This document shows positions 1 to 64,000 of a stretch of 64,000 nt of DNA, piece after piece. The notes beneath the pieces are model-generated. The model was not told the origin of the DNA. It ran no database searches and saw nothing but the letters and a program-made list of their open reading frames with translations. How positions within the stretch are numbered: the first letter of the stretch is position 1; each line of letters starts with the position of its first letter. Made by a program: the position numbers and the translations under genes. The DNA is from an uncultured Prevotella sp. (lineage in GTDB: Bacteria > Bacteroidota > Bacteroidia > Bacteroidales > Bacteroidaceae): NCBI GenBank assembly GCA_946540435.1, contig CAMNII010000007.1, forward strand, positions 1 to 64,000, read 5' to 3'.

Positions 1-21
1 GGTTGAATAGGCCGAGGCTGG

Positions 22-483
22 TCATTTCTTAGGCACAAAGGTCTCCCAGGTCTGGTCATCGTAGAAGATGCGAATCTCTGTTATCTTACGTTGCGGTTTG
101 TCAATTATTTTCGCAGTTTGAAAATCAGCAGAATTGGGATAATTTGAAGGGTGAGGAGCCACATTCTGGCGGATAGGTGCTGCTGGCGAAACAGGGTTCG
201 AAAAGTCGAGCATCTGTTCTGATGGCGATGGTTGCCCCTGAGGGGTAGGGACACCAGAAGGGGATGTTTCATCAAACTGATACATGGGTCCCTCTCCAAA
301 GAGCAACCACTGAAGATTGACAGAGGGGAAAGCCCTGCATATCGCATCTACATGTTTCAGGGTAGGCTCGGTCCGTTGATTAAAAATGTTGCTCAACGAC
401 GCAGGTGCGATTTTCAATTTTTCAGCAAACGACTGCTGATTCATATGCTGATCATTCATCAGCTGACGTATACGTTCTCTCAT
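22..483 (-). CDS. XRE-family helix-turn-helix regulator
   Basis: N-terminal HTH pattern RIRQLMNDQHMNQQSFAEKLKIAPASLSNIFNQRTEPTLKHVDAICRAFP; low-complexity Pro/Ser C-terminal half. Confidence 0.85.
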   Translation of the reverse strand: MRERIRQLMNDQHMNQQSFAEKLKIAPASLSNIFNQRTEPTLKHVDAICRAFPSVNLQWLLFGEGPMYQFDETSPSGVPTPQGQPSPSEQMLDFSNPVSPAAPIRQNVAPHPSNYPNSADFQTAKIIDKPQRKITEIRIFYDDQTWETFVPKK

Positions 484-584
484 AGACGATAGAAAATTAG
501 TCCAAAAAATAACGCCGGAAAAACCAGTTTTTTAGTCGAGCACCACGAAAAAGCACTCAAAAAGGTGATTTCCCAAACTTTTTA

Positions 585-592
585 CAAAGGTA
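585..592 (-). promoter_or_regulatory. Bacteroidota-type -7 element (TACCTTTG) upstream of the XRE gene
   Basis: caaaggta on + strand = TACCTTTG on -, matches TAnnTTTG. Confidence 0.5.
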
Positions 593-1361
593 AAACAAAA
601 AAATGAATCCTACAAACTTTTAAACAAAAATATCAAAAATAGAAGTTTGTGTTTTTAATTTAAAAGTTTTAATCTTAAAACAAAGAAGATAAGGTAAAAG
701 GTATATTAATTTATAAATCATAATTATAAAGGTAAAAAGCAAATCTTTGCAATCCTTGAGGTTTAAAAACTCAAATAACTGGGTTATAATCTGATAATTA
801 TTGAGAATCATGCCATTTTTGGTGCTTTATGCATATATCGAGATACGTAAAAGCCGTTTTCGGAAGAAAAACCTCTAACTTTCGGGTGCTATTTGCTGAT
901 TTACAATCGTTTACGGACTGATTTTTACGGTGAATATTCATGCATATCAAAAATAATATTTACATGATTTAGTTTTTATAATCTTAATTCAACAATAATT
1001 AATTACTACCTATTTAATATGTAAATATCTAAATATCCATTCTTTTCATGAATTATTTACGTTTGTAAATCTAAGATTATTTCGTTTTGTAAATGTTAAT
1101 AAAAACAAAACTGCGGTTTAATACTCACTTCTTGAGCCATTTTTTAAGAAAAAAAGCGTATTTCGGACAGATTTCCGAATTTGCCAAAAAGAAGCGATTC
1201 TCAGACCGCCAAAAAGCGCAAGAATTCAATATTCATCGGCTCTCAAGGCTATTTTTTGCATAAATCAAAAATTCTTGCTCCAGAAATGGAATGGCCCAAA
1301 AAACGGTATTTTTACCCCAAAATGAGTCCTAAAACCCTACTTTTCAAGGGGGATTATCATG

Positions 1362-1384
1362 AAAAAACGGGGCTTTTTGCCCCG
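1362..1384 (-). terminator. Rho-independent terminator downstream of holA
   Basis: On - strand CGGGGC-AAAAA-GCCCCG followed by TTTTTT. Confidence 0.75.
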
Positions 1385-1477
1385 ATTTACATTTTTTACG
1401 CCGTTTTTTCCTGCAGAAAAATCCGCTGATATAGAAGCCTGTCTGCTCTTCCCAGAGAAATACTACCCTCTTTTTGA

Positions 1478-2506
1478 CTAATGGAGGATGAAGAAAATCA
1501 GTTCGCGCATCAGGTCACCGGTGGGTGTATTGGGGTTATCGAGTCCCTTACTTTTGGCATCAATCTCACGGATCTTGGAGATGATCTGAAGGGTTTTCAA
1601 CGGTGTATAATTACGTACGCCGGTGACATAATCTCGAGCCCCCCAGGCACTCTTCAGCTCCATGAAACGGGCCAGTTCGTTCTCATTGGTTTTGTTCGGC
1701 GCATACTGTGCAACCATCAGATTTTGGTAGAAATTGAACAATACCGGAAGGAATGCAAAGAGCGATCCTGACTTGGGGTTTTTGTCAAAATAATTCACAA
1801 TCTGGTTTGCTTTGAACACGTCACGGTTAATCAGTGCGTTTCTAAGTTCAAAAGCATTGAACTCCTTACTCACGCCAATCTGCTGCTCAACGATATCAGG
1901 AGTCACTCTCCTATCGCTCTCGGGCAGTGAAATGAGAACCTTGTCGAGTTCAGAAGCCAGACGGTTCAGGTCGGCTCCGATATGTTCCGCCACCATGCTT
2001 GCCGCCTTACGGTCGATGGTAGCACCTTTGGCCACGAGATAGCTTTGTATGAAGCCGGGAAGCTCAAAATCGCGCATTTTCTTGCTTTCGAAGACGATGC
2101 CGACAGCCTCTGCCTTGGCCATGAACTTTTTCCGTCGGTCTATGGTGCCGTTTTTGTGGCAAATAACGAGGATGGTGGAGGCTACCGGATGGTCGAGATA
2201 CTTCTCCAGCGCGTCAGTGCCTTTCATGGCCTGTGCCTCTTTGACGATAACGACGCGGTGTTGGGCCATCATCGGGTAGCCCTTCGCCATATCGCTGACC
2301 TGAGCGCCCGTCACGTCGGCTCCGAAGACGATAGTCTGGTTGAAATCGCGTTCTTCCGGCTGGAGCACGGTTTCTGCGATATAGTTTGATATCTTGTCGA
2401 TATAGTATGACTCCTCTCCCATCAGCACGTATACGGGGGCGTACTGCCGCTCCTTGAGTGCTTCCATGATGGTGTCGTAAGTGGCTGCTGCCTTCTTTTC
2501 TGCCAT
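1478..2506 (-). CDS. holA: DNA polymerase III subunit delta
   Basis: 342 aa, HolA-like N-terminus (PVYVLMGEESYYIDKISNYI) and overall layout. Confidence 0.88.
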   Translation of the reverse strand: MAEKKAAATYDTIMEALKERQYAPVYVLMGEESYYIDKISNYIAETVLQPEERDFNQTIVFGADVTGAQVSDMAKGYPMMAQHRVVIVKEAQAMKGTDALEKYLDHPVASTILVICHKNGTIDRRKKFMAKAEAVGIVFESKKMRDFELPGFIQSYLVAKGATIDRKAASMVAEHIGADLNRLASELDKVLISLPESDRRVTPDIVEQQIGVSKEFNAFELRNALINRDVFKANQIVNYFDKNPKSGSLFAFLPVLFNFYQNLMVAQYAPNKTNENELARFMELKSAWGARDYVTGVRNYTPLKTLQIISKIREIDAKSKGLDNPNTPTGDLMRELIFFILH

Positions 2507-2535
2507 GATTATTTCGTTGTTTCAAAAATAATGAT

Positions 2536-2558
2536 TACCTTTGTCGTGTACAAAGTTA
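2536..2558. promoter_or_regulatory. Divergent -7 elements: TACCTTTG (+, 2536-2543) and TAACTTTG (-, 2551-2558)
   Basis: Both match TAnnTTTG and face opposite genes across a 57-bp intergenic gap. Confidence 0.55.
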
Positions 2559-2563
2559 ATAAA

Positions 2564-3043
2564 ATGATTCGATTAAACCTACCATCTTTCGAAATAAAAT
2601 TATCGGGAACGCAAGAGAAGCCTCAAATTTTCGACATCTTGCGGCGGCGATACGTTGCCCTGACGCCAGAAGAATGGGTCAGACAACACTTTGTACACTA
2701 CCTCATCGGGCACAAGGGCTACCCGGCCGCCTTGTTGGCCAACGAGGTGCGTCTGCAGGTCGGCGAGAAGACCCTACGGGCCGACAGCGTGCTCTACGAC
2801 CGCGATCTCCATCCGCGCATGATTGTGGAATACAAGGCGCCTACAATAGCGCTCTCGCAGAAAGTGTTCGATCAGATTACCGTCTACAATATGCTGCTTC
2901 ACGTCGACTATCTTGTCGTGAGCAACGGCCTCGATCATTTCTGCTGCCGGATGAATTACGACGACAACAGCTACACCTTCCTGGAATCGATACCTGACTA
3001 CGGGGAGCTGGGCTGTTCACCCCAACAGGAAAAAGAAAAATGA
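2564..3043 (+). CDS. Type I restriction enzyme R N-terminal (HSDR_N)-like nuclease-fold protein
   Basis: MIRLNLPSFEIKLSGTQEKPQIFDILRRRYVALTPEEWVRQHFVHYLI...RMIVEYKAP; start moved from 2531 to 2564 because a -7 element covers 2536-2543. Confidence 0.75.
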   Translation: MIRLNLPSFEIKLSGTQEKPQIFDILRRRYVALTPEEWVRQHFVHYLIGHKGYPAALLANEVRLQVGEKTLRADSVLYDRDLHPRMIVEYKAPTIALSQKVFDQITVYNMLLHVDYLVVSNGLDHFCCRMNYDDNSYTFLESIPDYGELGCSPQQEKEK

Positions 3044-3516
3044 AGAAGGTACGTATTTTGTTTGTATGCCACGGAAACATCTGTCGTAGCCCGATGGCCG
3101 AGTTTGTCATGAAAGACCTGTTAGACAAAGCAGGATTAAGCGAGAATGCCTATGTGGAGTCGGCAGCCACGTCGACAGAGGAGATCGGCAACGAAGTCTA
3201 CCCGCCTGCGCGCCGGAAGCTGGCCGAGCATGGCATCACCTGCCAGGGCAAGACGGCACGTCAGATGACGCGACGTGACTACGAAGATTTCGACCTGCTC
3301 ATCGGCATGGACCGTTGGAACCTGCGTAACATGTTGCGCATCACCGGTGGCGACCCCGAAGATATAATCCATCTGTTAATGGACTATACAGACCGTCCCG
3401 GCGAAGTGGCAGACCCATGGTATACCGGTAATTTCGATGCCACCTGGCGCGATGTGGCAGAAGGTTGCCAATGCCTTCTGAAACATCTTCGCAACCGCTT
3501 CCTATACGATTATTGA
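3040..3516 (+). CDS. Low-molecular-weight protein tyrosine phosphatase
   Basis: ILFVCHGNICRSPMAEFV P-loop; C-terminal DPWYTG. Confidence 0.93.
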   Translation: MKKVRILFVCHGNICRSPMAEFVMKDLLDKAGLSENAYVESAATSTEEIGNEVYPPARRKLAEHGITCQGKTARQMTRRDYEDFDLLIGMDRWNLRNMLRITGGDPEDIIHLLMDYTDRPGEVADPWYTGNFDATWRDVAEGCQCLLKHLRNRFLYDY

Positions 3517-3629
3517 CCCACGGCTGGTGCGACGTCCCCTCTGCAATAATATGTTGCAAGTCACGCAGGCTGCATTTATGCCGGTATGACATGGACTGGC
3601 GATTGTCCAGAACCTTGATTTAGTGGAAA

Positions 3630-6600
3630 TTGTCTTTTCGTTCGTCTATATTAATAGTGGAAAAGATAATAAGACATATCGTCAGCCTGCTATTGCTTTG
3701 GTGCTATAGCCAGTCTGTTAACTCACAAGACACCGTCATCATCAATGAAGTGATGGCGGCAAACGTGGACCAGATCGTCAGTCCTGCATGGAATTTCGAC
3801 GGCTGGGTGGAACTCTACAACCCGACAGAGGCCTCAGTGAAGATTGGCGGACTATACATCAGCGACGACAGCGAGAACCTGAAAAAGTGGCAACTGCCGA
3901 TTATTCTCGGTACGATACCTGCCCACGGCTATCGGCTGTTGTGGCTTGGCAGTCACGAACTATATTCCGAGAATGTCCCTTTCGACCTTGACCAGGATGG
4001 CGGCTCCCTCTTTCTCAGCGACAAGGACGGCAACCTTCTGGCATCGGCAAGCTACCCTCAAGCCATTGAGCGCGCATCGTGGGCTCGCACCACCGACGGA
4101 GGCGAGATATGGGCATTTACGACCTCTCCCACACCCTTGTCCGACAATGCCACTGCCGACTATGGCAGCCGATGGCTGATGGCACCGGAAATCACGCCCG
4201 GCTCGCGCTTCTTCGACAACAAGCTGCGTCTGCACCTCGTCATTCCCGAGGGGTGCCGTATGTACTATACTACCGACGGAACCGTACCCACACCGGATAA
4301 CGGCCGCCGTATCACCACGAAATACCTGATCATCGAGGACACCTCCATCCTGCGTTTCCGCCTTTATCAGGACGGCGCCTTAGCCAGCCCCGTAGTCACG
4401 CGTTCCTATGTGAAGCGTGATGCCGCATACAGCCTCCCTGCCCTGCATGTCGTCAGCGACCCGAGGTTTCTCTACGATGACAGCCTGGGCATCTATGTGC
4501 GAGGGGTGAACGGCAAGCCGGGCATCGGCCAGTTTACCAAGGCAAACTGGAATATGGATTGGGACCGCCCGGTGAATATGTCGTATGTCGACACCGATGG
4601 TTCCATGCTCGAGAATAAAGACGTCGACATGCGCATCGCCGGCGGCTGGAGCCGTGGTGCCGCAAGGAAGTCGTTCAAGCTGAAGGGACGGAAAGAATAT
4701 GGCGGCGACTGCAACTATACCTACCCCTTCTTCTCGGCCAAGCCATTCCTGCGCAACAGGACACTACTCCTGCGCAATGGCGGCAACGACAGTCAATACC
4801 GGCTGAAAGACCCTGCACTTGGCACGATGATACAGTTGTCGGGTATCGACCTTGACGTGCAGAGCTACCAACCCGTTCACCACTTCATCAACGGCCATTA
4901 CATGGGACTCATCAATATGCGTGAGCCATCGAACAAGCATTTCGTCTATGCCAATCATGGATGGGATGACGACGAGATTGACATGTTCGAGATAAACTGC
5001 GACAGTGCGTACATCCAACAATGCGGCTCCCGTGAAGGTTTTGAGCGAGCCTACGCCCTGTCTGCCGATGCCGCCGACAGCAACACCTATCGTGAGATAC
5101 GGCAATGGATTGACATCGATGAGTTCATCAACTATATGGCGATGAGTCTCTATCTGGGACGTGGCGACTGGCCCCATAACAACATGAAGGGATACAGGAA
5201 GACTGATGGCGGCAGACTGCGGCTGGTGGCCTTCGACATTGATGCGGCCTATGAACAGGGCAATCCGTTCAAATATCTCGAAAGTGAACAATACCACAAG
5301 TTCAACGTACTCTTCAACGGTAAGCCGCAGATTACCGCTGAGATTGAGGTTGTCACCATCTTTCTGAACCTGATGAAGAATGCCGACTTCAGGAAGCAGT
5401 TCATCACGACTTTCTCGCTGATGGGTGGCAGCGTGTTCAACTACACCCGCTGCTGCGACATCGTAGACAGCCTGTTCGTACGAATTGAGCCGGCACTGGC
5501 TCTGGAGGGCATCAGTGCCATAAGCATGGCCGCCAAACTGAAGGACGGCCTGCAGTCTCGCGAAAGCCACATGGCATCGGTCATCAACAGCTGGCCGCTG
5601 GCCAATCTCACCGGACAAGCAGCAAAGGAGGTGTCGCTGCAGACCGACGGCACGCCGGGCGCCCATATCACCATCAATGGCATTGACATACCCTACGCCT
5701 CTTTCGAGGGGCACCTCTTCGCCCCTGCCAACATCCATGCCATTGCGCCGTCAGGCTACCGTTTCAAGGGATGGAGGCACGGATTTGACCGTTGGGACAT
5801 TGCCATTCCTCGCTCTGCCACATGGAAATACGACACCAGTCCTGAAGCCGATGAGCAATGGAAGGCCTTCGGATATGACGACAGCTCCTGGCCTGCCGCC
5901 CTCTTGCCCGTTGCGGGCGATGCCCACAGGCTGAGGCTGAAGACGATGATCAACTACCGCCCGACGGCTGACGACGAATATGTGCTCACCATCCATACCG
6001 GCACTTCGTTCACACTCTATCTGAACGGACAAGAACGCTACCGCCACCAGCAGCAACAAGATGTGCCGCAGACTATCACGGTGACGCTTTCGGGCAGTGT
6101 CTTCAAACTGGGCAAGAATGTCTTTGCCGTAGAACTGGACACCACTTCCCGTCAATCACTGTGGACTGCGAAGATGGAGCACCACAAGGTAAGCAGCGAT
6201 GACACCTTCTATTCATACCGTGAGCAGCTCCATATAGAGACAATGAAGGCCTACAAGTTGACAGCTGTTTTCGAACGTCTCGACCATCAGGCACGGAAAG
6301 AAGCTGGCCTGACACCCGTTTGTATCAACGAAATCAGTGCTGCCAACAATATCTTTGTCAATGAATACATCAACCGCAGCGACTGGCTGGAACTATACAA
6401 CCAGACTGACGAGCCTATAGACGCAGCCGGATTATACCTGTCAGACGACCCCGAAGACCCCTACCGATGGCAGATTGCTGCAGACAGCGCATTGACCATC
6501 ATCGCGCCCCACAGCCACCTCGTTGTCTGGTGCGACCGCAGTGCGTCAGGATGCCAGCTTCACGCGCCTTTCAAACTGTCTGCCAATGGTGGCACCCTCG

Positions 6601-7055
6601 TCTTAACGGCAGCAGACGGTTCCTGGTCCGACCGTATTGACTATCCTGCTCATGACGGTCAGCACACCATTGGACGCTATCCGGACGGCCACCGCCTCGT
6701 ATATATGTTCGACAGGCCTACCATTGCCGCTGCCAACACGATAAACAGCTATTCGTTCTATGTCAGCACCGCTCAAGCTACTGATTTCTCCGACATAGGA
6801 GCTATCGATGCCTCTGCCCCTCCCGTATCACTCTCCTATAGTCATCAACGCCTGACACTCTCCGGTCCCAATGCCGGTGATGCCATTATCATCGTAACCA
6901 GCATTGACGGCAGGCGGCAGCAAGTCCCCGTAATCACTGTACGCAATGATTTCTGCTATGCAGACCTGCCCATGCTGCCTGCCGGAATCTATATCGCCCA
7001 GGCACAAACCACTCGCGGGAGAGCACAGACTGCCGTCCTGAAGTTTATAAAGTAG
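3630..7055 (+). CDS. Secreted CotH-kinase family protein with two lamin-tail-like domains and a T9SS-like C-terminus
   Basis: Signal peptide; INEVMAANVD and INEISAANNIF lamin-tail repeats flanking a CotH-like core; C-terminal IDGRRQ...LPAGIYIAQ...VLKFIK. Start is TTG (3630) or GTG (3657). Confidence 0.8.
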   Translation: MSFRSSILIVEKIIRHIVSLLLLWCYSQSVNSQDTVIINEVMAANVDQIVSPAWNFDGWVELYNPTEASVKIGGLYISDDSENLKKWQLPIILGTIPAHGYRLLWLGSHELYSENVPFDLDQDGGSLFLSDKDGNLLASASYPQAIERASWARTTDGGEIWAFTTSPTPLSDNATADYGSRWLMAPEITPGSRFFDNKLRLHLVIPEGCRMYYTTDGTVPTPDNGRRITTKYLIIEDTSILRFRLYQDGALASPVVTRSYVKRDAAYSLPALHVVSDPRFLYDDSLGIYVRGVNGKPGIGQFTKANWNMDWDRPVNMSYVDTDGSMLENKDVDMRIAGGWSRGAARKSFKLKGRKEYGGDCNYTYPFFSAKPFLRNRTLLLRNGGNDSQYRLKDPALGTMIQLSGIDLDVQSYQPVHHFINGHYMGLINMREPSNKHFVYANHGWDDDEIDMFEINCDSAYIQQCGSREGFERAYALSADAADSNTYREIRQWIDIDEFINYMAMSLYLGRGDWPHNNMKGYRKTDGGRLRLVAFDIDAAYEQGNPFKYLESEQYHKFNVLFNGKPQITAEIEVVTIFLNLMKNADFRKQFITTFSLMGGSVFNYTRCCDIVDSLFVRIEPALALEGISAISMAAKLKDGLQSRESHMASVINSWPLANLTGQAAKEVSLQTDGTPGAHITINGIDIPYASFEGHLFAPANIHAIAPSGYRFKGWRHGFDRWDIAIPRSATWKYDTSPEADEQWKAFGYDDSSWPAALLPVAGDAHRLRLKTMINYRPTADDEYVLTIHTGTSFTLYLNGQERYRHQQQQDVPQTITVTLSGSVFKLGKNVFAVELDTTSRQSLWTAKMEHHKVSSDDTFYSYREQLHIETMKAYKLTAVFERLDHQARKEAGLTPVCINEISAANNIFVNEYINRSDWLELYNQTDEPIDAAGLYLSDDPEDPYRWQIAADSALTIIAPHSHLVVWCDRSASGCQLHAPFKLSANGGTLVLTAADGSWSDRIDYPAHDGQHTIGRYPDGHRLVYMFDRPTIAAANTINSYSFYVSTAQATDFSDIGAIDASAPPVSLSYSHQRLTLSGPNAGDAIIIVTSIDGRRQQVPVITVRNDFCYADLPMLPAGIYIAQAQTTRGRAQTAVLKFIK

Positions 7056-7347
7056 CATGCACAATCCTATCCACTTGTCTGACTCCTTCAGACGGAGAAG
7101 GCTATCTCATCATAGCCTTCGGAGTTCACAAACCATACGAACAGCAGCATAACAGGTCTTGTGAAGAAAAAAAAATAAGGCAGCCTATTACTTGAGGTAA
7201 ATGAGCAATGGCGCATTAATTATGATTGGTGCCCGGCAGATAACCATTAAAGCCTAAAAAGTAGATGTTGCCATGACGGTCATCAACAAAGGCTTTGTGG
7301 ATGAAGCATCGTTTCTTTTTATCGTACAGCAATATCATCATATATAC

Positions 7348-7381
7348 AAAAAGAGGCGCTCCGTTATGGAACGCCTCTTTG
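7348..7381 (-). terminator. Terminator of the OmpA-family gene
   Basis: AAAGAGGCG...CGCCTCTTT hairpin with adjacent T-run on - strand. Confidence 0.75.
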
Positions 7382-7402
7382 TATAAGAATTACTCTTATT
7401 GA

Positions 7403-8572
7403 TTAGTCGGTAACAACCTGAACGGTAGCACGACGGTTGAAGGAGATCGGAGAGAGCTCGTTCACACCACCATGACCCTTGGTTGTGATCTTGTCGCGGC
7501 TGACACCCAGCTTGACGAGTTCCTTAGCGACAGTCTCAGCACGCTTCTCAGAGAGAGCCTGGTTGTAAGCAGCCTTACCGGTAGCGCTGTCAGCATAACC
7601 ATCGACGCGAACACCGAGGTTGTTGTCCTTAGCGTACTTAGCAATACCCTTGACGTTTACGAGGTCCTTCTGTGAGGCGATGTTAGCCTTGTTGATGTTG
7701 AAGAACACGCTGACGGGAGTGGCAACGAATTCCTTGACGGCGGGAGCCTGAGCAGGAACTTCGGGGCACTTGTGGTTAGCGATGAGCTTGTTCAGGCGGT
7801 CGATTTCTGCGTTAGCATCGTCGAGCTGAGCGCGGAGAGCGTCGATCTGGTTCTGAGCGAGGCGCTTGATAGCGTCCACATCAGGAGTCTTTTCCCAGGT
7901 AGCCTTACCCAGGTTGAAGGTCAGACCGAGTTCAGCATAGAGGTTGTTGTCGCGAGACTCCCAACCACGGTCGCCATTGAACATCTGAGCGGTGTTGCCA
8001 TCGATGTCGGATGAGAGGTAGTTCCAACCCAGTTCGAGGTTGAGGGCCACCTTGCGGCTCAGACGGAACTCATTGAGGATACCAACGTTCAGATCGGTAG
8101 CATACTTGTTGTATGTCATTGAACGGCCTACACCGGCACCTGCGAAGGGAATGAAGTTCCAAACGCGGTTGGGGTTGTAGCCACAGAGCATGTTGCTCAG
8201 GTTGAAGAGAACCTGCTCGTTGGCAATCCAATACTTGTTGAAGTTACCGAAGTTGTCGTCATCACCGAAGTCAACGCGCTTACCCCAGATACCCTGCACC
8301 TTTGTACGGAGTCCGAGTCCGGGAGTGAACCATTTACCGATAGCGATAGCGGCAGCGGGATCAGAACGGAAATCCTTCAGGGGAGAAGCGGCGAGATTTG
8401 AGCCGTGCTCCTGAGTAGAATACCATGCGTTCCATTCTCCACCAACCTGGATGAACCAGTTGCTCCAGAATGAATTAGTTGCTACGCTGTATTTGAGCGT
8501 AGGATCTGCTTCCTGTGCCATAGAGGCCATGGAAACACCGGCAAAAGCCAGTACAATCAGTAATTTTTTCAT
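7403..8572 (-). CDS. OmpA-family outer membrane protein
   Basis: Signal peptide MKKLLIVLAFAGVSMASMAQ; beta-barrel region; C-terminal OmpA domain GVRVDGYADSATGKAAYNQALSEKRAETVAKEL; start trimmed from 8713. Confidence 0.92.
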   Translation of the reverse strand: MKKLLIVLAFAGVSMASMAQEADPTLKYSVATNSFWSNWFIQVGGEWNAWYSTQEHGSNLAASPLKDFRSDPAAAIAIGKWFTPGLGLRTKVQGIWGKRVDFGDDDNFGNFNKYWIANEQVLFNLSNMLCGYNPNRVWNFIPFAGAGVGRSMTYNKYATDLNVGILNEFRLSRKVALNLELGWNYLSSDIDGNTAQMFNGDRGWESRDNNLYAELGLTFNLGKATWEKTPDVDAIKRLAQNQIDALRAQLDDANAEIDRLNKLIANHKCPEVPAQAPAVKEFVATPVSVFFNINKANIASQKDLVNVKGIAKYAKDNNLGVRVDGYADSATGKAAYNQALSEKRAETVAKELVKLGVSRDKITTKGHGGVNELSPISFNRRATVQVVTD

Positions 8573-8639
8573 AGTTTTGTTATAAATTAATCGATAAATC
8601 ATATATAATCTGTTTGAACATACTCTACGTTTTCGAGCG

Positions 8640-8647
8640 CAAAGATA
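8640..8647 (-). promoter_or_regulatory. -7 element TATCTTTG of the OmpA-family gene
   Basis: caaagata on + strand. Confidence 0.5.
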
Positions 8648-8757
8648 ATAAAAATATCTTACACTGCGCTTTTTTTTCAAGAAAATCTTCAACTTTGTGC
8701 TAAAAAAAGACAAAAAAGGTGCTTTTTAGTTCATTTTTCTCGTCTTTTCCGTCGCTA

Positions 8758-10626
8758 TTAGCTTAACAACTGCTCTATTTCCTGTTGGCGAAGAATTCCG
8801 AGTATTAGCTTTCCGTCGGGGGTGTAATTGACATTGGAGCAGGCGAAGAGCTGATTGACGAGGTTTTCCATTTCTTCATTTCCCATCACCTGCCCATAGG
8901 GGATGGCAGCGCGTGTCGCCAGTTTCAGTGCGAGGGCGTGGGTGACTTGTTCGCCGGAGAACTGACCGGTCTCGGCAGCGGTGTCGACAAGGTCCTGTAG
9001 GAGGGCAGGCAGCGAGAGTCCTTCGAGTCCTCCGGGTACGCCGTTGATGGCATAATCTCCCCCGCCGAGGCTTTCAAGTTCAAACCCCATTGCTTGTAGT
9101 TCCGGGAGTATTTTCTGCATGACCTGCACATTGGTGGCCGAGAGGTGGAGTATTTCGGGAAAGAGTACTTTCTGTGTTATCATCGTCTTTCCCTCGATAT
9201 TCTTGAGATAGCTGTCGTATAGTGTCCTGACATGTGCCCGATGCTGGTCGATGACCATCAAGCCCGACTTCACTGCCGTCATGATATATTTCCCCTTATA
9301 CTGATAATGTATGGGCGACTTTTCGACGATGGTATCAGCCGGTCCTGTCGGCTCTTCATCGTTGTCAGGGATATGGCTTGTGGGCAGTTCGTCGGGTTGT
9401 TCGAAGAGCCCTTGCGTCGCTGGTTTCGACCGTGTGGGCTCCAGCCCTGCATAGAGCGTTTCCCAGTCGGTTGCCGTCGCGCGCTGTCGGGGCTGATACT
9501 GTTTCGGTGTGCTGTCGCGGAAAGGGTTATACTGCGGATTAGCGTCGACGACGGGAACGGGAGCCTGATGATGGTCGGGGTTATAGACCGGTATGTCGGC
9601 TTGAGCGGGATTGGTGAAGTCAATCGAGGGAACCTCGTTGAAGAGTCCGACGGCTTCTCTGACGACAGCCGCGAGTATCTGCCAGATGGCCTGTTCGTTT
9701 TCGAATTTGATTTCCGTCTTGACGGGATGGATATTCACATCGATATCTTGCGGCTGTACTTCGAAGTAGATAAAGTAGGCCACTTGTTCGCCTGCCGGCA
9801 CAAGGCGCTCGAAGGCGTTCATCACTGCTTTATGGAAGTAGGGATGTTTCATGTATCGTCCGTTGACGAAGAAGAACTGGTTGAGGTTTTTCTTCTTTGC
9901 CGACTCCGGTTTCCCCACGAAACCTGTTATCCGGCATATCGTGGTATCGACACTGAGAGGCAGCAGGTCTTGGTTTATCTTTTTCCCAAACACGTCGACG
10001 ATGCGCTGTCGGAGCCCTCCCGGCCGGAAGTTGTACAGTTCGGCGTCGTTGCTATGGAAGGTGAAGGCGATGTCGGGATAGACCAATGCGATGCGCTGGA
10101 AGGCAGTGATGATATTGTTCAGTTCCGTAGCATTTGACTTGAGGAATTTTCTTCTTGCCGGCACGTTATAAAACAGGTTTTCTACTTTGAAGTTACTCCC
10201 CACAGGACAGGAACACGGTTCCTGGTTCAGCACTTTCGAGCCGGCAATGGTGAGGTCGGTTCCCAGTTCGGCATTCTCCTGGCGAGTGACAAGGTGCACC
10301 TGTGCCACGGCAGCTATCGAGGCGAGTGCTTCGCCACGAAACCCCATGGTGCGTAACGAGAAGAGATCGTCGGCATTGGATATCTTCGATGTGGCATGGC
10401 GTTCGAAGGCCAGTCGTGCATCGGTATCCGACATGCCCTTCCCGTCGTCGATAACCTGTATGGAAGTCCTTCCGGCATCAACCACAATGACATGTATGGT
10501 TTTGGCACCGGCATCAACGGCATTCTCTACCAACTCTTTGATGACGCTGGCCGGCCGTTGTATCACTTCTCCTGCTGCTATTTGGTTGGCTACGGAGTCA
10601 GGGAGTAGCTGTATGATATCACTCAT
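8758..10626 (-). CDS. mutL: DNA mismatch repair protein MutL
   Basis: IQLLPDSVANQIAAGEVIQRPASVIKELVENAVDAGA; MGFRGEALASI. Confidence 0.97.
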   Translation of the reverse strand: MSDIIQLLPDSVANQIAAGEVIQRPASVIKELVENAVDAGAKTIHVIVVDAGRTSIQVIDDGKGMSDTDARLAFERHATSKISNADDLFSLRTMGFRGEALASIAAVAQVHLVTRQENAELGTDLTIAGSKVLNQEPCSCPVGSNFKVENLFYNVPARRKFLKSNATELNNIITAFQRIALVYPDIAFTFHSNDAELYNFRPGGLRQRIVDVFGKKINQDLLPLSVDTTICRITGFVGKPESAKKKNLNQFFFVNGRYMKHPYFHKAVMNAFERLVPAGEQVAYFIYFEVQPQDIDVNIHPVKTEIKFENEQAIWQILAAVVREAVGLFNEVPSIDFTNPAQADIPVYNPDHHQAPVPVVDANPQYNPFRDSTPKQYQPRQRATATDWETLYAGLEPTRSKPATQGLFEQPDELPTSHIPDNDEEPTGPADTIVEKSPIHYQYKGKYIMTAVKSGLMVIDQHRAHVRTLYDSYLKNIEGKTMITQKVLFPEILHLSATNVQVMQKILPELQAMGFELESLGGGDYAINGVPGGLEGLSLPALLQDLVDTAAETGQFSGEQVTHALALKLATRAAIPYGQVMGNEEMENLVNQLFACSNVNYTPDGKLILGILRQQEIEQLLS

Positions 10627-10693
10627 GTTCCGTCGTTAGAATTGTTAATTAGGGGTACCGGGATGCATCCGCTGCCGACTTGGCATCCGGCTC

Positions 10694-12574
10694 TTATTGT
10701 TTTACTTCAGTAGTCTTTTCGGGTTTAGCTTCGGAGACCTCTTCATTTGCTTCTCCGACTGTCCCTTCATGTGTTTCTCCTGAGGCCTCTTCCGGCGTTT
10801 CCCCTGCGTCCTTATCCGGTGTTTCTCCGGAGACCTCTTCGAGGGGCTCCCCTGCGTCCTTATCCGGTATGTCAGACTCGCTGTCTGTTGCCTGCGGCGA
10901 TGCGTTCTGCCCAAGGGTCTGAAGGGGTGCTGAGCGCCGTGTCGTTGTCTTCAGCTTGTTGCCATCACCCTTGCCTCTCCACTCGAAAATATCATCTTTG
11001 TGGCGGGGCCGTAGTTCTTCAAACCACACAAATTCCGGCAGTTTATACTTCTCCGGGGGTATCTGCGTCATGGGATAGAGCGTACTCTGGTGTTTTGGGG
11101 TCCAGATGCGTTCCAGCTGTCTGTCGGCAGAGGTGTACATCTTCAGTGTATCCGTTTCGGTGTAGTTCAGTCCGATGTACGAGCTGTCGCTGTCGTCGAT
11201 GGAGTAATAGATGATTTTGACATTCCCCATGGCCACGGTCCTCCTGATATTTCCGTCGATGAAATAGGCGTCAATCTCCTTTGACGATATCTGGTTGTAG
11301 TTGTCATCGGTCTTTCCCCGCTCAATGGAGAGCGCCTGCCCGATGACGTGTGCCTCACGGATGGTACTGTCGTTGGAATAGGCTTCTATACGTTCGCCCA
11401 GCAACTGACGGGCACCATTCCACACGATGGGATCATAGTACATCGTCATGCAGGAGTCCTTGGAGTTGAAGACAAGCGAGTCGCAGATGGCCTGCAGGTC
11501 TTTTCGATAGGCTCTGACGTGAGGATAGGCATGTACTTTGCGATAGAGCGAATCGGTTCCGATGTTTATGGACACGAGTTTCAGCGTGTCGGCATGCATA
11601 TAGAGGGTGTCGGGACCTTGTGAGAAGTCTTTGACCAAGGCTCGTCCCGTGGCATATCCGTAGCCTGTCTGCTCGTCGTACTGCATATACTCGCAGTTCA
11701 GGGCATTGCGGTTCAGGGTGTCTTCGTAGACCACGTTGCTGAAGGCCTCGCCGTAGCCTGTTGTCTTGTCATACAGCAGGGTATCGGCGGTAATGGCTTT
11801 TTCCTTGTCGATGATGGTCGACCTGCTGACGAGCCTCATGCGCTCCGTCTTTGTGGCATAATACCCGTTGTCGGTGTCCGCATCTGTAGTTCCTGAGGTC
11901 ATATGCGACGGACCGAGTACGTGGGCTTCAGAGATGGTCGTGTCATAGTACAGGGTATCGGTGGTGATGAGATGGTCTTCTCCCTGTAGTTTAACGTTGA
12001 AGAAGAAGCGTGCCAGGCGGGTGTCGGTATGGTATTCCCCCCAGTCGGCAACGAGTTTATCTGTTCCGTCAATGAGTGTACCTCCCTCGAAGAAGTAGGC
12101 CACCTCATAGAGTCTGTCGTAGTTCAGGCTGTCGGTATAGAGAGTCTGCTTTCGGTGTCGTAGCACGACTTTCTTTCTGGCGTGCATCTCTTGCCGTTGT
12201 CCGTCGTAGTCGCCATGGTCGCAGGTGAGCGAGAGGGTGTCACCCTGCGTATAGCGTACGTGGCCGAAGGCCTTTACGGCATTGGCTTCTTGAAAGAAAT
12301 AGGCACTGTCGCATTTCAGTGTTCCTCCCTGGTGGTGGAACACCACATTCCCGCTGACAATCTGTGCGAAGCGTGTGACGGGGTCGGGAGCGTTGATGTT
12401 GTAGCGTAGCTCGTCGGCGTGTTCCAGATAGACTCTGTCATCGCCTTTTCCCTTTCCTTTCTGGGCATTGGCGACCGTCAGGGGTAACCATAGCGCAAGC
12501 AGGCACAGAACCATTATTCTGAAGGCCCTATGCCCGCGTATGCGTTTTGTATCGTTATGTAACGGTCCTGTCAT
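10694..12574 (-). CDS. OstA-like (LptA/LptD N-terminal-like) protein with repetitive acidic C-terminus
   Basis: SGNVVFHHQGGTLKCDSAYFFQEANAVKAFGHVRYTQGDTLSLTCDHGDYDG. Confidence 0.8.
   Translation of the reverse strand: MTGPLHNDTKRIRGHRAFRIMVLCLLALWLPLTVANAQKGKGKGDDRVYLEHADELRYNINAPDPVTRFAQIVSGNVVFHHQGGTLKCDSAYFFQEANAVKAFGHVRYTQGDTLSLTCDHGDYDGQRQEMHARKKVVLRHRKQTLYTDSLNYDRLYEVAYFFEGGTLIDGTDKLVADWGEYHTDTRLARFFFNVKLQGEDHLITTDTLYYDTTISEAHVLGPSHMTSGTTDADTDNGYYATKTERMRLVSRSTIIDKEKAITADTLLYDKTTGYGEAFSNVVYEDTLNRNALNCEYMQYDEQTGYGYATGRALVKDFSQGPDTLYMHADTLKLVSINIGTDSLYRKVHAYPHVRAYRKDLQAICDSLVFNSKDSCMTMYYDPIVWNGARQLLGERIEAYSNDSTIREAHVIGQALSIERGKTDDNYNQISSKEIDAYFIDGNIRRTVAMGNVKIIYYSIDDSDSSYIGLNYTETDTLKMYTSADRQLERIWTPKHQSTLYPMTQIPPEKYKLPEFVWFEELRPRHKDDIFEWRGKGDGNKLKTTTRRSAPLQTLGQNASPQATDSESDIPDKDAGEPLEEVSGETPDKDAGETPEEASGETHEGTVGEANEEVSEAKPEKTTEVKQ
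10773..10868 (-). repeat. Two in-frame 48-bp direct repeats in the OstA-like C-terminus
   Basis: 10773-10820 and 10821-10868 encode PDKDAGEPLEEVSGET / PDKDAGETPEEASGET. Confidence 0.85.
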
Positions 12575-14028
12575 TTAACCCATCCTTGGTATTGGTATTT
12601 CCCGTTCTTATATTTATCTTTCATCCAGACATGGGTGCGCTTGATTTTCTCTTCAACCCAGTTATGGAGGAATTTAGCACGCTCTTTGTTCATCACGACA
12701 TTTTTCATCACCTGATAATCTTCGCTGATGGTGGCCGTATGCGCGTCGATACGTTCTTTCAACTTCACGATGGCACATACCTGCTTGCCTCTGTTGTTAA
12801 TCATCCGGAAGGCTGGCGAGATCTCCCCTACTTTGAGGTTGGCTACGGCCTGTTGTATTTCCGTAGGCAACTGGTCCATACGGAAGCGTGACGTAATGGT
12901 TCGTGTCTGCTGGTTCTTGTAAGCCATCAGTCCGTGGTTGCTGCGGGTGTCCTTGTCGTCAGAAACGTAGAAGGCCGCTTCTTCGAAGGAGAATTTCCCG
13001 TTACGGATGTCATCGGCCAGGGAGTCGAGTTTCTGCTGGGTCTCCACCAAGCTTTCCTCCGTCACCTTCGGGTTCTTAAGGATATGGCGCACATTGATTT
13101 TGTCGCCTCGCTTGTCAATGAGCTGGATGATGTGGTAGCCGAATTCCGACTCGACTATTTTCGATATTTTCTTCGGGTCGGTGAGGTTGAAAGCGGCAGC
13201 AGCGAAAGCCGGGTCGAGTTCTCCTCGTCCCATATACCCGATTTCTCCACCCTGGCGTCGGCTTCCGTCTTCGGAATAGAGCTGGGCAAGGGTGGCAAAA
13301 GTGATTTCCCCTCGTGTAACGCGGTCAGTGTAGTTACGCAGTTCGTCTTTCACGCGGTTGATTTCCTCTATGGCAATCTTTGGGCGCTTGGTGATAATCT
13401 CCACTTCCACCTCTGTGGGCACGAAGGGGATGCTGTCCTCCGGCAGGTTGCGGAAGTAGTCGCGCACCTCCGACGGTGTCACGACGACGTCTTCGACGAG
13501 TTTCTGACGCATTTGCCCTATCATCTCGGAATTACGGAAGTCATCGACCATATCAGCACGCATCTGTGCCACGGTTTTCTTTTGATATTCCTCGAGCTTC
13601 TCCTGCGAACCGATGATGTTAATCCACTCGTTGATTTGCTGTTCAACGGCACGCTGCACCTCGGTATCGGTGATTTCAATAGAGTCCAGTTCGGCTTGAT
13701 GGAGGAACAGCTTATTGACAGCAATCTGTTCCGGTATCAGGTAGTCTGGGTCGCCGTCCCATTTCATATTCTCCAAATCAGCCTGCATGCGCATGTTTTC
13801 CACGTCTGACTTGAGTATAGGCTCGTTACCCACGATCCATATCACTTCATCAAGGATGCTGCCTTCTGGCACTTCCACGCTGGGTGTCGGGGTGACGACC
13901 GAGTCACCGGTAGCCGTGGCCGTCATGGCGTGTGGCAGCGTACCTTTCCTCGTCGGCATACTATTCCCTGTGGCATATGCCAGCAGTGCACAGGCTGTTG
14001 CGGCAATGATTGTTAGTCTTTTCTTCAT
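12571..14028 (-). CDS. SurA-like parvulin peptidylprolyl isomerase
   Basis: Signal peptide; EDGSRRQGGEIGYMGRGELDPAFAAAAFNL; second degenerate parvulin domain. Confidence 0.88.
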   Translation of the reverse strand: MKKRLTIIAATACALLAYATGNSMPTRKGTLPHAMTATATGDSVVTPTPSVEVPEGSILDEVIWIVGNEPILKSDVENMRMQADLENMKWDGDPDYLIPEQIAVNKLFLHQAELDSIEITDTEVQRAVEQQINEWINIIGSQEKLEEYQKKTVAQMRADMVDDFRNSEMIGQMRQKLVEDVVVTPSEVRDYFRNLPEDSIPFVPTEVEVEIITKRPKIAIEEINRVKDELRNYTDRVTRGEITFATLAQLYSEDGSRRQGGEIGYMGRGELDPAFAAAAFNLTDPKKISKIVESEFGYHIIQLIDKRGDKINVRHILKNPKVTEESLVETQQKLDSLADDIRNGKFSFEEAAFYVSDDKDTRSNHGLMAYKNQQTRTITSRFRMDQLPTEIQQAVANLKVGEISPAFRMINNRGKQVCAIVKLKERIDAHTATISEDYQVMKNVVMNKERAKFLHNWVEEKIKRTHVWMKDKYKNGKYQYQGWVK

Positions 14029-14064
14029 CAGTATTGCTAAGACGTTTCCTGGTCTTGTAAATGA

Positions 14065-15486
14065 TTAATGCTTATTCACCGTAGCGAGCACTTTCTTGTC
14101 TACCTCGATGACAGCATCCTTACGGAGTGCGGCCACCCACTGCTTCATCAGGTATTCCTGGTAGTCGCTGACCACCTGGCCCTTCACATCGTCGAGTTCT
14201 TTGGGAGCCTTGAGCAGCTTGCCGAATGTTGCCGTGTTGGGGAAGTTCTTCATCACGGTTACTGTGGTATCGACCTTAAAGATGTCGTGGTCGACAATGA
14301 CATTATCACCTTTCTTGAAGTATCCCTTGTCAACTCTGATGCGCAGGATGCTATCGTTGTTGAAGGTTTCACGGAGCACCTTGTTCCACTCGGCAAATGG
14401 TATTTTCTTGATGGCTTTCTTCACTGCCTTGACGTCAGCTACCTCTTTCGTACGATAGGCGATACCCTTGAAACGGGGTTCTTCCCAGGTGTAGTTTTTC
14501 TTGTTCTTCTTGAAGAAACGAGTCAGGCCGTCCACGTCTTCCTGAGCTTTCTTCCACACGTTACGCTGGGAGAGTTCGATGGCGAGCACACCGTCGTGAT
14601 ACTCTTTGATAAGGTATTTCAACTCATCGTCCTTTGCCACCATTTCCTGGCGTTTCTCGGCGAGGATCTGCTCTTCGGTTTTTCCTGTCTGCGTCTGTAT
14701 GTCCTTGATCTTCTGGCTGACGATCTGGTCACGAATGCCGCGACGTTCAATGAAGTTGATGATGTCGGCACGCATAGAGTCGTACGGGAAGAACAGACGC
14801 TTCTCCAGGAGCTTGACGATATGCCATCCGAACTGAGTGGTGAAGGGCTGGCTCACCTGTCCGGGCTCTAAGCTGTAGATGACGTTTTCAAACTCGGGGA
14901 CGGTATATCCTTTTTCCACCCATCCCAGTTCGCCACCGCGCGGTGCGGATCCGTCGGCAGAATACTTCCTGGCCAGCTCGGCAAAGTCGCCGCCACCGAC
15001 AAGAACCTTATAGATGCTGTCGATGCGTTCCTTGGCGGCCTCTTGCTCCTGAGCTGTTGCCTGCTGCCCCATACGGATGAGGATATGTGCGGGTCTGACC
15101 AGTCCGCCTGCCGAGTCTACACGCTGCTGAGTCTTGGTATAGATCTCACGAGCCTTCGCTTCCACGTCGGCATCAGTGATGAGAGCAGGCCGTATCTGCT
15201 GGTCGCGATACTGCTCATATTCTTTCTTCAACGACTGTATCGTGTCGAGTTGCAGCTTGATGGCTTCCTGTACTTTGAGTTTATAGTCTACAAACAAGTC
15301 GACGTATTCTTCTACAGACTTCTTGTCAATGACGCCATCAGTATTGTTCTTATTATAGGAGTACTCAAATTCTGAGCGTGGTACAGCCTCGCCATTGATG
15401 GTCATGATGACGGGGTCGTCTTTGGTCTGTGCACCCGCTGCTGTTGCAACGAGCAGCAGGGCTGCGGTGATGATTCTTGTTTTCAT
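14065..15486 (-). CDS. Parvulin-type peptidylprolyl isomerase
   Basis: Signal peptide MKTRIITAALLLVATAAGAQ; YSADGSAPRGGELGWVEKGYTVPEFENVIYSLEPGQVSQPF. Confidence 0.88.
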   Translation of the reverse strand: MKTRIITAALLLVATAAGAQTKDDPVIMTINGEAVPRSEFEYSYNKNNTDGVIDKKSVEEYVDLFVDYKLKVQEAIKLQLDTIQSLKKEYEQYRDQQIRPALITDADVEAKAREIYTKTQQRVDSAGGLVRPAHILIRMGQQATAQEQEAAKERIDSIYKVLVGGGDFAELARKYSADGSAPRGGELGWVEKGYTVPEFENVIYSLEPGQVSQPFTTQFGWHIVKLLEKRLFFPYDSMRADIINFIERRGIRDQIVSQKIKDIQTQTGKTEEQILAEKRQEMVAKDDELKYLIKEYHDGVLAIELSQRNVWKKAQEDVDGLTRFFKKNKKNYTWEEPRFKGIAYRTKEVADVKAVKKAIKKIPFAEWNKVLRETFNNDSILRIRVDKGYFKKGDNVIVDHDIFKVDTTVTVMKNFPNTATFGKLLKAPKELDDVKGQVVSDYQEYLMKQWVAALRKDAVIEVDKKVLATVNKH

Positions 15487-15565
15487 AGTTCTGAATACAT
15501 TCCCTTGTCTTACCATGGACGAGGGTTGTTATACATTATATTATATAATAATCTCTTGAAGGTTG

Positions 15566-17065
<1,500 letters not shown>

Positions 17066-17075
17066 TTATTGGATG

Positions 17076-17083
17076 CAAAGGTA
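17076..17083 (-). promoter_or_regulatory. -7 element TACCTTTG of guaB
   Basis: caaaggta on + strand. Confidence 0.5.
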
Positions 17084-17226
17084 ATACTTTTTCCGCACTT
17101 AATCTTTTCTTTCGCTGTTTTTCTCATGTGCTTTAATACGTTTTAACGCTGAAAAGATGAAAAATATCCCTTTTCCTTTGGTTTTGCCCCTTCTTCTTCG
17201 TAATTTTGCAAGTGTTTTATCCAACT

Positions 17227-18393
17227 ATGAAAATACTATACGACTATCGCATCTTCGACGACCAGATATTCGGAGGCATCTCAAACAGTTTCGTACAGCT
17301 CATCAGCCATCTGCCGGCTGACGTGGACTACGAGATTGCTGTTGCCGAGAGTAACAATGTGCACCTCCGAAACAGCGGGCTGATGGACATCCCGCCCCTA
17401 CTCGACCCGCCCGAGCATTTCATCCTTCACAGAAAGAAGAGTCTGAAATACCAACGATCGCTCTATAAGCGGTTCAGCCGGATCTTCCCGTCAAAAACAA
17501 GTCTCGGGCGCAACATGCTCTGTTCCATCAATGCGCTGAAGTGCGGAGATTTCGACGTGTTCCACCCTACCTATTTCTACGACTACTTCCTACCCTACCT
17601 CAACGGCAAGCCTTTCGTACTCACCGTTCACGACATGGTGGCTGAGCGATACTTCCGACGAAACGACTTCCAAGTGGTGAAGAAACGTAAGCTCGTGGAG
17701 CAGGCCGCCCACATCATCACCGTATCCCGACATACCAAAGACGACCTCATGGATATGCTCCACGTGCCTGAGGAACGTATCACCGTCATCTATCATGGTG
17801 CGCCCAAACCCATCGTTTGCGATGATGAAGCACCACTTGTTGAAGGTCCGTACCTACTCTTCGTTGGCCATCGCATCAGCTATAAGAACTTCCGCCCAAT
17901 GGTACGCTCGCTCGTACCCGTCCTGCAACGGCATCCCGGGCTGCGCCTGGTCTGTACAGGGCATCCCTTCCGTCCTGACGAAGAGAAGTTCCTCCAGTCG
18001 CTTGGGATCACTGACAGGATTATCCAGATGCGTCCCGACGACCATGGACTCGCCAACCTATACCAACATGCCGTCTGCTTTCTGTTTCCCTCTCTCTACG
18101 AAGGCTTTGGCATCCCCATCCTCGAAGCCTGGCAAGCCAACTGTCCCGTCCTCCTCAACACAGCCAGCTGCTTCCCGGAAGTAGCCGGCGACGCTGCCGT
18201 CTTCTTCCATCTCAACGACACCACAGATGACCTCGAGGACGTCGTGGAAGACTTCTTCACCTGGACACCCGAAAAGCGGCAGCAACTCATTGCCCGTCAA
18301 CAGCAACGACTGACATGCTACGACTGGCAGGCCTCAGCAAACCAACTGGCCGATGTTTACCGGAAAGTAGCAGAAGAGCATCGTTGTAAATGA
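17227..18393 (+). CDS. Family 1 (GT4-like) glycosyltransferase
   Basis: LLFVGHRISYKNF; PSLYEGFGIPILEAW; TAATTTTG at 17201-17208 supports the trimmed start. Confidence 0.9.
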   Translation: MKILYDYRIFDDQIFGGISNSFVQLISHLPADVDYEIAVAESNNVHLRNSGLMDIPPLLDPPEHFILHRKKSLKYQRSLYKRFSRIFPSKTSLGRNMLCSINALKCGDFDVFHPTYFYDYFLPYLNGKPFVLTVHDMVAERYFRRNDFQVVKKRKLVEQAAHIITVSRHTKDDLMDMLHVPEERITVIYHGAPKPIVCDDEAPLVEGPYLLFVGHRISYKNFRPMVRSLVPVLQRHPGLRLVCTGHPFRPDEEKFLQSLGITDRIIQMRPDDHGLANLYQHAVCFLFPSLYEGFGIPILEAWQANCPVLLNTASCFPEVAGDAAVFFHLNDTTDDLEDVVEDFFTWTPEKRQQLIARQQQRLTCYDWQASANQLADVYRKVAEEHRCK

Positions 18394-18446
18394 GCCATGC
18401 TTCTCGCCCCATCAGGAGCCACAAGCCTCACAATCGGGGTTTACAT

Positions 18447-18674
18447 TTATAGATATATAAAGCACGTACCATCCTGGCAGAACTGATTGCTGCAGTAGTC
18501 GTAGGTGGCGGTGACGCCAACGGCGAAGACATACCACTCAGGCAGGTTAAGCATGTTGTAGCTGACAGATAATCCGGCAGTTGTCTTGTACTCTGCGGTG
18601 GATGGCGCACCGATTCCCGGTCTGGCGGCAGGAACCAGCTGCCCTGCGTCAGGGAATTCCTATCCTGCCGCCAT
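18447..18674 (-). pseudogene. Possible degraded C-terminal fragment of a secreted/OM protein (in-frame TAG at 18660-18662)
   Basis: Minus-strand translation MAAG*EFPDAGQLVPAARPGIGAPSTAEYKTTAGLSVSYNMLNLPEWYVFAVGVTATYDYCSNQFCQDGTCFIYL*. Confidence 0.3.
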
Positions 18675-18748
18675 GAGGTTGAAGCAACAGGCTGAGGAGG
18701 AGGGATGTCTTTTATACCATATATTAAGACAGTATAGAGGCGGAAGAA

Positions 18749-18892
18749 CTATCCCTTTTTGCGTTTCTTCCTCTCGTTCCATTCGTAGACAACGGAGATG
18801 GCACTCACCACTACGCCTGCCAACCCGACCAGCAAGCAGATCAATCCGAAATTCTCTTTTGCCCAATTCGTCAAAGACTCCATCATAAGCAT
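18749..18892 (-). CDS. 47-aa predicted single-TM small membrane protein
   Basis: MLMMESLTNWAKENFGLICLLVGLAGVVVSAISVVYEWNERKKRKKG; TATCTTTG -7 element at 18919-18926; below the ORF-track cut-off. Confidence 0.6.
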   Translation of the reverse strand: MLMMESLTNWAKENFGLICLLVGLAGVVVSAISVVYEWNERKKRKKG

Positions 18893-19013
18893 TCTATGTT
18901 TGCAGTGTCATTACGGTGCAAAGATACAAAAAAAAATGAGTAAGAAAGAAAAAAAACGAATTTGTCTTGTTCTTCTCTTGTTTTTAACGCGGGTTTTTCT
19001 GTTGATTTTCCGA

Positions 19014-19053
19014 AAGACAAAGGGGATGCACTCAAGTGCATCCCCTTTGTCTT
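19014..19053 (-). terminator. 17-bp perfect hairpin directly 3' of tRNA-Arg
   Basis: AGACAAAGGGGATGCAC-TTGA-GTGCATCCCCTTTGTCT immediately after the tRNA on - strand. Confidence 0.6.
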
Positions 19054-19054
19054 G

Positions 19055-19128
19055 TGACTCCCGCGGGATTCAAACCCACAACCTTCTGATCCGTAGTCAG
19101 ATGCTCTATTCAGTTGAGCTAGGGAGCC
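19055..19128 (-). tRNA. tRNA-Arg (anticodon ACG)
   Basis: GGCTCCC TA GCTCAACTGAATAGAGC A TCTGA CTACGGA TCAGA AGGTT GTGGG TTTGAAT CCCGC GGGAGTC A folds as a cloverleaf. Confidence 0.93.
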
Positions 19129-19149
19129 TCCTTGTTTGTTTTGCGGTTG

Positions 19150-19157
19150 CAAAGTTA
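19150..19157 (-). promoter_or_regulatory. -7 element TAACTTTG upstream of tRNA-Arg
   Basis: caaagtta on + strand, 22 nt from the tRNA 5' end. Confidence 0.5.
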
Positions 19158-19245
19158 TAAAGATTTTCCGAAACAGCCAAACTTTTTCTTAAGTTTTTTT
19201 CCTTACATGCGATTTTTATTGGTTTTTCGACTGTCGGATGCCTCT

Positions 19246-19890
19246 TTACCGGTTGTTCTGACTCACTTCTTCGTTGTAAATGCGCTGGAAATAGTCGCGC
19301 AGGAGCTGATCGTCTTCGATGATGCGTTGCAGTTCCTGCTGATGGGCTTTGTTGGGTGAGTTGGGCAGCCAGAGATGGATATAGCCTCCGGCGGCATATT
19401 TGTTGTTCATGTGTTCACGGAAGCGCAGCCACTGTTCCTCGACGGGTTTCTCGGGATAATGGCTGAGTCCGTACTGCACGGTACGCCGGAACACTACTTC
19501 GGGCTGCATGTCACGGTCGGCCTCGGCGACGATTTTCCCATAGATGCTCCGCGGGGTGTGGCTTGCTGATGCGCGATGGTCTTCTACGGCCTGCCGCATG
19601 ATTTCCATCTGTTCCGGCGTGAACCATTTCCGAAGTCTGAGGTCGGCTGCGAGTATCTTTCCTCCCGTGATGTGGTGGATGGCTCTTGGCCCGCTCATCC
19701 CCAAGTCGTGGTAGGCAGCTACGACGTATGCCATGTTGATGTCGGCACCTGTGGCACGTGCCAGCTCGAGCGACCTGTTGATGACGCTTGTTGCATGGCT
19801 GATGTTATGAGCTTTGTCGAATGCGGCATAGCGCGGGAGGATTTGTGTTTCCACAAACGCCATGAGGTCAAGGCTTACGTTGTCGATCAT
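19246..19890 (-). CDS. HD-domain phosphohydrolase-like protein
   Basis: HNISHATSVI...AAYHDLGM; start trimmed to MIDNVSLDLM. Confidence 0.8.
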   Translation of the reverse strand: MIDNVSLDLMAFVETQILPRYAAFDKAHNISHATSVINRSLELARATGADINMAYVVAAYHDLGMSGPRAIHHITGGKILAADLRLRKWFTPEQMEIMRQAVEDHRASASHTPRSIYGKIVAEADRDMQPEVVFRRTVQYGLSHYPEKPVEEQWLRFREHMNNKYAAGGYIHLWLPNSPNKAHQQELQRIIEDDQLLRDYFQRIYNEEVSQNNR

Positions 19891-19948
19891 AGGAATAATG
19901 TATTTTATTTTGCAAATGTAGAAATATTTTTTTAACTTTGCAAGTGTT

Positions 19949-20836
19949 ATGGAGAAAATCATCACTAATTCTGCCCGTGCATGGTTGCTGGCTTCCCGTC
20001 CGAAGACGCTCATGGGTGCCGCCGTTCCGATGCTGACGGCGTTGTCGCTGGCCTATCGTGACGGCGGCGGGAGGTTCTTGTGGCTGCCTGCAATATTGTG
20101 TGTGGCTTTCGCCATGCTGATGCAGGTGGATGCTAATTTCGTGAACGATTATTTCGACTTCAGGCATGGCAACGACGATGAGTCGCGGCTAGGTCCGCGG
20201 CGTGCCTGCGCAGAGGGTTGGATTACGCCATCGGCAATGCTGACCGGCATCGGTGTGACCACGCTGGCAGCGTGTCTGACGGGATTGCCGCTGGTATGGT
20301 GGGGCGGATGGTGGATGATTGCCGTGGGTGCCGCCTGTGTCGTGTTCTGCTTCCTGTATACAACGACGCTGTCGTACTGGGGGTTAGGCGATGCGCTGGT
20401 ATTGCTGTTCTTCGGCCTGGTTCCTGTCTGTGTGACCTATTACCTGCTTACGATGTCGCTTCCCGCAGAGACGGTGGTCTGTGCGCTGGCCTGTGGCCTG
20501 GTCATCGACACGCTGCTTATCATCAATAACTATCGCGACATCGATAATGACGTGCGGGCCGGCAAGCGTACGCTCATCGTACGCATCGGCAGTCGCAATG
20601 GTCGACGGCTGTATCTGGCATGCGGGTTCATGGCCGTAGCTCTGCTGATGGTCGGTTCTGACTGGCGGCTGCTACTGTTCTGCCTACCTTACCTGCTGCT
20701 CCATGTGCAGACATGGCGAGAGATGTGCCGCATCAACCAGGGAAAGGCGCTGAACATGATTCTTGGAAAGACGTCTCGCAACATGTTTGTTTATGGTCTG
20801 ACCAGCTCTGCCGGAATTCTGCTGCTGGCTGCATAG
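19949..20836 (+). CDS. menA: 1,4-dihydroxy-2-naphthoate polyprenyltransferase
   Basis: UbiA-type polytopic protein, DANFVNDYFDFRHGNDD; NNYRDIDNDVRAGKRTLIVRIG. Confidence 0.92.
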   Translation: MEKIITNSARAWLLASRPKTLMGAAVPMLTALSLAYRDGGGRFLWLPAILCVAFAMLMQVDANFVNDYFDFRHGNDDESRLGPRRACAEGWITPSAMLTGIGVTTLAACLTGLPLVWWGGWWMIAVGAACVVFCFLYTTTLSYWGLGDALVLLFFGLVPVCVTYYLLTMSLPAETVVCALACGLVIDTLLIINNYRDIDNDVRAGKRTLIVRIGSRNGRRLYLACGFMAVALLMVGSDWRLLLFCLPYLLLHVQTWREMCRINQGKALNMILGKTSRNMFVYGLTSSAGILLLAA

Positions 20837-20870
20837 CACTGGTAATCTGCCGGCAGGCGAGGCTTTGCAT

Positions 20871-21323
20871 TCAGACCACTACCGACGTTGCATAGGCAAG
20901 AAGGGCGTATCGCAACGTCTTGCCTATGGCAATGCTGATATAGGTGATGAGCCTGTTGGCTCGCATCAATCCCAACACGATGGTGATGGCCGTCCCTATG
21001 ACTGGGAGAAAGGCAAAGAACCCCATCCATGCCCCTCGCCCAGCAAGGAACCGTTGTGCTTTCTCAATCTTTTCTGGGCCGACATGGAGATAGCGTTCTA
21101 TCCAATCCAGTCGCCCCAGCCTGCCGATACTATAGTTTACCATTGAACCGAGAATATTCCCTGCCGAGGCATAGGCCACGAGCGGTACTGCTGACAGGCC
21201 TGTTGCCTGCAATGCCACCATGACGGCCTCACTGCTGTATGGGATGAACGAACCGGCCAGGAAGGCAGCCCCGAACATTCCCCAATATCCGTAGCTGATA
21301 AGGAAGTCTACAAGCTGGTCCAT
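20871..21323 (-). CDS. YqaA/DedA-family membrane protein
   Basis: GMFGAAFLAGSFIPYSSEAVMVALQATG...GNILGSMVNYSIGRLG; start trimmed to MDQLVDFL. Confidence 0.85.
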   Translation of the reverse strand: MDQLVDFLISYGYWGMFGAAFLAGSFIPYSSEAVMVALQATGLSAVPLVAYASAGNILGSMVNYSIGRLGRLDWIERYLHVGPEKIEKAQRFLAGRGAWMGFFAFLPVIGTAITIVLGLMRANRLITYISIAIGKTLRYALLAYATSVVV

Positions 21324-22252
21324 AAGTGGAAGGTGGTAAAGGCGGAGACGACTGCAAGGTATACGACAAAGAAGATATTGCTCACTCTCGTCGATGTGAA
21401 CGTGATGAGATGCCCCACGAGGAATGCCGTGTTCACCGTCAGTATGGGTAGCAGCCATGAGGCCTGTTGGGGCCAGAGTATGAGAAGTATGGCGGTAAAG
21501 AGTCCCATGGAGATAAACAACTGGTAGAGCAGTCGTGTCTTGACGTTTTCTCTTCGTCCGGCAATCAGGAAGTGTATGCTCGAAATGAAAAAGAGCAGCA
21601 GTATCCAGATGCCTGTGGCGAGCCATTCAGCGGGTACGCTGCCATAGCCAAAGGGCTCAGGAAAGGTTGTCAGATGGTGAAACCATAATGTCAGGCGTGT
21701 CCACAGTGGCGGTGAGGCGTAGAACAGCAGCAGTCCGACGGTCCAGAAGGGGAATGCCAGGCCGAGCAGCGACGCCACGAAGGTATGAATATTGAGCGCC
21801 ATGAGCTTCGTCTGCTGAAGGCTCCACATCACCGGCAGGAACACCAGGACATACGGCTCTGCCATTACCGCAATGCCGAGAAACACATAGGCAGTGAACG
21901 ATGTTGCCGCCGTCGCTGGATTCTGATAGCCGTCGAAGAGCACCCGGTAGCAGCACAGCAGGAGCAGGGCCGGAAGCAGCCGTATGGGAGCATTATCCTG
22001 AAAGAGTACGGGGAGCGCGCAACAGGACAGTGCCAACAGCGATACAGATGCCATCCTGCTGAATATGCGCATCAGCGAGAAGCGGTTGCTGATGACTGCT
22101 GTGAGGGCTGTCGCCATGGCAAGCATGGCTACTGGCACAACGACTGCCGTGAGCCGTCCGGCTGATGCCGACACGCACACTGCCATTGTTACCACAGCCA
22201 TGCAAGGAAGGCTGTAGTGACTCTCTGCCACCCTGTTCTGGAAACGCTTCAT
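21308..22252 (-). CDS. Polytopic membrane protein, unknown function
   Basis: 314 aa, many hydrophobic segments, overlaps purD by 4 bp. Confidence 0.8.
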
Positions 22253-23607
22253 GAAAGGTCTTTGCCTATATCCTTCCTGAAATATTTATCTGTGAACGTT
22301 ATCTCGCGTGCTACAGCAAAGCTGCGCTCCAAGGCTTGCTCCTTGTCTGCACCATATGACGACACGGCAATGACACGCCCACCATTGGTTACGAGCTGGC
22401 CGCCACTGGCGGCTGTCCCGGCATGGAAGATGCAGGTGTCGGCTCCGACGCCATCGGGAATGGTGATGGGATAGCCCTTGCGGTAGGCTTCAGGATAGCC
22501 ACCAGAAACGAGCATGACGGTGACGGCAGCCCTGTCGTCGAAGACAACCTTCCGCAAGTCCAGATTTCCCATGGCGACGCCTTCGAAGAGGTCGACGATA
22601 TCACTCTTCAGCCTAAGCATGACGCTCTCTGTCTCGGGGTCGCCCATGCGACAGTTGTATTCGATTACGTAGGGATCACCATCAGGCGTATTCATCAGCC
22701 CAAAGAAGATAAAGCCTTTATAATCGATATTCTCGGCATAGAGGCCTTCTACGGTAGGACGGACGATGCGGTCTTCTACTTTCTTCATCCATTCTGCCGT
22801 GGCAAAGGGCACAGGCGAGACGCTTCCCATGCCACCTGTGTTCAGTCCCTTGTCGCCCTCGCCGATGCGTTTGTAGTCCTTGGCCTCGGGCAGCAGCTGG
22901 TAATGACGACCGTCGGTGACGACGAACACGCTGCACTCTATGCCTTGGAGGTACTCTTCGATGACGACCCGGCTGGAGGCTGTTCCAAACATTCCGCCAA
23001 GCATCTCGCGCAGTTCTCTCTTTGCCTCATCAAGGGTGTTGAGGATGAGGACACCCTTGCCGGCACAGAGTCCGTCGGCCTTGAGCACGTAGGGAGCTTG
23101 AAGTGTCTCAAGGAAGGCAAGACCCTCTACAAGGTGTTCGCCGTCGAAGGTTTCGTAGCGGGCGGTGGGAATATGATGGCGCATCATAAAAGCCTTGGCA
23201 AAGTCTTTCGACCCTTCCAGGCGCGCCCCGCTTGCAGAGGGTCCGATGACGGTGATGTGGCAGGTGCGCTCATCGGCTTTCAGCTCGTCGTAGATGCCTT
23301 TCACCAACGGATCTTCCGGTCCTACGACCACCATGTCGACGCTGTTGTCGCAACAGAACTGCTTGATGGCTTCAAAATCATCGCTTTTGATGCTTACATT
23401 CTCACCGCAGGCTGCTGTGCCAGGGTTTCCTGGAGCGATATAGAGTTTGCCGCATCGGGTACTTTGGGCAATCTTCCAGGCCAGGGCATTCTCGCGTCCT
23501 CCGCTGCCGAGGAGCAAGATGGTCAGTTCTTTTTTCAGTCCCACCGTCGGGAAATAAGCCGTCTTTACGTCAACGGGATCATTGGGGATGATAGCATTGA
23601 AACTCAT
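22249..23607 (-). CDS. purD: Phosphoribosylamine--glycine ligase
   Basis: [41 protein letters not shown]-terminal extension ~28 aa. Confidence 0.96.
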
Positions 23608-23646
23608 ATCTTCTTGTGTTAGATGGGTTGTTTTTTATCAATATCA

Positions 23647-25911
23647 TTATTTCAGATAGTCGTCGAAATACTGCGAGATGCGCTCATGGAGGTGGTAGCT
23701 CTGCCGCCCTCGCATATTATGGGGTTCTCCCGGATAGACCATGAAGTCTGGCTGCGTGCCAGCTGCTATACATGCGGCGATGAACGAAAGGCAGTGCTGG
23801 GGCACCACGGTATCGTCGTTGTAACCTGTGATGATTTGCAGTTTTCCCTTGAGGTTCGGAGCCTGACGGATGAGTGACGTCTGCTCATAGCCTTCCGGAT
23901 TGTCGTAGGGCGTGTCCATATATCGCTCGCCATACATCACCTCGTACCATTTCCAGTCGATAACGGGTCCGCCGGCAACGCCTACTTTAAAGACGTCGTT
24001 ATGGTTGGTCATCAGCGAAATGGTCATGAAGCCTCCGAACGACCAGCCGTGGACGCCAATGCGTGTGGCGTCGACATAGGGTAGCGTCTTCAGGTATTCA
24101 ATGCCTTTCATCTGATCCTGCATCTCTACCTGGCCGAGCTGACGGAAGGTTGCCTGTTCGAAGTCGCGGCCACGATTTTCCGACCCGCGGTTGTCGATGA
24201 TAAACATCAGGTAGCCTTTTGTGGCCATATACGACTCCCATCCGCGACTCATATAGTGCCACGTGGCATCTACACAATGAGCATGCGGGCCACCATAGAC
24301 GTAGACAATAACGGGATATTGTTTGGAAGGATTGAAGCCGACGGGCTTCACCATGCGGTAGAAAAGGTCGGTGGTGCCGTCGGCGGCTTTCAGCGTTCCA
24401 CACTCAAAGGCGGGTTGCTGATAGCCCTCCCATGGGTCGCCAGCCTTGAAGAGCACACCTTCGCCATCTCGCCCTGTGGGCAGGGTGGCAGAGGGTCGCC
24501 TGCCCTTTCCTTTTGTGGGGGTTGTGGACAGCACGCCGATAACTCGCGGTACGTCGGGTTCTGAGAAGTTGTCAACGAGATAGCGTCCTGTTCCCGACAG
24601 CGTGGCATGATGATATCCGCGACCATTGTCGAGACGTGTGCGACGCCCTGTCTTCACATCAACGGCATAGAGGTTGCGCTGTATGGGCGATGCCTCGTTT
24701 GATGCGATGATGACCGTTTTGTCGGCCTCGTTGAAGCCCACGAGCTCCATCACGACGAAGTTGCCACTGGTGAGTTGCTTGTCAAGTGTTCCATCGACAT
24801 TATAGACATACAGGTGGTTGTATCCGTCACGCTGACTCTGAAGGATAAACTTGCCGGAATCCCATGGCAGGAAGGTTATGGGATGGAGGGGCTCCACGTA
24901 TTTGTCGCTGACCTCGCGGCAGAGCTCTGCCAGACGCTCGCCCGTCTGTGCATCGTAGCTGACGAGGCGGCAGTCATTCTGGTCGCGGTTGATTTCGAAC
25001 ATATAGATGGTCTTCGAGTCGGGACTCCACTGTATGTTGGTGAAGTAGACAGGAAGGTTGTCGGCCTCATGGCTGCCCACTGCTGCCACATCGGCTGAGA
25101 CGGGCGTCTTCAGCCATACAGTCTTGCCCGACAGCATGTCGTAGACGCCGACCGTAACCGTATGCGACTGTTCGCCAGCCATGGGATATTTGTCTGGCGC
25201 ATAGGCGGCCTCTCGCTGGAAGATGTCGACCTGGGGATAGTCGGTCACTGCCGACTGGTCCATACGATAAAAGGCCAGCCGTTGGCCGTCGGGACTCCAG
25301 AAGGTTCCTTTGCTGATGCCGAACTCATTGCGATGGACACTCTGGCCGTAGACCAGGTTACGGGAGCCGTCGTGCGAGAGTTGCGTCTCCTTACCGTCGC
25401 GGTCGAGGACATAGAGGTTATTGCCGCGCACGAAGGCGACGGCCCTGGAGGCTGCCGACCAGTCGGCATGCTCCTGACGGTCGGCCTGCTGTCGCCAGAC
25501 GATGATCTTCGACTCCCAGCTGACGAGCAGCCGCTCCTTGCCATTGGAGAGCAACATGAGTTTCTGGTCGGGATAAGGGAACCTGACATTCAGCAGGTGG
25601 CGAACCTTCATATCGGGACTGGTGCCAGCCCATCGCTCAACGAGGTTCAACTGCAGGAATGGCGACTCACGGCCTGTCAGGGGGTCGACGAGGAAGCACT
25701 CCTCCACATCCGTTCTCACGAGTTGGTCGCCCCACCAGGTATAGTACCTGTTCTGCGGAACCATGTTCCAATAGTTCCTGCCGCCATAGTTCAGGTCTTC
25801 CAGAGTGAGCAGGCCATCCTCGGGAACTGTCTTCTCTATCATAGCGATCTGTGCTCGGACTGTTGCTGTTGCCGTCAGGACGATGACAAGCAGCCATTGC
25901 TTAATCTTCAT
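23647..25911 (-). CDS. S9 family (DPP IV-like) peptidase
   Basis: Signal peptide MKIKQWLLVIVLTATATVRAQ; beta-propeller; GVHGWSFGGFMT; start trimmed from 26157. Confidence 0.92.
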   Translation of the reverse strand: MKIKQWLLVIVLTATATVRAQIAMIEKTVPEDGLLTLEDLNYGGRNYWNMVPQNRYYTWWGDQLVRTDVEECFLVDPLTGRESPFLQLNLVERWAGTSPDMKVRHLLNVRFPYPDQKLMLLSNGKERLLVSWESKIIVWRQQADRQEHADWSAASRAVAFVRGNNLYVLDRDGKETQLSHDGSRNLVYGQSVHRNEFGISKGTFWSPDGQRLAFYRMDQSAVTDYPQVDIFQREAAYAPDKYPMAGEQSHTVTVGVYDMLSGKTVWLKTPVSADVAAVGSHEADNLPVYFTNIQWSPDSKTIYMFEINRDQNDCRLVSYDAQTGERLAELCREVSDKYVEPLHPITFLPWDSGKFILQSQRDGYNHLYVYNVDGTLDKQLTSGNFVVMELVGFNEADKTVIIASNEASPIQRNLYAVDVKTGRRTRLDNGRGYHHATLSGTGRYLVDNFSEPDVPRVIGVLSTTPTKGKGRRPSATLPTGRDGEGVLFKAGDPWEGYQQPAFECGTLKAADGTTDLFYRMVKPVGFNPSKQYPVIVYVYGGPHAHCVDATWHYMSRGWESYMATKGYLMFIIDNRGSENRGRDFEQATFRQLGQVEMQDQMKGIEYLKTLPYVDATRIGVHGWSFGGFMTISLMTNHNDVFKVGVAGGPVIDWKWYEVMYGERYMDTPYDNPEGYEQTSLIRQAPNLKGKLQIITGYNDDTVVPQHCLSFIAACIAAGTQPDFMVYPGEPHNMRGRQSYHLHERISQYFDDYLK

Positions 25912-27412
25912 TGTCAAATCTCCTCTCACGTTTATCGTTGTTTCTCTTGCCGCGCTGTCCTCTGTCAGCGCCCTTGCCATAGCGCTCAGGACGGCCACCT
26001 GTCCTGCGGTCATTGCCGCCCTTTCCTCCAGACCTGTCGAAGCGGGTCTCTCGGGAAGTCTGCAGACGACGGTTCTCACGCTCCTCGCTGCGCATCTCTC
26101 CTTTATAGTTTTTCTCGAAGGAATGGAATTTGAACGAGCGGATATCGCCCTCCTCATTTTCTTCTTCTTCGCGGAACCGTTTCTTGAACTCGCGCTCTTT
26201 CTTGAAGCGATGCTTTTCGGCCATTGCCTTCTTCTCCTCCTCTGTCTTCACAACACCGCCCTCTTCACGGAAAGCCTTCATTTTCCCTTCAAACATGGAA
26301 TACTTGCGAAACTCGCATTCCAGAGATCCGTTGTAGACAGGAATCTTGATGGAGGGTTTCAGGCCTATCTGGTCAAAGCACTCCTCGCGGTAAGAGAGTA
26401 TCCATGCGTCATTTCCTCCGAAGGCATGTTTCAGTCGTTCGCCGATCATCTTGTATGTGCCCAGCAGGTTGGGCGTCGAGATGCGCTCTCCATACGGCGG
26501 GTTGGTGACGATGATGGAAGGCTCCTCAGGTTTTTGGAAGTCCTTGAAGTCCTGCGGATCTATGGTGATATTTTGGGTAAGCCCTGCTGCACGAACATTC
26601 AGACGCGCCGTGTTGATGGCTTTCATGTCGATGTCGTATCCGTAGATATGATGGGTGAATTCGCGCTCTTTCGAGTCGTCGTTATAGATTTCCTCGAAGA
26701 GGTCGGCGTCAAAGTCAGTCCATTTCTCGAAGGCGAACTCCTTGCGGAAGATGCCTGGTGCAATGTTTCTGGCTATCAGTGCGGCTTCGATAGGCAGCGT
26801 TCCTGATCCGCACATCGGGTCGATGAAGTCGCACTCTCCTTTCCAGCCTGTCATGAGAATCATTCCTGCTGCGAGCACCTCGTTCAGCGGTGCCTCTACC
26901 GACTCCTGGCGATAGCCACGTCGATGCAGGCTCTCTCCCGACGAGTCGAGTGAGAGTGTGGCATTATCCTCTGCGATATGGATGTTCAGGCGGATATCAG
27001 GATTGGTCACCGAGATATTCGGTCTGTCGCCAGTGGTCTCACGAAACTGGTCGACGATGGCATCTTTCACCTTGTAGGTCACGAAGCGTGAGTTTCGGAA
27101 CTCCTCAGAATAGACCACGGAGTCTACAGAGAATGTCTTTCCCTTTTCTATATATTTGCTCCAGTCGATTTTCTTTACTTCGTCGTACATATCCTCTGCC
27201 GAGCGGGCTTTGAAATGGGCTATGGGTTTGAGGATTCGGATGGCAGTATGCAGCTGGAAGTTGGCACGGTACATCATTTCCTTGTCGCCTGTAAACGACA
27301 CCATGCGGCGTCCCGTCTGCACATTGTTTGCCCCCATCTCGATGAGTTCCTGGGCCAGCACATTCTCCAGCCCCATAAAAGTCTTGGCTATCAGTTCAAA
27401 TTCCTGTTCCAT
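25901..27412 (-). CDS. THUMP-domain class I SAM-dependent RNA methyltransferase (RlmL-like)
   Basis: DPMCGSGTLPIEAALIARNIAPG; TNPPYGERI; basic RG-rich C-terminus. Confidence 0.9.
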   Translation of the reverse strand: MEQEFELIAKTFMGLENVLAQELIEMGANNVQTGRRMVSFTGDKEMMYRANFQLHTAIRILKPIAHFKARSAEDMYDEVKKIDWSKYIEKGKTFSVDSVVYSEEFRNSRFVTYKVKDAIVDQFRETTGDRPNISVTNPDIRLNIHIAEDNATLSLDSSGESLHRRGYRQESVEAPLNEVLAAGMILMTGWKGECDFIDPMCGSGTLPIEAALIARNIAPGIFRKEFAFEKWTDFDADLFEEIYNDDSKEREFTHHIYGYDIDMKAINTARLNVRAAGLTQNITIDPQDFKDFQKPEEPSIIVTNPPYGERISTPNLLGTYKMIGERLKHAFGGNDAWILSYREECFDQIGLKPSIKIPVYNGSLECEFRKYSMFEGKMKAFREEGGVVKTEEEKKAMAEKHRFKKEREFKKRFREEEENEEGDIRSFKFHSFEKNYKGEMRSEERENRRLQTSRETRFDRSGGKGGNDRRTGGRPERYGKGADRGQRGKRNNDKRERRFDNED

Positions 27413-28337
27413 CGTTATATTCTAAATCTATGTTTTCTTGTTTGTCGCGCTTGAATTTCTTGGTATTCGGACGCATATCCTGAGTCACCCACACATTCGC
27501 TCCCACCACACAGCCTTCGCCGATAGTAATACGGCCAAGGATGGTTGCATTGGCATACACCACCACATGATCCTCGAGAATAGGATGACGGGGTATGCCC
27601 TTGATGGGGTTGCCGTCAGCGTTCACTGGGAAGTTGCGGGCGCCGAGCGTCACACCTTGGTAGAGTTTTACATGGTTTCCGATGATGCATGTGGCACCGA
27701 TGACGACACCCGTGCCATGATCGATTGTAAAGTATTCACCAATGCGGGCACGAGGATGGATATCGATACCTGTCTCGGAATGGGCCTGCTCGGTCATCAT
27801 CCGAGGGATAAGGGGAACCTCCAACTCATAGAGCTCATGGGCCAGCCGATAGTTCACCAACGCTTTCACTACAGGGTAGCAGGCAACGACTTCCTCACGG
27901 CTCTTGGCTGCAGGGTCGCCATTATAGGCGGCTTCCACATCGGTAGCCAACACCCGGCGTATCTCGGGCAGCTTGGCAATCACGGACAAGGCGATCTGCT
28001 CGGCCTTGCACCGTTTCTCGTTGCGCTGCTCAAAGGTTTCCTCCTCCTCGCTGCAGGCAAAGCACAAGCCTGCCCATACCTGCTCAGAGAGTAGGCGGTG
28101 CAGCCGTTCCACGTTGACACCGATATGATAGTGAAGAGTCTGATGATTTACTGTTGACTTGCCGTAGAAGCCAGGAAAGAGAATTGCCCTCGCCAAGTCA
28201 ATTATTTCTGCAAGCGCCTTACCAGAGGGGAGCGGATTGCCGTCGCGATGCTGATGCATGAGTCCATGAAGGCTTTCGCTGCTCGAAAGTTCCTGCACGG
28301 TGTCTGTCAGCACGCGGCTCAGATGTTGGGTGTTCAT
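27396..28337 (-). CDS. cysE: Serine O-acetyltransferase
   Basis: GIDIHPRARIGEYFTIDHGTGVVIGATCIIGNHVKLYQGVTLGA hexapeptide repeats. Confidence 0.93.
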   Translation of the reverse strand: MNTQHLSRVLTDTVQELSSSESLHGLMHQHRDGNPLPSGKALAEIIDLARAILFPGFYGKSTVNHQTLHYHIGVNVERLHRLLSEQVWAGLCFACSEEEETFEQRNEKRCKAEQIALSVIAKLPEIRRVLATDVEAAYNGDPAAKSREEVVACYPVVKALVNYRLAHELYELEVPLIPRMMTEQAHSETGIDIHPRARIGEYFTIDHGTGVVIGATCIIGNHVKLYQGVTLGARNFPVNADGNPIKGIPRHPILEDHVVVYANATILGRITIGEGCVVGANVWVTQDMRPNTKKFKRDKQENIDLEYNDGTGI

Positions 28338-28372
28338 CTTCTATAAAATGGATGTATCAGTAAAATCAAGTG

Positions 28373-28380
28373 CAAAGGTA
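28373..28380 (-). promoter_or_regulatory. -7 element TACCTTTG of cysE
   Basis: caaaggta on + strand. Confidence 0.5.
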
Positions 28381-28456
28381 CGAAAATAAAATGGGAAATG
28401 AGAAATGAGGAATGAGAATTTTAGAAAAAAGTATGCTTTTATGCCATTTCCGTGGC

Positions 28457-29581
28457 CTAAAGACCAAAGTGGAGGGATTCACAAGGTCTTGACACCAATG
28501 CCACATGTCCCATTGTACGCCGCAGGTTCAACTCTACACAGGGATGCAACTGATAAAGGTGCTGGGTCTCACAACCGCCATCAACGACCATCATGTCGAC
28601 ACCAAACGGACCCTTGTAGAAGGGAAGGATTTCCTTTTCTGCCAGGTATTCGATGGCCATACGGACGGTTTGCAGCAGAGAGGCTGGAAGATAACTGGTG
28701 AGGACTTCCATCTTTGCCTCCTCCGATGCCACCCTGTTGCCTGTGTAGGCTCCATGGCGCGTGTCGAAGAGGGAAAGCCCACAATAACGTCCATGCTGAA
28801 ACTCCATGGCGAAATCCATTACCCGCGGATAGAGGGGCTCAAGCATGACACTCCCCTGCTGCGCAATGACTCGCCGCGCCCATGCCTGCTGACGCTGCCA
28901 GTCGGCTGGGGTTTGCAGAAAGCGTACGCCGCGTCCTGTTGAGCTCCATGGAGACTTGGCCACAAAGGCGCTGGCTTTTGGAAAGCGCTTCTTCATTTGC
29001 TCTATCGTAAAGGCGTCAGGTGATGACAACTCTGTTGCCTCGCCTACCAAGAGCGAAGAAGAAGGACACCGACCCGTTTCCTCTGCAGCAGAGGAGACAG
29101 CCGTCGACAACCACGAAGCATCCGTAAGGAAAGGGAGGAAGCGTGTCGCGGCAAACCTGCGATGGCTCATCAGCCGAATAGTTTGCAGCCACTCGTCGGA
29201 AGGAGCAAGATGTGACAGATGGACACGCTTCAACAGACCTGCCACGGCTCTGTCCCACCCCCAGGGTTCCACACGGTCAATCCTTCGTCTCTGTTCCACG
29301 TCTGCGGCCAAAGCCTTTGCCGTCAGGAAGAATACATCATTGCGAGGGAAAGAAACGCCATCTCTGACATCGAAAAGACCCCCGTCATCGACAAAAGCAG
29401 CATCGTCAACAAGTACCACATCGCCTGGCTGAGCCCACAACGCCGGCAGGCCTCCCAGTCGCCGTTGCAAGTCGCGGGCAGCCTTGGGCGGTGTGAAGTT
29501 CTCGAGATTTGCTGCCAAGGCAATGTCGTGGCCGGGATTGAAGATATGTAGCGTGGCACTCATGAGAAGAACGGCGTTCAA
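28457..29581 (-). CDS. ATP-grasp-like protein of unknown function
   Basis: AFVAKSPWSSTGRGVRFL, GSVMLEPLYPRVMDFAMEF, GPFGVDMMVV...LHPCVELNLRRTMGH resemble ATP-grasp ATP- and metal-binding motifs. Confidence 0.6.
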   Translation of the reverse strand: MNAVLLMSATLHIFNPGHDIALAANLENFTPPKAARDLQRRLGGLPALWAQPGDVVLVDDAAFVDDGGLFDVRDGVSFPRNDVFFLTAKALAADVEQRRRIDRVEPWGWDRAVAGLLKRVHLSHLAPSDEWLQTIRLMSHRRFAATRFLPFLTDASWLSTAVSSAAEETGRCPSSSLLVGEATELSSPDAFTIEQMKKRFPKASAFVAKSPWSSTGRGVRFLQTPADWQRQQAWARRVIAQQGSVMLEPLYPRVMDFAMEFQHGRYCGLSLFDTRHGAYTGNRVASEEAKMEVLTSYLPASLLQTVRMAIEYLAEKEILPFYKGPFGVDMMVVDGGCETQHLYQLHPCVELNLRRTMGHVALVSRPCESLHFGL

Positions 29582-29588
29582 GGTATTG

Positions 29589-31466
29589 CTAAGCCCATTT
29601 CAGTCGGAGGCTGTTCATGACCACGCTCACTGAGCTCATGGCCATCAGTGCGCTGGCCCACATGGGCGATATCTGGAAATGACAGACGGGATAGAGCACA
29701 CCGGCTGCCAAGGGGATGCAGACGATATTATATACGAAGGCCCAGAACAGGTTCTGACGAACCATACGCACCGTCTTGCGGGAGAGGTCGACAGCGTCGG
29801 AGAGACGGCGCAGGTCGGTGCCGACAAGCGTCACCTGTGCCACCTCCATGGCGACATCCGTCCCCATTCCCATCGCGATGCTCACATCGGCAGTAGCGAG
29901 GGCCTGTGCATCGTTCACGCCATCGCCGACCATCGCCACGCAATGGCCTGAGGACTGCAGGTGGCGCACCAGATCCTCCTTATCCTGAGGCTTTACCTGG
30001 CTGCGGTAGCTGTCGACGCCAGCCTCATGAGCAACAGTTGCCACTGCTTCGGCACTGTCGCCGCTCATCAGATGCAGGGAAATACCTTGACGCTGCAGCA
30101 TCTCAACAGCTTCGCGGGCATGAGGTTTGAGCTGTTCATGGGCAGCCTGCGCACCAGCTGTCAAGGCTGAGGGCATGGTGAGGGTGCCGGTCTTGTCGAT
30201 AACGATGGCATCGACTTTTCGCATCAGCTCCAGAGCAGTAGCATCCTTCACGAGAATGTTTTTCTCTGCCGCCTTACCGATTCCCACCATCATCGCCATC
30301 GGCGTTGCCAACCCCATTGCACAGGGACAAGCAATGATGAGGACAGAAACTGCAGAGAGTATGGCATGCGGCAGCTGGCTGATGCCCCCGATTGCCACCC
30401 ATAGCAAAGCTGTGAGCACGGCAACCGCAGCCACGGCAGGAACGAAGAAAAGAGCTATACGGTCAACGATATGCTCAACAGGTGCCTTGGAACGCTGCGC
30501 CTGTTCTACCATCGCAATCATGTTGGCCAGCAGTGTGTCGCTTCCCACCTGTTCGGCACGGAAACGCAGAACGCCCTTACTCACGAGCGTTCCGGCGAGC
30601 ACCCTGTCGCCTACCCCATGGCTGACGCCTGCCGACTCTCCCGTTATCATGCTCTCATCAATGAGCGTGTCTCCGCTGAGAACAGTACCGTCAACAGGTA
30701 TCTTTCCTCCCTGACGGACTTCAATCACATCGCCACGCTGCAATGCCGCAAGGGGCGTCTCAACCAATTCGTCACCATCCACGCGAAGAGCCTTCTTCGG
30801 AGCCAGTTCCATCAGCGAGCGAATGGCAGAGGCAGTCCCTTTCTTGGCTCGTTCCTCAAGTACCTTTCCTGTCAACACAAATGAGATGATCATCACAGCG
30901 GCATCAAAATAGGTGTGCCACTCCATGCCACGCGAGGTCCATACGGCGTCGCCGAAAAAGGTATTGAACGTGCTGAAGAGGAATGCCGTGGCAGTGGACA
31001 GGGTTACGAGCGTGTCCATATTGGCAGAGCCATGACACACCTGTCGCCAGGCAGAGATATAGAACTGCCTGCCACACAACAGTATGTTTGCAAGGGCAAG
31101 CAGGAGCATGGTCTGGTTGCGGTCGGCCCCGCAGTCTATCCACCCCATCGACAAGGCCATCGTCAGTAAGGCGAAGCCCCATGAGAGGAACATGCGGCCG
31201 ACAAGAGTGCGAAAAGCGCGTCGCTCTTCGGCTTCTATGTCGCGATCTGTTTCTATCACGAGATCATAGCCGATGTTTCCTACGGCTTCTTTCATCTGGT
31301 CGAGGGTGATGATGTCGGGATCATAAGTGACGGTGGCTGTCCGCGTAGACAGGCTGACAGAAGCATCGGCAATACCGCCGAGCCCGCGCAGGCACCGTTC
31401 CACATTGGCTGAGCAGGCAGCGCAGCCCATCCCCAGCACGGCTATTGACTGAGTCTTTTTTTCCAT
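29589..31466 (-). CDS. copA: Copper-translocating P-type ATPase
   Basis: HMA domain GMGCAACSANVE; CPCAMGLATP; DKTGTLT; start trimmed to MEKKTQS. Confidence 0.95.
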   Translation of the reverse strand: MEKKTQSIAVLGMGCAACSANVERCLRGLGGIADASVSLSTRTATVTYDPDIITLDQMKEAVGNIGYDLVIETDRDIEAEERRAFRTLVGRMFLSWGFALLTMALSMGWIDCGADRNQTMLLLALANILLCGRQFYISAWRQVCHGSANMDTLVTLSTATAFLFSTFNTFFGDAVWTSRGMEWHTYFDAAVMIISFVLTGKVLEERAKKGTASAIRSLMELAPKKALRVDGDELVETPLAALQRGDVIEVRQGGKIPVDGTVLSGDTLIDESMITGESAGVSHGVGDRVLAGTLVSKGVLRFRAEQVGSDTLLANMIAMVEQAQRSKAPVEHIVDRIALFFVPAVAAVAVLTALLWVAIGGISQLPHAILSAVSVLIIACPCAMGLATPMAMMVGIGKAAEKNILVKDATALELMRKVDAIVIDKTGTLTMPSALTAGAQAAHEQLKPHAREAVEMLQRQGISLHLMSGDSAEAVATVAHEAGVDSYRSQVKPQDKEDLVRHLQSSGHCVAMVGDGVNDAQALATADVSIAMGMGTDVAMEVAQVTLVGTDLRRLSDAVDLSRKTVRMVRQNLFWAFVYNIVCIPLAAGVLYPVCHFQISPMWASALMAMSSVSVVMNSLRLKWA

Positions 31467-31471
31467 GGATA

Positions 31472-31951
31472 TCAATGCAGATGTCGATATATATATAATA
31501 TGTACCTGCGAAGGAAGAGTGTGTGCATCCAGAAAAAGGAGTAGCAGCGCCAGCGCCAGCCATCGGTGCGGTCGAGCCTGCTGCTGCCCTTCCGATAGAA
31601 GCCGACCACGGCACCACAGATGTCGCTCTGCAGACAATGCTCATAGCTGCGGCGCGGATTGCCGTCGCCCAAGAGCGTCACCTGATTGCCTTCTATGCGA
31701 TAGATGCGATGGAGCACGAAGAAGCCCTCGGAGATTTCCGCGAGTACAGGGTCGCCGACTTTCGGATTAGAGGGACGTATGAGCACGGCCTTGTCGCGAC
31801 CGTCTTCAAGGAACGGACGCATGCTGACGCCACGAAGGTTGATGGTGACCGTATGGCCTTCGTTCAGAAGTTTCACCACTTCGGGAAGAAACTGGGCATT
31901 CTGAAACTGCACCTCGCGGGTTTCTGGCTGCAAGCTATGTTGTTGTGGCAT
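31472..31951 (-). CDS. S24/S26 signal-peptidase-like protein
   Basis: GVSMRPFLEDGRDKAVL Ser motif; VGDPVLAEISEGFFVLHRIYRIEGNQVTLLGDGN. Confidence 0.8.
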   Translation of the reverse strand: MPQQHSLQPETREVQFQNAQFLPEVVKLLNEGHTVTINLRGVSMRPFLEDGRDKAVLIRPSNPKVGDPVLAEISEGFFVLHRIYRIEGNQVTLLGDGNPRRSYEHCLQSDICGAVVGFYRKGSSRLDRTDGWRWRCYSFFWMHTLFLRRYILYIYRHLH

Positions 31952-31973
31952 ACGATGGCTGTACGTTGTGTTT

Positions 31974-32915
31974 CTACTGTTTGCGGGCTATGGTGTCGTG
32001 ACATACGATGGCGGCGTCACGGTCGGGCAGGCAGTGGAGGACATAGATCGGTATTCTCTCGATCAGATGGCTCACGGTCTGGCATACGCTTTCAAAGACT
32101 GCCGTATCCCACTTCATCGTCGAGCAGGCTGGCAGCAATGCTGCAAACGCATCGATGGGTTGGAATCGTTCCACGCGGTTTTCCTTTGCCCTTTCGATAA
32201 GGGTGAGGGCCCCCAAGGGTGCAACGATATTACGGTAGCAAGGGGTCTTGCCGCTCCATGGGCTTCCGAAAATATAGGCTTTCCCGTCGTCGAGGATACG
32301 TACTATAGGATTGTCGTCATTCATCAAGTCGCAGTCGGGAATATGGTTCAACCATAAATTCACATGAGTCGACTTTCCCGTCCCGCTCTTGGCTGTGAAA
32401 GCATAGCCATGTCCTTCGTGGCGTACGAGTGAGGCATGGATCAGGAGTGTCTGCCGTCGGCTTGCCGCAAAGGCGTAGGCCAACATGAGTGCATTGTTGA
32501 GTCCGAAGGTGCGCATGCGGAAGTCCCCGTTGAGAGCGCAGCGGCAGTCGGCAAAGGTGCTGTCGGTGATGAGCAGGCTGCAGTCGTTGCCGCGGATGTC
32601 GCGGATGATATACTGATAGCCTCCGTCGGGCAGGCGGTCTACGCGCGTGATGCCGTTGCCGGTGTCGAAATCGCGGATATGCTCACGCACGTCTTTCGGG
32701 ACTGGTCGCAGGGTATCGTCGACGGTCATCCTGAAGAGCATGGGCGCGTTTTCTGGAGATTCGACGCTTTCCGGCCATGCCGCTGACGGTAACCTCCCAC
32801 CTTGCAGAAGGAAAGTTCGGAACGACGGCAGCAGCGTCCAGAACGAGCTGTCATCGCCCCTGTAGGCTATCTCTACGCGATGACCGGCAATACAATACTG
32901 TTGCGACGTGCTCAT
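31974..32915 (-). CDS. HPr kinase-like / PEPCK-fold protein
   Basis: HASLVRHEGHGYAFTAKSGTGKSTHVNLWL P-loop; DLMNDDNPIVR; GSPWSGKTPCYRN. Confidence 0.82.
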   Translation of the reverse strand: MSTSQQYCIAGHRVEIAYRGDDSSFWTLLPSFRTFLLQGGRLPSAAWPESVESPENAPMLFRMTVDDTLRPVPKDVREHIRDFDTGNGITRVDRLPDGGYQYIIRDIRGNDCSLLITDSTFADCRCALNGDFRMRTFGLNNALMLAYAFAASRRQTLLIHASLVRHEGHGYAFTAKSGTGKSTHVNLWLNHIPDCDLMNDDNPIVRILDDGKAYIFGSPWSGKTPCYRNIVAPLGALTLIERAKENRVERFQPIDAFAALLPACSTMKWDTAVFESVCQTVSHLIERIPIYVLHCLPDRDAAIVCHDTIARKQ

Positions 32916-33541
32916 TTTGCATTCCGCTCTTTTTGTTGCTGTCGTTTCTGCTCACGAATAGTGGCTTTATTGGCAGCCTTACGCTCGGCTTTTGCCTGCT
33001 TGATGTTTCGTTTGTTGGCTTTCTTCTCGGCTTTGGCCTTCTTGCGCAATTCTTTCTGCTCAGCTTTCCAGACAGCATCCTTCTTGATGACACTCTCGTC
33101 TGCAGGCACGGCAGTAAACTTAAAGGCATCTGCGGTGATGAAGTTCACGATATAGTGTTTCTGCTCTTCACCCTTCTTTTTCTTGGGGTTGGTGTAGCGT
33201 TTCTTCAGTTTGAGGTAACGCTTCTCGAGTTTCTCCTTCTTTCCGCTGAAGCTGACCATCGTGACGGCATTCTCCACACCTTCCTTGCGCATGTGCTCAC
33301 GCAACTGATAGGAATAGGAGTCGCGGCTATAGAGAAATCCGCTTTTGAGGATGAAGGCGGAGTCGAGTTCCTGGATGTCGGTAATGTATACGACATCAGA
33401 GTCGAACGTTGTGGCAAATCCGAAAATATATACCTTATTCTGATCTTCCGGGGTGGTGTTCTTTTTCTTTGCCGGTGCTGCCACGGTAGCAAGGAAGGCC
33501 AGCACGACGAGCAGTAAACTCTTGAGTTTCATTTTTCTCAC
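32912..33541 (-). CDS. Secreted/hypothetical protein with Lys-rich coiled C-terminus
   Basis: Signal-like N-terminus; Lys/Ala/Glu-rich tail; 4-bp overlap with the downstream kinase-like gene. Confidence 0.75.
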   Translation of the reverse strand: MRKMKLKSLLLVVLAFLATVAAPAKKKNTTPEDQNKVYIFGFATTFDSDVVYITDIQELDSAFILKSGFLYSRDSYSYQLREHMRKEGVENAVTMVSFSGKKEKLEKRYLKLKKRYTNPKKKKGEEQKHYIVNFITADAFKFTAVPADESVIKKDAVWKAEQKELRKKAKAEKKANKRNIKQAKAERKAANKATIREQKRQQQKERNAK

Positions 33542-33556
33542 TTATATTTGTAGATA

Positions 33557-34243
33557 TTATTGTTTTCGGAGGCGCATGGCGCGAAGGGCTTTGTTGCGTA
33601 TCTGTCTGGCACGCTCCCGCTTGATGCCCAGTTCCTGGGCCACCTCGGCAAGTGTGGCCTGCTCACGGCCGATGCCATAGACGGCGGCGACCACAGCTTT
33701 CTCCCGCTCATTCAGGCGGTCCATGCGTCTGACCATCTCGTCGACAGCCAGGGCATGCTCCACCCCGCTGTCTGAGGCAGGCACCTCGTCGTCGGGCATG
33801 ATGTCGAGCATGGTCAGCCGGTCGTTACGGCGGAGGGGTGCATCGACCGACATCGAACGCAGCGGCGGGGTTAGCGTAGGCTGCATCTGTTCGATGAGTT
33901 TGGTGATGTGTTTGCGGATCAGACGGTCGGCCTGCGGAGCCAGCGTCCCTTCCTGCCAGTTTGTCACAGCCTGTATCAGTCCGATGTTGCCTTCATTGAT
34001 CAGGTCGGCCAGGCTGACACCCTGCCCGTCGTATTGCCGTGCTATGGCGACGACGAGTCTGAGATTACCTGTGACAAGACGGTCAACGGCCTGCCGGCTG
34101 CCCTGCTTAGCCTGCACAAGCAACTCGCGCTCTTCCTCACGGCCGAGCACTTCGTGGCGGTTCAGCTCATCGAAATACATATCGAGCACGCTGCCGTCTT
34201 CGCTACTGAGGGGTTTCTTGGTCTTTGTCTGTTTCATACGCAT
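33557..34243 (-). CDS. Sigma-70 family RNA polymerase sigma factor, divergent
   Basis: NLRLVVAIARQYDGQGVSLADLINEGNIGLIQAV (region 2.1-2.2); LNEREKAVVAAVYGIGREQATLAEVAQELGIKRERARQIRNKALRAMR (region 4). Confidence 0.88.
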   Translation of the reverse strand: MRMKQTKTKKPLSSEDGSVLDMYFDELNRHEVLGREEERELLVQAKQGSRQAVDRLVTGNLRLVVAIARQYDGQGVSLADLINEGNIGLIQAVTNWQEGTLAPQADRLIRKHITKLIEQMQPTLTPPLRSMSVDAPLRRNDRLTMLDIMPDDEVPASDSGVEHALAVDEMVRRMDRLNEREKAVVAAVYGIGREQATLAEVAQELGIKRERARQIRNKALRAMRLRKQ

Positions 34244-34255
34244 GCGTTTCTTTTG

Positions 34256-34263
34256 CAAAATTA
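34256..34263 (-). promoter_or_regulatory. -7 element TAATTTTG of the sigma factor gene
   Basis: caaaatta on + strand. Confidence 0.45.
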
Positions 34264-34324
34264 CGAAGTTTGCCCGACATCACCAAATTTGTCGCTCTAA
34301 AAGAAGTTAAGATGCCAAAAGAAA

Positions 34325-34370
34325 GGGCAAAAGCACCATGACGGATTGTCCGTCCCCGGTGCTTTTGCCC
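34325..34370 (-). terminator. Long composite hairpin downstream of the HtrA gene
   Basis: GGGCAAAAGCACC...GGTGCTTTTGCCC with inner GACGGA-TTG-TCCGTC. Confidence 0.6.
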
Positions 34371-34409
34371 TATGACTACCGCCCTGTTGGCGGCTGTTCT
34401 GTGGTCGTA

Positions 34410-35879
34410 TTAGTTTCCTTGACCCACCTCGACAGCGAAATAGCCTTTCTTTCCGGTAGGCCATACGCCCTTGATGATGAGTACAGGTTCCTTGCTCGTG
34501 GATGCCTCACGGACAACGTTCTGGAGGTCCTCAATGGTCTTCATCGGCACATCGTTCACCTGCTGGATGATAAAGCCCTTACTGATGCCCTTGTCCTTCA
34601 GTGCGCCGGCATCTACCTTCAGCACTTCCAGTCCGTAGCTGATGCCCAACTGCTTCTTCTGGGCCTCGGTAACCTCGCGGAAGTTGCCGCCGAGGACGTC
34701 GAGGTCAGCCTGTTTCACGATCTTGGTATTGCCCTGGGCATTCTTCAGGGTTACCGTGGCGGTTTGCTTCTTCTTGTCGCGCAGATAGGTGAGCGTGACC
34801 TTGTCGCCAGGACGTTTGCTAGCCATCACTTCGGTGAGCTCGGCAAACTTCGTGACATTCTTGCCGTCGATGGCGATAATGGCATCGCCCTCCTTCACGC
34901 CGGCCTCCTCGGCAGCACTTTCCTTGTCCACCTCAGCGACGTATACGCCATCGTTGGTGCCCAGGTCAATCTCGTTACCCTTTTCCTTCTCACTGTCGAG
35001 ATACTTACGTACGTCATTGCCGCGAATACCCAGCAGCGCACGCTGAACGGTTCCGTACTCCTTCAGGTCGGCAACGACCTTGTTCATGATGGTGGTAGGA
35101 ATGGCAAAACCGTAGCCGGCATAGGAACCGGTCTGCGAGTAGAGCATGGCATTGATGCCGATGAGCTCACCCTGTACGTTCACCAGCGCACCTCCGGAAT
35201 TACCGGCATTGATGGCGGCATCGGTCTGGATAAACGACTCCACGTTGTTGGCACCCAGCGTACGTGCCTTGGCAGAGATGATACCGGCTGTCACCGTGCT
35301 GTTCAGTCCAAAGGGATTACCCACGGCAATCACCCACTCGCCTACTTTCACGCGGTCGGAGTCGCCCACGGGCAGCGTAGGCAGGTTCTTGCCGTCGATC
35401 TTGATCAGTGCAAGGTCTGTAGTCTCGTCAGTACCGATGATACGGGCAGAGAACTCGCGGTTGTCGTTGAGCGTCACCGTCAGCTCGTCGGCTCCTGCCA
35501 CCACGTGGTTGTTGGTAACGATATATCCGTCGGCAGAGATGATGACACCCGAGCCGGTGGCTGTCTTCTTCTGGGTAGGCACCTGGCGCTGCTGTTGCTG
35601 GCGGCCACCGGGGTTACCGAAGAAGCCGAAGGGGTCGAAGAAGTCGAACGGACTCTCCACGGTCACCGTCTGCATCTTTGAATTCTGCACGAATTTAATG
35701 TGGACAACGGCTGGCAGCGCTTTCTCTGCAGCATAGGTCAGGTCTACCGGCTGTCCGGCAGCCATCAGTTCCACCTTCGTGGTCGGCGTAACGGCGTTTG
35801 CCTTGTAGAAGGCACCTGCTGAGCATACCAGCGCAGCGACACTCATCAGACTAACGAAAATTCTTGAAAACTTGTTCAT
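34410..35879 (-). CDS. Do/DegQ-family (HtrA) serine protease with PDZ domains
   Basis: GSGVIISADGYIVTNNHVVAGA; TDAAINAGNSGGALVN. Confidence 0.95.
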   Translation of the reverse strand: MNKFSRIFVSLMSVAALVCSAGAFYKANAVTPTTKVELMAAGQPVDLTYAAEKALPAVVHIKFVQNSKMQTVTVESPFDFFDPFGFFGNPGGRQQQQRQVPTQKKTATGSGVIISADGYIVTNNHVVAGADELTVTLNDNREFSARIIGTDETTDLALIKIDGKNLPTLPVGDSDRVKVGEWVIAVGNPFGLNSTVTAGIISAKARTLGANNVESFIQTDAAINAGNSGGALVNVQGELIGINAMLYSQTGSYAGYGFAIPTTIMNKVVADLKEYGTVQRALLGIRGNDVRKYLDSEKEKGNEIDLGTNDGVYVAEVDKESAAEEAGVKEGDAIIAIDGKNVTKFAELTEVMASKRPGDKVTLTYLRDKKKQTATVTLKNAQGNTKIVKQADLDVLGGNFREVTEAQKKQLGISYGLEVLKVDAGALKDKGISKGFIIQQVNDVPMKTIEDLQNVVREASTSKEPVLIIKGVWPTGKKGYFAVEVGQGN

Positions 35880-35939
35880 CTTTTATTATCCTTTCTTTTT
35901 TATTTATTGTTTTGATTTCTGTTTTTTTGAAACGCACTG

Positions 35940-35947
35940 CAAAAATA
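35940..35947 (-). promoter_or_regulatory. -7 element TATTTTTG of the HtrA gene
   Basis: caaaaata on + strand. Confidence 0.45.
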
Positions 35948-36111
35948 GGCGCAAAAAATGTTAATCTGCCATTTTGACATGTAACTTTATCCCATTTTAA
36001 CAATCACTGGAGTTGAATTAACGGGCTTAAAGAAACACAGGGCTTTTTTTTACAATTCTTAATTCAACTTAATTATTAGGCCGATTATTTCTGTTTCTCT
36101 TTCTTTTTGCG

Positions 36112-36119
36112 TAAATTTG
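36112..36119 (+). promoter_or_regulatory. -7 element TAAATTTG of pyrK-pyrD
   Basis: Matches TAnnTTTG, 34 nt before ATG. Confidence 0.5.
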
Positions 36120-36153
36120 TCAGTTGAAATGAACTAACACCGACTGTCTGACA

Positions 36154-36933
36154 ATGAAGAAACAACTCTTGGACCTCACGCTCACGGCAAAGGAATGGCT
36201 TACCGACCGCCACGTACTGCTGAAACTCACCCATGAGCAGCCGCTGCCCGATGCTGTCCCCGGCCAGTTCGCCGAGGTGCGCATCGATGGCGAGCCCGCC
36301 ACTCTCCTTCGCCGTCCGATTTCAATCTGTAATATCGACCGCCAGCGCAACGAGCTATGGCTCCTCGTGGCCACCATCGGCAACGGGACACGCCGCCTGG
36401 GACGACTTGACATCGGCGACAGGCTCAACCTCCTGCTACCCCTGGGGAAGGGGTTCACCATCCCTACGGCCCTCTCCCACCCCACACCCCTGCTCATCGG
36501 TGGCGGCGTGGGAATGGCTCCGATGTATTTCCTCGGCAAGACCATGAGCCAGCAGGGACTCAAGCCCTCATTCCTGCTCGGAGCCCGGACGGCATCCGAC
36601 ATTTTGCTGGCCGACGAGTTCAGCAAGCTCGGACCCGTCTATGTCACCACCGAAGACGGCACGATGGGCGAGAAAGGGTTCGTCACCAACCATTCCATCC
36701 TCGGACGCGAGCAGTTCGGATATATCGCCACATGCGGTCCCAAGCCCATGATGGTCGCCGTGGCCCGCTATGCCCGCCAGCATGGCGTCGGCTGTGAGGC
36801 ATCCCTTGAGAACATGATGGCCTGCGGGCTGGGTGCCTGCCTGTGCTGTGTGGAAAAGACAACGAAGGGTAACCTGTGCGTCTGCAAGGAAGGACCCGTA
36901 TTCAACATCAACGATTTACTATGGCAGATTTAA
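36154..36933 (+). CDS. pyrK: Dihydroorotate dehydrogenase electron transfer subunit
   Basis: [20 protein letters not shown]-terminal [28 protein letters not shown] Fe-S motif. Confidence 0.93.
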
Positions 36934-37829
36934 AAGTATCGATAGGAGCACTCTCGCTTAAGAACCCCGTGATGACCGCCTCCGGAACGTTCGGCTACGG
37001 TCTGGAATTTCAAGACCTCGTCCCGCTCGACGGCATCGGCGCCATCATCGTAAAAGGCACTACGCTGCACCCCCGCGAGGGCAATGACTACCCGCGCATG
37101 GCGGAGACCGCCTCGGGGATGCTCAACTGCGTGGGCCTGCAGAACAAGGGCGTCGACTATTTCTGTGAGCATATCTACCCGCAGATAAAGGATATCGACA
37201 CCCGGATGATTGTCAACGTCAGCGGCTCCACCGTCGACGACTATGCCGAGTGTGCTGCGCGCATCGACGCCCTGGAGCAGATCCCAGCCATCGAGCTCAA
37301 CATCTCCTGTCCCAACGTGCGGCAGGGCGGCATGGCCTTCGGTACGACATGCGAGGGTGCCGCGAGTGTTGTCCGCGCCGTGCGCGAGCGCTACCACAAG
37401 ACGCTCATCGTCAAGCTGTCGCCCAACGTGACGAGCATTGCCGACATTGCCTGTGCCTGCGAGGCGGCGGGCGCCGATGCCGTGTCGCTCATCAACACGC
37501 TGATGGGCATGTCCATCGACATCGAGCGCCGTCGTCCACGCCTGTCCATCGCCACCGGTGGCCTGTCAGGTCCTGCCGTGAAGCCCGTTGCCGTGCGCAT
37601 GGTGTGGCAGGTGGCGAAGGCTGTCGGTATTCCCGTCGTCGGCCTTGGCGGCATCATGACGGCCGAGGACGCCATCGAGTTCTTCATGGCGGGTGCCACG
37701 GCCATCGAGATTGGCACCGCTAACTTCATCAATCCCCGTGCCACCATCGATGTGCGCGACGGCATCAACGACTGGCTCGACCGCCACTGCTGCCAGTCGC
37801 TGCGCGACATCATCGGCTGCGTATCCTGA
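36921..37829 (+). CDS. pyrD: Dihydroorotate dehydrogenase
   Basis: [31 protein letters not shown]; start at 36921 overlaps pyrK. Confidence 0.95.
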
Positions 37830-38093
37830 GAATTCGAAAGCGCCATGACCGATTTGGGCTAATTACCAGTTCGTAGCCCATACCTTTTCCCGAATTTCGG
37901 TAGTTGACTCGTACCAACGCTTTTCGGAAATACTATGAGTAGCGTTCGGCATCATGCACCAGTCCGCATCATGTTGCCTATATCCTCATTGACTCCCTAT
38001 TATTCCCCGCCTTGCCTTTTATTTATGGCCATTCTGTATTAATTCTCCAAAATTGCTTCTCAAAGCCAACCTTTTTTTCGTAGCTTTAGATTA

Positions 38094-38210
38094 ATAAGTT
38101 ACTTCAACTCGACATATTTAGAGTTCCTTGATAAGGGACGGCTATAATGCAGGGATAAAAAAATATATGTTTTATTTTGTTCTGCTCTCGTTTTTTCGTA
38201 ACTTTGCAGC
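38094..38210 (+). repeat. Inverted promoter/leader repeat, der copy
   Basis: By-eye alignment to the reverse complement of 44208-44323: 4 substitutions and 1 single-base indel over ~117 bp. Confidence 0.95.
38199..38206 (+). promoter_or_regulatory. der promoter -7 TAACTTTG, with TTTG at 38176-38179 (19-nt spacer)
   Basis: TTTG-N19-TAACTTTG matches the Bacteroidota housekeeping promoter. Confidence 0.7.
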
Positions 38211-38223
38211 AAAATAAAGTGTT

Positions 38224-39540
38224 ATGAGCAATAATCTGGTAGCAATCGTTGGACGTCCGAACGTCGGAAAGTCCACCTTATTCAACAGGCTCACGCAGTC
38301 GCGTAGAGCTATCGTCAGTGAACAGGCAGGTACCACACGCGACCGCCAATACGGCAAGTGCGAATGGAACGGACGCGAGTTCTCCGTCGTAGACACGGGA
38401 GGATGGGTCGTCAACAGCGATGACATCTTCGAGGATGCCATCCGACGGCAGGTACTCATCGCCACAGAGGAGGCCGACCTGGTGCTTTTCCTCGTAGACA
38501 CGCAGAACGGACTGACCGACCTCGATGCCGACGTAGCGAAAATTCTCCGACGCTCACAGATTCCCATCATCCTCGTGGCAAACAAGGTTGACGACGGTCG
38601 CCACCAGTACTATGCCGCGGAGTTCTATAAGCTCGGACTGGGCGACCCGCAGTGTGTCAGTGCAGCCACAGGTTCCGGGACGGGCGACCTGCTCGACCTG
38701 ATCCTCAGCAAGCTCCCCGAAGGGAAGAGCGAGGGACTGGAAGACGGTATTCCCCGCTTTGCCGTCGTGGGGCGTCCGAACGCTGGCAAGTCGAGTATCA
38801 TCAACGCTTTCATCGGCGAAGAGCGCAACATCGTCACGGAGATAGCGGGCACCACGCGCGACAGCATCTACACCCGCTACGACAAGTTCGGCTTCGACTT
38901 CTACCTCGTCGACACTGCCGGCATCCGCCGAAAGAACAAGGTATCGGAAGACTTAGAGTTCTACAGTGTCATGCGAAGCATCCGTGCCATTGAGAACAGC
39001 GATGTCTGCATCCTCATGATTGATGCCACGCGAGGCATTGAGGCCCAGGACATGAATATCTTCCAGCTCATCCAGAAGAACAACAAGAGTCTCGTCGTTG
39101 TCGTCAACAAGTGGGACCTCGTCGAGGACAAGTCGCAGATTGCCATCAAGACCTTCGAGAATGCCATTCGTGAGCGCATGGCACCCTTCGTCGACTTCCC
39201 CATCATCTTCGCCTCTGCTGTCACCAAGCAGCGCATCTTCAAAGTGCTCGAGATGGCCAAGCAGGTATACCTGAACCGCACGGCGAAGATTGGCACCACG
39301 AAGCTCAACGAGGTGATGCTGCCGATTATCGAGGCCACACCGCCGCCTTCGGTGAAAGGAAAATATATCAAAATAAAGTACTGCTCACAGATTCCTGGCA
39401 CTCAGATCCCCTCATTTGTCTTCTATGCCAACCTGCCACAGTATATCAAGGAGCCCTACAAGCGGTTCCTCGAGAACAAAATCCGAGAAAACTGGTCGAT
39501 GCACGGCTGCCCTATCAACGTTTTCATCAGGCAGAAATAG
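38224..39540 (+). CDS. der: Ribosome-associated GTPase Der (EngA)
   Basis: Two G domains: [15 protein letters not shown] and [16 protein letters not shown]-terminal KH-like domain. Confidence 0.97.
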
Positions 39541-39579
39541 CCGTCCGTCACCCTCACACCCTTATTCCCACACGCATAG

Positions 39580-39996
39580 ATGGATACATCCAAGAACCAC
39601 TCACGCCACGTGGCGCTATGGCTGACGGCGGCTGTGCTACTCATACTCTTCGCATGCTCGCGCCATCGCCCGGAACAGATTGCCGGGGCGGCTGCCCGAC
39701 AATACTATGAGCAGATGCTCGCAGGCAACTACGAGGCTTTCGTTGACGGCACCTGGCAGCCTGAAGCCATCCCAGAAGGCTACCGCAGCCAGCTCATCGA
39801 CAACGCCGCGATGTTTGCCGACCGGCTGCAGAAAGAGCACAGAGGAGTCAGAGAGGTGCGCATTGCCGAAGCGCGCCTGGACACGCTGAACGCAGCACAG
39901 GCAGAGGTATTCCTCGTCTTCTGCTTCGGCGACTCCACCACGGAAGAAGTACTTGTCCCCATGGTATGCCATGACAATACATGGTACCTCAGATAA
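39580..39996 (+). CDS. Lipoprotein, DUF4878-like layout
   Basis: Lipobox-like LLILFACSR; AAARQYYEQMLAGNYEAFVDG. Confidence 0.65.
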   Translation: MDTSKNHSRHVALWLTAAVLLILFACSRHRPEQIAGAAARQYYEQMLAGNYEAFVDGTWQPEAIPEGYRSQLIDNAAMFADRLQKEHRGVREVRIAEARLDTLNAAQAEVFLVFCFGDSTTEEVLVPMVCHDNTWYLR

Positions 39997-40013
39997 CCCC
40001 AAAAACACCTATT

Positions 40014-42596
40014 ATGAACCGCAAACGTCTTTCGACATGGCTCACAGCACTGGCGCTATACGTCGTCAATGCCAATGCACAGCCCTACGCACTAAACTGC
40101 GAAACTCTCGACAACCCGCTGGGCATCAATACCTGCTCACCACACTTCTCGTGGAAAAACCAAGGCATCAGGCAGCAGACAGCCTTCCAGCTGCAGGTGG
40201 CCACCGACTCAGTACGGCTGGCACGAGGGAAAGCTGACCGCTGGGACTCCGGAGCCATCAGCAGCGAACAGCAGATAGCAGTAGCCTATGGCGGCACGCC
40301 GTTAAAGCCGAGAGAGTTGTGTTTCTGGAGGATAAGAGCCTTCGACGAAAACGGGGACCCTACGCCATGGAGTGCCATCAGCCGTTTCAGCATCGGACTC
40401 GACGAAACGACGCTACAGGGCAGCTACCTGATGTCTCCGACAACGGGAGACAGCCTGACCGCCTCTTTCTTCAGGAAGCAGATTACCCTGAAGCGCAAGC
40501 AACGAACACTCATCCACATCAACACGCTCGGCTACCATGAGCTGCATGTCAACGGACAGCGCATCGGACGCCGTGTGCTCACACCCGTCATGACGCAGTT
40601 AGACCAGCGGTCGGCCATCGTCACCTACGACATCACCGATGCCGTACATAAAGGTACGAACGACATCGTCATCACGGCCTCGCAGGGATGGTATAAACCC
40701 GTTTATTTCAAGACACAGCAAGCTGGTCCGGTGGTGAAAGCCGAGGTCGATGTATACGACAAGAGCGGATGCCACATCATCGCCGCCACCGATGCCTCCT
40801 GGCTGACCGCGCCGAGCGGATATAGCGGGCACGGGACATGGAGGCCATGGGAATTCGGGGGCGAACGGCTTGACGCCCGCCGGCAGCCTGCCTACATGAC
40901 GGCAGCATCACTCGACAGGCTCACCTGGGCCGGTGCCAAGGTCGTTGACATCCGGCACACCAAAGCCACACCCGAGATGTTTGCCGGCAACCACATCGCC
41001 CTGCACATACAACCCAAATCTATCATGCAGCAGGCTGACGGCAAATGGTTCGTTGACATGGGGACATGCCTGTCGGGATGGTTCTCCATGCGCTTCCATC
41101 ATCTCCGCGAGGGACAGACCGTCAAGATTGAATACTTCGACAACATCGAAGACGGCAAGCCCATCGGACAAGACGAATACGACGAATACATCGCTTGCGG
41201 AAAGGACGGCGAACAGTTCTGCAACCGCTTCCACACGCATGCCTATCAGTATGTCGTCATCAGCGGACTCGACAGCCAGCCGCAAAGCGAAGACATCGAA
41301 GGCCTGCTCCTGACATCGACAGAAGAGCCACAGACATCCTTCCACTGTTCCGACAGCGACCTCAACGCCATCCACGACATGATACAGTACACCATGCGGT
41401 GTCTGACCTTCAGCGGATATATGGTAGACTGTCCACACATCGAGCGGATGGGCTACGGAGGCGACGGCAACTCCTCCACACAGGCCCTGCAGACGATGTT
41501 CGACGTCGCACCCACCTTCTACAACTGGGTCAGGGCATGGGACGACGTACAGGATCCCGACGGCTCACTGCCCCACGTGGCACCGGCCGGCATACGCTGT
41601 GGCGGTGGTCCCTACTGGTGTGCATTCATCATCAAGGCTCCCTGGCGCACCTATTGGAACTATGGCGACACACGACTCCTCCAGGAGCACTACGACGCCA
41701 TGAAGAAATGGCTGGAATACGTAAAGAAATACTCGCCGGAAGGGGTGCTGAAGCCTTGGCCGAATACCCATAACCGCTATTGGTACCTCGGCGACTGGCT
41801 GGCACCGGATGGCATCGACGTCGGCGACGAACGGTCGGTCACCTTCGTCAACAATGCATACATCTGCGAATGCCTGGGCAACCTTTCCGACATTTCCAAG
41901 ATGCTCGGCCACAAGGACGACAGCCAATACTACCGGCAGTGGCAGGAGACACTGCGGCACAGGCTGGTAGACGACTACTGGCACGCTGCCGACAGCACCT
42001 TCGCCTCAGGCAGTCCCCTTGACCTGTCGATAGCTGTCATGAGCGGCATAGCCACCGGCCAGATGGCCGAAGCTGTCAATGAAAAGCTCGCGCACCTTTC
42101 GCGGACGAAATACAAGAGCCATATCGCCGTAGGACTCGTCGGTGTGCCCATCTTCACGGAATGGGCAACACGCCACAGGCAGACAGAGCTGATGTACGAC
42201 ATCCTGAAGCAACCCGACTATCCCGGCTACCTCTATATGGTGCGCAGCGGAGCCACGACGACGTGGGAGTCATGGGACCACCGCCGCAGCAGCATCCATA
42301 ACTGCTACAACGGCATCGGCACATGGTTCTACGAAGCCCTCGGCGGCATCACGGCGCTCGAGCCCGCATACAAGCATGTCGACATCAGTCCCCAATATCC
42401 CACTGCTCTCGACAGCGTAGAAGTCAACAAGGAGACACCCTACGGCACCATCAGCGTAGCCTGGAAGCGGACCGACGCTCAGTCAGCCGCCATCACCCTC
42501 GACGTCACGCTGCCGCCTGGCGTCACGGCCAACGTGGAAGGCCGACGCATCGGCACAGGCCATCACCGATTCAATATAGACACAAAAAAACATTAA
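40014..42596 (+). CDS. Alpha-L-rhamnosidase (GH78-like)
   Basis: Signal peptide MNRKRLSTWLTALALYVVNANAQ; PHIERMGYGGDGNSSTQALQTMFD; TTTWESWDHRRSSIHNC. Confidence 0.9.
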   Translation: MNRKRLSTWLTALALYVVNANAQPYALNCETLDNPLGINTCSPHFSWKNQGIRQQTAFQLQVATDSVRLARGKADRWDSGAISSEQQIAVAYGGTPLKPRELCFWRIRAFDENGDPTPWSAISRFSIGLDETTLQGSYLMSPTTGDSLTASFFRKQITLKRKQRTLIHINTLGYHELHVNGQRIGRRVLTPVMTQLDQRSAIVTYDITDAVHKGTNDIVITASQGWYKPVYFKTQQAGPVVKAEVDVYDKSGCHIIAATDASWLTAPSGYSGHGTWRPWEFGGERLDARRQPAYMTAASLDRLTWAGAKVVDIRHTKATPEMFAGNHIALHIQPKSIMQQADGKWFVDMGTCLSGWFSMRFHHLREGQTVKIEYFDNIEDGKPIGQDEYDEYIACGKDGEQFCNRFHTHAYQYVVISGLDSQPQSEDIEGLLLTSTEEPQTSFHCSDSDLNAIHDMIQYTMRCLTFSGYMVDCPHIERMGYGGDGNSSTQALQTMFDVAPTFYNWVRAWDDVQDPDGSLPHVAPAGIRCGGGPYWCAFIIKAPWRTYWNYGDTRLLQEHYDAMKKWLEYVKKYSPEGVLKPWPNTHNRYWYLGDWLAPDGIDVGDERSVTFVNNAYICECLGNLSDISKMLGHKDDSQYYRQWQETLRHRLVDDYWHAADSTFASGSPLDLSIAVMSGIATGQMAEAVNEKLAHLSRTKYKSHIAVGLVGVPIFTEWATRHRQTELMYDILKQPDYPGYLYMVRSGATTTWESWDHRRSSIHNCYNGIGTWFYEALGGITALEPAYKHVDISPQYPTALDSVEVNKETPYGTISVAWKRTDAQSAAITLDVTLPPGVTANVEGRRIGTGHHRFNIDTKKH

Positions 42597-43179
42597 GGCA
42601 ATAAAACACTTTATTCTCACCGTCGCTGCCCTCTTCGCAACAACATCAAGCCTTTTCGCGCAGCACGACCTCGTTGGTCACACTTTCAGCAATCCGAACA
42701 TCATGCAGAAAATGATTAACGACGCCATGAAAGACATAGACAAAAAGATTGACTCTGTCAGGACAGAGGCTATCGCTAAAAAAGAGAAGGAGAAAGGCCG
42801 CAAGCTGAATGCCGCAGAGACTAAGGAGATTGAGGAAGACATCAAGAAGGCAAAAGACCAGATGGCTGCTGCAAAGAACAGCGTGAAGATGGCTATCAGC
42901 ATGGAATTCATCAACGACAAGGAAGCCGTCATGCGCATGAAGATGTCTGTCGACGAGGCAGTGCTCAAACAGGCCGGAGTAAGCTGGGCCAAACGAAAGG
43001 CCATGAAAGCAGGTATTGCCCTGATGCCATCGTCTGAAAAAGTGAAATACACCGTCAGCGGCAACAACATCATCATTCCCGACGACAAAAAGCCCGACAC
43101 GCTGCGCATCTCCGACGACGGCAAATATATCACAGGGAAGATGGATGAAATCCAGTTCAAGCTGACCAGAACAAAATAG
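42592..43179 (+). CDS. Secreted hypothetical protein; non-canonical start (ATT 42592 or ATA 42601)
   Basis: Frame upstream of first ATG (42703) encodes IKAIKHFILTVAALFATTSSLFAQHDLVGHTFSNPNI, a clear signal peptide without ATG/GTG/TTG. Confidence 0.65.
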   Translation: MKAIKHFILTVAALFATTSSLFAQHDLVGHTFSNPNIMQKMINDAMKDIDKKIDSVRTEAIAKKEKEKGRKLNAAETKEIEEDIKKAKDQMAAAKNSVKMAISMEFINDKEAVMRMKMSVDEAVLKQAGVSWAKRKAMKAGIALMPSSEKVKYTVSGNNIIIPDDKKPDTLRISDDGKYITGKMDEIQFKLTRTK

Positions 43180-43207
43180 TCTTCCCGCACCGACTAAAAA
43201 AGGGAAC

Positions 43208-43259
43208 AAAAAACAATCATCCACGCCCTCCGTAGAAAGGTGTGGATGATTGTTTTTTT
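43208..43259. terminator. Bidirectional terminator between the hypothetical gene and era
   Basis: AAAAAACAATCATCCAC...GTGGATGATTGTTTTTTT. Confidence 0.75.
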
Positions 43260-43280
43260 GACGCTATTCGGTCTTTGGAT

Positions 43281-44207
43281 TTATTCCGGATTATAGCCGA
43301 AAGCATCGAGCTCACGCTGAGAGGAACGCCAGTCCTTGTCAACCTTGACAAACGTCTCAAGGTTGATACGCTTGTCGAAGAACTTCTCAAGGGCCTTGCG
43401 GCTCTCTATGCCGAGTTTCTTCAGTGCTACCCCTTGGTGGCCGATGATGATGCCCTTCTGGGAGTCACGCTCCACATAGATGGTTGCATGGATATCGATG
43501 CGCTGCGGTGTCTCCTTGAACGTATCGACACGCACTTCCACGCTGTAGGGTATCTCCTTGTCGTAATACAGGAGGATCTTCTCACGGATAATCTCTGAGA
43601 CGAAGAAGCGCGCCGGCTTGTCAGTGAGCTGGTCTTTGTCGAAATAGGCAGGACTCTCGGGCAGCAGTTCATGGATGCGCTTGAGGAGCAGGTCGACACC
43701 GAACTTATTCTTTGCCGAGATAGGAAGGATTTCAGCGTTAGGCAGCAGCTGATGCCACCGTTCTACGATTTGGGCCAGCAGCCTGTCGCTCCCCTCGCCT
43801 GCCGAAGACGCTTCTGAAGCGAGGTTGTCGATTTTGTTGATGAGCAGTAACACCGGTATCGTCATCTTCTGCACCTTCGCCAGGAAATCCATGTTCTTCT
43901 CCGGGTTCTCCACCACGTCAGTGACATAGAGCAGCACATCGGCGTCCTGCAATGCCGACTCCGAGAAGGCAAGCATCGACTCCTGGAGCTTGTAGTTGGG
44001 TTTGAGAACTCCCGGGGTATCGCTGAAGACAATCTGCATGTCGTCGGTGTTGACGATACCCATGATACGGTGGCGCGTGGTTTGCGCCTTGAAAGTGGCA
44101 ATGGAGATACGCTCGCCGACGAGTTGGTTCATCAGCGTCGACTTACCCACATTGGGATTACCCACGATATTGACAAATCCTGCCTTATGTACGCTATTCT
44201 CTTTCAT
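43281..44207 (-). CDS. era: GTPase Era
   Basis: [45 protein letters not shown] domain with IIIGHQGVALKKLG. Confidence 0.97.
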   Translation of the reverse strand: MKENSVHKAGFVNIVGNPNVGKSTLMNQLVGERISIATFKAQTTRHRIMGIVNTDDMQIVFSDTPGVLKPNYKLQESMLAFSESALQDADVLLYVTDVVENPEKNMDFLAKVQKMTIPVLLLINKIDNLASEASSAGEGSDRLLAQIVERWHQLLPNAEILPISAKNKFGVDLLLKRIHELLPESPAYFDKDQLTDKPARFFVSEIIREKILLYYDKEIPYSVEVRVDTFKETPQRIDIHATIYVERDSQKGIIIGHQGVALKKLGIESRKALEKFFDKRINLETFVKVDKDWRSSQRELDAFGYNPE

Positions 44208-44323
44208 GCTGCAAAGTTACGAAAAAACGAGAGCAGAACAAAATAAAACATATATTTTTTATCCCTGCATTATAGCCGTCCCTTATCAAGGGACTCTAAA
44301 TATGCTGAGTTGGAGTAACTTAT
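44208..44323 (-). repeat. Inverted promoter/leader repeat, era copy
   Basis: Reverse complement aligns to 38094-38210 with 4 substitutions and a 1-base A-run difference. Confidence 0.95.
44212..44219 (-). promoter_or_regulatory. era proximal -7 element TAACTTTG, 4 nt before ATG
   Basis: TAACTTTG-CAGC-ATG. Confidence 0.7.
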
Positions 44324-44324
44324 C

Positions 44325-44332
44325 CAAAGTTA
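44325..44332 (-). promoter_or_regulatory. Possible distal era -7 element TAACTTTG
   Basis: caaagtta on + strand; aligned position upstream of der (38081-38088) reads TAGCTTTA. Confidence 0.35.
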
Positions 44333-44453
44333 CCAAAAATAACAGATAGTTCCAAATAATACCGCGAGAAACTACGTTTTACCGAATCTCCCCGGCGAAA
44401 CGAGACGGCATCCGTCAGCAACAAAAACGACAGAAAGAAGTGAGAAACAGAAA

Positions 44454-44503
44454 AAGAGTGACGAACCGGCCTGCCTTTTCATGCAAGCCAATTCGTCACT
44501 CTT
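44454..44503 (-). terminator. Terminator downstream of fabH
   Basis: AAGAGTGACGAA...TTCGTCACTCTT hairpin. Confidence 0.65.
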
Positions 44504-44521
44504 CGTTTATGTTTCGTTGAC

Positions 44522-45514
44522 TTAGTAAGCCCACTTATAGAAGCTGGCACCATGTACGAAGCCTGCTCCGAATGCGGTGAAGACGATGTTGTCGCCTTTC
44601 TTCAGTCGTTTCTCAAAGTCCCAGAGGGCCAAGGGGATTGTTCCGGCGGAGGTATTGCCATAGCGCTCGATGTTGACGACAACCTTATCCATCGGGATGT
44701 CGGCACGCTTGGCCACGGTCTCGATGATGCGGAGGTTGGCCTCGTGGGGAACTACCCACTGTACGTCGTCAGCCTTGAGGTTGTTGCGCCGCATGATTTC
44801 GAGCACGTCGTCGCTCATGGCGGTGACAGCATAGCGATACACGGTGCGTCCTTCCTGATAGAGGTAGGCAGCCGGCGTCTGGGCGTTTTCCTTTGTCGGC
44901 GGATTTACCGAGCCTCCTACCTCCATGTGGAGATACGGATAACCGATGCCGTCGGTACGGAAATAGGCATCTTGCACTCCGACGCCCTCTTCCTCCGTGC
45001 CCTCTACGAGCACTGCTCCGGCACCATCGCCGAAGAGCACGCAGGTCTGCCGGTCGGTATAGTCGATCATCGACGACATCTTGTCGCCTCCGATGACGAT
45101 AATCTTGCGGCAGCGGCCGGTACGGATCATCTGGGTGGCTACGTCGAACGAATAGAGGAAGCCGCAGCAAGCTGCCGAGAAGTCGAACGCAAAGGCATTC
45201 TTCAGTCCCAGTCGGCCAAGCACCAGCGATGCTGTCGAGGGGAACTTATAGTCGGGCGTCGTCGTCGTGACGATGAGTGCATCGATTGTATCGGGGTCGA
45301 CTCCGGTCTTCTGCAGCAGCAGTTCAGCAGCCTTTGTGGCCATGAAGCTGGTTCCCAGGCCTTCGCCTTTCAGGATGTGCCGCTCCTTGATGCCCACGCG
45401 GGTCATAATCCATTCGTCACTGGTGTCGACCATACGCGACAGTTCCTCGTTGGTGAGGACATAGTCGGGCACGTAACCGGCGACACCGGTGATGATTGCG
45501 TTAAGTTTACCCAT
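44522..45514 (-). CDS. fabH: 3-oxoacyl-ACP synthase III
   Basis: FAFDFSAACCGFLYSFDVA active-site Cys; NRYGNTSAG-like C-terminus. Confidence 0.96.
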   Translation of the reverse strand: MGKLNAIITGVAGYVPDYVLTNEELSRMVDTSDEWIMTRVGIKERHILKGEGLGTSFMATKAAELLLQKTGVDPDTIDALIVTTTTPDYKFPSTASLVLGRLGLKNAFAFDFSAACCGFLYSFDVATQMIRTGRCRKIIVIGGDKMSSMIDYTDRQTCVLFGDGAGAVLVEGTEEEGVGVQDAYFRTDGIGYPYLHMEVGGSVNPPTKENAQTPAAYLYQEGRTVYRYAVTAMSDDVLEIMRRNNLKADDVQWVVPHEANLRIIETVAKRADIPMDKVVVNIERYGNTSAGTIPLALWDFEKRLKKGDNIVFTAFGAGFVHGASFYKWAY

Positions 45515-45523
45515 TATGAATGA

Positions 45524-45709
45524 TTATTCAGCAGTCTCCTTGACTACGGCGACCTTGCCACGGTAGTAACCGCATGTGGGGCATACAGTGTGGTAAACGT
45601 AATAAGCTCCGCAAGTGGGGCATACTGCCAGTGTAGGTGCTACTGCGCCGTCGTGGGTTCTTCTGTTGCGTCCACGAGTTTTCGACTGTCTTCTTTTAGG
45701 ATGTGCCAT
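45524..45709 (-). CDS. rpmF: 50S ribosomal protein L32
   Basis: MAHPKRRQSKTRGRNRRTH; CPTCGAYYVYHTVCPTCGYYRG. Confidence 0.97.
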   Translation of the reverse strand: MAHPKRRQSKTRGRNRRTHDGAVAPTLAVCPTCGAYYVYHTVCPTCGYYRGKVAVVKETAE

Positions 45710-45724
45710 AATACTTTTTAATTT

Positions 45725-46249
45725 TTAATCTGTAATGTTTAATTCTCTGAGTTTTCCCCAGCGGGGATCCATCGTCTGTGTGCCGTCTCCATTGCCACTT
45801 CGGGTAGCCGAGAGTTTTTTTAGCGTCTCTGTCATGGCCGCGTTGCATTTTCCAGGTGCATGCACGTGCCTGATGGGGATGGCCAGTGCGATAAACTCGT
45901 ATATGAACCATGCCGTGTCGAGTATTCCTTCGTTCTCGTCGACGACGATGAGTTCATCATCTTCTGAGTTTTCTTGTCCGAGCTTTACCAGGAGTTGGTT
46001 GTCGCTGTCGATGGGCTGGTCCATGTCGTCGAGACACAGGTCGCAGGCCACGACAACAGTCCCTTCCGTGTGGAACAGGAGTTCGAAAGCTCCTGCCACT
46101 TTCCGTATCTGCAGGTCTACAACCACTTTCCCGCGACTGACTTCCGGCGTGTCAAGTGCTGCGAAGAACTCGTCGGTGACGTCGTAATGACGCTCTTCAA
46201 CGTCCTCCACAGCCTTCAAATCGATGCGGAATTGATCTAAAAACTCCAT
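45725..46249 (-). CDS. YceD/DUF177 family protein
   Basis: VACDLCLDDMDQPIDSDNQLLVKLG; directly upstream of rpmF as is typical. Confidence 0.88.
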   Translation of the reverse strand: MEFLDQFRIDLKAVEDVEERHYDVTDEFFAALDTPEVSRGKVVVDLQIRKVAGAFELLFHTEGTVVVACDLCLDDMDQPIDSDNQLLVKLGQENSEDDELIVVDENEGILDTAWFIYEFIALAIPIRHVHAPGKCNAAMTETLKKLSATRSGNGDGTQTMDPRWGKLRELNITD

Positions 46250-46257
46250 ACGGGCTG

Positions 46258-46265
46258 CAAAGTTA
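46258..46265 (-). promoter_or_regulatory. -7 element TAACTTTG, 8 nt before the DUF177 gene ATG
   Basis: TAACTTTG-CAGCCCGT-ATG. Confidence 0.55.
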
Positions 46266-46380
46266 CGAAGAAACGCGCAAAAAACAAAATATTTCGACGG
46301 TTATTTTTTCAAAGGGCCTGTATTTCATGTCCTTTTCGTTCGGCAGCATGGTGGGACGTCTGTGCCTATATGCACAATCG

Positions 46381-46417
46381 CCCCCGGGCCTGAGGTCGCG
46401 GCCTTCAGGCTCGGGGG
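46381..46417. other. GC-rich 13-bp hairpin without T-tract
   Basis: CCCCCGGGCCTGA...TCAGGCTCGGGGG. Confidence 0.55.
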
Positions 46418-46452
46418 GATGTACGGTCGGATTCGTTGAGTTGGCGGAATGG

Positions 46453-46734
46453 TCAGAATTCGAAGGTGTTCAGGTGCATGCCGTCCTCGGTGAGTACCTC
46501 GATAAGCGGGACGAGCAGCTTGAAGTGCTTCGACTCGCTATGCTCCTGAAGGGCCTCGTTGCTCTCCCAGGTCTCCCAGAACATCATCAGTCCGGGGCGG
46601 GTGGCACTGATGAACAGGTCGTAGCCTTTGCAGCCACGGTCTTTCAGCGATGCCTCTACCAATTCACTACCTAACCGCTGCACTTCGGCCTCGGCTCCTT
46701 TTTTCACTGTAAAAAATGCGTTTACTCTAATCAT
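46453..46734 (-). CDS. Antibiotic biosynthesis monooxygenase (ABM) domain protein
   Basis: CKGYDLFISATRPGLMMFWETWESNEALQEHSESKHFKLL. Confidence 0.85.
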   Translation of the reverse strand: MIRVNAFFTVKKGAEAEVQRLGSELVEASLKDRGCKGYDLFISATRPGLMMFWETWESNEALQEHSESKHFKLLVPLIEVLTEDGMHLNTFEF

Positions 46735-46765
46735 AGTATCAAAATGAATATATAGTTGTTTTAAG

Positions 46766-47935
46766 CTATTTCTCGTTCTTCAGCTCTATGCGGAAGGTGG
46801 TGCCTTTCCCCAGTTCCGACGCCTTCACGAAGATGCGGCCGTGGTGGTACTCCTCTACGATGCGCTTGGCCAGCGAGAGACCCAGTCCCCACCCTCGCTG
46901 CTTGGTGGTGAAGCCTGGGGTGAACACGCTTTTCATGTCTTTCTTCCTGATGCCTTTGCCGGTATCGCTGACTTCGATGACGACGGTATCCATCTCCACG
47001 GCCATGAACAGGGTGATGCGGCCGCTGCCTTCCATGGCATCAACGGCGTTCTTGCAGAGGTTCTCGATGACCCACTCGAAGAGTGAGGCATTGATTCTGA
47101 CGATGATGTCCTCGGGTGGGAATACGCGCACCATCTGTACCTTGTTCGAGGTGCGACGGTCCATATAGTCGATGACATGGTTCATGACTTCCGTCAGGCT
47201 CGATGGTACGGGTTCGGGCAGCGACCCTATCTTGGAGAAGCGGTCGGCGATGAGCTGGAGGCGTTTGACGTCTTTGTCCATCTCTGGCAGCAGCTCGTCG
47301 TCGGGATAGGTCTCTTTGAGGATTTCCGTCCATGCCATAAGGCTCGAGATGGGTGTCCCCAGCTGATGGGCTGTTTCTTTCGACAGTCCTACCCACACTT
47401 TGTTCTGCTCGGCCCGTTTCGAGGTCATCAGGGCGAAGATGGCTATCACGACGAAGATGAGTACGACGCCGAGTTGGATGTAGGGGTATACGGCGAGCCG
47501 TTTGAGCATCAGCGAGTCGTCATAGCACACGTCGACATACCCGTCGCGGGCTGTCTCGTCGAGGACGATGCGGATGCTTTTCCCTGTGCGCAGCAGGCTC
47601 AGTCCTTTCTGCTGGATATAGCTGACGCTGTCGGCTTCGGCCTTGGCGGGCAGTTCTATATTGCGGCATGTCCGCATCTTCCCGTCGGCTCCGAGCACGA
47701 TGATGGGTATTGTGGTGTTTCCGTCGATGACCTTGAGGACGAGTGCGAGGTCTGTGTTCTCATCGGCATTGTTAAGCGACTGCATGGCTTCGGCCCATAT
47801 CTCCATCTTCTTCCGCTCTTCCTCATAGAGGTCGCGGGTGAGCAGATGCGACACGAAGAGTGATGCGACAGCCAGGATGATGGCTGCCAGCACGAGGAAT
47901 ATCTTCACCTGTCGGATACGGTCTGTCCACTGCAT
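46766..47935 (-). CDS. Membrane sensor histidine kinase (no adjacent response regulator)
   Basis: KETAHQLGTPISSLMAW; NLCKNAVDAMEGSG; GWGLGLSLAKRIVEEYHHGRIFV. Confidence 0.9.
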   Translation of the reverse strand: MQWTDRIRQVKIFLVLAAIILAVASLFVSHLLTRDLYEEERKKMEIWAEAMQSLNNADENTDLALVLKVIDGNTTIPIIVLGADGKMRTCRNIELPAKAEADSVSYIQQKGLSLLRTGKSIRIVLDETARDGYVDVCYDDSLMLKRLAVYPYIQLGVVLIFVVIAIFALMTSKRAEQNKVWVGLSKETAHQLGTPISSLMAWTEILKETYPDDELLPEMDKDVKRLQLIADRFSKIGSLPEPVPSSLTEVMNHVIDYMDRRTSNKVQMVRVFPPEDIIVRINASLFEWVIENLCKNAVDAMEGSGRITLFMAVEMDTVVIEVSDTGKGIRKKDMKSVFTPGFTTKQRGWGLGLSLAKRIVEEYHHGRIFVKASELGKGTTFRIELKNEK

Positions 47936-48048
47936 ACAGTAATATAACGTTATTTTGCGGTTTTTATTATCCGGCCCCTGAAATCTCCTTTGTGGCGGGT
48001 GCTCCTTTTGGTGGCGGCCAGACTTCTGGATGATGCCGGTGTTGTGAC

Positions 48049-48085
48049 AAGAAGAGCCTCGAGGCTTGGCCCCGAGGCTCTTCTT
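48049..48085 (-). terminator. Hairpin downstream of the 1071-aa secreted protein gene
   Basis: AAGAAGAGCCTCG...CGAGGCTCTTCTT. Confidence 0.6.
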
Positions 48086-48127
48086 TTATTGGCTTGCCGG
48101 AAGCGTCTTCCGGCTTGAAGTTTTTAC

Positions 48128-51100
48128 TTACTTCACGATGACCTTCTTGCCATTGAGGATGTAGATACCGTTCTGCTTGGTATTCTTCACCTGCATACCC
48201 TGGAGGTTGTAGATCTTCGTGGCCTGTCCGTCAACCTTCTCGTTGATGCCCTTCACGCCGACGGCGTCACCGGGATCTTCTGTTCCGTAGTAGGTCAGGC
48301 GGAAGTTGTCGACAACGGTCCAGTCTTCGATCACTGCATCGTCAGCGTAGCGCTGGATACCAATCTGCAGGAAGGAAGGATCGGTGACCTCAATCTTCAT
48401 GGTGTTCCAGTAGAGGCCGAGCTGGAAGTTCTCATAGGCCTGTGTGCAGCTGTTGGGGAATTCACCGTAGTTCTCTGATACGTAAGCGTATCCGGGAGCT
48501 TTGCTGACGAAGCTGGGCTCGGTGATGTTCCACAGGGGCTGTGACTGGAAGTCGCTGTGGATGACGTACATCTCAGCGTAGGAGTTGCGCTCGCCGGTCT
48601 CGTCGAGAACCTTGATTTGGTTTGTAACACTACCTTCACGATAGTATCCCTGTACGCTCAGTACGTAGTATCCTGCTGCGGGGAGCTCGAGCTCCTGCCA
48701 CATATCAAGGGCTGCACGGTTGTTGCCACCGTTCCAGCACTCCCAAACGAAGTCGGGATAGTTGCCGGTGCGGCCCCATGTGCCTTCGCCGAAGATGTTG
48801 GTAGGTTCGCTGAGCCAAGCCTCGAGGCTTTCACGCTGGCTGAAGCCAGGAGCCTGGATGAGGTAAGAGACGTCTACGGGGTTCTCGGCCGATGCGTTGG
48901 CAACGAGAGCGTCACGGTCTTCCTTGGTAACGAGGATCCACTGGTTGTCGGGATCGTCTTCGCCGAGGACATCGGTGTCAACAGCTACATAGGAGCCCTT
49001 GCGGAAGCCGAGGAGGCTGCCACGTCCTTCTGCAGTGTTTTCAACAGCGCGACGGATGTTGTAAACGCCTTCCTTACCTTCGACGGGTACGAATACCCAG
49101 TCGTCCTGATTGCCGTTATTGTCGGTATCCATGTAACCACCGTAGTTCAGGTACTGGCTGTTTCCGCCATTGTTCAGGTGGGTGTCGATTTCGAATCCGT
49201 TCTCGACTTCGTTGCCGTCAGCGTCGAAGGCTGCATAGAGCGTAACAGGAATTCCGGGGAATCCTACTGCTGCGTGTGCACCCCAGTCGTCGCCACCGCA
49301 GAGGAAGCGCTTCTGACCGACGTTGTAGACGTAGTAGTCCATCATGTCCTCAGGAGCATTGCCTGCGAAGACGTTCTCATGAGTTTCGATGTGGAGCAGA
49401 CGGCGTGCGATACGGATCTTGTTGAGCAGGGTGTTGGCGACTGACATGTCTTCACCGTCAACGAAGAATGCCTTGGCCTCTTCGATGTTCTCGGTGATGC
49501 CTTCCTTTTCAGCCAGTGCTACGGTCTTGCGCAGGTTGGTGATGTTCACGGCCTGAGCAGCTGCGAGAGCTTCCTGGAGCACCTTGATGGCTTCCTTGTG
49601 AGCGTTAGCGTCGTCAATCTCGAGAGACTCCTTGGCAGCCTTGATGGCATCAGCGAGGCGCTCTGCGAGCACGTCAGTGGTACCGCCTCCGAAGGCTTCA
49701 GCATCGCCGACGAGTACTTCGAGCTGCGGACGATAGATGTCGAGCTCTGAGTAAGGATCGGGATATACGAATTCTTCGATCTGGTGGTGTGCAATCACGA
49801 AGGTGTAGTCGACGCCGTCGGATACATATCCGAAGGGGAAGAGGAGGTAGAATCCGTCCTGATCGGCCATGAAGTCGATCTGTCCGTGATCCAGAGGAGC
49901 GATGTTGCCGTCGTCGTCGTAGGTGGCACCTGTAGGAATCTTCCAGAAGCCGAGGACGCCGTTGCCGCCGCCGAGGGCTGTGCAGGACTCTGCGAAGCCA
50001 TTGCTGGTGAGGTTAGCCTTGTCGAGTACGCCGGCGTGCATGGTCGGGTTGTTGTTGTTCCAGTTGCAGTCCCAACCACCGCTACCGAAGTCGAAGGTCC
50101 AGCGATAGGTGTTACCTGCTACAGCGGGTACGAATACGCCGATAGGCTCGTGCATACCTGTTCCGATGTAGTGGGGGAACCAGTTCTCGTCTTTCTCCTC
50201 GTCGTAGTAAGCGGTCTTGTCTACCTGTACGCCGTCCTTGTCGATGGTCCATGTAGGATTGTCGGCAGTAGGAATACCGAAGCAAGAGTACTTGTCGCCA
50301 GGAGTTGTCCAGAGCATCATGTTCTTGTAGTTCACGGCTCCTTCGGGAAGCTCGTAGGGCTTGGTTGTCATTTCGCCGAGGTCTACCCACTTTGTGCCGT
50401 CCCACTTGTACTCGTGGTTGTCGACGAGGTAGTTGACGCGCTTGCCAACATATACGGGCATACCAGCGCCGATGGGCTCTACGCCTTCGGGGATGGCGAA
50501 TTCGCCTTCCTCAGCGTGGAAACGCTTATCGGCAATGACATCCTTCAGACCAGCGTCACCAGTGACGAACAGGTAAGGACGATAATCGGCTACGGGCTCG
50601 GTTTCTTCACCCTCGTAGATCTTGAAGCTGTAGAGCTTCATCAGGGCGCTGAAGCTTCCGTAGTGGGTATCAGAACCCTGACGTCCGGAGTTGTTGTTGT
50701 TGGTGAAGATCATCATCGGGCAGTTTCCTGCTGCGGGCTCAGAATCGTTGAAGATGGTGATGACAGGCTCTCCGCCGGGATAGTCACCCTCACGGAATAC
50801 CTTTGCCTCATGGCCTTGGCAGTCGATGATGATTTTCTCGTTATGAGGAATGTTCTCACCGTCGACACCCCACTGCTCCTTGGTTCCTACAACGTAGCCA
50901 CCGCGGTCGTTACCGCCCTGACGGCTGAAGAACATAAAGGCCTGGCTGGTGATGCCGGCACGTGCGCCGAATACAGCCTGCCAGTCGAAGGGAGCTCCTG
51001 CAGGGCTGTCAGAGAGTGTGCACTCCACAACGACACGAGTGTCGGGTGTGTGTACGTAGTCAGTGACGATGTAGGGAGCGGTTGACATGTCTGACTTTGC

Positions 51101-51343
51101 CTCGATGAAATCGATGGCCTTGTCAGCGCCTTGGGCAACCGTGAGAGACGACACCTTTGTATAGATGCCATACAACTCATACTCATTCAAGCTGTTGTAA
51201 GCATACACCTTACCATCTGCCTTGTTGTAAACGTAGGGCTCAGAACCTTTGTAGGTAGCGAGGTTGTCAACGATTACAATGTCGGCTGCGAAGGTCATGC
51301 TACTCATCAGCATTCCGATGAAAAGTAAAAAGACTTTCTTCAT
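48128..51343 (-). CDS. Large secreted protein with T9SS-like C-terminal tail
   Basis: Signal peptide MKKVFLLFIGMLMSSMTFA; C-terminal IYNLQGMQVKNTKQNGIYILNGKKVIVK. Confidence 0.8.
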   Translation of the reverse strand: MKKVFLLFIGMLMSSMTFAADIVIVDNLATYKGSEPYVYNKADGKVYAYNSLNEYELYGIYTKVSSLTVAQGADKAIDFIEAKSDMSTAPYIVTDYVHTPDTRVVVECTLSDSPAGAPFDWQAVFGARAGITSQAFMFFSRQGGNDRGGYVVGTKEQWGVDGENIPHNEKIIIDCQGHEAKVFREGDYPGGEPVITIFNDSEPAAGNCPMMIFTNNNNSGRQGSDTHYGSFSALMKLYSFKIYEGEETEPVADYRPYLFVTGDAGLKDVIADKRFHAEEGEFAIPEGVEPIGAGMPVYVGKRVNYLVDNHEYKWDGTKWVDLGEMTTKPYELPEGAVNYKNMMLWTTPGDKYSCFGIPTADNPTWTIDKDGVQVDKTAYYDEEKDENWFPHYIGTGMHEPIGVFVPAVAGNTYRWTFDFGSGGWDCNWNNNNPTMHAGVLDKANLTSNGFAESCTALGGGNGVLGFWKIPTGATYDDDGNIAPLDHGQIDFMADQDGFYLLFPFGYVSDGVDYTFVIAHHQIEEFVYPDPYSELDIYRPQLEVLVGDAEAFGGGTTDVLAERLADAIKAAKESLEIDDANAHKEAIKVLQEALAAAQAVNITNLRKTVALAEKEGITENIEEAKAFFVDGEDMSVANTLLNKIRIARRLLHIETHENVFAGNAPEDMMDYYVYNVGQKRFLCGGDDWGAHAAVGFPGIPVTLYAAFDADGNEVENGFEIDTHLNNGGNSQYLNYGGYMDTDNNGNQDDWVFVPVEGKEGVYNIRRAVENTAEGRGSLLGFRKGSYVAVDTDVLGEDDPDNQWILVTKEDRDALVANASAENPVDVSYLIQAPGFSQRESLEAWLSEPTNIFGEGTWGRTGNYPDFVWECWNGGNNRAALDMWQELELPAAGYYVLSVQGYYREGSVTNQIKVLDETGERNSYAEMYVIHSDFQSQPLWNITEPSFVSKAPGYAYVSENYGEFPNSCTQAYENFQLGLYWNTMKIEVTDPSFLQIGIQRYADDAVIEDWTVVDNFRLTYYGTEDPGDAVGVKGINEKVDGQATKIYNLQGMQVKNTKQNGIYILNGKKVIVK

Positions 51344-51463
51344 AGTTGTGTGTAAAAGTTGTTAATAATTAAATATGGTTTAAAGTGTTAATAAATTGTG
51401 TTTTCTTATCATATACTCTATTAGAGTATCAGTTTGGTTTCTATATGATATACTTCATCGGTG

Positions 51464-51471
51464 CAAAGATA
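51464..51471 (-). promoter_or_regulatory. -7 element TATCTTTG of the 1071-aa protein gene
   Basis: caaagata on + strand. Confidence 0.4.
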
Positions 51472-51549
51472 TAATAATTTAACGGAAATAAAAAATTATT
51501 TTTAAACTTTTTTTCGATAAAACACATTTTTTTTGCATCGACGGCAGCT

Positions 51550-52428
51550 TCACAGGGGTGTGCTGTCGTCGATAAAGCGACGGAGCAAGCCTTCATAGCG
51601 GTCGATGCGGCGGTCGCGGAGGAAGGGCCACCAGCGGCGCACCTGCTCGGAGCGCTGCATGTCGACGTCGACGACGGCTTCTGCTTCACCGTCCTTGGGA
51701 GCACGGTAGAGCAGTTCGCCTTGCGGACCGGCCACGAAGGAGGAGCCCCAGAAGAGGATGGGCGACGGACCTTGCTCCATGCCTACCCTGTTGACGGTGA
51801 CGACGGGGAGTCCGTTGGCCACGGCATGTCCGCGCTGTACGGTGGTCCATGCCTCCCGCTGCCGTTCCTGCTCTTGCTCGTCATCCCGTGCGTCATAGCC
51901 GATGGCGGTGGGATAGATGAGCAGTTCGGCACCGGAGAGGGCCATCAGGCGTGCTGCCTCGGGATACCACTGGTCCCAGCAGACGAGTACGCCGAGTCGT
52001 CCGACACTGGTCTGGATGGGCTGGAAGCCGAGGTCGCCGGGCGTGAAATAGAACTTCTCGTAGTAGCCGGGGTCGTCGGGGATGTGCATCTTCCGATACT
52101 GTCCGGCTATGGTGCCGTCGGCCTCGAATACGACGGCGGTGTTGTGGTACAGCCCCGGCGCGCGCCGTTCGAAGAGCGAGGCTACGAGTACGACGTGGCA
52201 GTCGCGGGCCAGCTGTCCGTAGAAGGTGGTCGACGGGCCGGGGATGGGTTCTGCCAGGTTGAACAGGTCCACCTGTTCCTCCTGACAGAAGTACAGTGAG
52301 TTGTGCAGCTCCTGCAGTACGACCAGCTGTGCGCCCTTGTCAGCCACGCTGCGTATTTTCTCTGCCAGCCGCCTTTGGTTATCGGCGATATCGGCAGTAT
52401 TGTGCTGTTGTATGATGCCTATTTTCAT
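51550..52428 (-). CDS. aguB: Carbon-nitrogen hydrolase, N-carbamoylputrescine amidase-like
   Basis: VLQELHNSLYFCQ; GVLVCWDQWYPEAARLMAL; adjacent to agmatine deiminase. Confidence 0.88.
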   Translation of the reverse strand: MKIGIIQQHNTADIADNQRRLAEKIRSVADKGAQLVVLQELHNSLYFCQEEQVDLFNLAEPIPGPSTTFYGQLARDCHVVLVASLFERRAPGLYHNTAVVFEADGTIAGQYRKMHIPDDPGYYEKFYFTPGDLGFQPIQTSVGRLGVLVCWDQWYPEAARLMALSGAELLIYPTAIGYDARDDEQEQERQREAWTTVQRGHAVANGLPVVTVNRVGMEQGPSPILFWGSSFVAGPQGELLYRAPKDGEAEAVVDVDMQRSEQVRRWWPFLRDRRIDRYEGLLRRFIDDSTPL

Positions 52429-52476
52429 GATAAGAATATCTTTCACCTTTTCTTTTTTTTCATTCTTTCATTCTTT

Positions 52477-53526
52477 TCATCTTTTCACCTCCTCCGGATA
52501 CTGCATGGTGATACAGTGGATGGAGCCGTGCTGGCGGATGATGGTACGGCTGTCGACGGGAATGATTTCCCGTCCGGGGAACGCTCGCGCGATGGTGGCG
52601 CAGGCCTCATGGTCGAGGTCGGGCTGCGCATAGGTGGGTACGATGACGGCGCCGTTGATGACGAGGAAGTTGGCATAGGTGGCCGGCAACCTCTCTTCAC
52701 CGTCGTAGATGGGACGTGGCAGGGGCAGCGGCAGCAGTTGCAGCCGTCTGCCGTCGGCACTTCCGGCCAGTTCGGTGAGCTGTCGGTGGAGGGCCTGCAG
52801 GTCGTCGTAGTGCGGGTCGGCTGCGTCGTTAGTATATATATATAATAATGTACGCGAAGGGGCACATCTCACAATGGTATCTATGTGTCCGTCGGTATCG
52901 TCGCCGATGAGGTTTCCGTGGTCAATCCAGACGATGCGCTGGGCATGCAGGCGCCGTTTCAGTTCCTCCTCAATCTGTTCGCGGGTTAGCGGCTGGTTGC
53001 GATGGGAGGCAAGCAGACACTGCGAGGTGGTATAGATGGTTCCCTCTCCGTCGCTTTCTATCGAGCCTCCTTCGAGCACGAAGTCCAGGTGATCCTCATA
53101 CTGGCCGCTGAATACGTGCTGTGCATACAGCTGGCCGTTGAGGCTGTTGTCGAGGTCGGCCTTGAACTTCCCGCCCCACCCGTTGAAGCAGAAGTCCAGC
53201 AGTCGCGCCTCGTGCTGCCGCCCGACGAGGGTGATGAAGGCGTGGTCGCGCGCCCAGGTATCGTTATACCGCGCCGGCAGGATGGTGATGGGGTGCAGGG
53301 GTTGCGCCGGCAGCAGCCGTCTGACGGCTTCAGGGTCGTCGGCCGCGATGACGAGCGGCTCGAACCGGGTGACGGCCTCGGCTATCTCTAAATAGGTACG
53401 CGTGATGTCGTCGAGATAGGGAGCCCAGTCGGTACGGGCATGGGGCCACGTGAGCTGCACGGCACTCTGCGGTTCCCACTCGGCGGGCAGCCTGAACAGG
53501 GTTCTTGCAGATGATTGAGTGTTCAT
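52477..53526 (-). CDS. aguA: Agmatine deiminase
   Basis: WPHARTDWAPYLDD; NGWGGKF; DHLDFVLEGGSIESDGEGTIYTT; start trimmed to MNTQSS at 53526. Confidence 0.92.
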   Translation of the reverse strand: MNTQSSARTLFRLPAEWEPQSAVQLTWPHARTDWAPYLDDITRTYLEIAEAVTRFEPLVIAADDPEAVRRLLPAQPLHPITILPARYNDTWARDHAFITLVGRQHEARLLDFCFNGWGGKFKADLDNSLNGQLYAQHVFSGQYEDHLDFVLEGGSIESDGEGTIYTTSQCLLASHRNQPLTREQIEEELKRRLHAQRIVWIDHGNLIGDDTDGHIDTIVRCAPSRTLLYIYTNDAADPHYDDLQALHRQLTELAGSADGRRLQLLPLPLPRPIYDGEERLPATYANFLVINGAVIVPTYAQPDLDHEACATIARAFPGREIIPVDSRTIIRQHGSIHCITMQYPEEVKR

Positions 53527-53530
53527 GCTG

Positions 53531-53538
53531 CAAAAATA
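53531..53538 (-). promoter_or_regulatory. -7 element TATTTTTG, 4 nt before aguA ATG
   Basis: TATTTTTG-CAGC-ATG. Confidence 0.55.
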
Positions 53539-53651
53539 CGAAGTTTTTTTGTAATACCGCATCTTTTTGCCTACTTTTTTATCCCTCACCGGCCAGCAGG
53601 CCTGGTGCCCTCCTGCCACCCACCCTATGCATCTCCGAACAAAAAACAAGT

Positions 53652-53959
53652 TTCTCCAGATACGACTCCAAATTTCTTCAGGTACGAATCTAAGATTCAG
53701 CAGATACCACCCCAAGGTTCGGCAGGCGCAATTCTGACGTTCGGCAGGCGCAATTCTGACTTTCTGCAGGCACAATTCTGACGTTCGGCTGGTACGATTC
53801 TAAGGTTCGGCAGGCACGTTTTTCAGGTTCTCCAGACACAATCATAAGGATCGTCAAACACGAAGGTAAGGATCGTCAGACCAAAATAGGCTATTTTGAT
53901 GACCAAAATAAGCTATTTTGGTGACCAAAATAGGCTATTTTGGTCGGCCGTTCCAAAGT
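53652..53959. repeat. 22-bp-period degenerate tandem array (13 full units plus one partial)
   Basis: Units start at 53652, 53674, 53696 ... 53916, e.g. TTCGGCAGGCGCAATTCTGACG; last units are TTTTGGTGACCAAAATAGGCTA-type. Confidence 0.9.
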
Positions 53960-54031
53960 ATCGGCTGTCAAAGGCTTGGCGGAAGGGTAAAAAAACTGAG
54001 GCTTTTGTTTGTGAGTATTATAGTTTTTTTA

Positions 54032-54039
54032 TAATTTTG
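54032..54039 (+). promoter_or_regulatory. -7 element TAATTTTG, 6 nt before ATG of the TPR regulator
   Basis: TAATTTTG-CATGCG-ATG. Confidence 0.55.
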
Positions 54040-54045
54040 CATGCG

Positions 54046-55656
54046 ATGAAGTGTATTAAGAGCCTATTGACGGCACTATATATGATGCTATGGCTTGGTT
54101 GCGGAAATCCCTCTGCAACCGACCGTACCGCAGCTCTGCTCAGCGACCTTGACGCCACGCTGTCGCAACGCGACTACTATGAGTCGTTGCGTCTGCAGCG
54201 CATTGACTCGCTCAACCGGTTGTCGACAGCGGCTACCGATGCCCATGAACGCTATGAGCTCCTGCTCCGCGTGTTCGACGAATACAAGTCCTACCGTTAC
54301 GACTCTGCCTATGCCTATGCACGCCGCTGCTACGACGAGGCATTGGACATGGGCGATGAAGCCTGCATGTCGGAGGCGAAATGCGCCGTGTCATTCTGCC
54401 TGATGTCGTCGGGCATGTTCAAGGAGGCCAGCGAGATGATGGCCTCGGTACGCACCGAGGGCATGTCTCCGCGCCAGATGCGCACCTACTACTCCACCTA
54501 CTCCAAACTCTTCCAGGAAGAAGCCAACTACTCCGGCGTGGAGCCTTACTACACCACCTACACGCAACAGAGCGACCGCTACATCGACACACTGAAGACA
54601 CTGCTCAGCGCCGATGACAGCGAATGGTGGTCGCAGACAGGTGCGCAACACATGAAAAACCACCGCTTCGAAGAGGCCATCGTCACCCTCGAAGGCTATC
54701 TGTCGCGCTTTCCCGATGCCGATGTCCATGAGCGGGCCATGGTCATGGCAGAGATGGCCTGGGCATATATCCATACGGGCCGCGACGACAAAGCCCTCGA
54801 CTGCTTCATCCAATCGGCCATCTACGACACGCAGTCGTCCACACGCGAGATCACCGCACTGTTCTTCGCCGCGAAATTCATCGCACAGCAGGGCGACGTC
54901 GACCGTGCCAGCAGCTATGCCAAGCAGGCCCTCGACGACATCACCTTCTACAACGCCCGCCAACGGAAGATTGAACTCGGACAGATACTCCCCATCATCG
55001 AGCAGGAACGCTATAACGCCCTGTCGCTGCAGCGCAACCGCATCATCATCGCCGCACTGCTCGCCAGCATCCTGTTCCTCGTCGTTCTGGCCGCCATCTT
55101 CCAGATGCGCCGCCTGAACAAGAAACTGTGGCAGGCCCGACAGACCATCGCCGGGCGCAACGAAGAACTCAGACGCGTGAACGACGACCTGATAGAGGCC
55201 AACCGCATCAAAGACGTATACATCGGGCGCTCCTTCTTTGTCAATGCCGAATTCATCGAGAAGATGGAGAAGCTATACCTCACCGTGGACCGGAAGATAC
55301 AAGCCCGGCAGTACGACGACCTGCGCAAGACCGTCAACCTCACAGCACTGGAGAAAGAGCGCAAACAGATGTATGCAGCCTTCGACGAAACCTTCCTCAA
55401 CCTCTTCCCCACCTTCATCGAACAGTACAACAGGCTCTTCGACGAGAAAGACCGCCGCAAGCCGCAGGACGAGAAGTCGCTGACCTCGGAGATGCGCATC
55501 TTCGCACTCATCCGGCTGGGCATCACCGACAGCGAGCGCATAGCCCGCTTCCTCGACTACTCCGTGCACACGGTGAACACCTACAAGACACGCGTGAAGA
55601 ACAAGTCCACCGTCGAGAATGACCTCTTCGAACAGTACATCATGAAGATAGAATAA
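54046..55656 (+). CDS. DUF6377-like TPR/transmembrane/HTH-like regulator
   Basis: Lipobox-like N-terminus, TPR-like helices, TM segment, C-terminal ALIRLGITDSERIARFLDYSVHTVNTYKTRVKNKS. Confidence 0.78.
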   Translation: MKCIKSLLTALYMMLWLGCGNPSATDRTAALLSDLDATLSQRDYYESLRLQRIDSLNRLSTAATDAHERYELLLRVFDEYKSYRYDSAYAYARRCYDEALDMGDEACMSEAKCAVSFCLMSSGMFKEASEMMASVRTEGMSPRQMRTYYSTYSKLFQEEANYSGVEPYYTTYTQQSDRYIDTLKTLLSADDSEWWSQTGAQHMKNHRFEEAIVTLEGYLSRFPDADVHERAMVMAEMAWAYIHTGRDDKALDCFIQSAIYDTQSSTREITALFFAAKFIAQQGDVDRASSYAKQALDDITFYNARQRKIELGQILPIIEQERYNALSLQRNRIIIAALLASILFLVVLAAIFQMRRLNKKLWQARQTIAGRNEELRRVNDDLIEANRIKDVYIGRSFFVNAEFIEKMEKLYLTVDRKIQARQYDDLRKTVNLTALEKERKQMYAAFDETFLNLFPTFIEQYNRLFDEKDRRKPQDEKSLTSEMRIFALIRLGITDSERIARFLDYSVHTVNTYKTRVKNKSTVENDLFEQYIMKIE

Positions 55657-55798
55657 GGGCGACGGCCACAGACTATCATAATACAAATGCAAAGCCCACA
55701 CCCCTGCAAGCATTTGTCTGACAGACAGTTATAAGAAACCACCATACCAAGTCCGTCATACAAACCGTTGGCAGCTTGGCGCACACACGATTATTAAT

Positions 55799-55806
55799 TA
55801 ACTTTG
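55799..55806 (+). promoter_or_regulatory. -7 element TAACTTTG of the GH31 gene
   Basis: Matches TAnnTTTG; ATG at 55833. Confidence 0.5.
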
Positions 55807-55832
55807 CAGCGTAAAACCCAAATAGCAAAGCA

Positions 55833-58379
55833 ATGAACAAAACAATCTTGAAAAAAACACTCATCATGCTCGCACTGATGCTAAGCCCAATGGCCATGCA
55901 TGCTGACGATGACAACAACCCCGTTGCCAACCCGGCAGCCGTCGTGCAGAGCGGAAACATGCGGTTCACCGTGCTCACACCACAACTCATCCGCATCCAG
56001 TACAGCCGGCTGAAGAAGTTCGAAGACCGTGCAACATTCGCCGTCATCAACAGAAACCTGCCGGTACCCAACTTCACCACACGTGAAGAAGGAGGATACC
56101 TCTACATCAACACCGATGCCCTGGAACTGAAATACCGACTTAACACCACGCCATCACCATCGGCAAAGAGCACGAACTCGCTCACCATCACACTGAACGT
56201 AGCTGGACGCACCGTCACATGGTACCCCGGAAAAGACGACGCACTCAACCTCAAAGGCACCCTGCGCACACTCGACCAGGTGACTGGCGACAGCAACAGG
56301 GGTGACCTCGAGAACGGCATCCTCTCGCGCGACGGATGGGCCATCATCGACGAAAGCCCCGCCACACGCCGCGGCGACGGATCCACCACCTTCGCCTTCG
56401 ACAAGGAAGTGAACGGCATGCCATGGGTAGCAGAACCCGTAGACCACAATGCCTACGACTGGTACTTCTTCGGCTACGGACACGAATACAAGAAAGCCCT
56501 CGGCGACTTCATCAAAGTGGCTGGACGCATACCCATGCCGCCACGCTACATCCTCGGCTACTGGTACAGCAAATACCAGCAGTACACCCAGCAGGACTTC
56601 GTCAACCTGGTCAACGAGATACAGGGCAACGACATACCCATCGACGTGATGATATTCGACATGGACTGGCACCGCTCCGACAAATGGACCGGATGGAGCT
56701 GGGACAAGGACAAGATCCCCAACCCCACAGGCCTCATCCGATGGATGCACAACAAAAACCTCAAAGTATCCCTTAACCTACACCCGGCCGACGGCGTAGG
56801 CTCATGGGAAGACAACTTCACCAAGGTGCGCGACGACATGGGACGCACAGGGACAGAGACCGTGCCCTGGACACTCGAAGACTCCACCTTCTACAAGACC
56901 ATGTTCAAGAACATCATCCACCTACGAGAGAGCGAAGGCGTGGACTTCTGGTGGCTCGACTGGCAGCAGAACCTCACCAACCCACGCATGGAAGGACTCA
57001 GCGAGACCTTCTGGTGCAACCACGTCTTCTACAACGACATGAAGCAGAACCGGCCACAGCTCCGACCCGTCATCTACCACCGCTGGGGAGGAATGGGCAG
57101 CCACCGCTACCCCATCGGCTTCTCCGGCGACACACACCCCGCCTTCTCCACACTCGCCTACGAGACCTACTTCACCGCCACAGCATCCAACGTAGGATTC
57201 GGATACTGGGGACACGACCTCGGCGGACATAACTACGCACCCACCAACAACAACGACCCCGAGCTATACCTCAGATGGATGCAGTTCGGCGTCTTCACAC
57301 CCGTCTTCAGGACACACGCCAGCAACCACCCCGACCTGGAACGACGCATCTGGAAATACCCCAACTTCGAGCAACTCCGCGAGACCGTCTACCTGCGCTA
57401 CGAGCTCATGCCCTATATCTACACCGCCGCACGCGAAGGCTATGACACCGGCGTGTCCATGTGCCGCCCGCTCTACTACGAATGGCCCGAAGAAAACAAC
57501 GCCTATCGCTACGAAGACGAATACTACTTCGGCAACGACATCATCGTAGCTCCCGTGGTGACAGCCGCAGCAGCCAACGGACTGGCCAAGCGCACCACAT
57601 GGCTGCCCAAAGGCTATTGGTTCGACGTCTGCCGCAACAAACTCATCCCCGGCGACCAGGAACTCACCGACAGCTACTCGGCAACCGAGATCCCCTACTT
57701 CCTCAAAGCAGGAACCATCCTCGTCACCAACCCCGCCATCAAGCACCTGAAGGAGAACGTCAAGGAACTCATCATCAAGGTAGCACCGGGAGCCGACGGG
57801 CAGACCACCCTCTATGAAGACGAAGGCGACAGCGACGGATACAAAGAAGGCCAGTACGCCACGACAACCATGACCCAGCAGCGCACCGACGAGAAACTCA
57901 CCTTCACCATCGAGCCACGCGTAGGCATGTACAACGGCATGCCCGAAAGCCGCAGCTATCAGGTAGTATTCCTCACCGAGGCACAGCCGCTCAGCGTCAG
58001 CATCAACGGAACAGAGACCGACACATGGACCTACGACGAGACATCACAGACACTCACAGTCAGCGTCCCCACCACATCATGCGACGCACAGACCGTCGTC
58101 GAGGTAAGCCGCAGCGCAACCGATGCCAGCAAGATCACCTTCGACAACACCATCGACCTCTACTACGACGCCACCGCCGACGAACTCGTCGCTTCCGCAT
58201 CGAAGAAAGCCAAGAGCATCCGGCTGAGCATAGCATCCATCGACGGAGCAGAAGCAGCACAGACCAGCAGCAGCAATGCCGACAGACTGACCTATGCCAT
58301 CGGACACCTGCCCCAGGGCGGATACATCTGCCGCCTCAACGTCGACGGACAAATCGTAACACGTAAAATCGTAAAATAA
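55833..58379 (+). CDS. Glycoside hydrolase family 31 enzyme with T9SS-like C-terminal tail
   Basis: DIPIDVMIFDMDWHRSDKWTGWSWD; GVDFWWLDWQQ; FSGDTHPAFSTLAYETYFTATASNVGFGYWGHDLGGH. Confidence 0.95.
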   Translation: MNKTILKKTLIMLALMLSPMAMHADDDNNPVANPAAVVQSGNMRFTVLTPQLIRIQYSRLKKFEDRATFAVINRNLPVPNFTTREEGGYLYINTDALELKYRLNTTPSPSAKSTNSLTITLNVAGRTVTWYPGKDDALNLKGTLRTLDQVTGDSNRGDLENGILSRDGWAIIDESPATRRGDGSTTFAFDKEVNGMPWVAEPVDHNAYDWYFFGYGHEYKKALGDFIKVAGRIPMPPRYILGYWYSKYQQYTQQDFVNLVNEIQGNDIPIDVMIFDMDWHRSDKWTGWSWDKDKIPNPTGLIRWMHNKNLKVSLNLHPADGVGSWEDNFTKVRDDMGRTGTETVPWTLEDSTFYKTMFKNIIHLRESEGVDFWWLDWQQNLTNPRMEGLSETFWCNHVFYNDMKQNRPQLRPVIYHRWGGMGSHRYPIGFSGDTHPAFSTLAYETYFTATASNVGFGYWGHDLGGHNYAPTNNNDPELYLRWMQFGVFTPVFRTHASNHPDLERRIWKYPNFEQLRETVYLRYELMPYIYTAAREGYDTGVSMCRPLYYEWPEENNAYRYEDEYYFGNDIIVAPVVTAAAANGLAKRTTWLPKGYWFDVCRNKLIPGDQELTDSYSATEIPYFLKAGTILVTNPAIKHLKENVKELIIKVAPGADGQTTLYEDEGDSDGYKEGQYATTTMTQQRTDEKLTFTIEPRVGMYNGMPESRSYQVVFLTEAQPLSVSINGTETDTWTYDETSQTLTVSVPTTSCDAQTVVEVSRSATDASKITFDNTIDLYYDATADELVASASKKAKSIRLSIASIDGAEAAQTSSSNADRLTYAIGHLPQGGYICRLNVDGQIVTRKIVK

Positions 58380-58396
58380 CAGGGAGGAACAGACAT

Positions 58397-59359
58397 ATGA
58401 AAAAAATATTTGCCATCATCACCGCAATACTGCTTGCCGTGAACAGCAATGCACAAACCGAACTGTGGATCAGCGGAACGGCAGTACCCGGAGGAACGCA
58501 GAAACTCGAGACATTCCCCGAAGGACAGTACAAATACGCTGGAACACTACTGCAAGGAGAATTCAAAATCATGACCACACCCGACGGCAGCGGAAACACC
58601 AGCTACTACGCACCACGATACCCCGACTCATACGTCGTCAACAAAGGACTCGCCTACACCATGACACGCAGCGCATCAGCAGGATCATGGGTGGTACCCT
58701 TCACCGAGGACCGCTACAAATTCGTCCTCGACACCAAGAAGCAGACACTAAAAGGAGAAATCTTCGTACCCTGGAGAGAAGTATATTTGGCCGGAGGAGC
58801 ATGCGAAATAGGATGGCACGCCTTCGTCATGCTGCCCTTCACACAGGACGAGAACGACCCCAACGTGTTCACATGGACTGGTGAGCTGCGCGAGGGCACC
58901 AACGTCGAAGAGCCACGACGCTTCAAACTGCAGGGACAGAACACATGGGACCCCAAGAGACTGCATCCCTACACACAGGACGAAGCCGTGCTCGAGTCGA
59001 CACAGATGCGCCACGGCGGCGACGACACCAAATGGGAAATAGCCGGCAACGGCATCTATCGCATCACCGTCAACGTCTTCAAGGACACCTTCAAAGCTGA
59101 ATTCCTCGGCAACGGAGCCAAAGACGGCACCACCGACGCCGACATCCTGCCGACAGGACCCAAGATCGAAGTCAACGGACACACCATCCGCGTGAAGTGC
59201 CCCGAGAAAATCAATGTCGACATCTATACCGTTGACTCCATTCGCCTTGCCCACAAGAGCGGGACCGACGTCACCATCACACTCCCCAAGGACGGCTTCT
59301 ATGTCGTCAAAGGAAAAAGCAAACATGCCGCCTTCACCAAGAAAGTGGCCATCAACTGA
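58397..59359 (+). CDS. Secreted SusE/SusF-like carbohydrate-binding protein
   Basis: Signal peptide; repeated WISGTAVPGG.../VYLAGGACEIGWH... domains; short C-terminal tail. Confidence 0.65.
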   Translation: MKKIFAIITAILLAVNSNAQTELWISGTAVPGGTQKLETFPEGQYKYAGTLLQGEFKIMTTPDGSGNTSYYAPRYPDSYVVNKGLAYTMTRSASAGSWVVPFTEDRYKFVLDTKKQTLKGEIFVPWREVYLAGGACEIGWHAFVMLPFTQDENDPNVFTWTGELREGTNVEEPRRFKLQGQNTWDPKRLHPYTQDEAVLESTQMRHGGDDTKWEIAGNGIYRITVNVFKDTFKAEFLGNGAKDGTTDADILPTGPKIEVNGHTIRVKCPEKINVDIYTVDSIRLAHKSGTDVTITLPKDGFYVVKGKSKHAAFTKKVAIN

Positions 59360-59373
59360 ACACACGTCCTAAG

Positions 59374-59958
59374 ATGCTCGAACTGAAAGACATCATACTC
59401 AGCAGCAACACCATAGAACTACCACAGCCACTGTCGCTCACTGCCGAGGCCGGAAAGGTGACAACCGTCACCGGCCCGGCAGGCAGCGGCAAGACATGGC
59501 TGCTCAAAGCCATCATGGGACTGGCACCCCACGAAAGCGGATACATCACCATCAACGGAGAAGTCGTCACCCCTGACTCGGCACCATTCTTCCGCAAGCA
59601 CATCGCCTACGTGCCGCAGGACGTCGCCATGCCACCGATGACCATCTCCGAAATCATCGGACAACTGTGGACACTCCACAGCAACAGCAACAAGGAGCTC
59701 CACCATGCCGACCTGCGGAGACAATGGCAAGTGCTCGACCTCGACTCACAGCTATGGGAAACGACGACTGACAACATACCCGCCCCCACCCTGCGCCGGA
59801 TGCTGCTCTCCGTAACACCCTATCTGAAACGGCCGATACTACTCGTCGACATGCCCTGCCTGGACCAGACGGCAGAACATCAGTCACGCATCAGGACATT
59901 CCTCCAGCAACAGGCTGAAGGAGGAGCCATCGTCCTCATCACCGACAGACCCTACTGA
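59374..59958 (+). CDS. FetA-like ABC ATPase with degenerate catalytic motifs
   Basis: Walker A GPAGSGKT intact; no LSGGQ; Walker B ILLVDMPCLD; H-loop position LITDRPY. Confidence 0.75.
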   Translation: MLELKDIILSSNTIELPQPLSLTAEAGKVTTVTGPAGSGKTWLLKAIMGLAPHESGYITINGEVVTPDSAPFFRKHIAYVPQDVAMPPMTISEIIGQLWTLHSNSNKELHHADLRRQWQVLDLDSQLWETTTDNIPAPTLRRMLLSVTPYLKRPILLVDMPCLDQTAEHQSRIRTFLQQQAEGGAIVLITDRPY

Positions 59959-59988
59959 ACAATCAACCCTATAACCGTCTATACGACC

Positions 59989-60948
59989 ATGTCACTAACA
60001 GCATTCCTCTTCGGCATCGCACTCCTCGCACTACCCGCCTACATCACCGTCGCACTCCACACAGGCCTCGAGACCATCATGGCCAAAGCATTCGCCAAAA
60101 TGGTGCTGTGGACAGGCCTGCTGGCATTATGCCTGTGGACCCTCACCACACAGATGCACTGGGCCTTCAGCCTGCCCGCAGTAGCACTGATGACCGTCGG
60201 TGGCGCAGCCATCACCGTACACTGGGCACGACAGAGCCAACGCATCTACCTCATCCCCATGACCGCCGCCTTCGCAGCCACCATCACCTTCACACTGCTA
60301 TGGCTATGGCTTCTGGTGGTGGGACTCCACAACGCATTCATCGAGTGCTACATGCTGCCACTGGCAGGAATGCTCCTCGGCGCAATGATAGAAACCAACA
60401 GCGCCGCACTCGCCACCTATCATTCAGGACTCCAGCACCATGGACAGCTGTATGAATACCTGCTGGGCAACGGCGCCAACCACCGCGAGGCCACAACCTA
60501 CTTCCTAAGGCGAGCCCTGCAAAGCGCCATGACGCCCCTGCTCCACCGATGGGGACGCCTCGTCGTGTTCACCACACCCGTCGTGATGTGGATGCTGATC
60601 ATGTCAGGATGGGACGCATGGACAGCCTTCGAATGGCAGCTCGTGCTGGCCGCCGCCATGCTCTTCTGCAGCGTAGCAGCCCTCCTCGTCATGGTCTTCG
60701 TAGCCCGACGATACGCCTTCGACCCCTACGAAGCCCTCATCACCATCCGTAAAAACGAAGCACCCGCACCCTCAACAACACAAGAAGACACAACACCCCA
60801 AGAACATGACATTCCGCAAGAAACTCCTGAAAGCAGACAGCAAGAAGAAGATATAGAAGATAAAGAAGAAGTGACAACCAACCCACAAGAAACTCCGCAA
60901 ACAACCCACGACAATGAAGAGAACAACTGGCTATCACTGGAGAAATAG
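59989..60948 (+). CDS. FetB-like (UPF0014) membrane permease with acidic tail
   Basis: LPLAGMLLGAMIETNSAALATYHSGLQHHGQLYEYLLGNGANHREATTYFLRRALQSAMTPLLH. Confidence 0.75.
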   Translation: MSLTAFLFGIALLALPAYITVALHTGLETIMAKAFAKMVLWTGLLALCLWTLTTQMHWAFSLPAVALMTVGGAAITVHWARQSQRIYLIPMTAAFAATITFTLLWLWLLVVGLHNAFIECYMLPLAGMLLGAMIETNSAALATYHSGLQHHGQLYEYLLGNGANHREATTYFLRRALQSAMTPLLHRWGRLVVFTTPVVMWMLIMSGWDAWTAFEWQLVLAAAMLFCSVAALLVMVFVARRYAFDPYEALITIRKNEAPAPSTTQEDTTPQEHDIPQETPESRQQEEDIEDKEEVTTNPQETPQTTHDNEENNWLSLEK

Positions 60949-61777
60949 CCTCCCGATGCTATTCCTCCTCGGCCTGACCTGCTGCCAACCCAAGCAGGCC
61001 ACAACCGGTGACACGGCAACATCAGACAAGCAGCCATCAACCTTCTACAATACCAAGAACAACGATGACAGTCGCCAGCAGGCAAAGACCATCACCGAAT
61101 ACGAACTGCCGGCACCACTCACCGACAGACCCGAGCTGATTATCCGGCGCGAAGGCTATACCACCTCCTACAATGCCACCACGAAACAACCCAACTGGGT
61201 GGCATGGCACCTCACGAAGAACCGCACACACGGCAATGCCACACGCAATGAGAGCGCCTTCATGGAGGACACCACCGTGCCGGCACCCCGTGCCACCCTC
61301 GACGACTACTTCAACAGAGGTTACGATCGCGGACACATGTGTCCCGCCGCCGACAACAAATGGAACAAGACAGCCATGGACGAGTCGTTCCTGCTCACCA
61401 ACATATGCCCGCAAAACCACGGACTGAACAAATACGAATGGAACGACGTAGAGATGCTGTGCCGCGACTGGGCCCACCGCTACGGAGCCATCGACATCGT
61501 CTGCGGACCCATCTTCCGCAACGACACGCCGCAACGCACCCTCGGACGCAACAAGGTATGGGTGCCCGACGCCTTCTTCAAGGTCGTGCTCTGTCGTAAA
61601 GGCGAACCCAAAGCCATCGGATTCGTCTACGACAATATCGGAAGAAAGATGAAGATGAACGAACATATCTTCACCGTCGACGAGATAGAAGACATCACCG
61701 GCATCGACTTCTTCCCTGCCCTCGACGACAAGACCGAGAACACGGTTGAAGCCGTCAGCAACATCAGGGAATGGTAA
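60914..61777 (+). CDS. DNA/RNA non-specific endonuclease (NUC1), lipoprotein-like
   Basis: YDRGHMCPAADNKWN; NICPQNHGLNKYEWNDVE; lipobox-like LLGLTCC. Confidence 0.92.
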   Translation: MKRTTGYHWRNSLPMLFLLGLTCCQPKQATTGDTATSDKQPSTFYNTKNNDDSRQQAKTITEYELPAPLTDRPELIIRREGYTTSYNATTKQPNWVAWHLTKNRTHGNATRNESAFMEDTTVPAPRATLDDYFNRGYDRGHMCPAADNKWNKTAMDESFLLTNICPQNHGLNKYEWNDVEMLCRDWAHRYGAIDIVCGPIFRNDTPQRTLGRNKVWVPDAFFKVVLCRKGEPKAIGFVYDNIGRKMKMNEHIFTVDEIEDITGIDFFPALDDKTENTVEAVSNIREW

Positions 61778-61833
61778 ACCGACGGCTCATCATTCCCTCT
61801 CTGTGAGACAGGTCAGAAAAACAATCAAGAATA

Positions 61834-62511
61834 CTACTTCGCTTCGTCTATAACATAGAAGGCGGCCTCCGACGGATGGTCGAGCACGAGAAGCTTGGGA
61901 TCCTCCTTCGTCAGCAGCCACGTCATCCAGATGTCGCCGGCCGCTGCGGCAATAAAGAAGATTCCCCATGCCAGCATCGGCAGGCTGCCGATGAAAAGAG
62001 CGGCCACGGCAGGGACAACACCCAACAGCAGGCAAGGCATCATCGCCCCGCACATATAGCCGGGAATAGACATCGGCTCGTCACAATGACAGTAAGGAGT
62101 CAGCAGTTTCCACATCACGCCGAAACTGATACTCTTCCATCCACTCTTGGCAAAGCAGGCCCAAGTCAGGCCATGAATCAGCTCATGGACAACGATACCC
62201 ACGAACATCAACGCCAATACCCATATCCAGTTGCCAGAGCCGCCAAGCAACTCGTCAATCGGCTTCCTGTCCTTCCAAATTAGGAAGAACGGCACCAGAA
62301 ACACAACGGCTGCCACCACCATGATAACCACGGCAAAAACATTCGCCTTGACAATATCAATCGCCACCTTTCTGTAACCATCCTGCGAGTCAAACGGTTC
62401 AGTCACGCAATCATTCTGCTGGTCAACCGGTTCTGTCACGCAACCATCCTGTTGGTCAATCGCCTTCTCCGCCGTTTCCAGGCGAAGATCCTTCTCTTCT
62501 TTGTTTTCCAT
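61834..62511 (-). CDS. DUF3267-like putative membrane zinc metalloprotease
   Basis: VVHELIHGLTW (HExxH) between TM segments; start trimmed to MENKEEK. Confidence 0.8.
   Translation of the reverse strand: MENKEEKDLRLETAEKAIDQQDGCVTEPVDQQNDCVTEPFDSQDGYRKVAIDIVKANVFAVVIMVVAAVVFLVPFFLIWKDRKPIDELLGGSGNWIWVLALMFVGIVVHELIHGLTWACFAKSGWKSISFGVMWKLLTPYCHCDEPMSIPGYMCGAMMPCLLLGVVPAVAALFIGSLPMLAWGIFFIAAAAGDIWMTWLLTKEDPKLLVLDHPSEAAFYVIDEAK
62389..62454 (-). repeat. Two 33-bp in-frame direct repeats in the DUF3267 gene N-terminus
   Basis: 62389-62421 and 62422-62454 encode (Q)QNDCVTEPFD / (Q)QDGCVTEPVD. Confidence 0.8.
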
Positions 62512-62533
62512 ATCTAATTCATGAATGACACTG

Positions 62534-62541
62534 CAAAAGTA
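62534..62541 (-). promoter_or_regulatory. -7 element TACTTTTG of the DUF3267 gene
   Basis: caaaagta on + strand. Confidence 0.45.
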
Positions 62542-62777
62542 ATAATTATTTAAGAATAACGCAATAGTTACCTCACAATTATCATGTTTTTTAATTTTCA
62601 ACAATTAGAACAGTTACTTTTGACTTTACACCGCCGGAATATACTATATTTTGATTGCAAAAAGACATTTTTTACGTTTTTGGATGTGGTTTCTATTTAT
62701 TTTTAGTAATTTTACAACCAAATTAAACATTTAAGCCTAAACGAAAAAGAAATTAGAATCAAGACAAGCGTAATTAT

Positions 62778-63902
62778 ATGAATTTCATCAATCGGCTAAG
62801 TAAAAAATATTTGGCGTCGGAGAACCTTTCGCGGCAAATATTAGGAGCTTTCCTTGAATGGCAGCCAAAATACTTTTGGTTGTTCGTACTCCTGATTCTA
62901 CCAGCAGTAGGACTATCTTTGATCATCCCTCCAGGCAATCTGATTAATGCCTTGCTTCTTACAGGGCTGAACTTCGGACTATTGCTTACCATCAAAGCCT
63001 GCCAAAGACTTATTGACGTTTTTAACCTCAGGAAGAATGACATCGGTATTACTTGGTGTTATGTCACCATACTTGCTGCCATTGGAATGTGGATTATCTG
63101 CTTCGTGCTTATCTTCGACATTAAAGGGGACGGCAAGGTGGCTGCCGCCATAGGAATAATAGGAGGCGTGCTCGGCTGGATATTTCAAGACAAACTAAAG
63201 GGCGTCATAACCTTTTTCCACCTCCGTCTTCACCACCTGCTGGCTGTTGGCGACTGGCTCGTCGTTGACAAGCTGGGCGTGGATGGAAAAGTACAACGAA
63301 TGACATTGACATCAGTAACCATCTACAACTGGGACACCACGACATCCACCATTCCTATCAGTGCCCTACAATCAGAACACTTCATCAATAAGCAAAACAT
63401 GATGGATGGCAGAACGTATGGCAGGCGGATGCTCAAAAACTTCGTCCTTGACACCGGATGGTTTAGAGTGCTGTCGGATGAGGAAATCAACAAGATAAAA
63501 GAGACAATTGAGACAGGTGAAGGGAATGACAGGAATTCCATTTCGATGAACTTATTATCCGATGAAATTCACGAAGGAATGCTTAATGCCCAACTCTACC
63601 GACTGTACATCTACCACTGGCTGATGAACCATCCTCACATCTCGCAGCGGCCCCTTCTAATCGTCCGTTGGATGGATCAGAAAGAAGGCGGAATGCCGCT
63701 GCAAATCTATGCATTTATCACCGACAGCACTTTGGCACAGTTCGAGTGGCAGCAGTCACAAATCATAGAACACATCATCAAGTCACTGGACTGGTTCGGA
63801 CTCAGGCTTTATCAGAGTCCGTCTGCTTATGATGTCAGCAACAGCAATATATATCTGACCAAAGAACCGGCAGATTACATAAAGGAGGTGAAATATGAAT
63901 AG
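62778..63902 (+). CDS. MscS-family mechanosensitive channel (YbdG-like)
   Basis: AAAIGIIGGVLGWIFQDKLKGVITFFHLRLHHLLAVGDWLVVDKLGVDGKVQRMTLTSVTIYNWD. Confidence 0.9.
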   Translation: MNFINRLSKKYLASENLSRQILGAFLEWQPKYFWLFVLLILPAVGLSLIIPPGNLINALLLTGLNFGLLLTIKACQRLIDVFNLRKNDIGITWCYVTILAAIGMWIICFVLIFDIKGDGKVAAAIGIIGGVLGWIFQDKLKGVITFFHLRLHHLLAVGDWLVVDKLGVDGKVQRMTLTSVTIYNWDTTTSTIPISALQSEHFINKQNMMDGRTYGRRMLKNFVLDTGWFRVLSDEEINKIKETIETGEGNDRNSISMNLLSDEIHEGMLNAQLYRLYIYHWLMNHPHISQRPLLIVRWMDQKEGGMPLQIYAFITDSTLAQFEWQQSQIIEHIIKSLDWFGLRLYQSPSAYDVSNSNIYLTKEPADYIKEVKYE

Positions 63903-64000
63903 ACCACTTGAAAGTCCCTTCCAGTACCTAAGAAGGAAACAACCGATCATTGGCAAAGAGAACGTATTAACCGACACCTTCGATGACGACATCATCAAGA
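63895..64000 (+). CDS. Start of an unidentified ORF truncated by the window edge
   Basis: AAAGGAGGTGAAATATG then MNRPLESPFQYLRRKQPIIGKENVLTDTFDDDIIK; overlaps the MscS gene by 8 bp. Confidence 0.6.
   Translation, partial: MNRPLESPFQYLRRKQPIIGKENVLTDTFDDDIIK

Follow-up and report, generated by a model that had tools for sequence, protein, structure and literature searches.

The locus and its array

The DNA analysed here is a stretch of 64,000 nucleotides from an uncultured Prevotella sp. (the window). The array lies between aguA and a divergently transcribed gene encoding a TPR and DUF6377 regulator-like protein (Table 1), which is the location given by the initial annotation and is borne out by the Pfam matches and opposite strands of the two genes. 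The -7 box consensus is TAnnTTTG, and a probable -7 box was located for each gene. A nitrilase-like gene at 51550-52446 is probably aguB, and a short CTTTTCATT tandem repeat with a period of 8/17 is found between it and aguA (52441-52487). Elsewhere in the window, the intervals 10734-10868 and 62376-62459 carry tandem repeats with periods of 24/48 bp and 33 bp; the periods are multiples of three and the repeats are probably coding.

Table 1. Features of the aguA-TPR intergenic region and its flanking genes (positions in the window)
Feature	Coordinates	Strand	Evidence
aguA, agmatine/peptidyl-arginine deiminase, outside the element	52477..53526	-	ORF; Pfam PF04371, E 2.5e-115
TATTTTTG, probable -7 box of aguA	53531..53538	-	Sequence; consensus
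Variable tail, ten tandem 22-bp units	53652..53871		TRF rows 53647-53720 and 53717-53817, period 22, 0% indels
Core-proximal tail unit (unit -1) AACACGAAGGTAAGGATCGTCA, near-invariant between copies	53857..53878		Information of unit -1
Core, three tandem 22-bp units, each an odd palindrome ACCAAAATA-RGC-TATTTTGRT	53879..53944		TRF, 93% matches; inverted repeats I1-I3
Palindrome 1, ending GAT	53880..53900		Inverted repeat
Palindrome 2	53902..53922		Inverted repeat
Palindrome 3	53924..53944		Inverted repeat
Short flank, 44 bp, two more in-phase units (..CTAAG.. / ..TTA..)	53945..53988		Information over 26 loci
TATAATTTTGC, probable -7 box of the TPR gene	54030..54040	+	Sequence comparison; conserved in G270, G278 and G245
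TPR and DUF6377 regulator-like protein, flanking gene	54046..55656	+	Pfam PF19904, E 1.2e-73, plus TPR

Autocorrelation across 53652-53959 gave an identity of 0.689 at lag 22, 0.595 at lag 44 and 0.50 at lag 66, while all remaining lags between 1 and 69 were at or below 0.31. In 1000 dinucleotide shuffles of the same interval the best-lag identity averaged 0.310 (sd 0.013) and reached at most 0.380. The interval is the top periodicity of its kind within the window, and Tandem Repeats Finder (TRF) reported three period-22 arrays at the locus, which abut one another and contain 0% indels. The strict 22-bp period previously read from the sequence is upheld by the autocorrelation and lies far above chance. 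The array is non-coding, as had been proposed, and its units abut without unique spacers between them, which excludes a CRISPR identity.

The description of the locus as one array of thirteen units was correct as to the phase of the units and not as to their uniformity. The array consists of two modules sharing one frame, namely ten degenerate tail units and three palindromic core units. The tail unit type is CACGA..TAAG..TCG, corresponding to the pattern ....C.A....AAG..TYG... in the frame of the element, and continues in phase into the three palindromes ACCAAAATAGGCTATTTTGGT.

Dispersed copies in the source genome

The focal core was found at about 33 places in the source assembly (G000; 2.06 Mb, 66% complete). 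The loci of this core family, here called family A, nearly always carry three palindromes and sometimes one or four. On one side they have a conserved neighbour unit ACGAAGGTAAGGATCGT, followed by a locus-specific tail repeating every 22 bp. A second core version, ACCAAATTCGSCGATTTTGGT, displayed the identical plan. The exact two-palindrome pattern had no match outside the source genome among viral contigs and GTDB genome contigs.

In an alignment of 26 of the G000 loci, the information per unit exceeded that under random rotation at all units from -8 through +5, with z values of 5.1 at unit -8, 25 at units -4 and -3, 59 at unit -1, 53 to 63 in the core and 32 at unit +3. Unit -1 held 28.2 bits compared with 2.7 under random rotation, and the short-flank units +3 and +4 held 12.7 and 8.6 bits compared with 2.5 and 2.1. 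The tail positions retained over the 26 loci were C5, A7, AAG12-14 and TYG17-19. Since this excess reaches out to unit -8, unrelated places keep a common frame and common positions over a tail of about 180 bp.

The proposed search of the source genome for further arrays of this period found many, including both the focal core and unrelated sequences. A total of 16 lag-22 arrays were called in 464 kb of G000, and no other period gave more than three. These arrays comprise at least three unrelated unit sequences, of which for example GAGAATACAGTGTGATCCCTAA and TGTGAGATCATCCTGTTATCAA have no resemblance to the focal one. At one place (L055:1676-1826, which coincides with L057:4327-4522), a family A core has a second array of 22-bp units about 100 bp away, with the different sequence GCTGTCAGCTGGCTTTTCCTTC.

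The 22-bp period across Prevotella

Twenty-two bp was the dominant tandem period in the sampled Prevotella, with 69 arrays; this and the counts below are lower bounds, because arrays were called by an identity threshold that misses diverged ones, and counts from different species are not independent events owing to shared ancestry. Most of the genomes sampled were metagenome-assembled. There were 17 period-22 arrays in 560 kb of G270, and 12 in 181 kb of G278, a Prevotella relative where no other period was called. Ten further congeners contributed nine period-22 arrays, and 79 named Prevotellaceae loci contributed 15, with period 14 second (six calls). Period 14 was also second in G270, where its seven arrays are an enrichment and lie in stretches L109-L116 and L226-L245. 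Outside the genus, three weak lag-22 calls, one of them non-coding, were made in other genera of the family, and none was made in the sampled other families of the order. Period-23 arrays, one strong and one weaker, were observed in short flanks beside a tryptophanase-like gene in two congeners (L305:919-1178, identity 0.95; L309:3076-3179, identity 0.62).

The units differ by species, for example GAGAAAGCTWAGCTTTCTC in G278 and AAAAGTGSCACTTTT in G350, and no in-phase motif beyond A/T-rich words was common to the array families. In the complete genome G350, a 15-mer unit pattern had 130+144 hits, whereas its reversed control had 1+1, and each of the 52 short gaps in the listed places was a multiple of 22. 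The arrays of G350 were neither evenly spaced nor clustered along the chromosome (CV 0.97). In G084, a two-contig genome of 2.7 Mb (largest contig 1.97 Mb), a unit pair occurred 199+194 times, and all of these 393 adjacent pairs were at exactly 22 bp. The reversed control gave none, and allowing a free gap of 0-20 bp between the units added no pair to those of the exact 22-bp pattern. A 22-bp step common to such differing sequences suggests that a DNA-binding protein sets the spacing.

Corresponding positions in related genomes

The focal gap was compared in three relatives, which agreed in part with the expectation that the array be present and in phase. The aguA/TPR-DUF6377 gap of G270 holds three palindromes of another version, in phase. 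That of G278 holds an unrelated 22-bp array with wholly different letters, which is diverged, was missed by the automatic caller and was read by eye. In G245 the gap contains no array and only the two promoters.

Among the four family A loci of G000 that could be placed in the available part of G270, a small sample, three hold a different array and one is empty; one G270 array is without a counterpart in G000. A further array is shared by G000 and G270 within a 7.7-kb segment (L073:11861-19577 and L237:11402-19137) over which the two genomes are 94% identical. Because the aguA-TPR genes are only 71-77% identical among relatives, and about 75-77% identical in the case of G000 and G270, this segment was probably exchanged horizontally in recent times. 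Its two array copies differ by exactly one 22-bp unit, i.e., by the gain or loss of a whole unit. Thus, array positions are partly inherited while their sequences turn over.

Palindromy and helical phasing

Dyad symmetry was scored against permuted unit columns in 72 pooled lag-22 arrays (the 69 from Prevotella and the three calls from other genera). The median z was 2.5, and 42 of the 72 arrays had z>2; in 37 of these 42 the axis of the palindrome fell on a base pair. Tail-dominated arrays scored low, and the focal array had a z of about 0. Dyad-symmetric units on a constant helical pitch, the arrangement of an operator for a dimeric protein, were thus found in the pool. As far as symmetry and pitch can tell, the spacing is compatible with cooperative protein binding along one face of the DNA, as the initial annotation had suggested. 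Helical phasing of A/T at 11 bp was weak (0.067 compared with -0.015) and lag 9 was likewise raised, so that intrinsic curvature does not appear to be the main feature.

Alternative explanations

The focal array is flanked by two divergent promoters and lies upstream of the -33 region of each. Its setting had led to the proposal of an array regulating two outward-facing promoters, in other words joint control of aguA and the TPR gene by an operator array acting locally. This proposal is very unlikely, because the core has some 33 sister copies beside unrelated genes and G245 retains both divergent promoters at the same gene pair without an array. According to counts that rest on naive ORF calls, the array-bearing gaps were 39 co-directional, 14 convergent and 6 divergent (6 of 59), while other gaps of at least 200 bp were 128 co-directional, 41 convergent and 44 divergent. 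Divergent gaps are therefore under-represented, and the divergent setting of the focal array is the less typical one. The preponderance of co-directional and convergent gaps agrees with an RNA-level element, i.e., transcribed 3' hairpin arrays which end or protect mRNAs, as some REP sequences do. So does the placement of arrays in co-directional gaps, which is nearer to where the upstream gene ends at its 3' side (median 93 compared with 200 bp). RNA folding was also better than in shuffles (z about -3). However, the two RNA strands of the focal array do not differ in how well they fold, and mismatches in the palindromes had no wobble excess on the sense strand (G.T 68, A.C 74), which together do not indicate selection at the RNA level. 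Rfam gave no match besides one tRNA in 16 loci, a T-run after the core is absent, and the exact 22-bp pitch would be left without a reason. An RNA-level element is therefore improbable. The orientation of family A to genes, counted by hand, was not significant (short-flank side facing a 3' end in 11 cases and away in four).

The arrays might also be iterons on the chromosome to which plasmid-type Rep proteins bind, serving in replication control or as decoys against plasmids. Their unit length would be suitable, as iterons measure about 22 bp in several Rep_3 replicons. This explanation is exceedingly unlikely, since a Rep_3 (PF01051) gene is absent from eight array-bearing genomes (G000, G270, G278, G350, G016, G122, G345 and G028), which removes a Rep_3 initiator as partner in these genomes, and blastn searches with two arrays against 72,556 plasmids and with one array against 50,697 phage records gave no match. 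The foremost rival of a docking protein is a repeat that is mobile or driven by conversion, with an enzyme that would require identical geometry. A selfish or neutral repeat of the MITE or PINSR kind would be copied in trans by a transposase or by gene conversion; the pitch and the palindromes would be required at its ends by the enzyme, with the tails being minisatellite expansions that have no function. Dispersed copies that keep a fixed unit order, the roughly random chromosomal spacing in G350, the differing presence between relatives, the locus-specific tail expansion and the whole-unit indel all agree with this explanation, and BrickBuilt provides a precedent. Against it, no sharp ends are apparent in the family A copies. 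Units -1 and +3 are loosely inverted, and neither sharp ends nor target-site duplications could be defined, the empty site of G245 being too diverged. Most resolvable positions are common to species and carry different sequences, contrary to what fresh insertion would leave, and the description of PINSR likewise reports no terminal inverted repeats and positions mostly common to strains (PMC4755523). The Y1 (PF01797) RAYT transposase of REP elements was found in none of the array-bearing genomes G000, G278 and complete G350, which rejects a REP/RAYT identity; a GTAG/CGTC tag beside the palindromes was not evident on reading the family A units. Unrelated families at 22 bp would in any case require a constraint. 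We therefore regard a mobile repeat as possible, though on the unlikely side.

Proposed docking arrays for a DNA-binding protein

The best reading, to which we assign a probability of about 0.5, is that the arrays serve as docking sites on one face of the DNA for a putative dimeric DNA-binding protein and have spread as intergenic elements similar to PINSR. A constant pitch with free sequence, dyad-symmetric units and degenerate tails conserved in frame are most simply accounted for by such a protein. The focal array is a single copy of an intergenic element that is non-coding, dispersed and specific to the species; its body consists of palindromes on an exact 22-bp pitch, with a strong three-palindrome core and weaker tail units that are half-palindromic, locally expanded and in the frame of the core. 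Each unit would serve as a docking site for a dimer. The pitch of two helical turns would place neighbouring dimers on one face of the DNA, and binding may be cooperative, nucleating on the core as the strong site and extending along the weaker sites of the tail. The recognised sequence would change between species, with all copies in a genome changing together, whereas the pitch, the palindromic form and some of the chromosomal positions are inherited. In the cell, the arrays may mark a 3'-end boundary or organise the nucleoid or domains, or they may arise as the by-product of some copying mechanism.

Several observations weigh against docking arrays. Tail-dominated arrays, including the focal one, are barely palindromic alone, and no universal motif links the array families. 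The fixed unit order in the dispersed copies of G084 and G350 fits copying of whole elements equally well, one relative (G245) is without the array, and the orthology comparison covers few loci.

A wider form of the docking reading is more doubtful. It would be a genus-wide Prevotella system with a filament- or array-forming protein which reads palindromes on an obligatory 22-bp register and whose specificity is rewired in each lineage, so that tens to hundreds of chromosomal arrays would change jointly, at positions that are conserved in part. A proposed parallel to such rewiring is that of rapidly evolving satellite sequences with the proteins that bind them.

A fixed unit length with a free sequence suggests that a physical ruler is at work, the simplest candidate being a protein. 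If the docking reading is true, a chromosome-wide DNA-binding system not described before would exist in Prevotella, which is dominant in the rumen, gut and mouth, at a density of one array per about 14-45 kb in the genomes measured.

Comparison with known systems

REP, BIME and REPIN sequences are similar in being short dispersed extragenic palindromes with many copies. However, they have no fixed 22-bp tandem pitch and are tied to the RAYT transposases lacking in the three genomes named above. Rep_3 plasmid iterons resemble the arrays in being binding sites in tandem, spaced by about two turns of the helix. They differ in that the Prevotella arrays are dozens of chromosomal copies in genomes where, as far as tested, no Rep_3 protein is encoded.

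BrickBuilt of Porphyromonas gingivalis is a 23-nt minisatellite in a MITE, present in 19 copies (Klein et al., 2015; PMC4596501). It is likewise a dispersed intergenic element in which tandem repeats are flanked by a leader and a tail. However, its unit is 23 nt instead of 22 bp and it has one sequence in one species. It also has small inverted-repeat ends matching insertion sequences, its leader and tail are non-repetitive, and no palindromic core was reported (PMC4596501).

The closest likeness is to PINSR, a 188-bp intergenic repeat with 177-184 copies per genome in one Prevotella species group, to which no function was assigned when it was described (2015, PMC4755523). PINSR, like the arrays, belongs to a Prevotella clade and is intergenic, non-coding and without terminal inverted repeats, at about 180 copies; the focal element, at about 33 places in 2.06 Mb, is also high-copy, intergenic and mostly non-coding. 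In contrast, the available part of that description mentions no 22-bp pitch, no palindromic units and no counterparts of other sequence across the genus (PMC4755523). The G084 element forms an in-phase block of about 188 bp (8.5 x 22) with about 200 hits per strand and is therefore probably PINSR or its sister, a likeness by description and not by sequence. The focal element and the G084 element have different letters. In the literature searched, PINSR was not found beyond its one describing paper and no paper describing 22-bp arrays in Prevotella was found; a genus-wide, palindrome-based 22-bp plan with species-specific letters thus appears to be new. If the arrays are docking sites for a DNA-binding protein, this would account for PINSR too.
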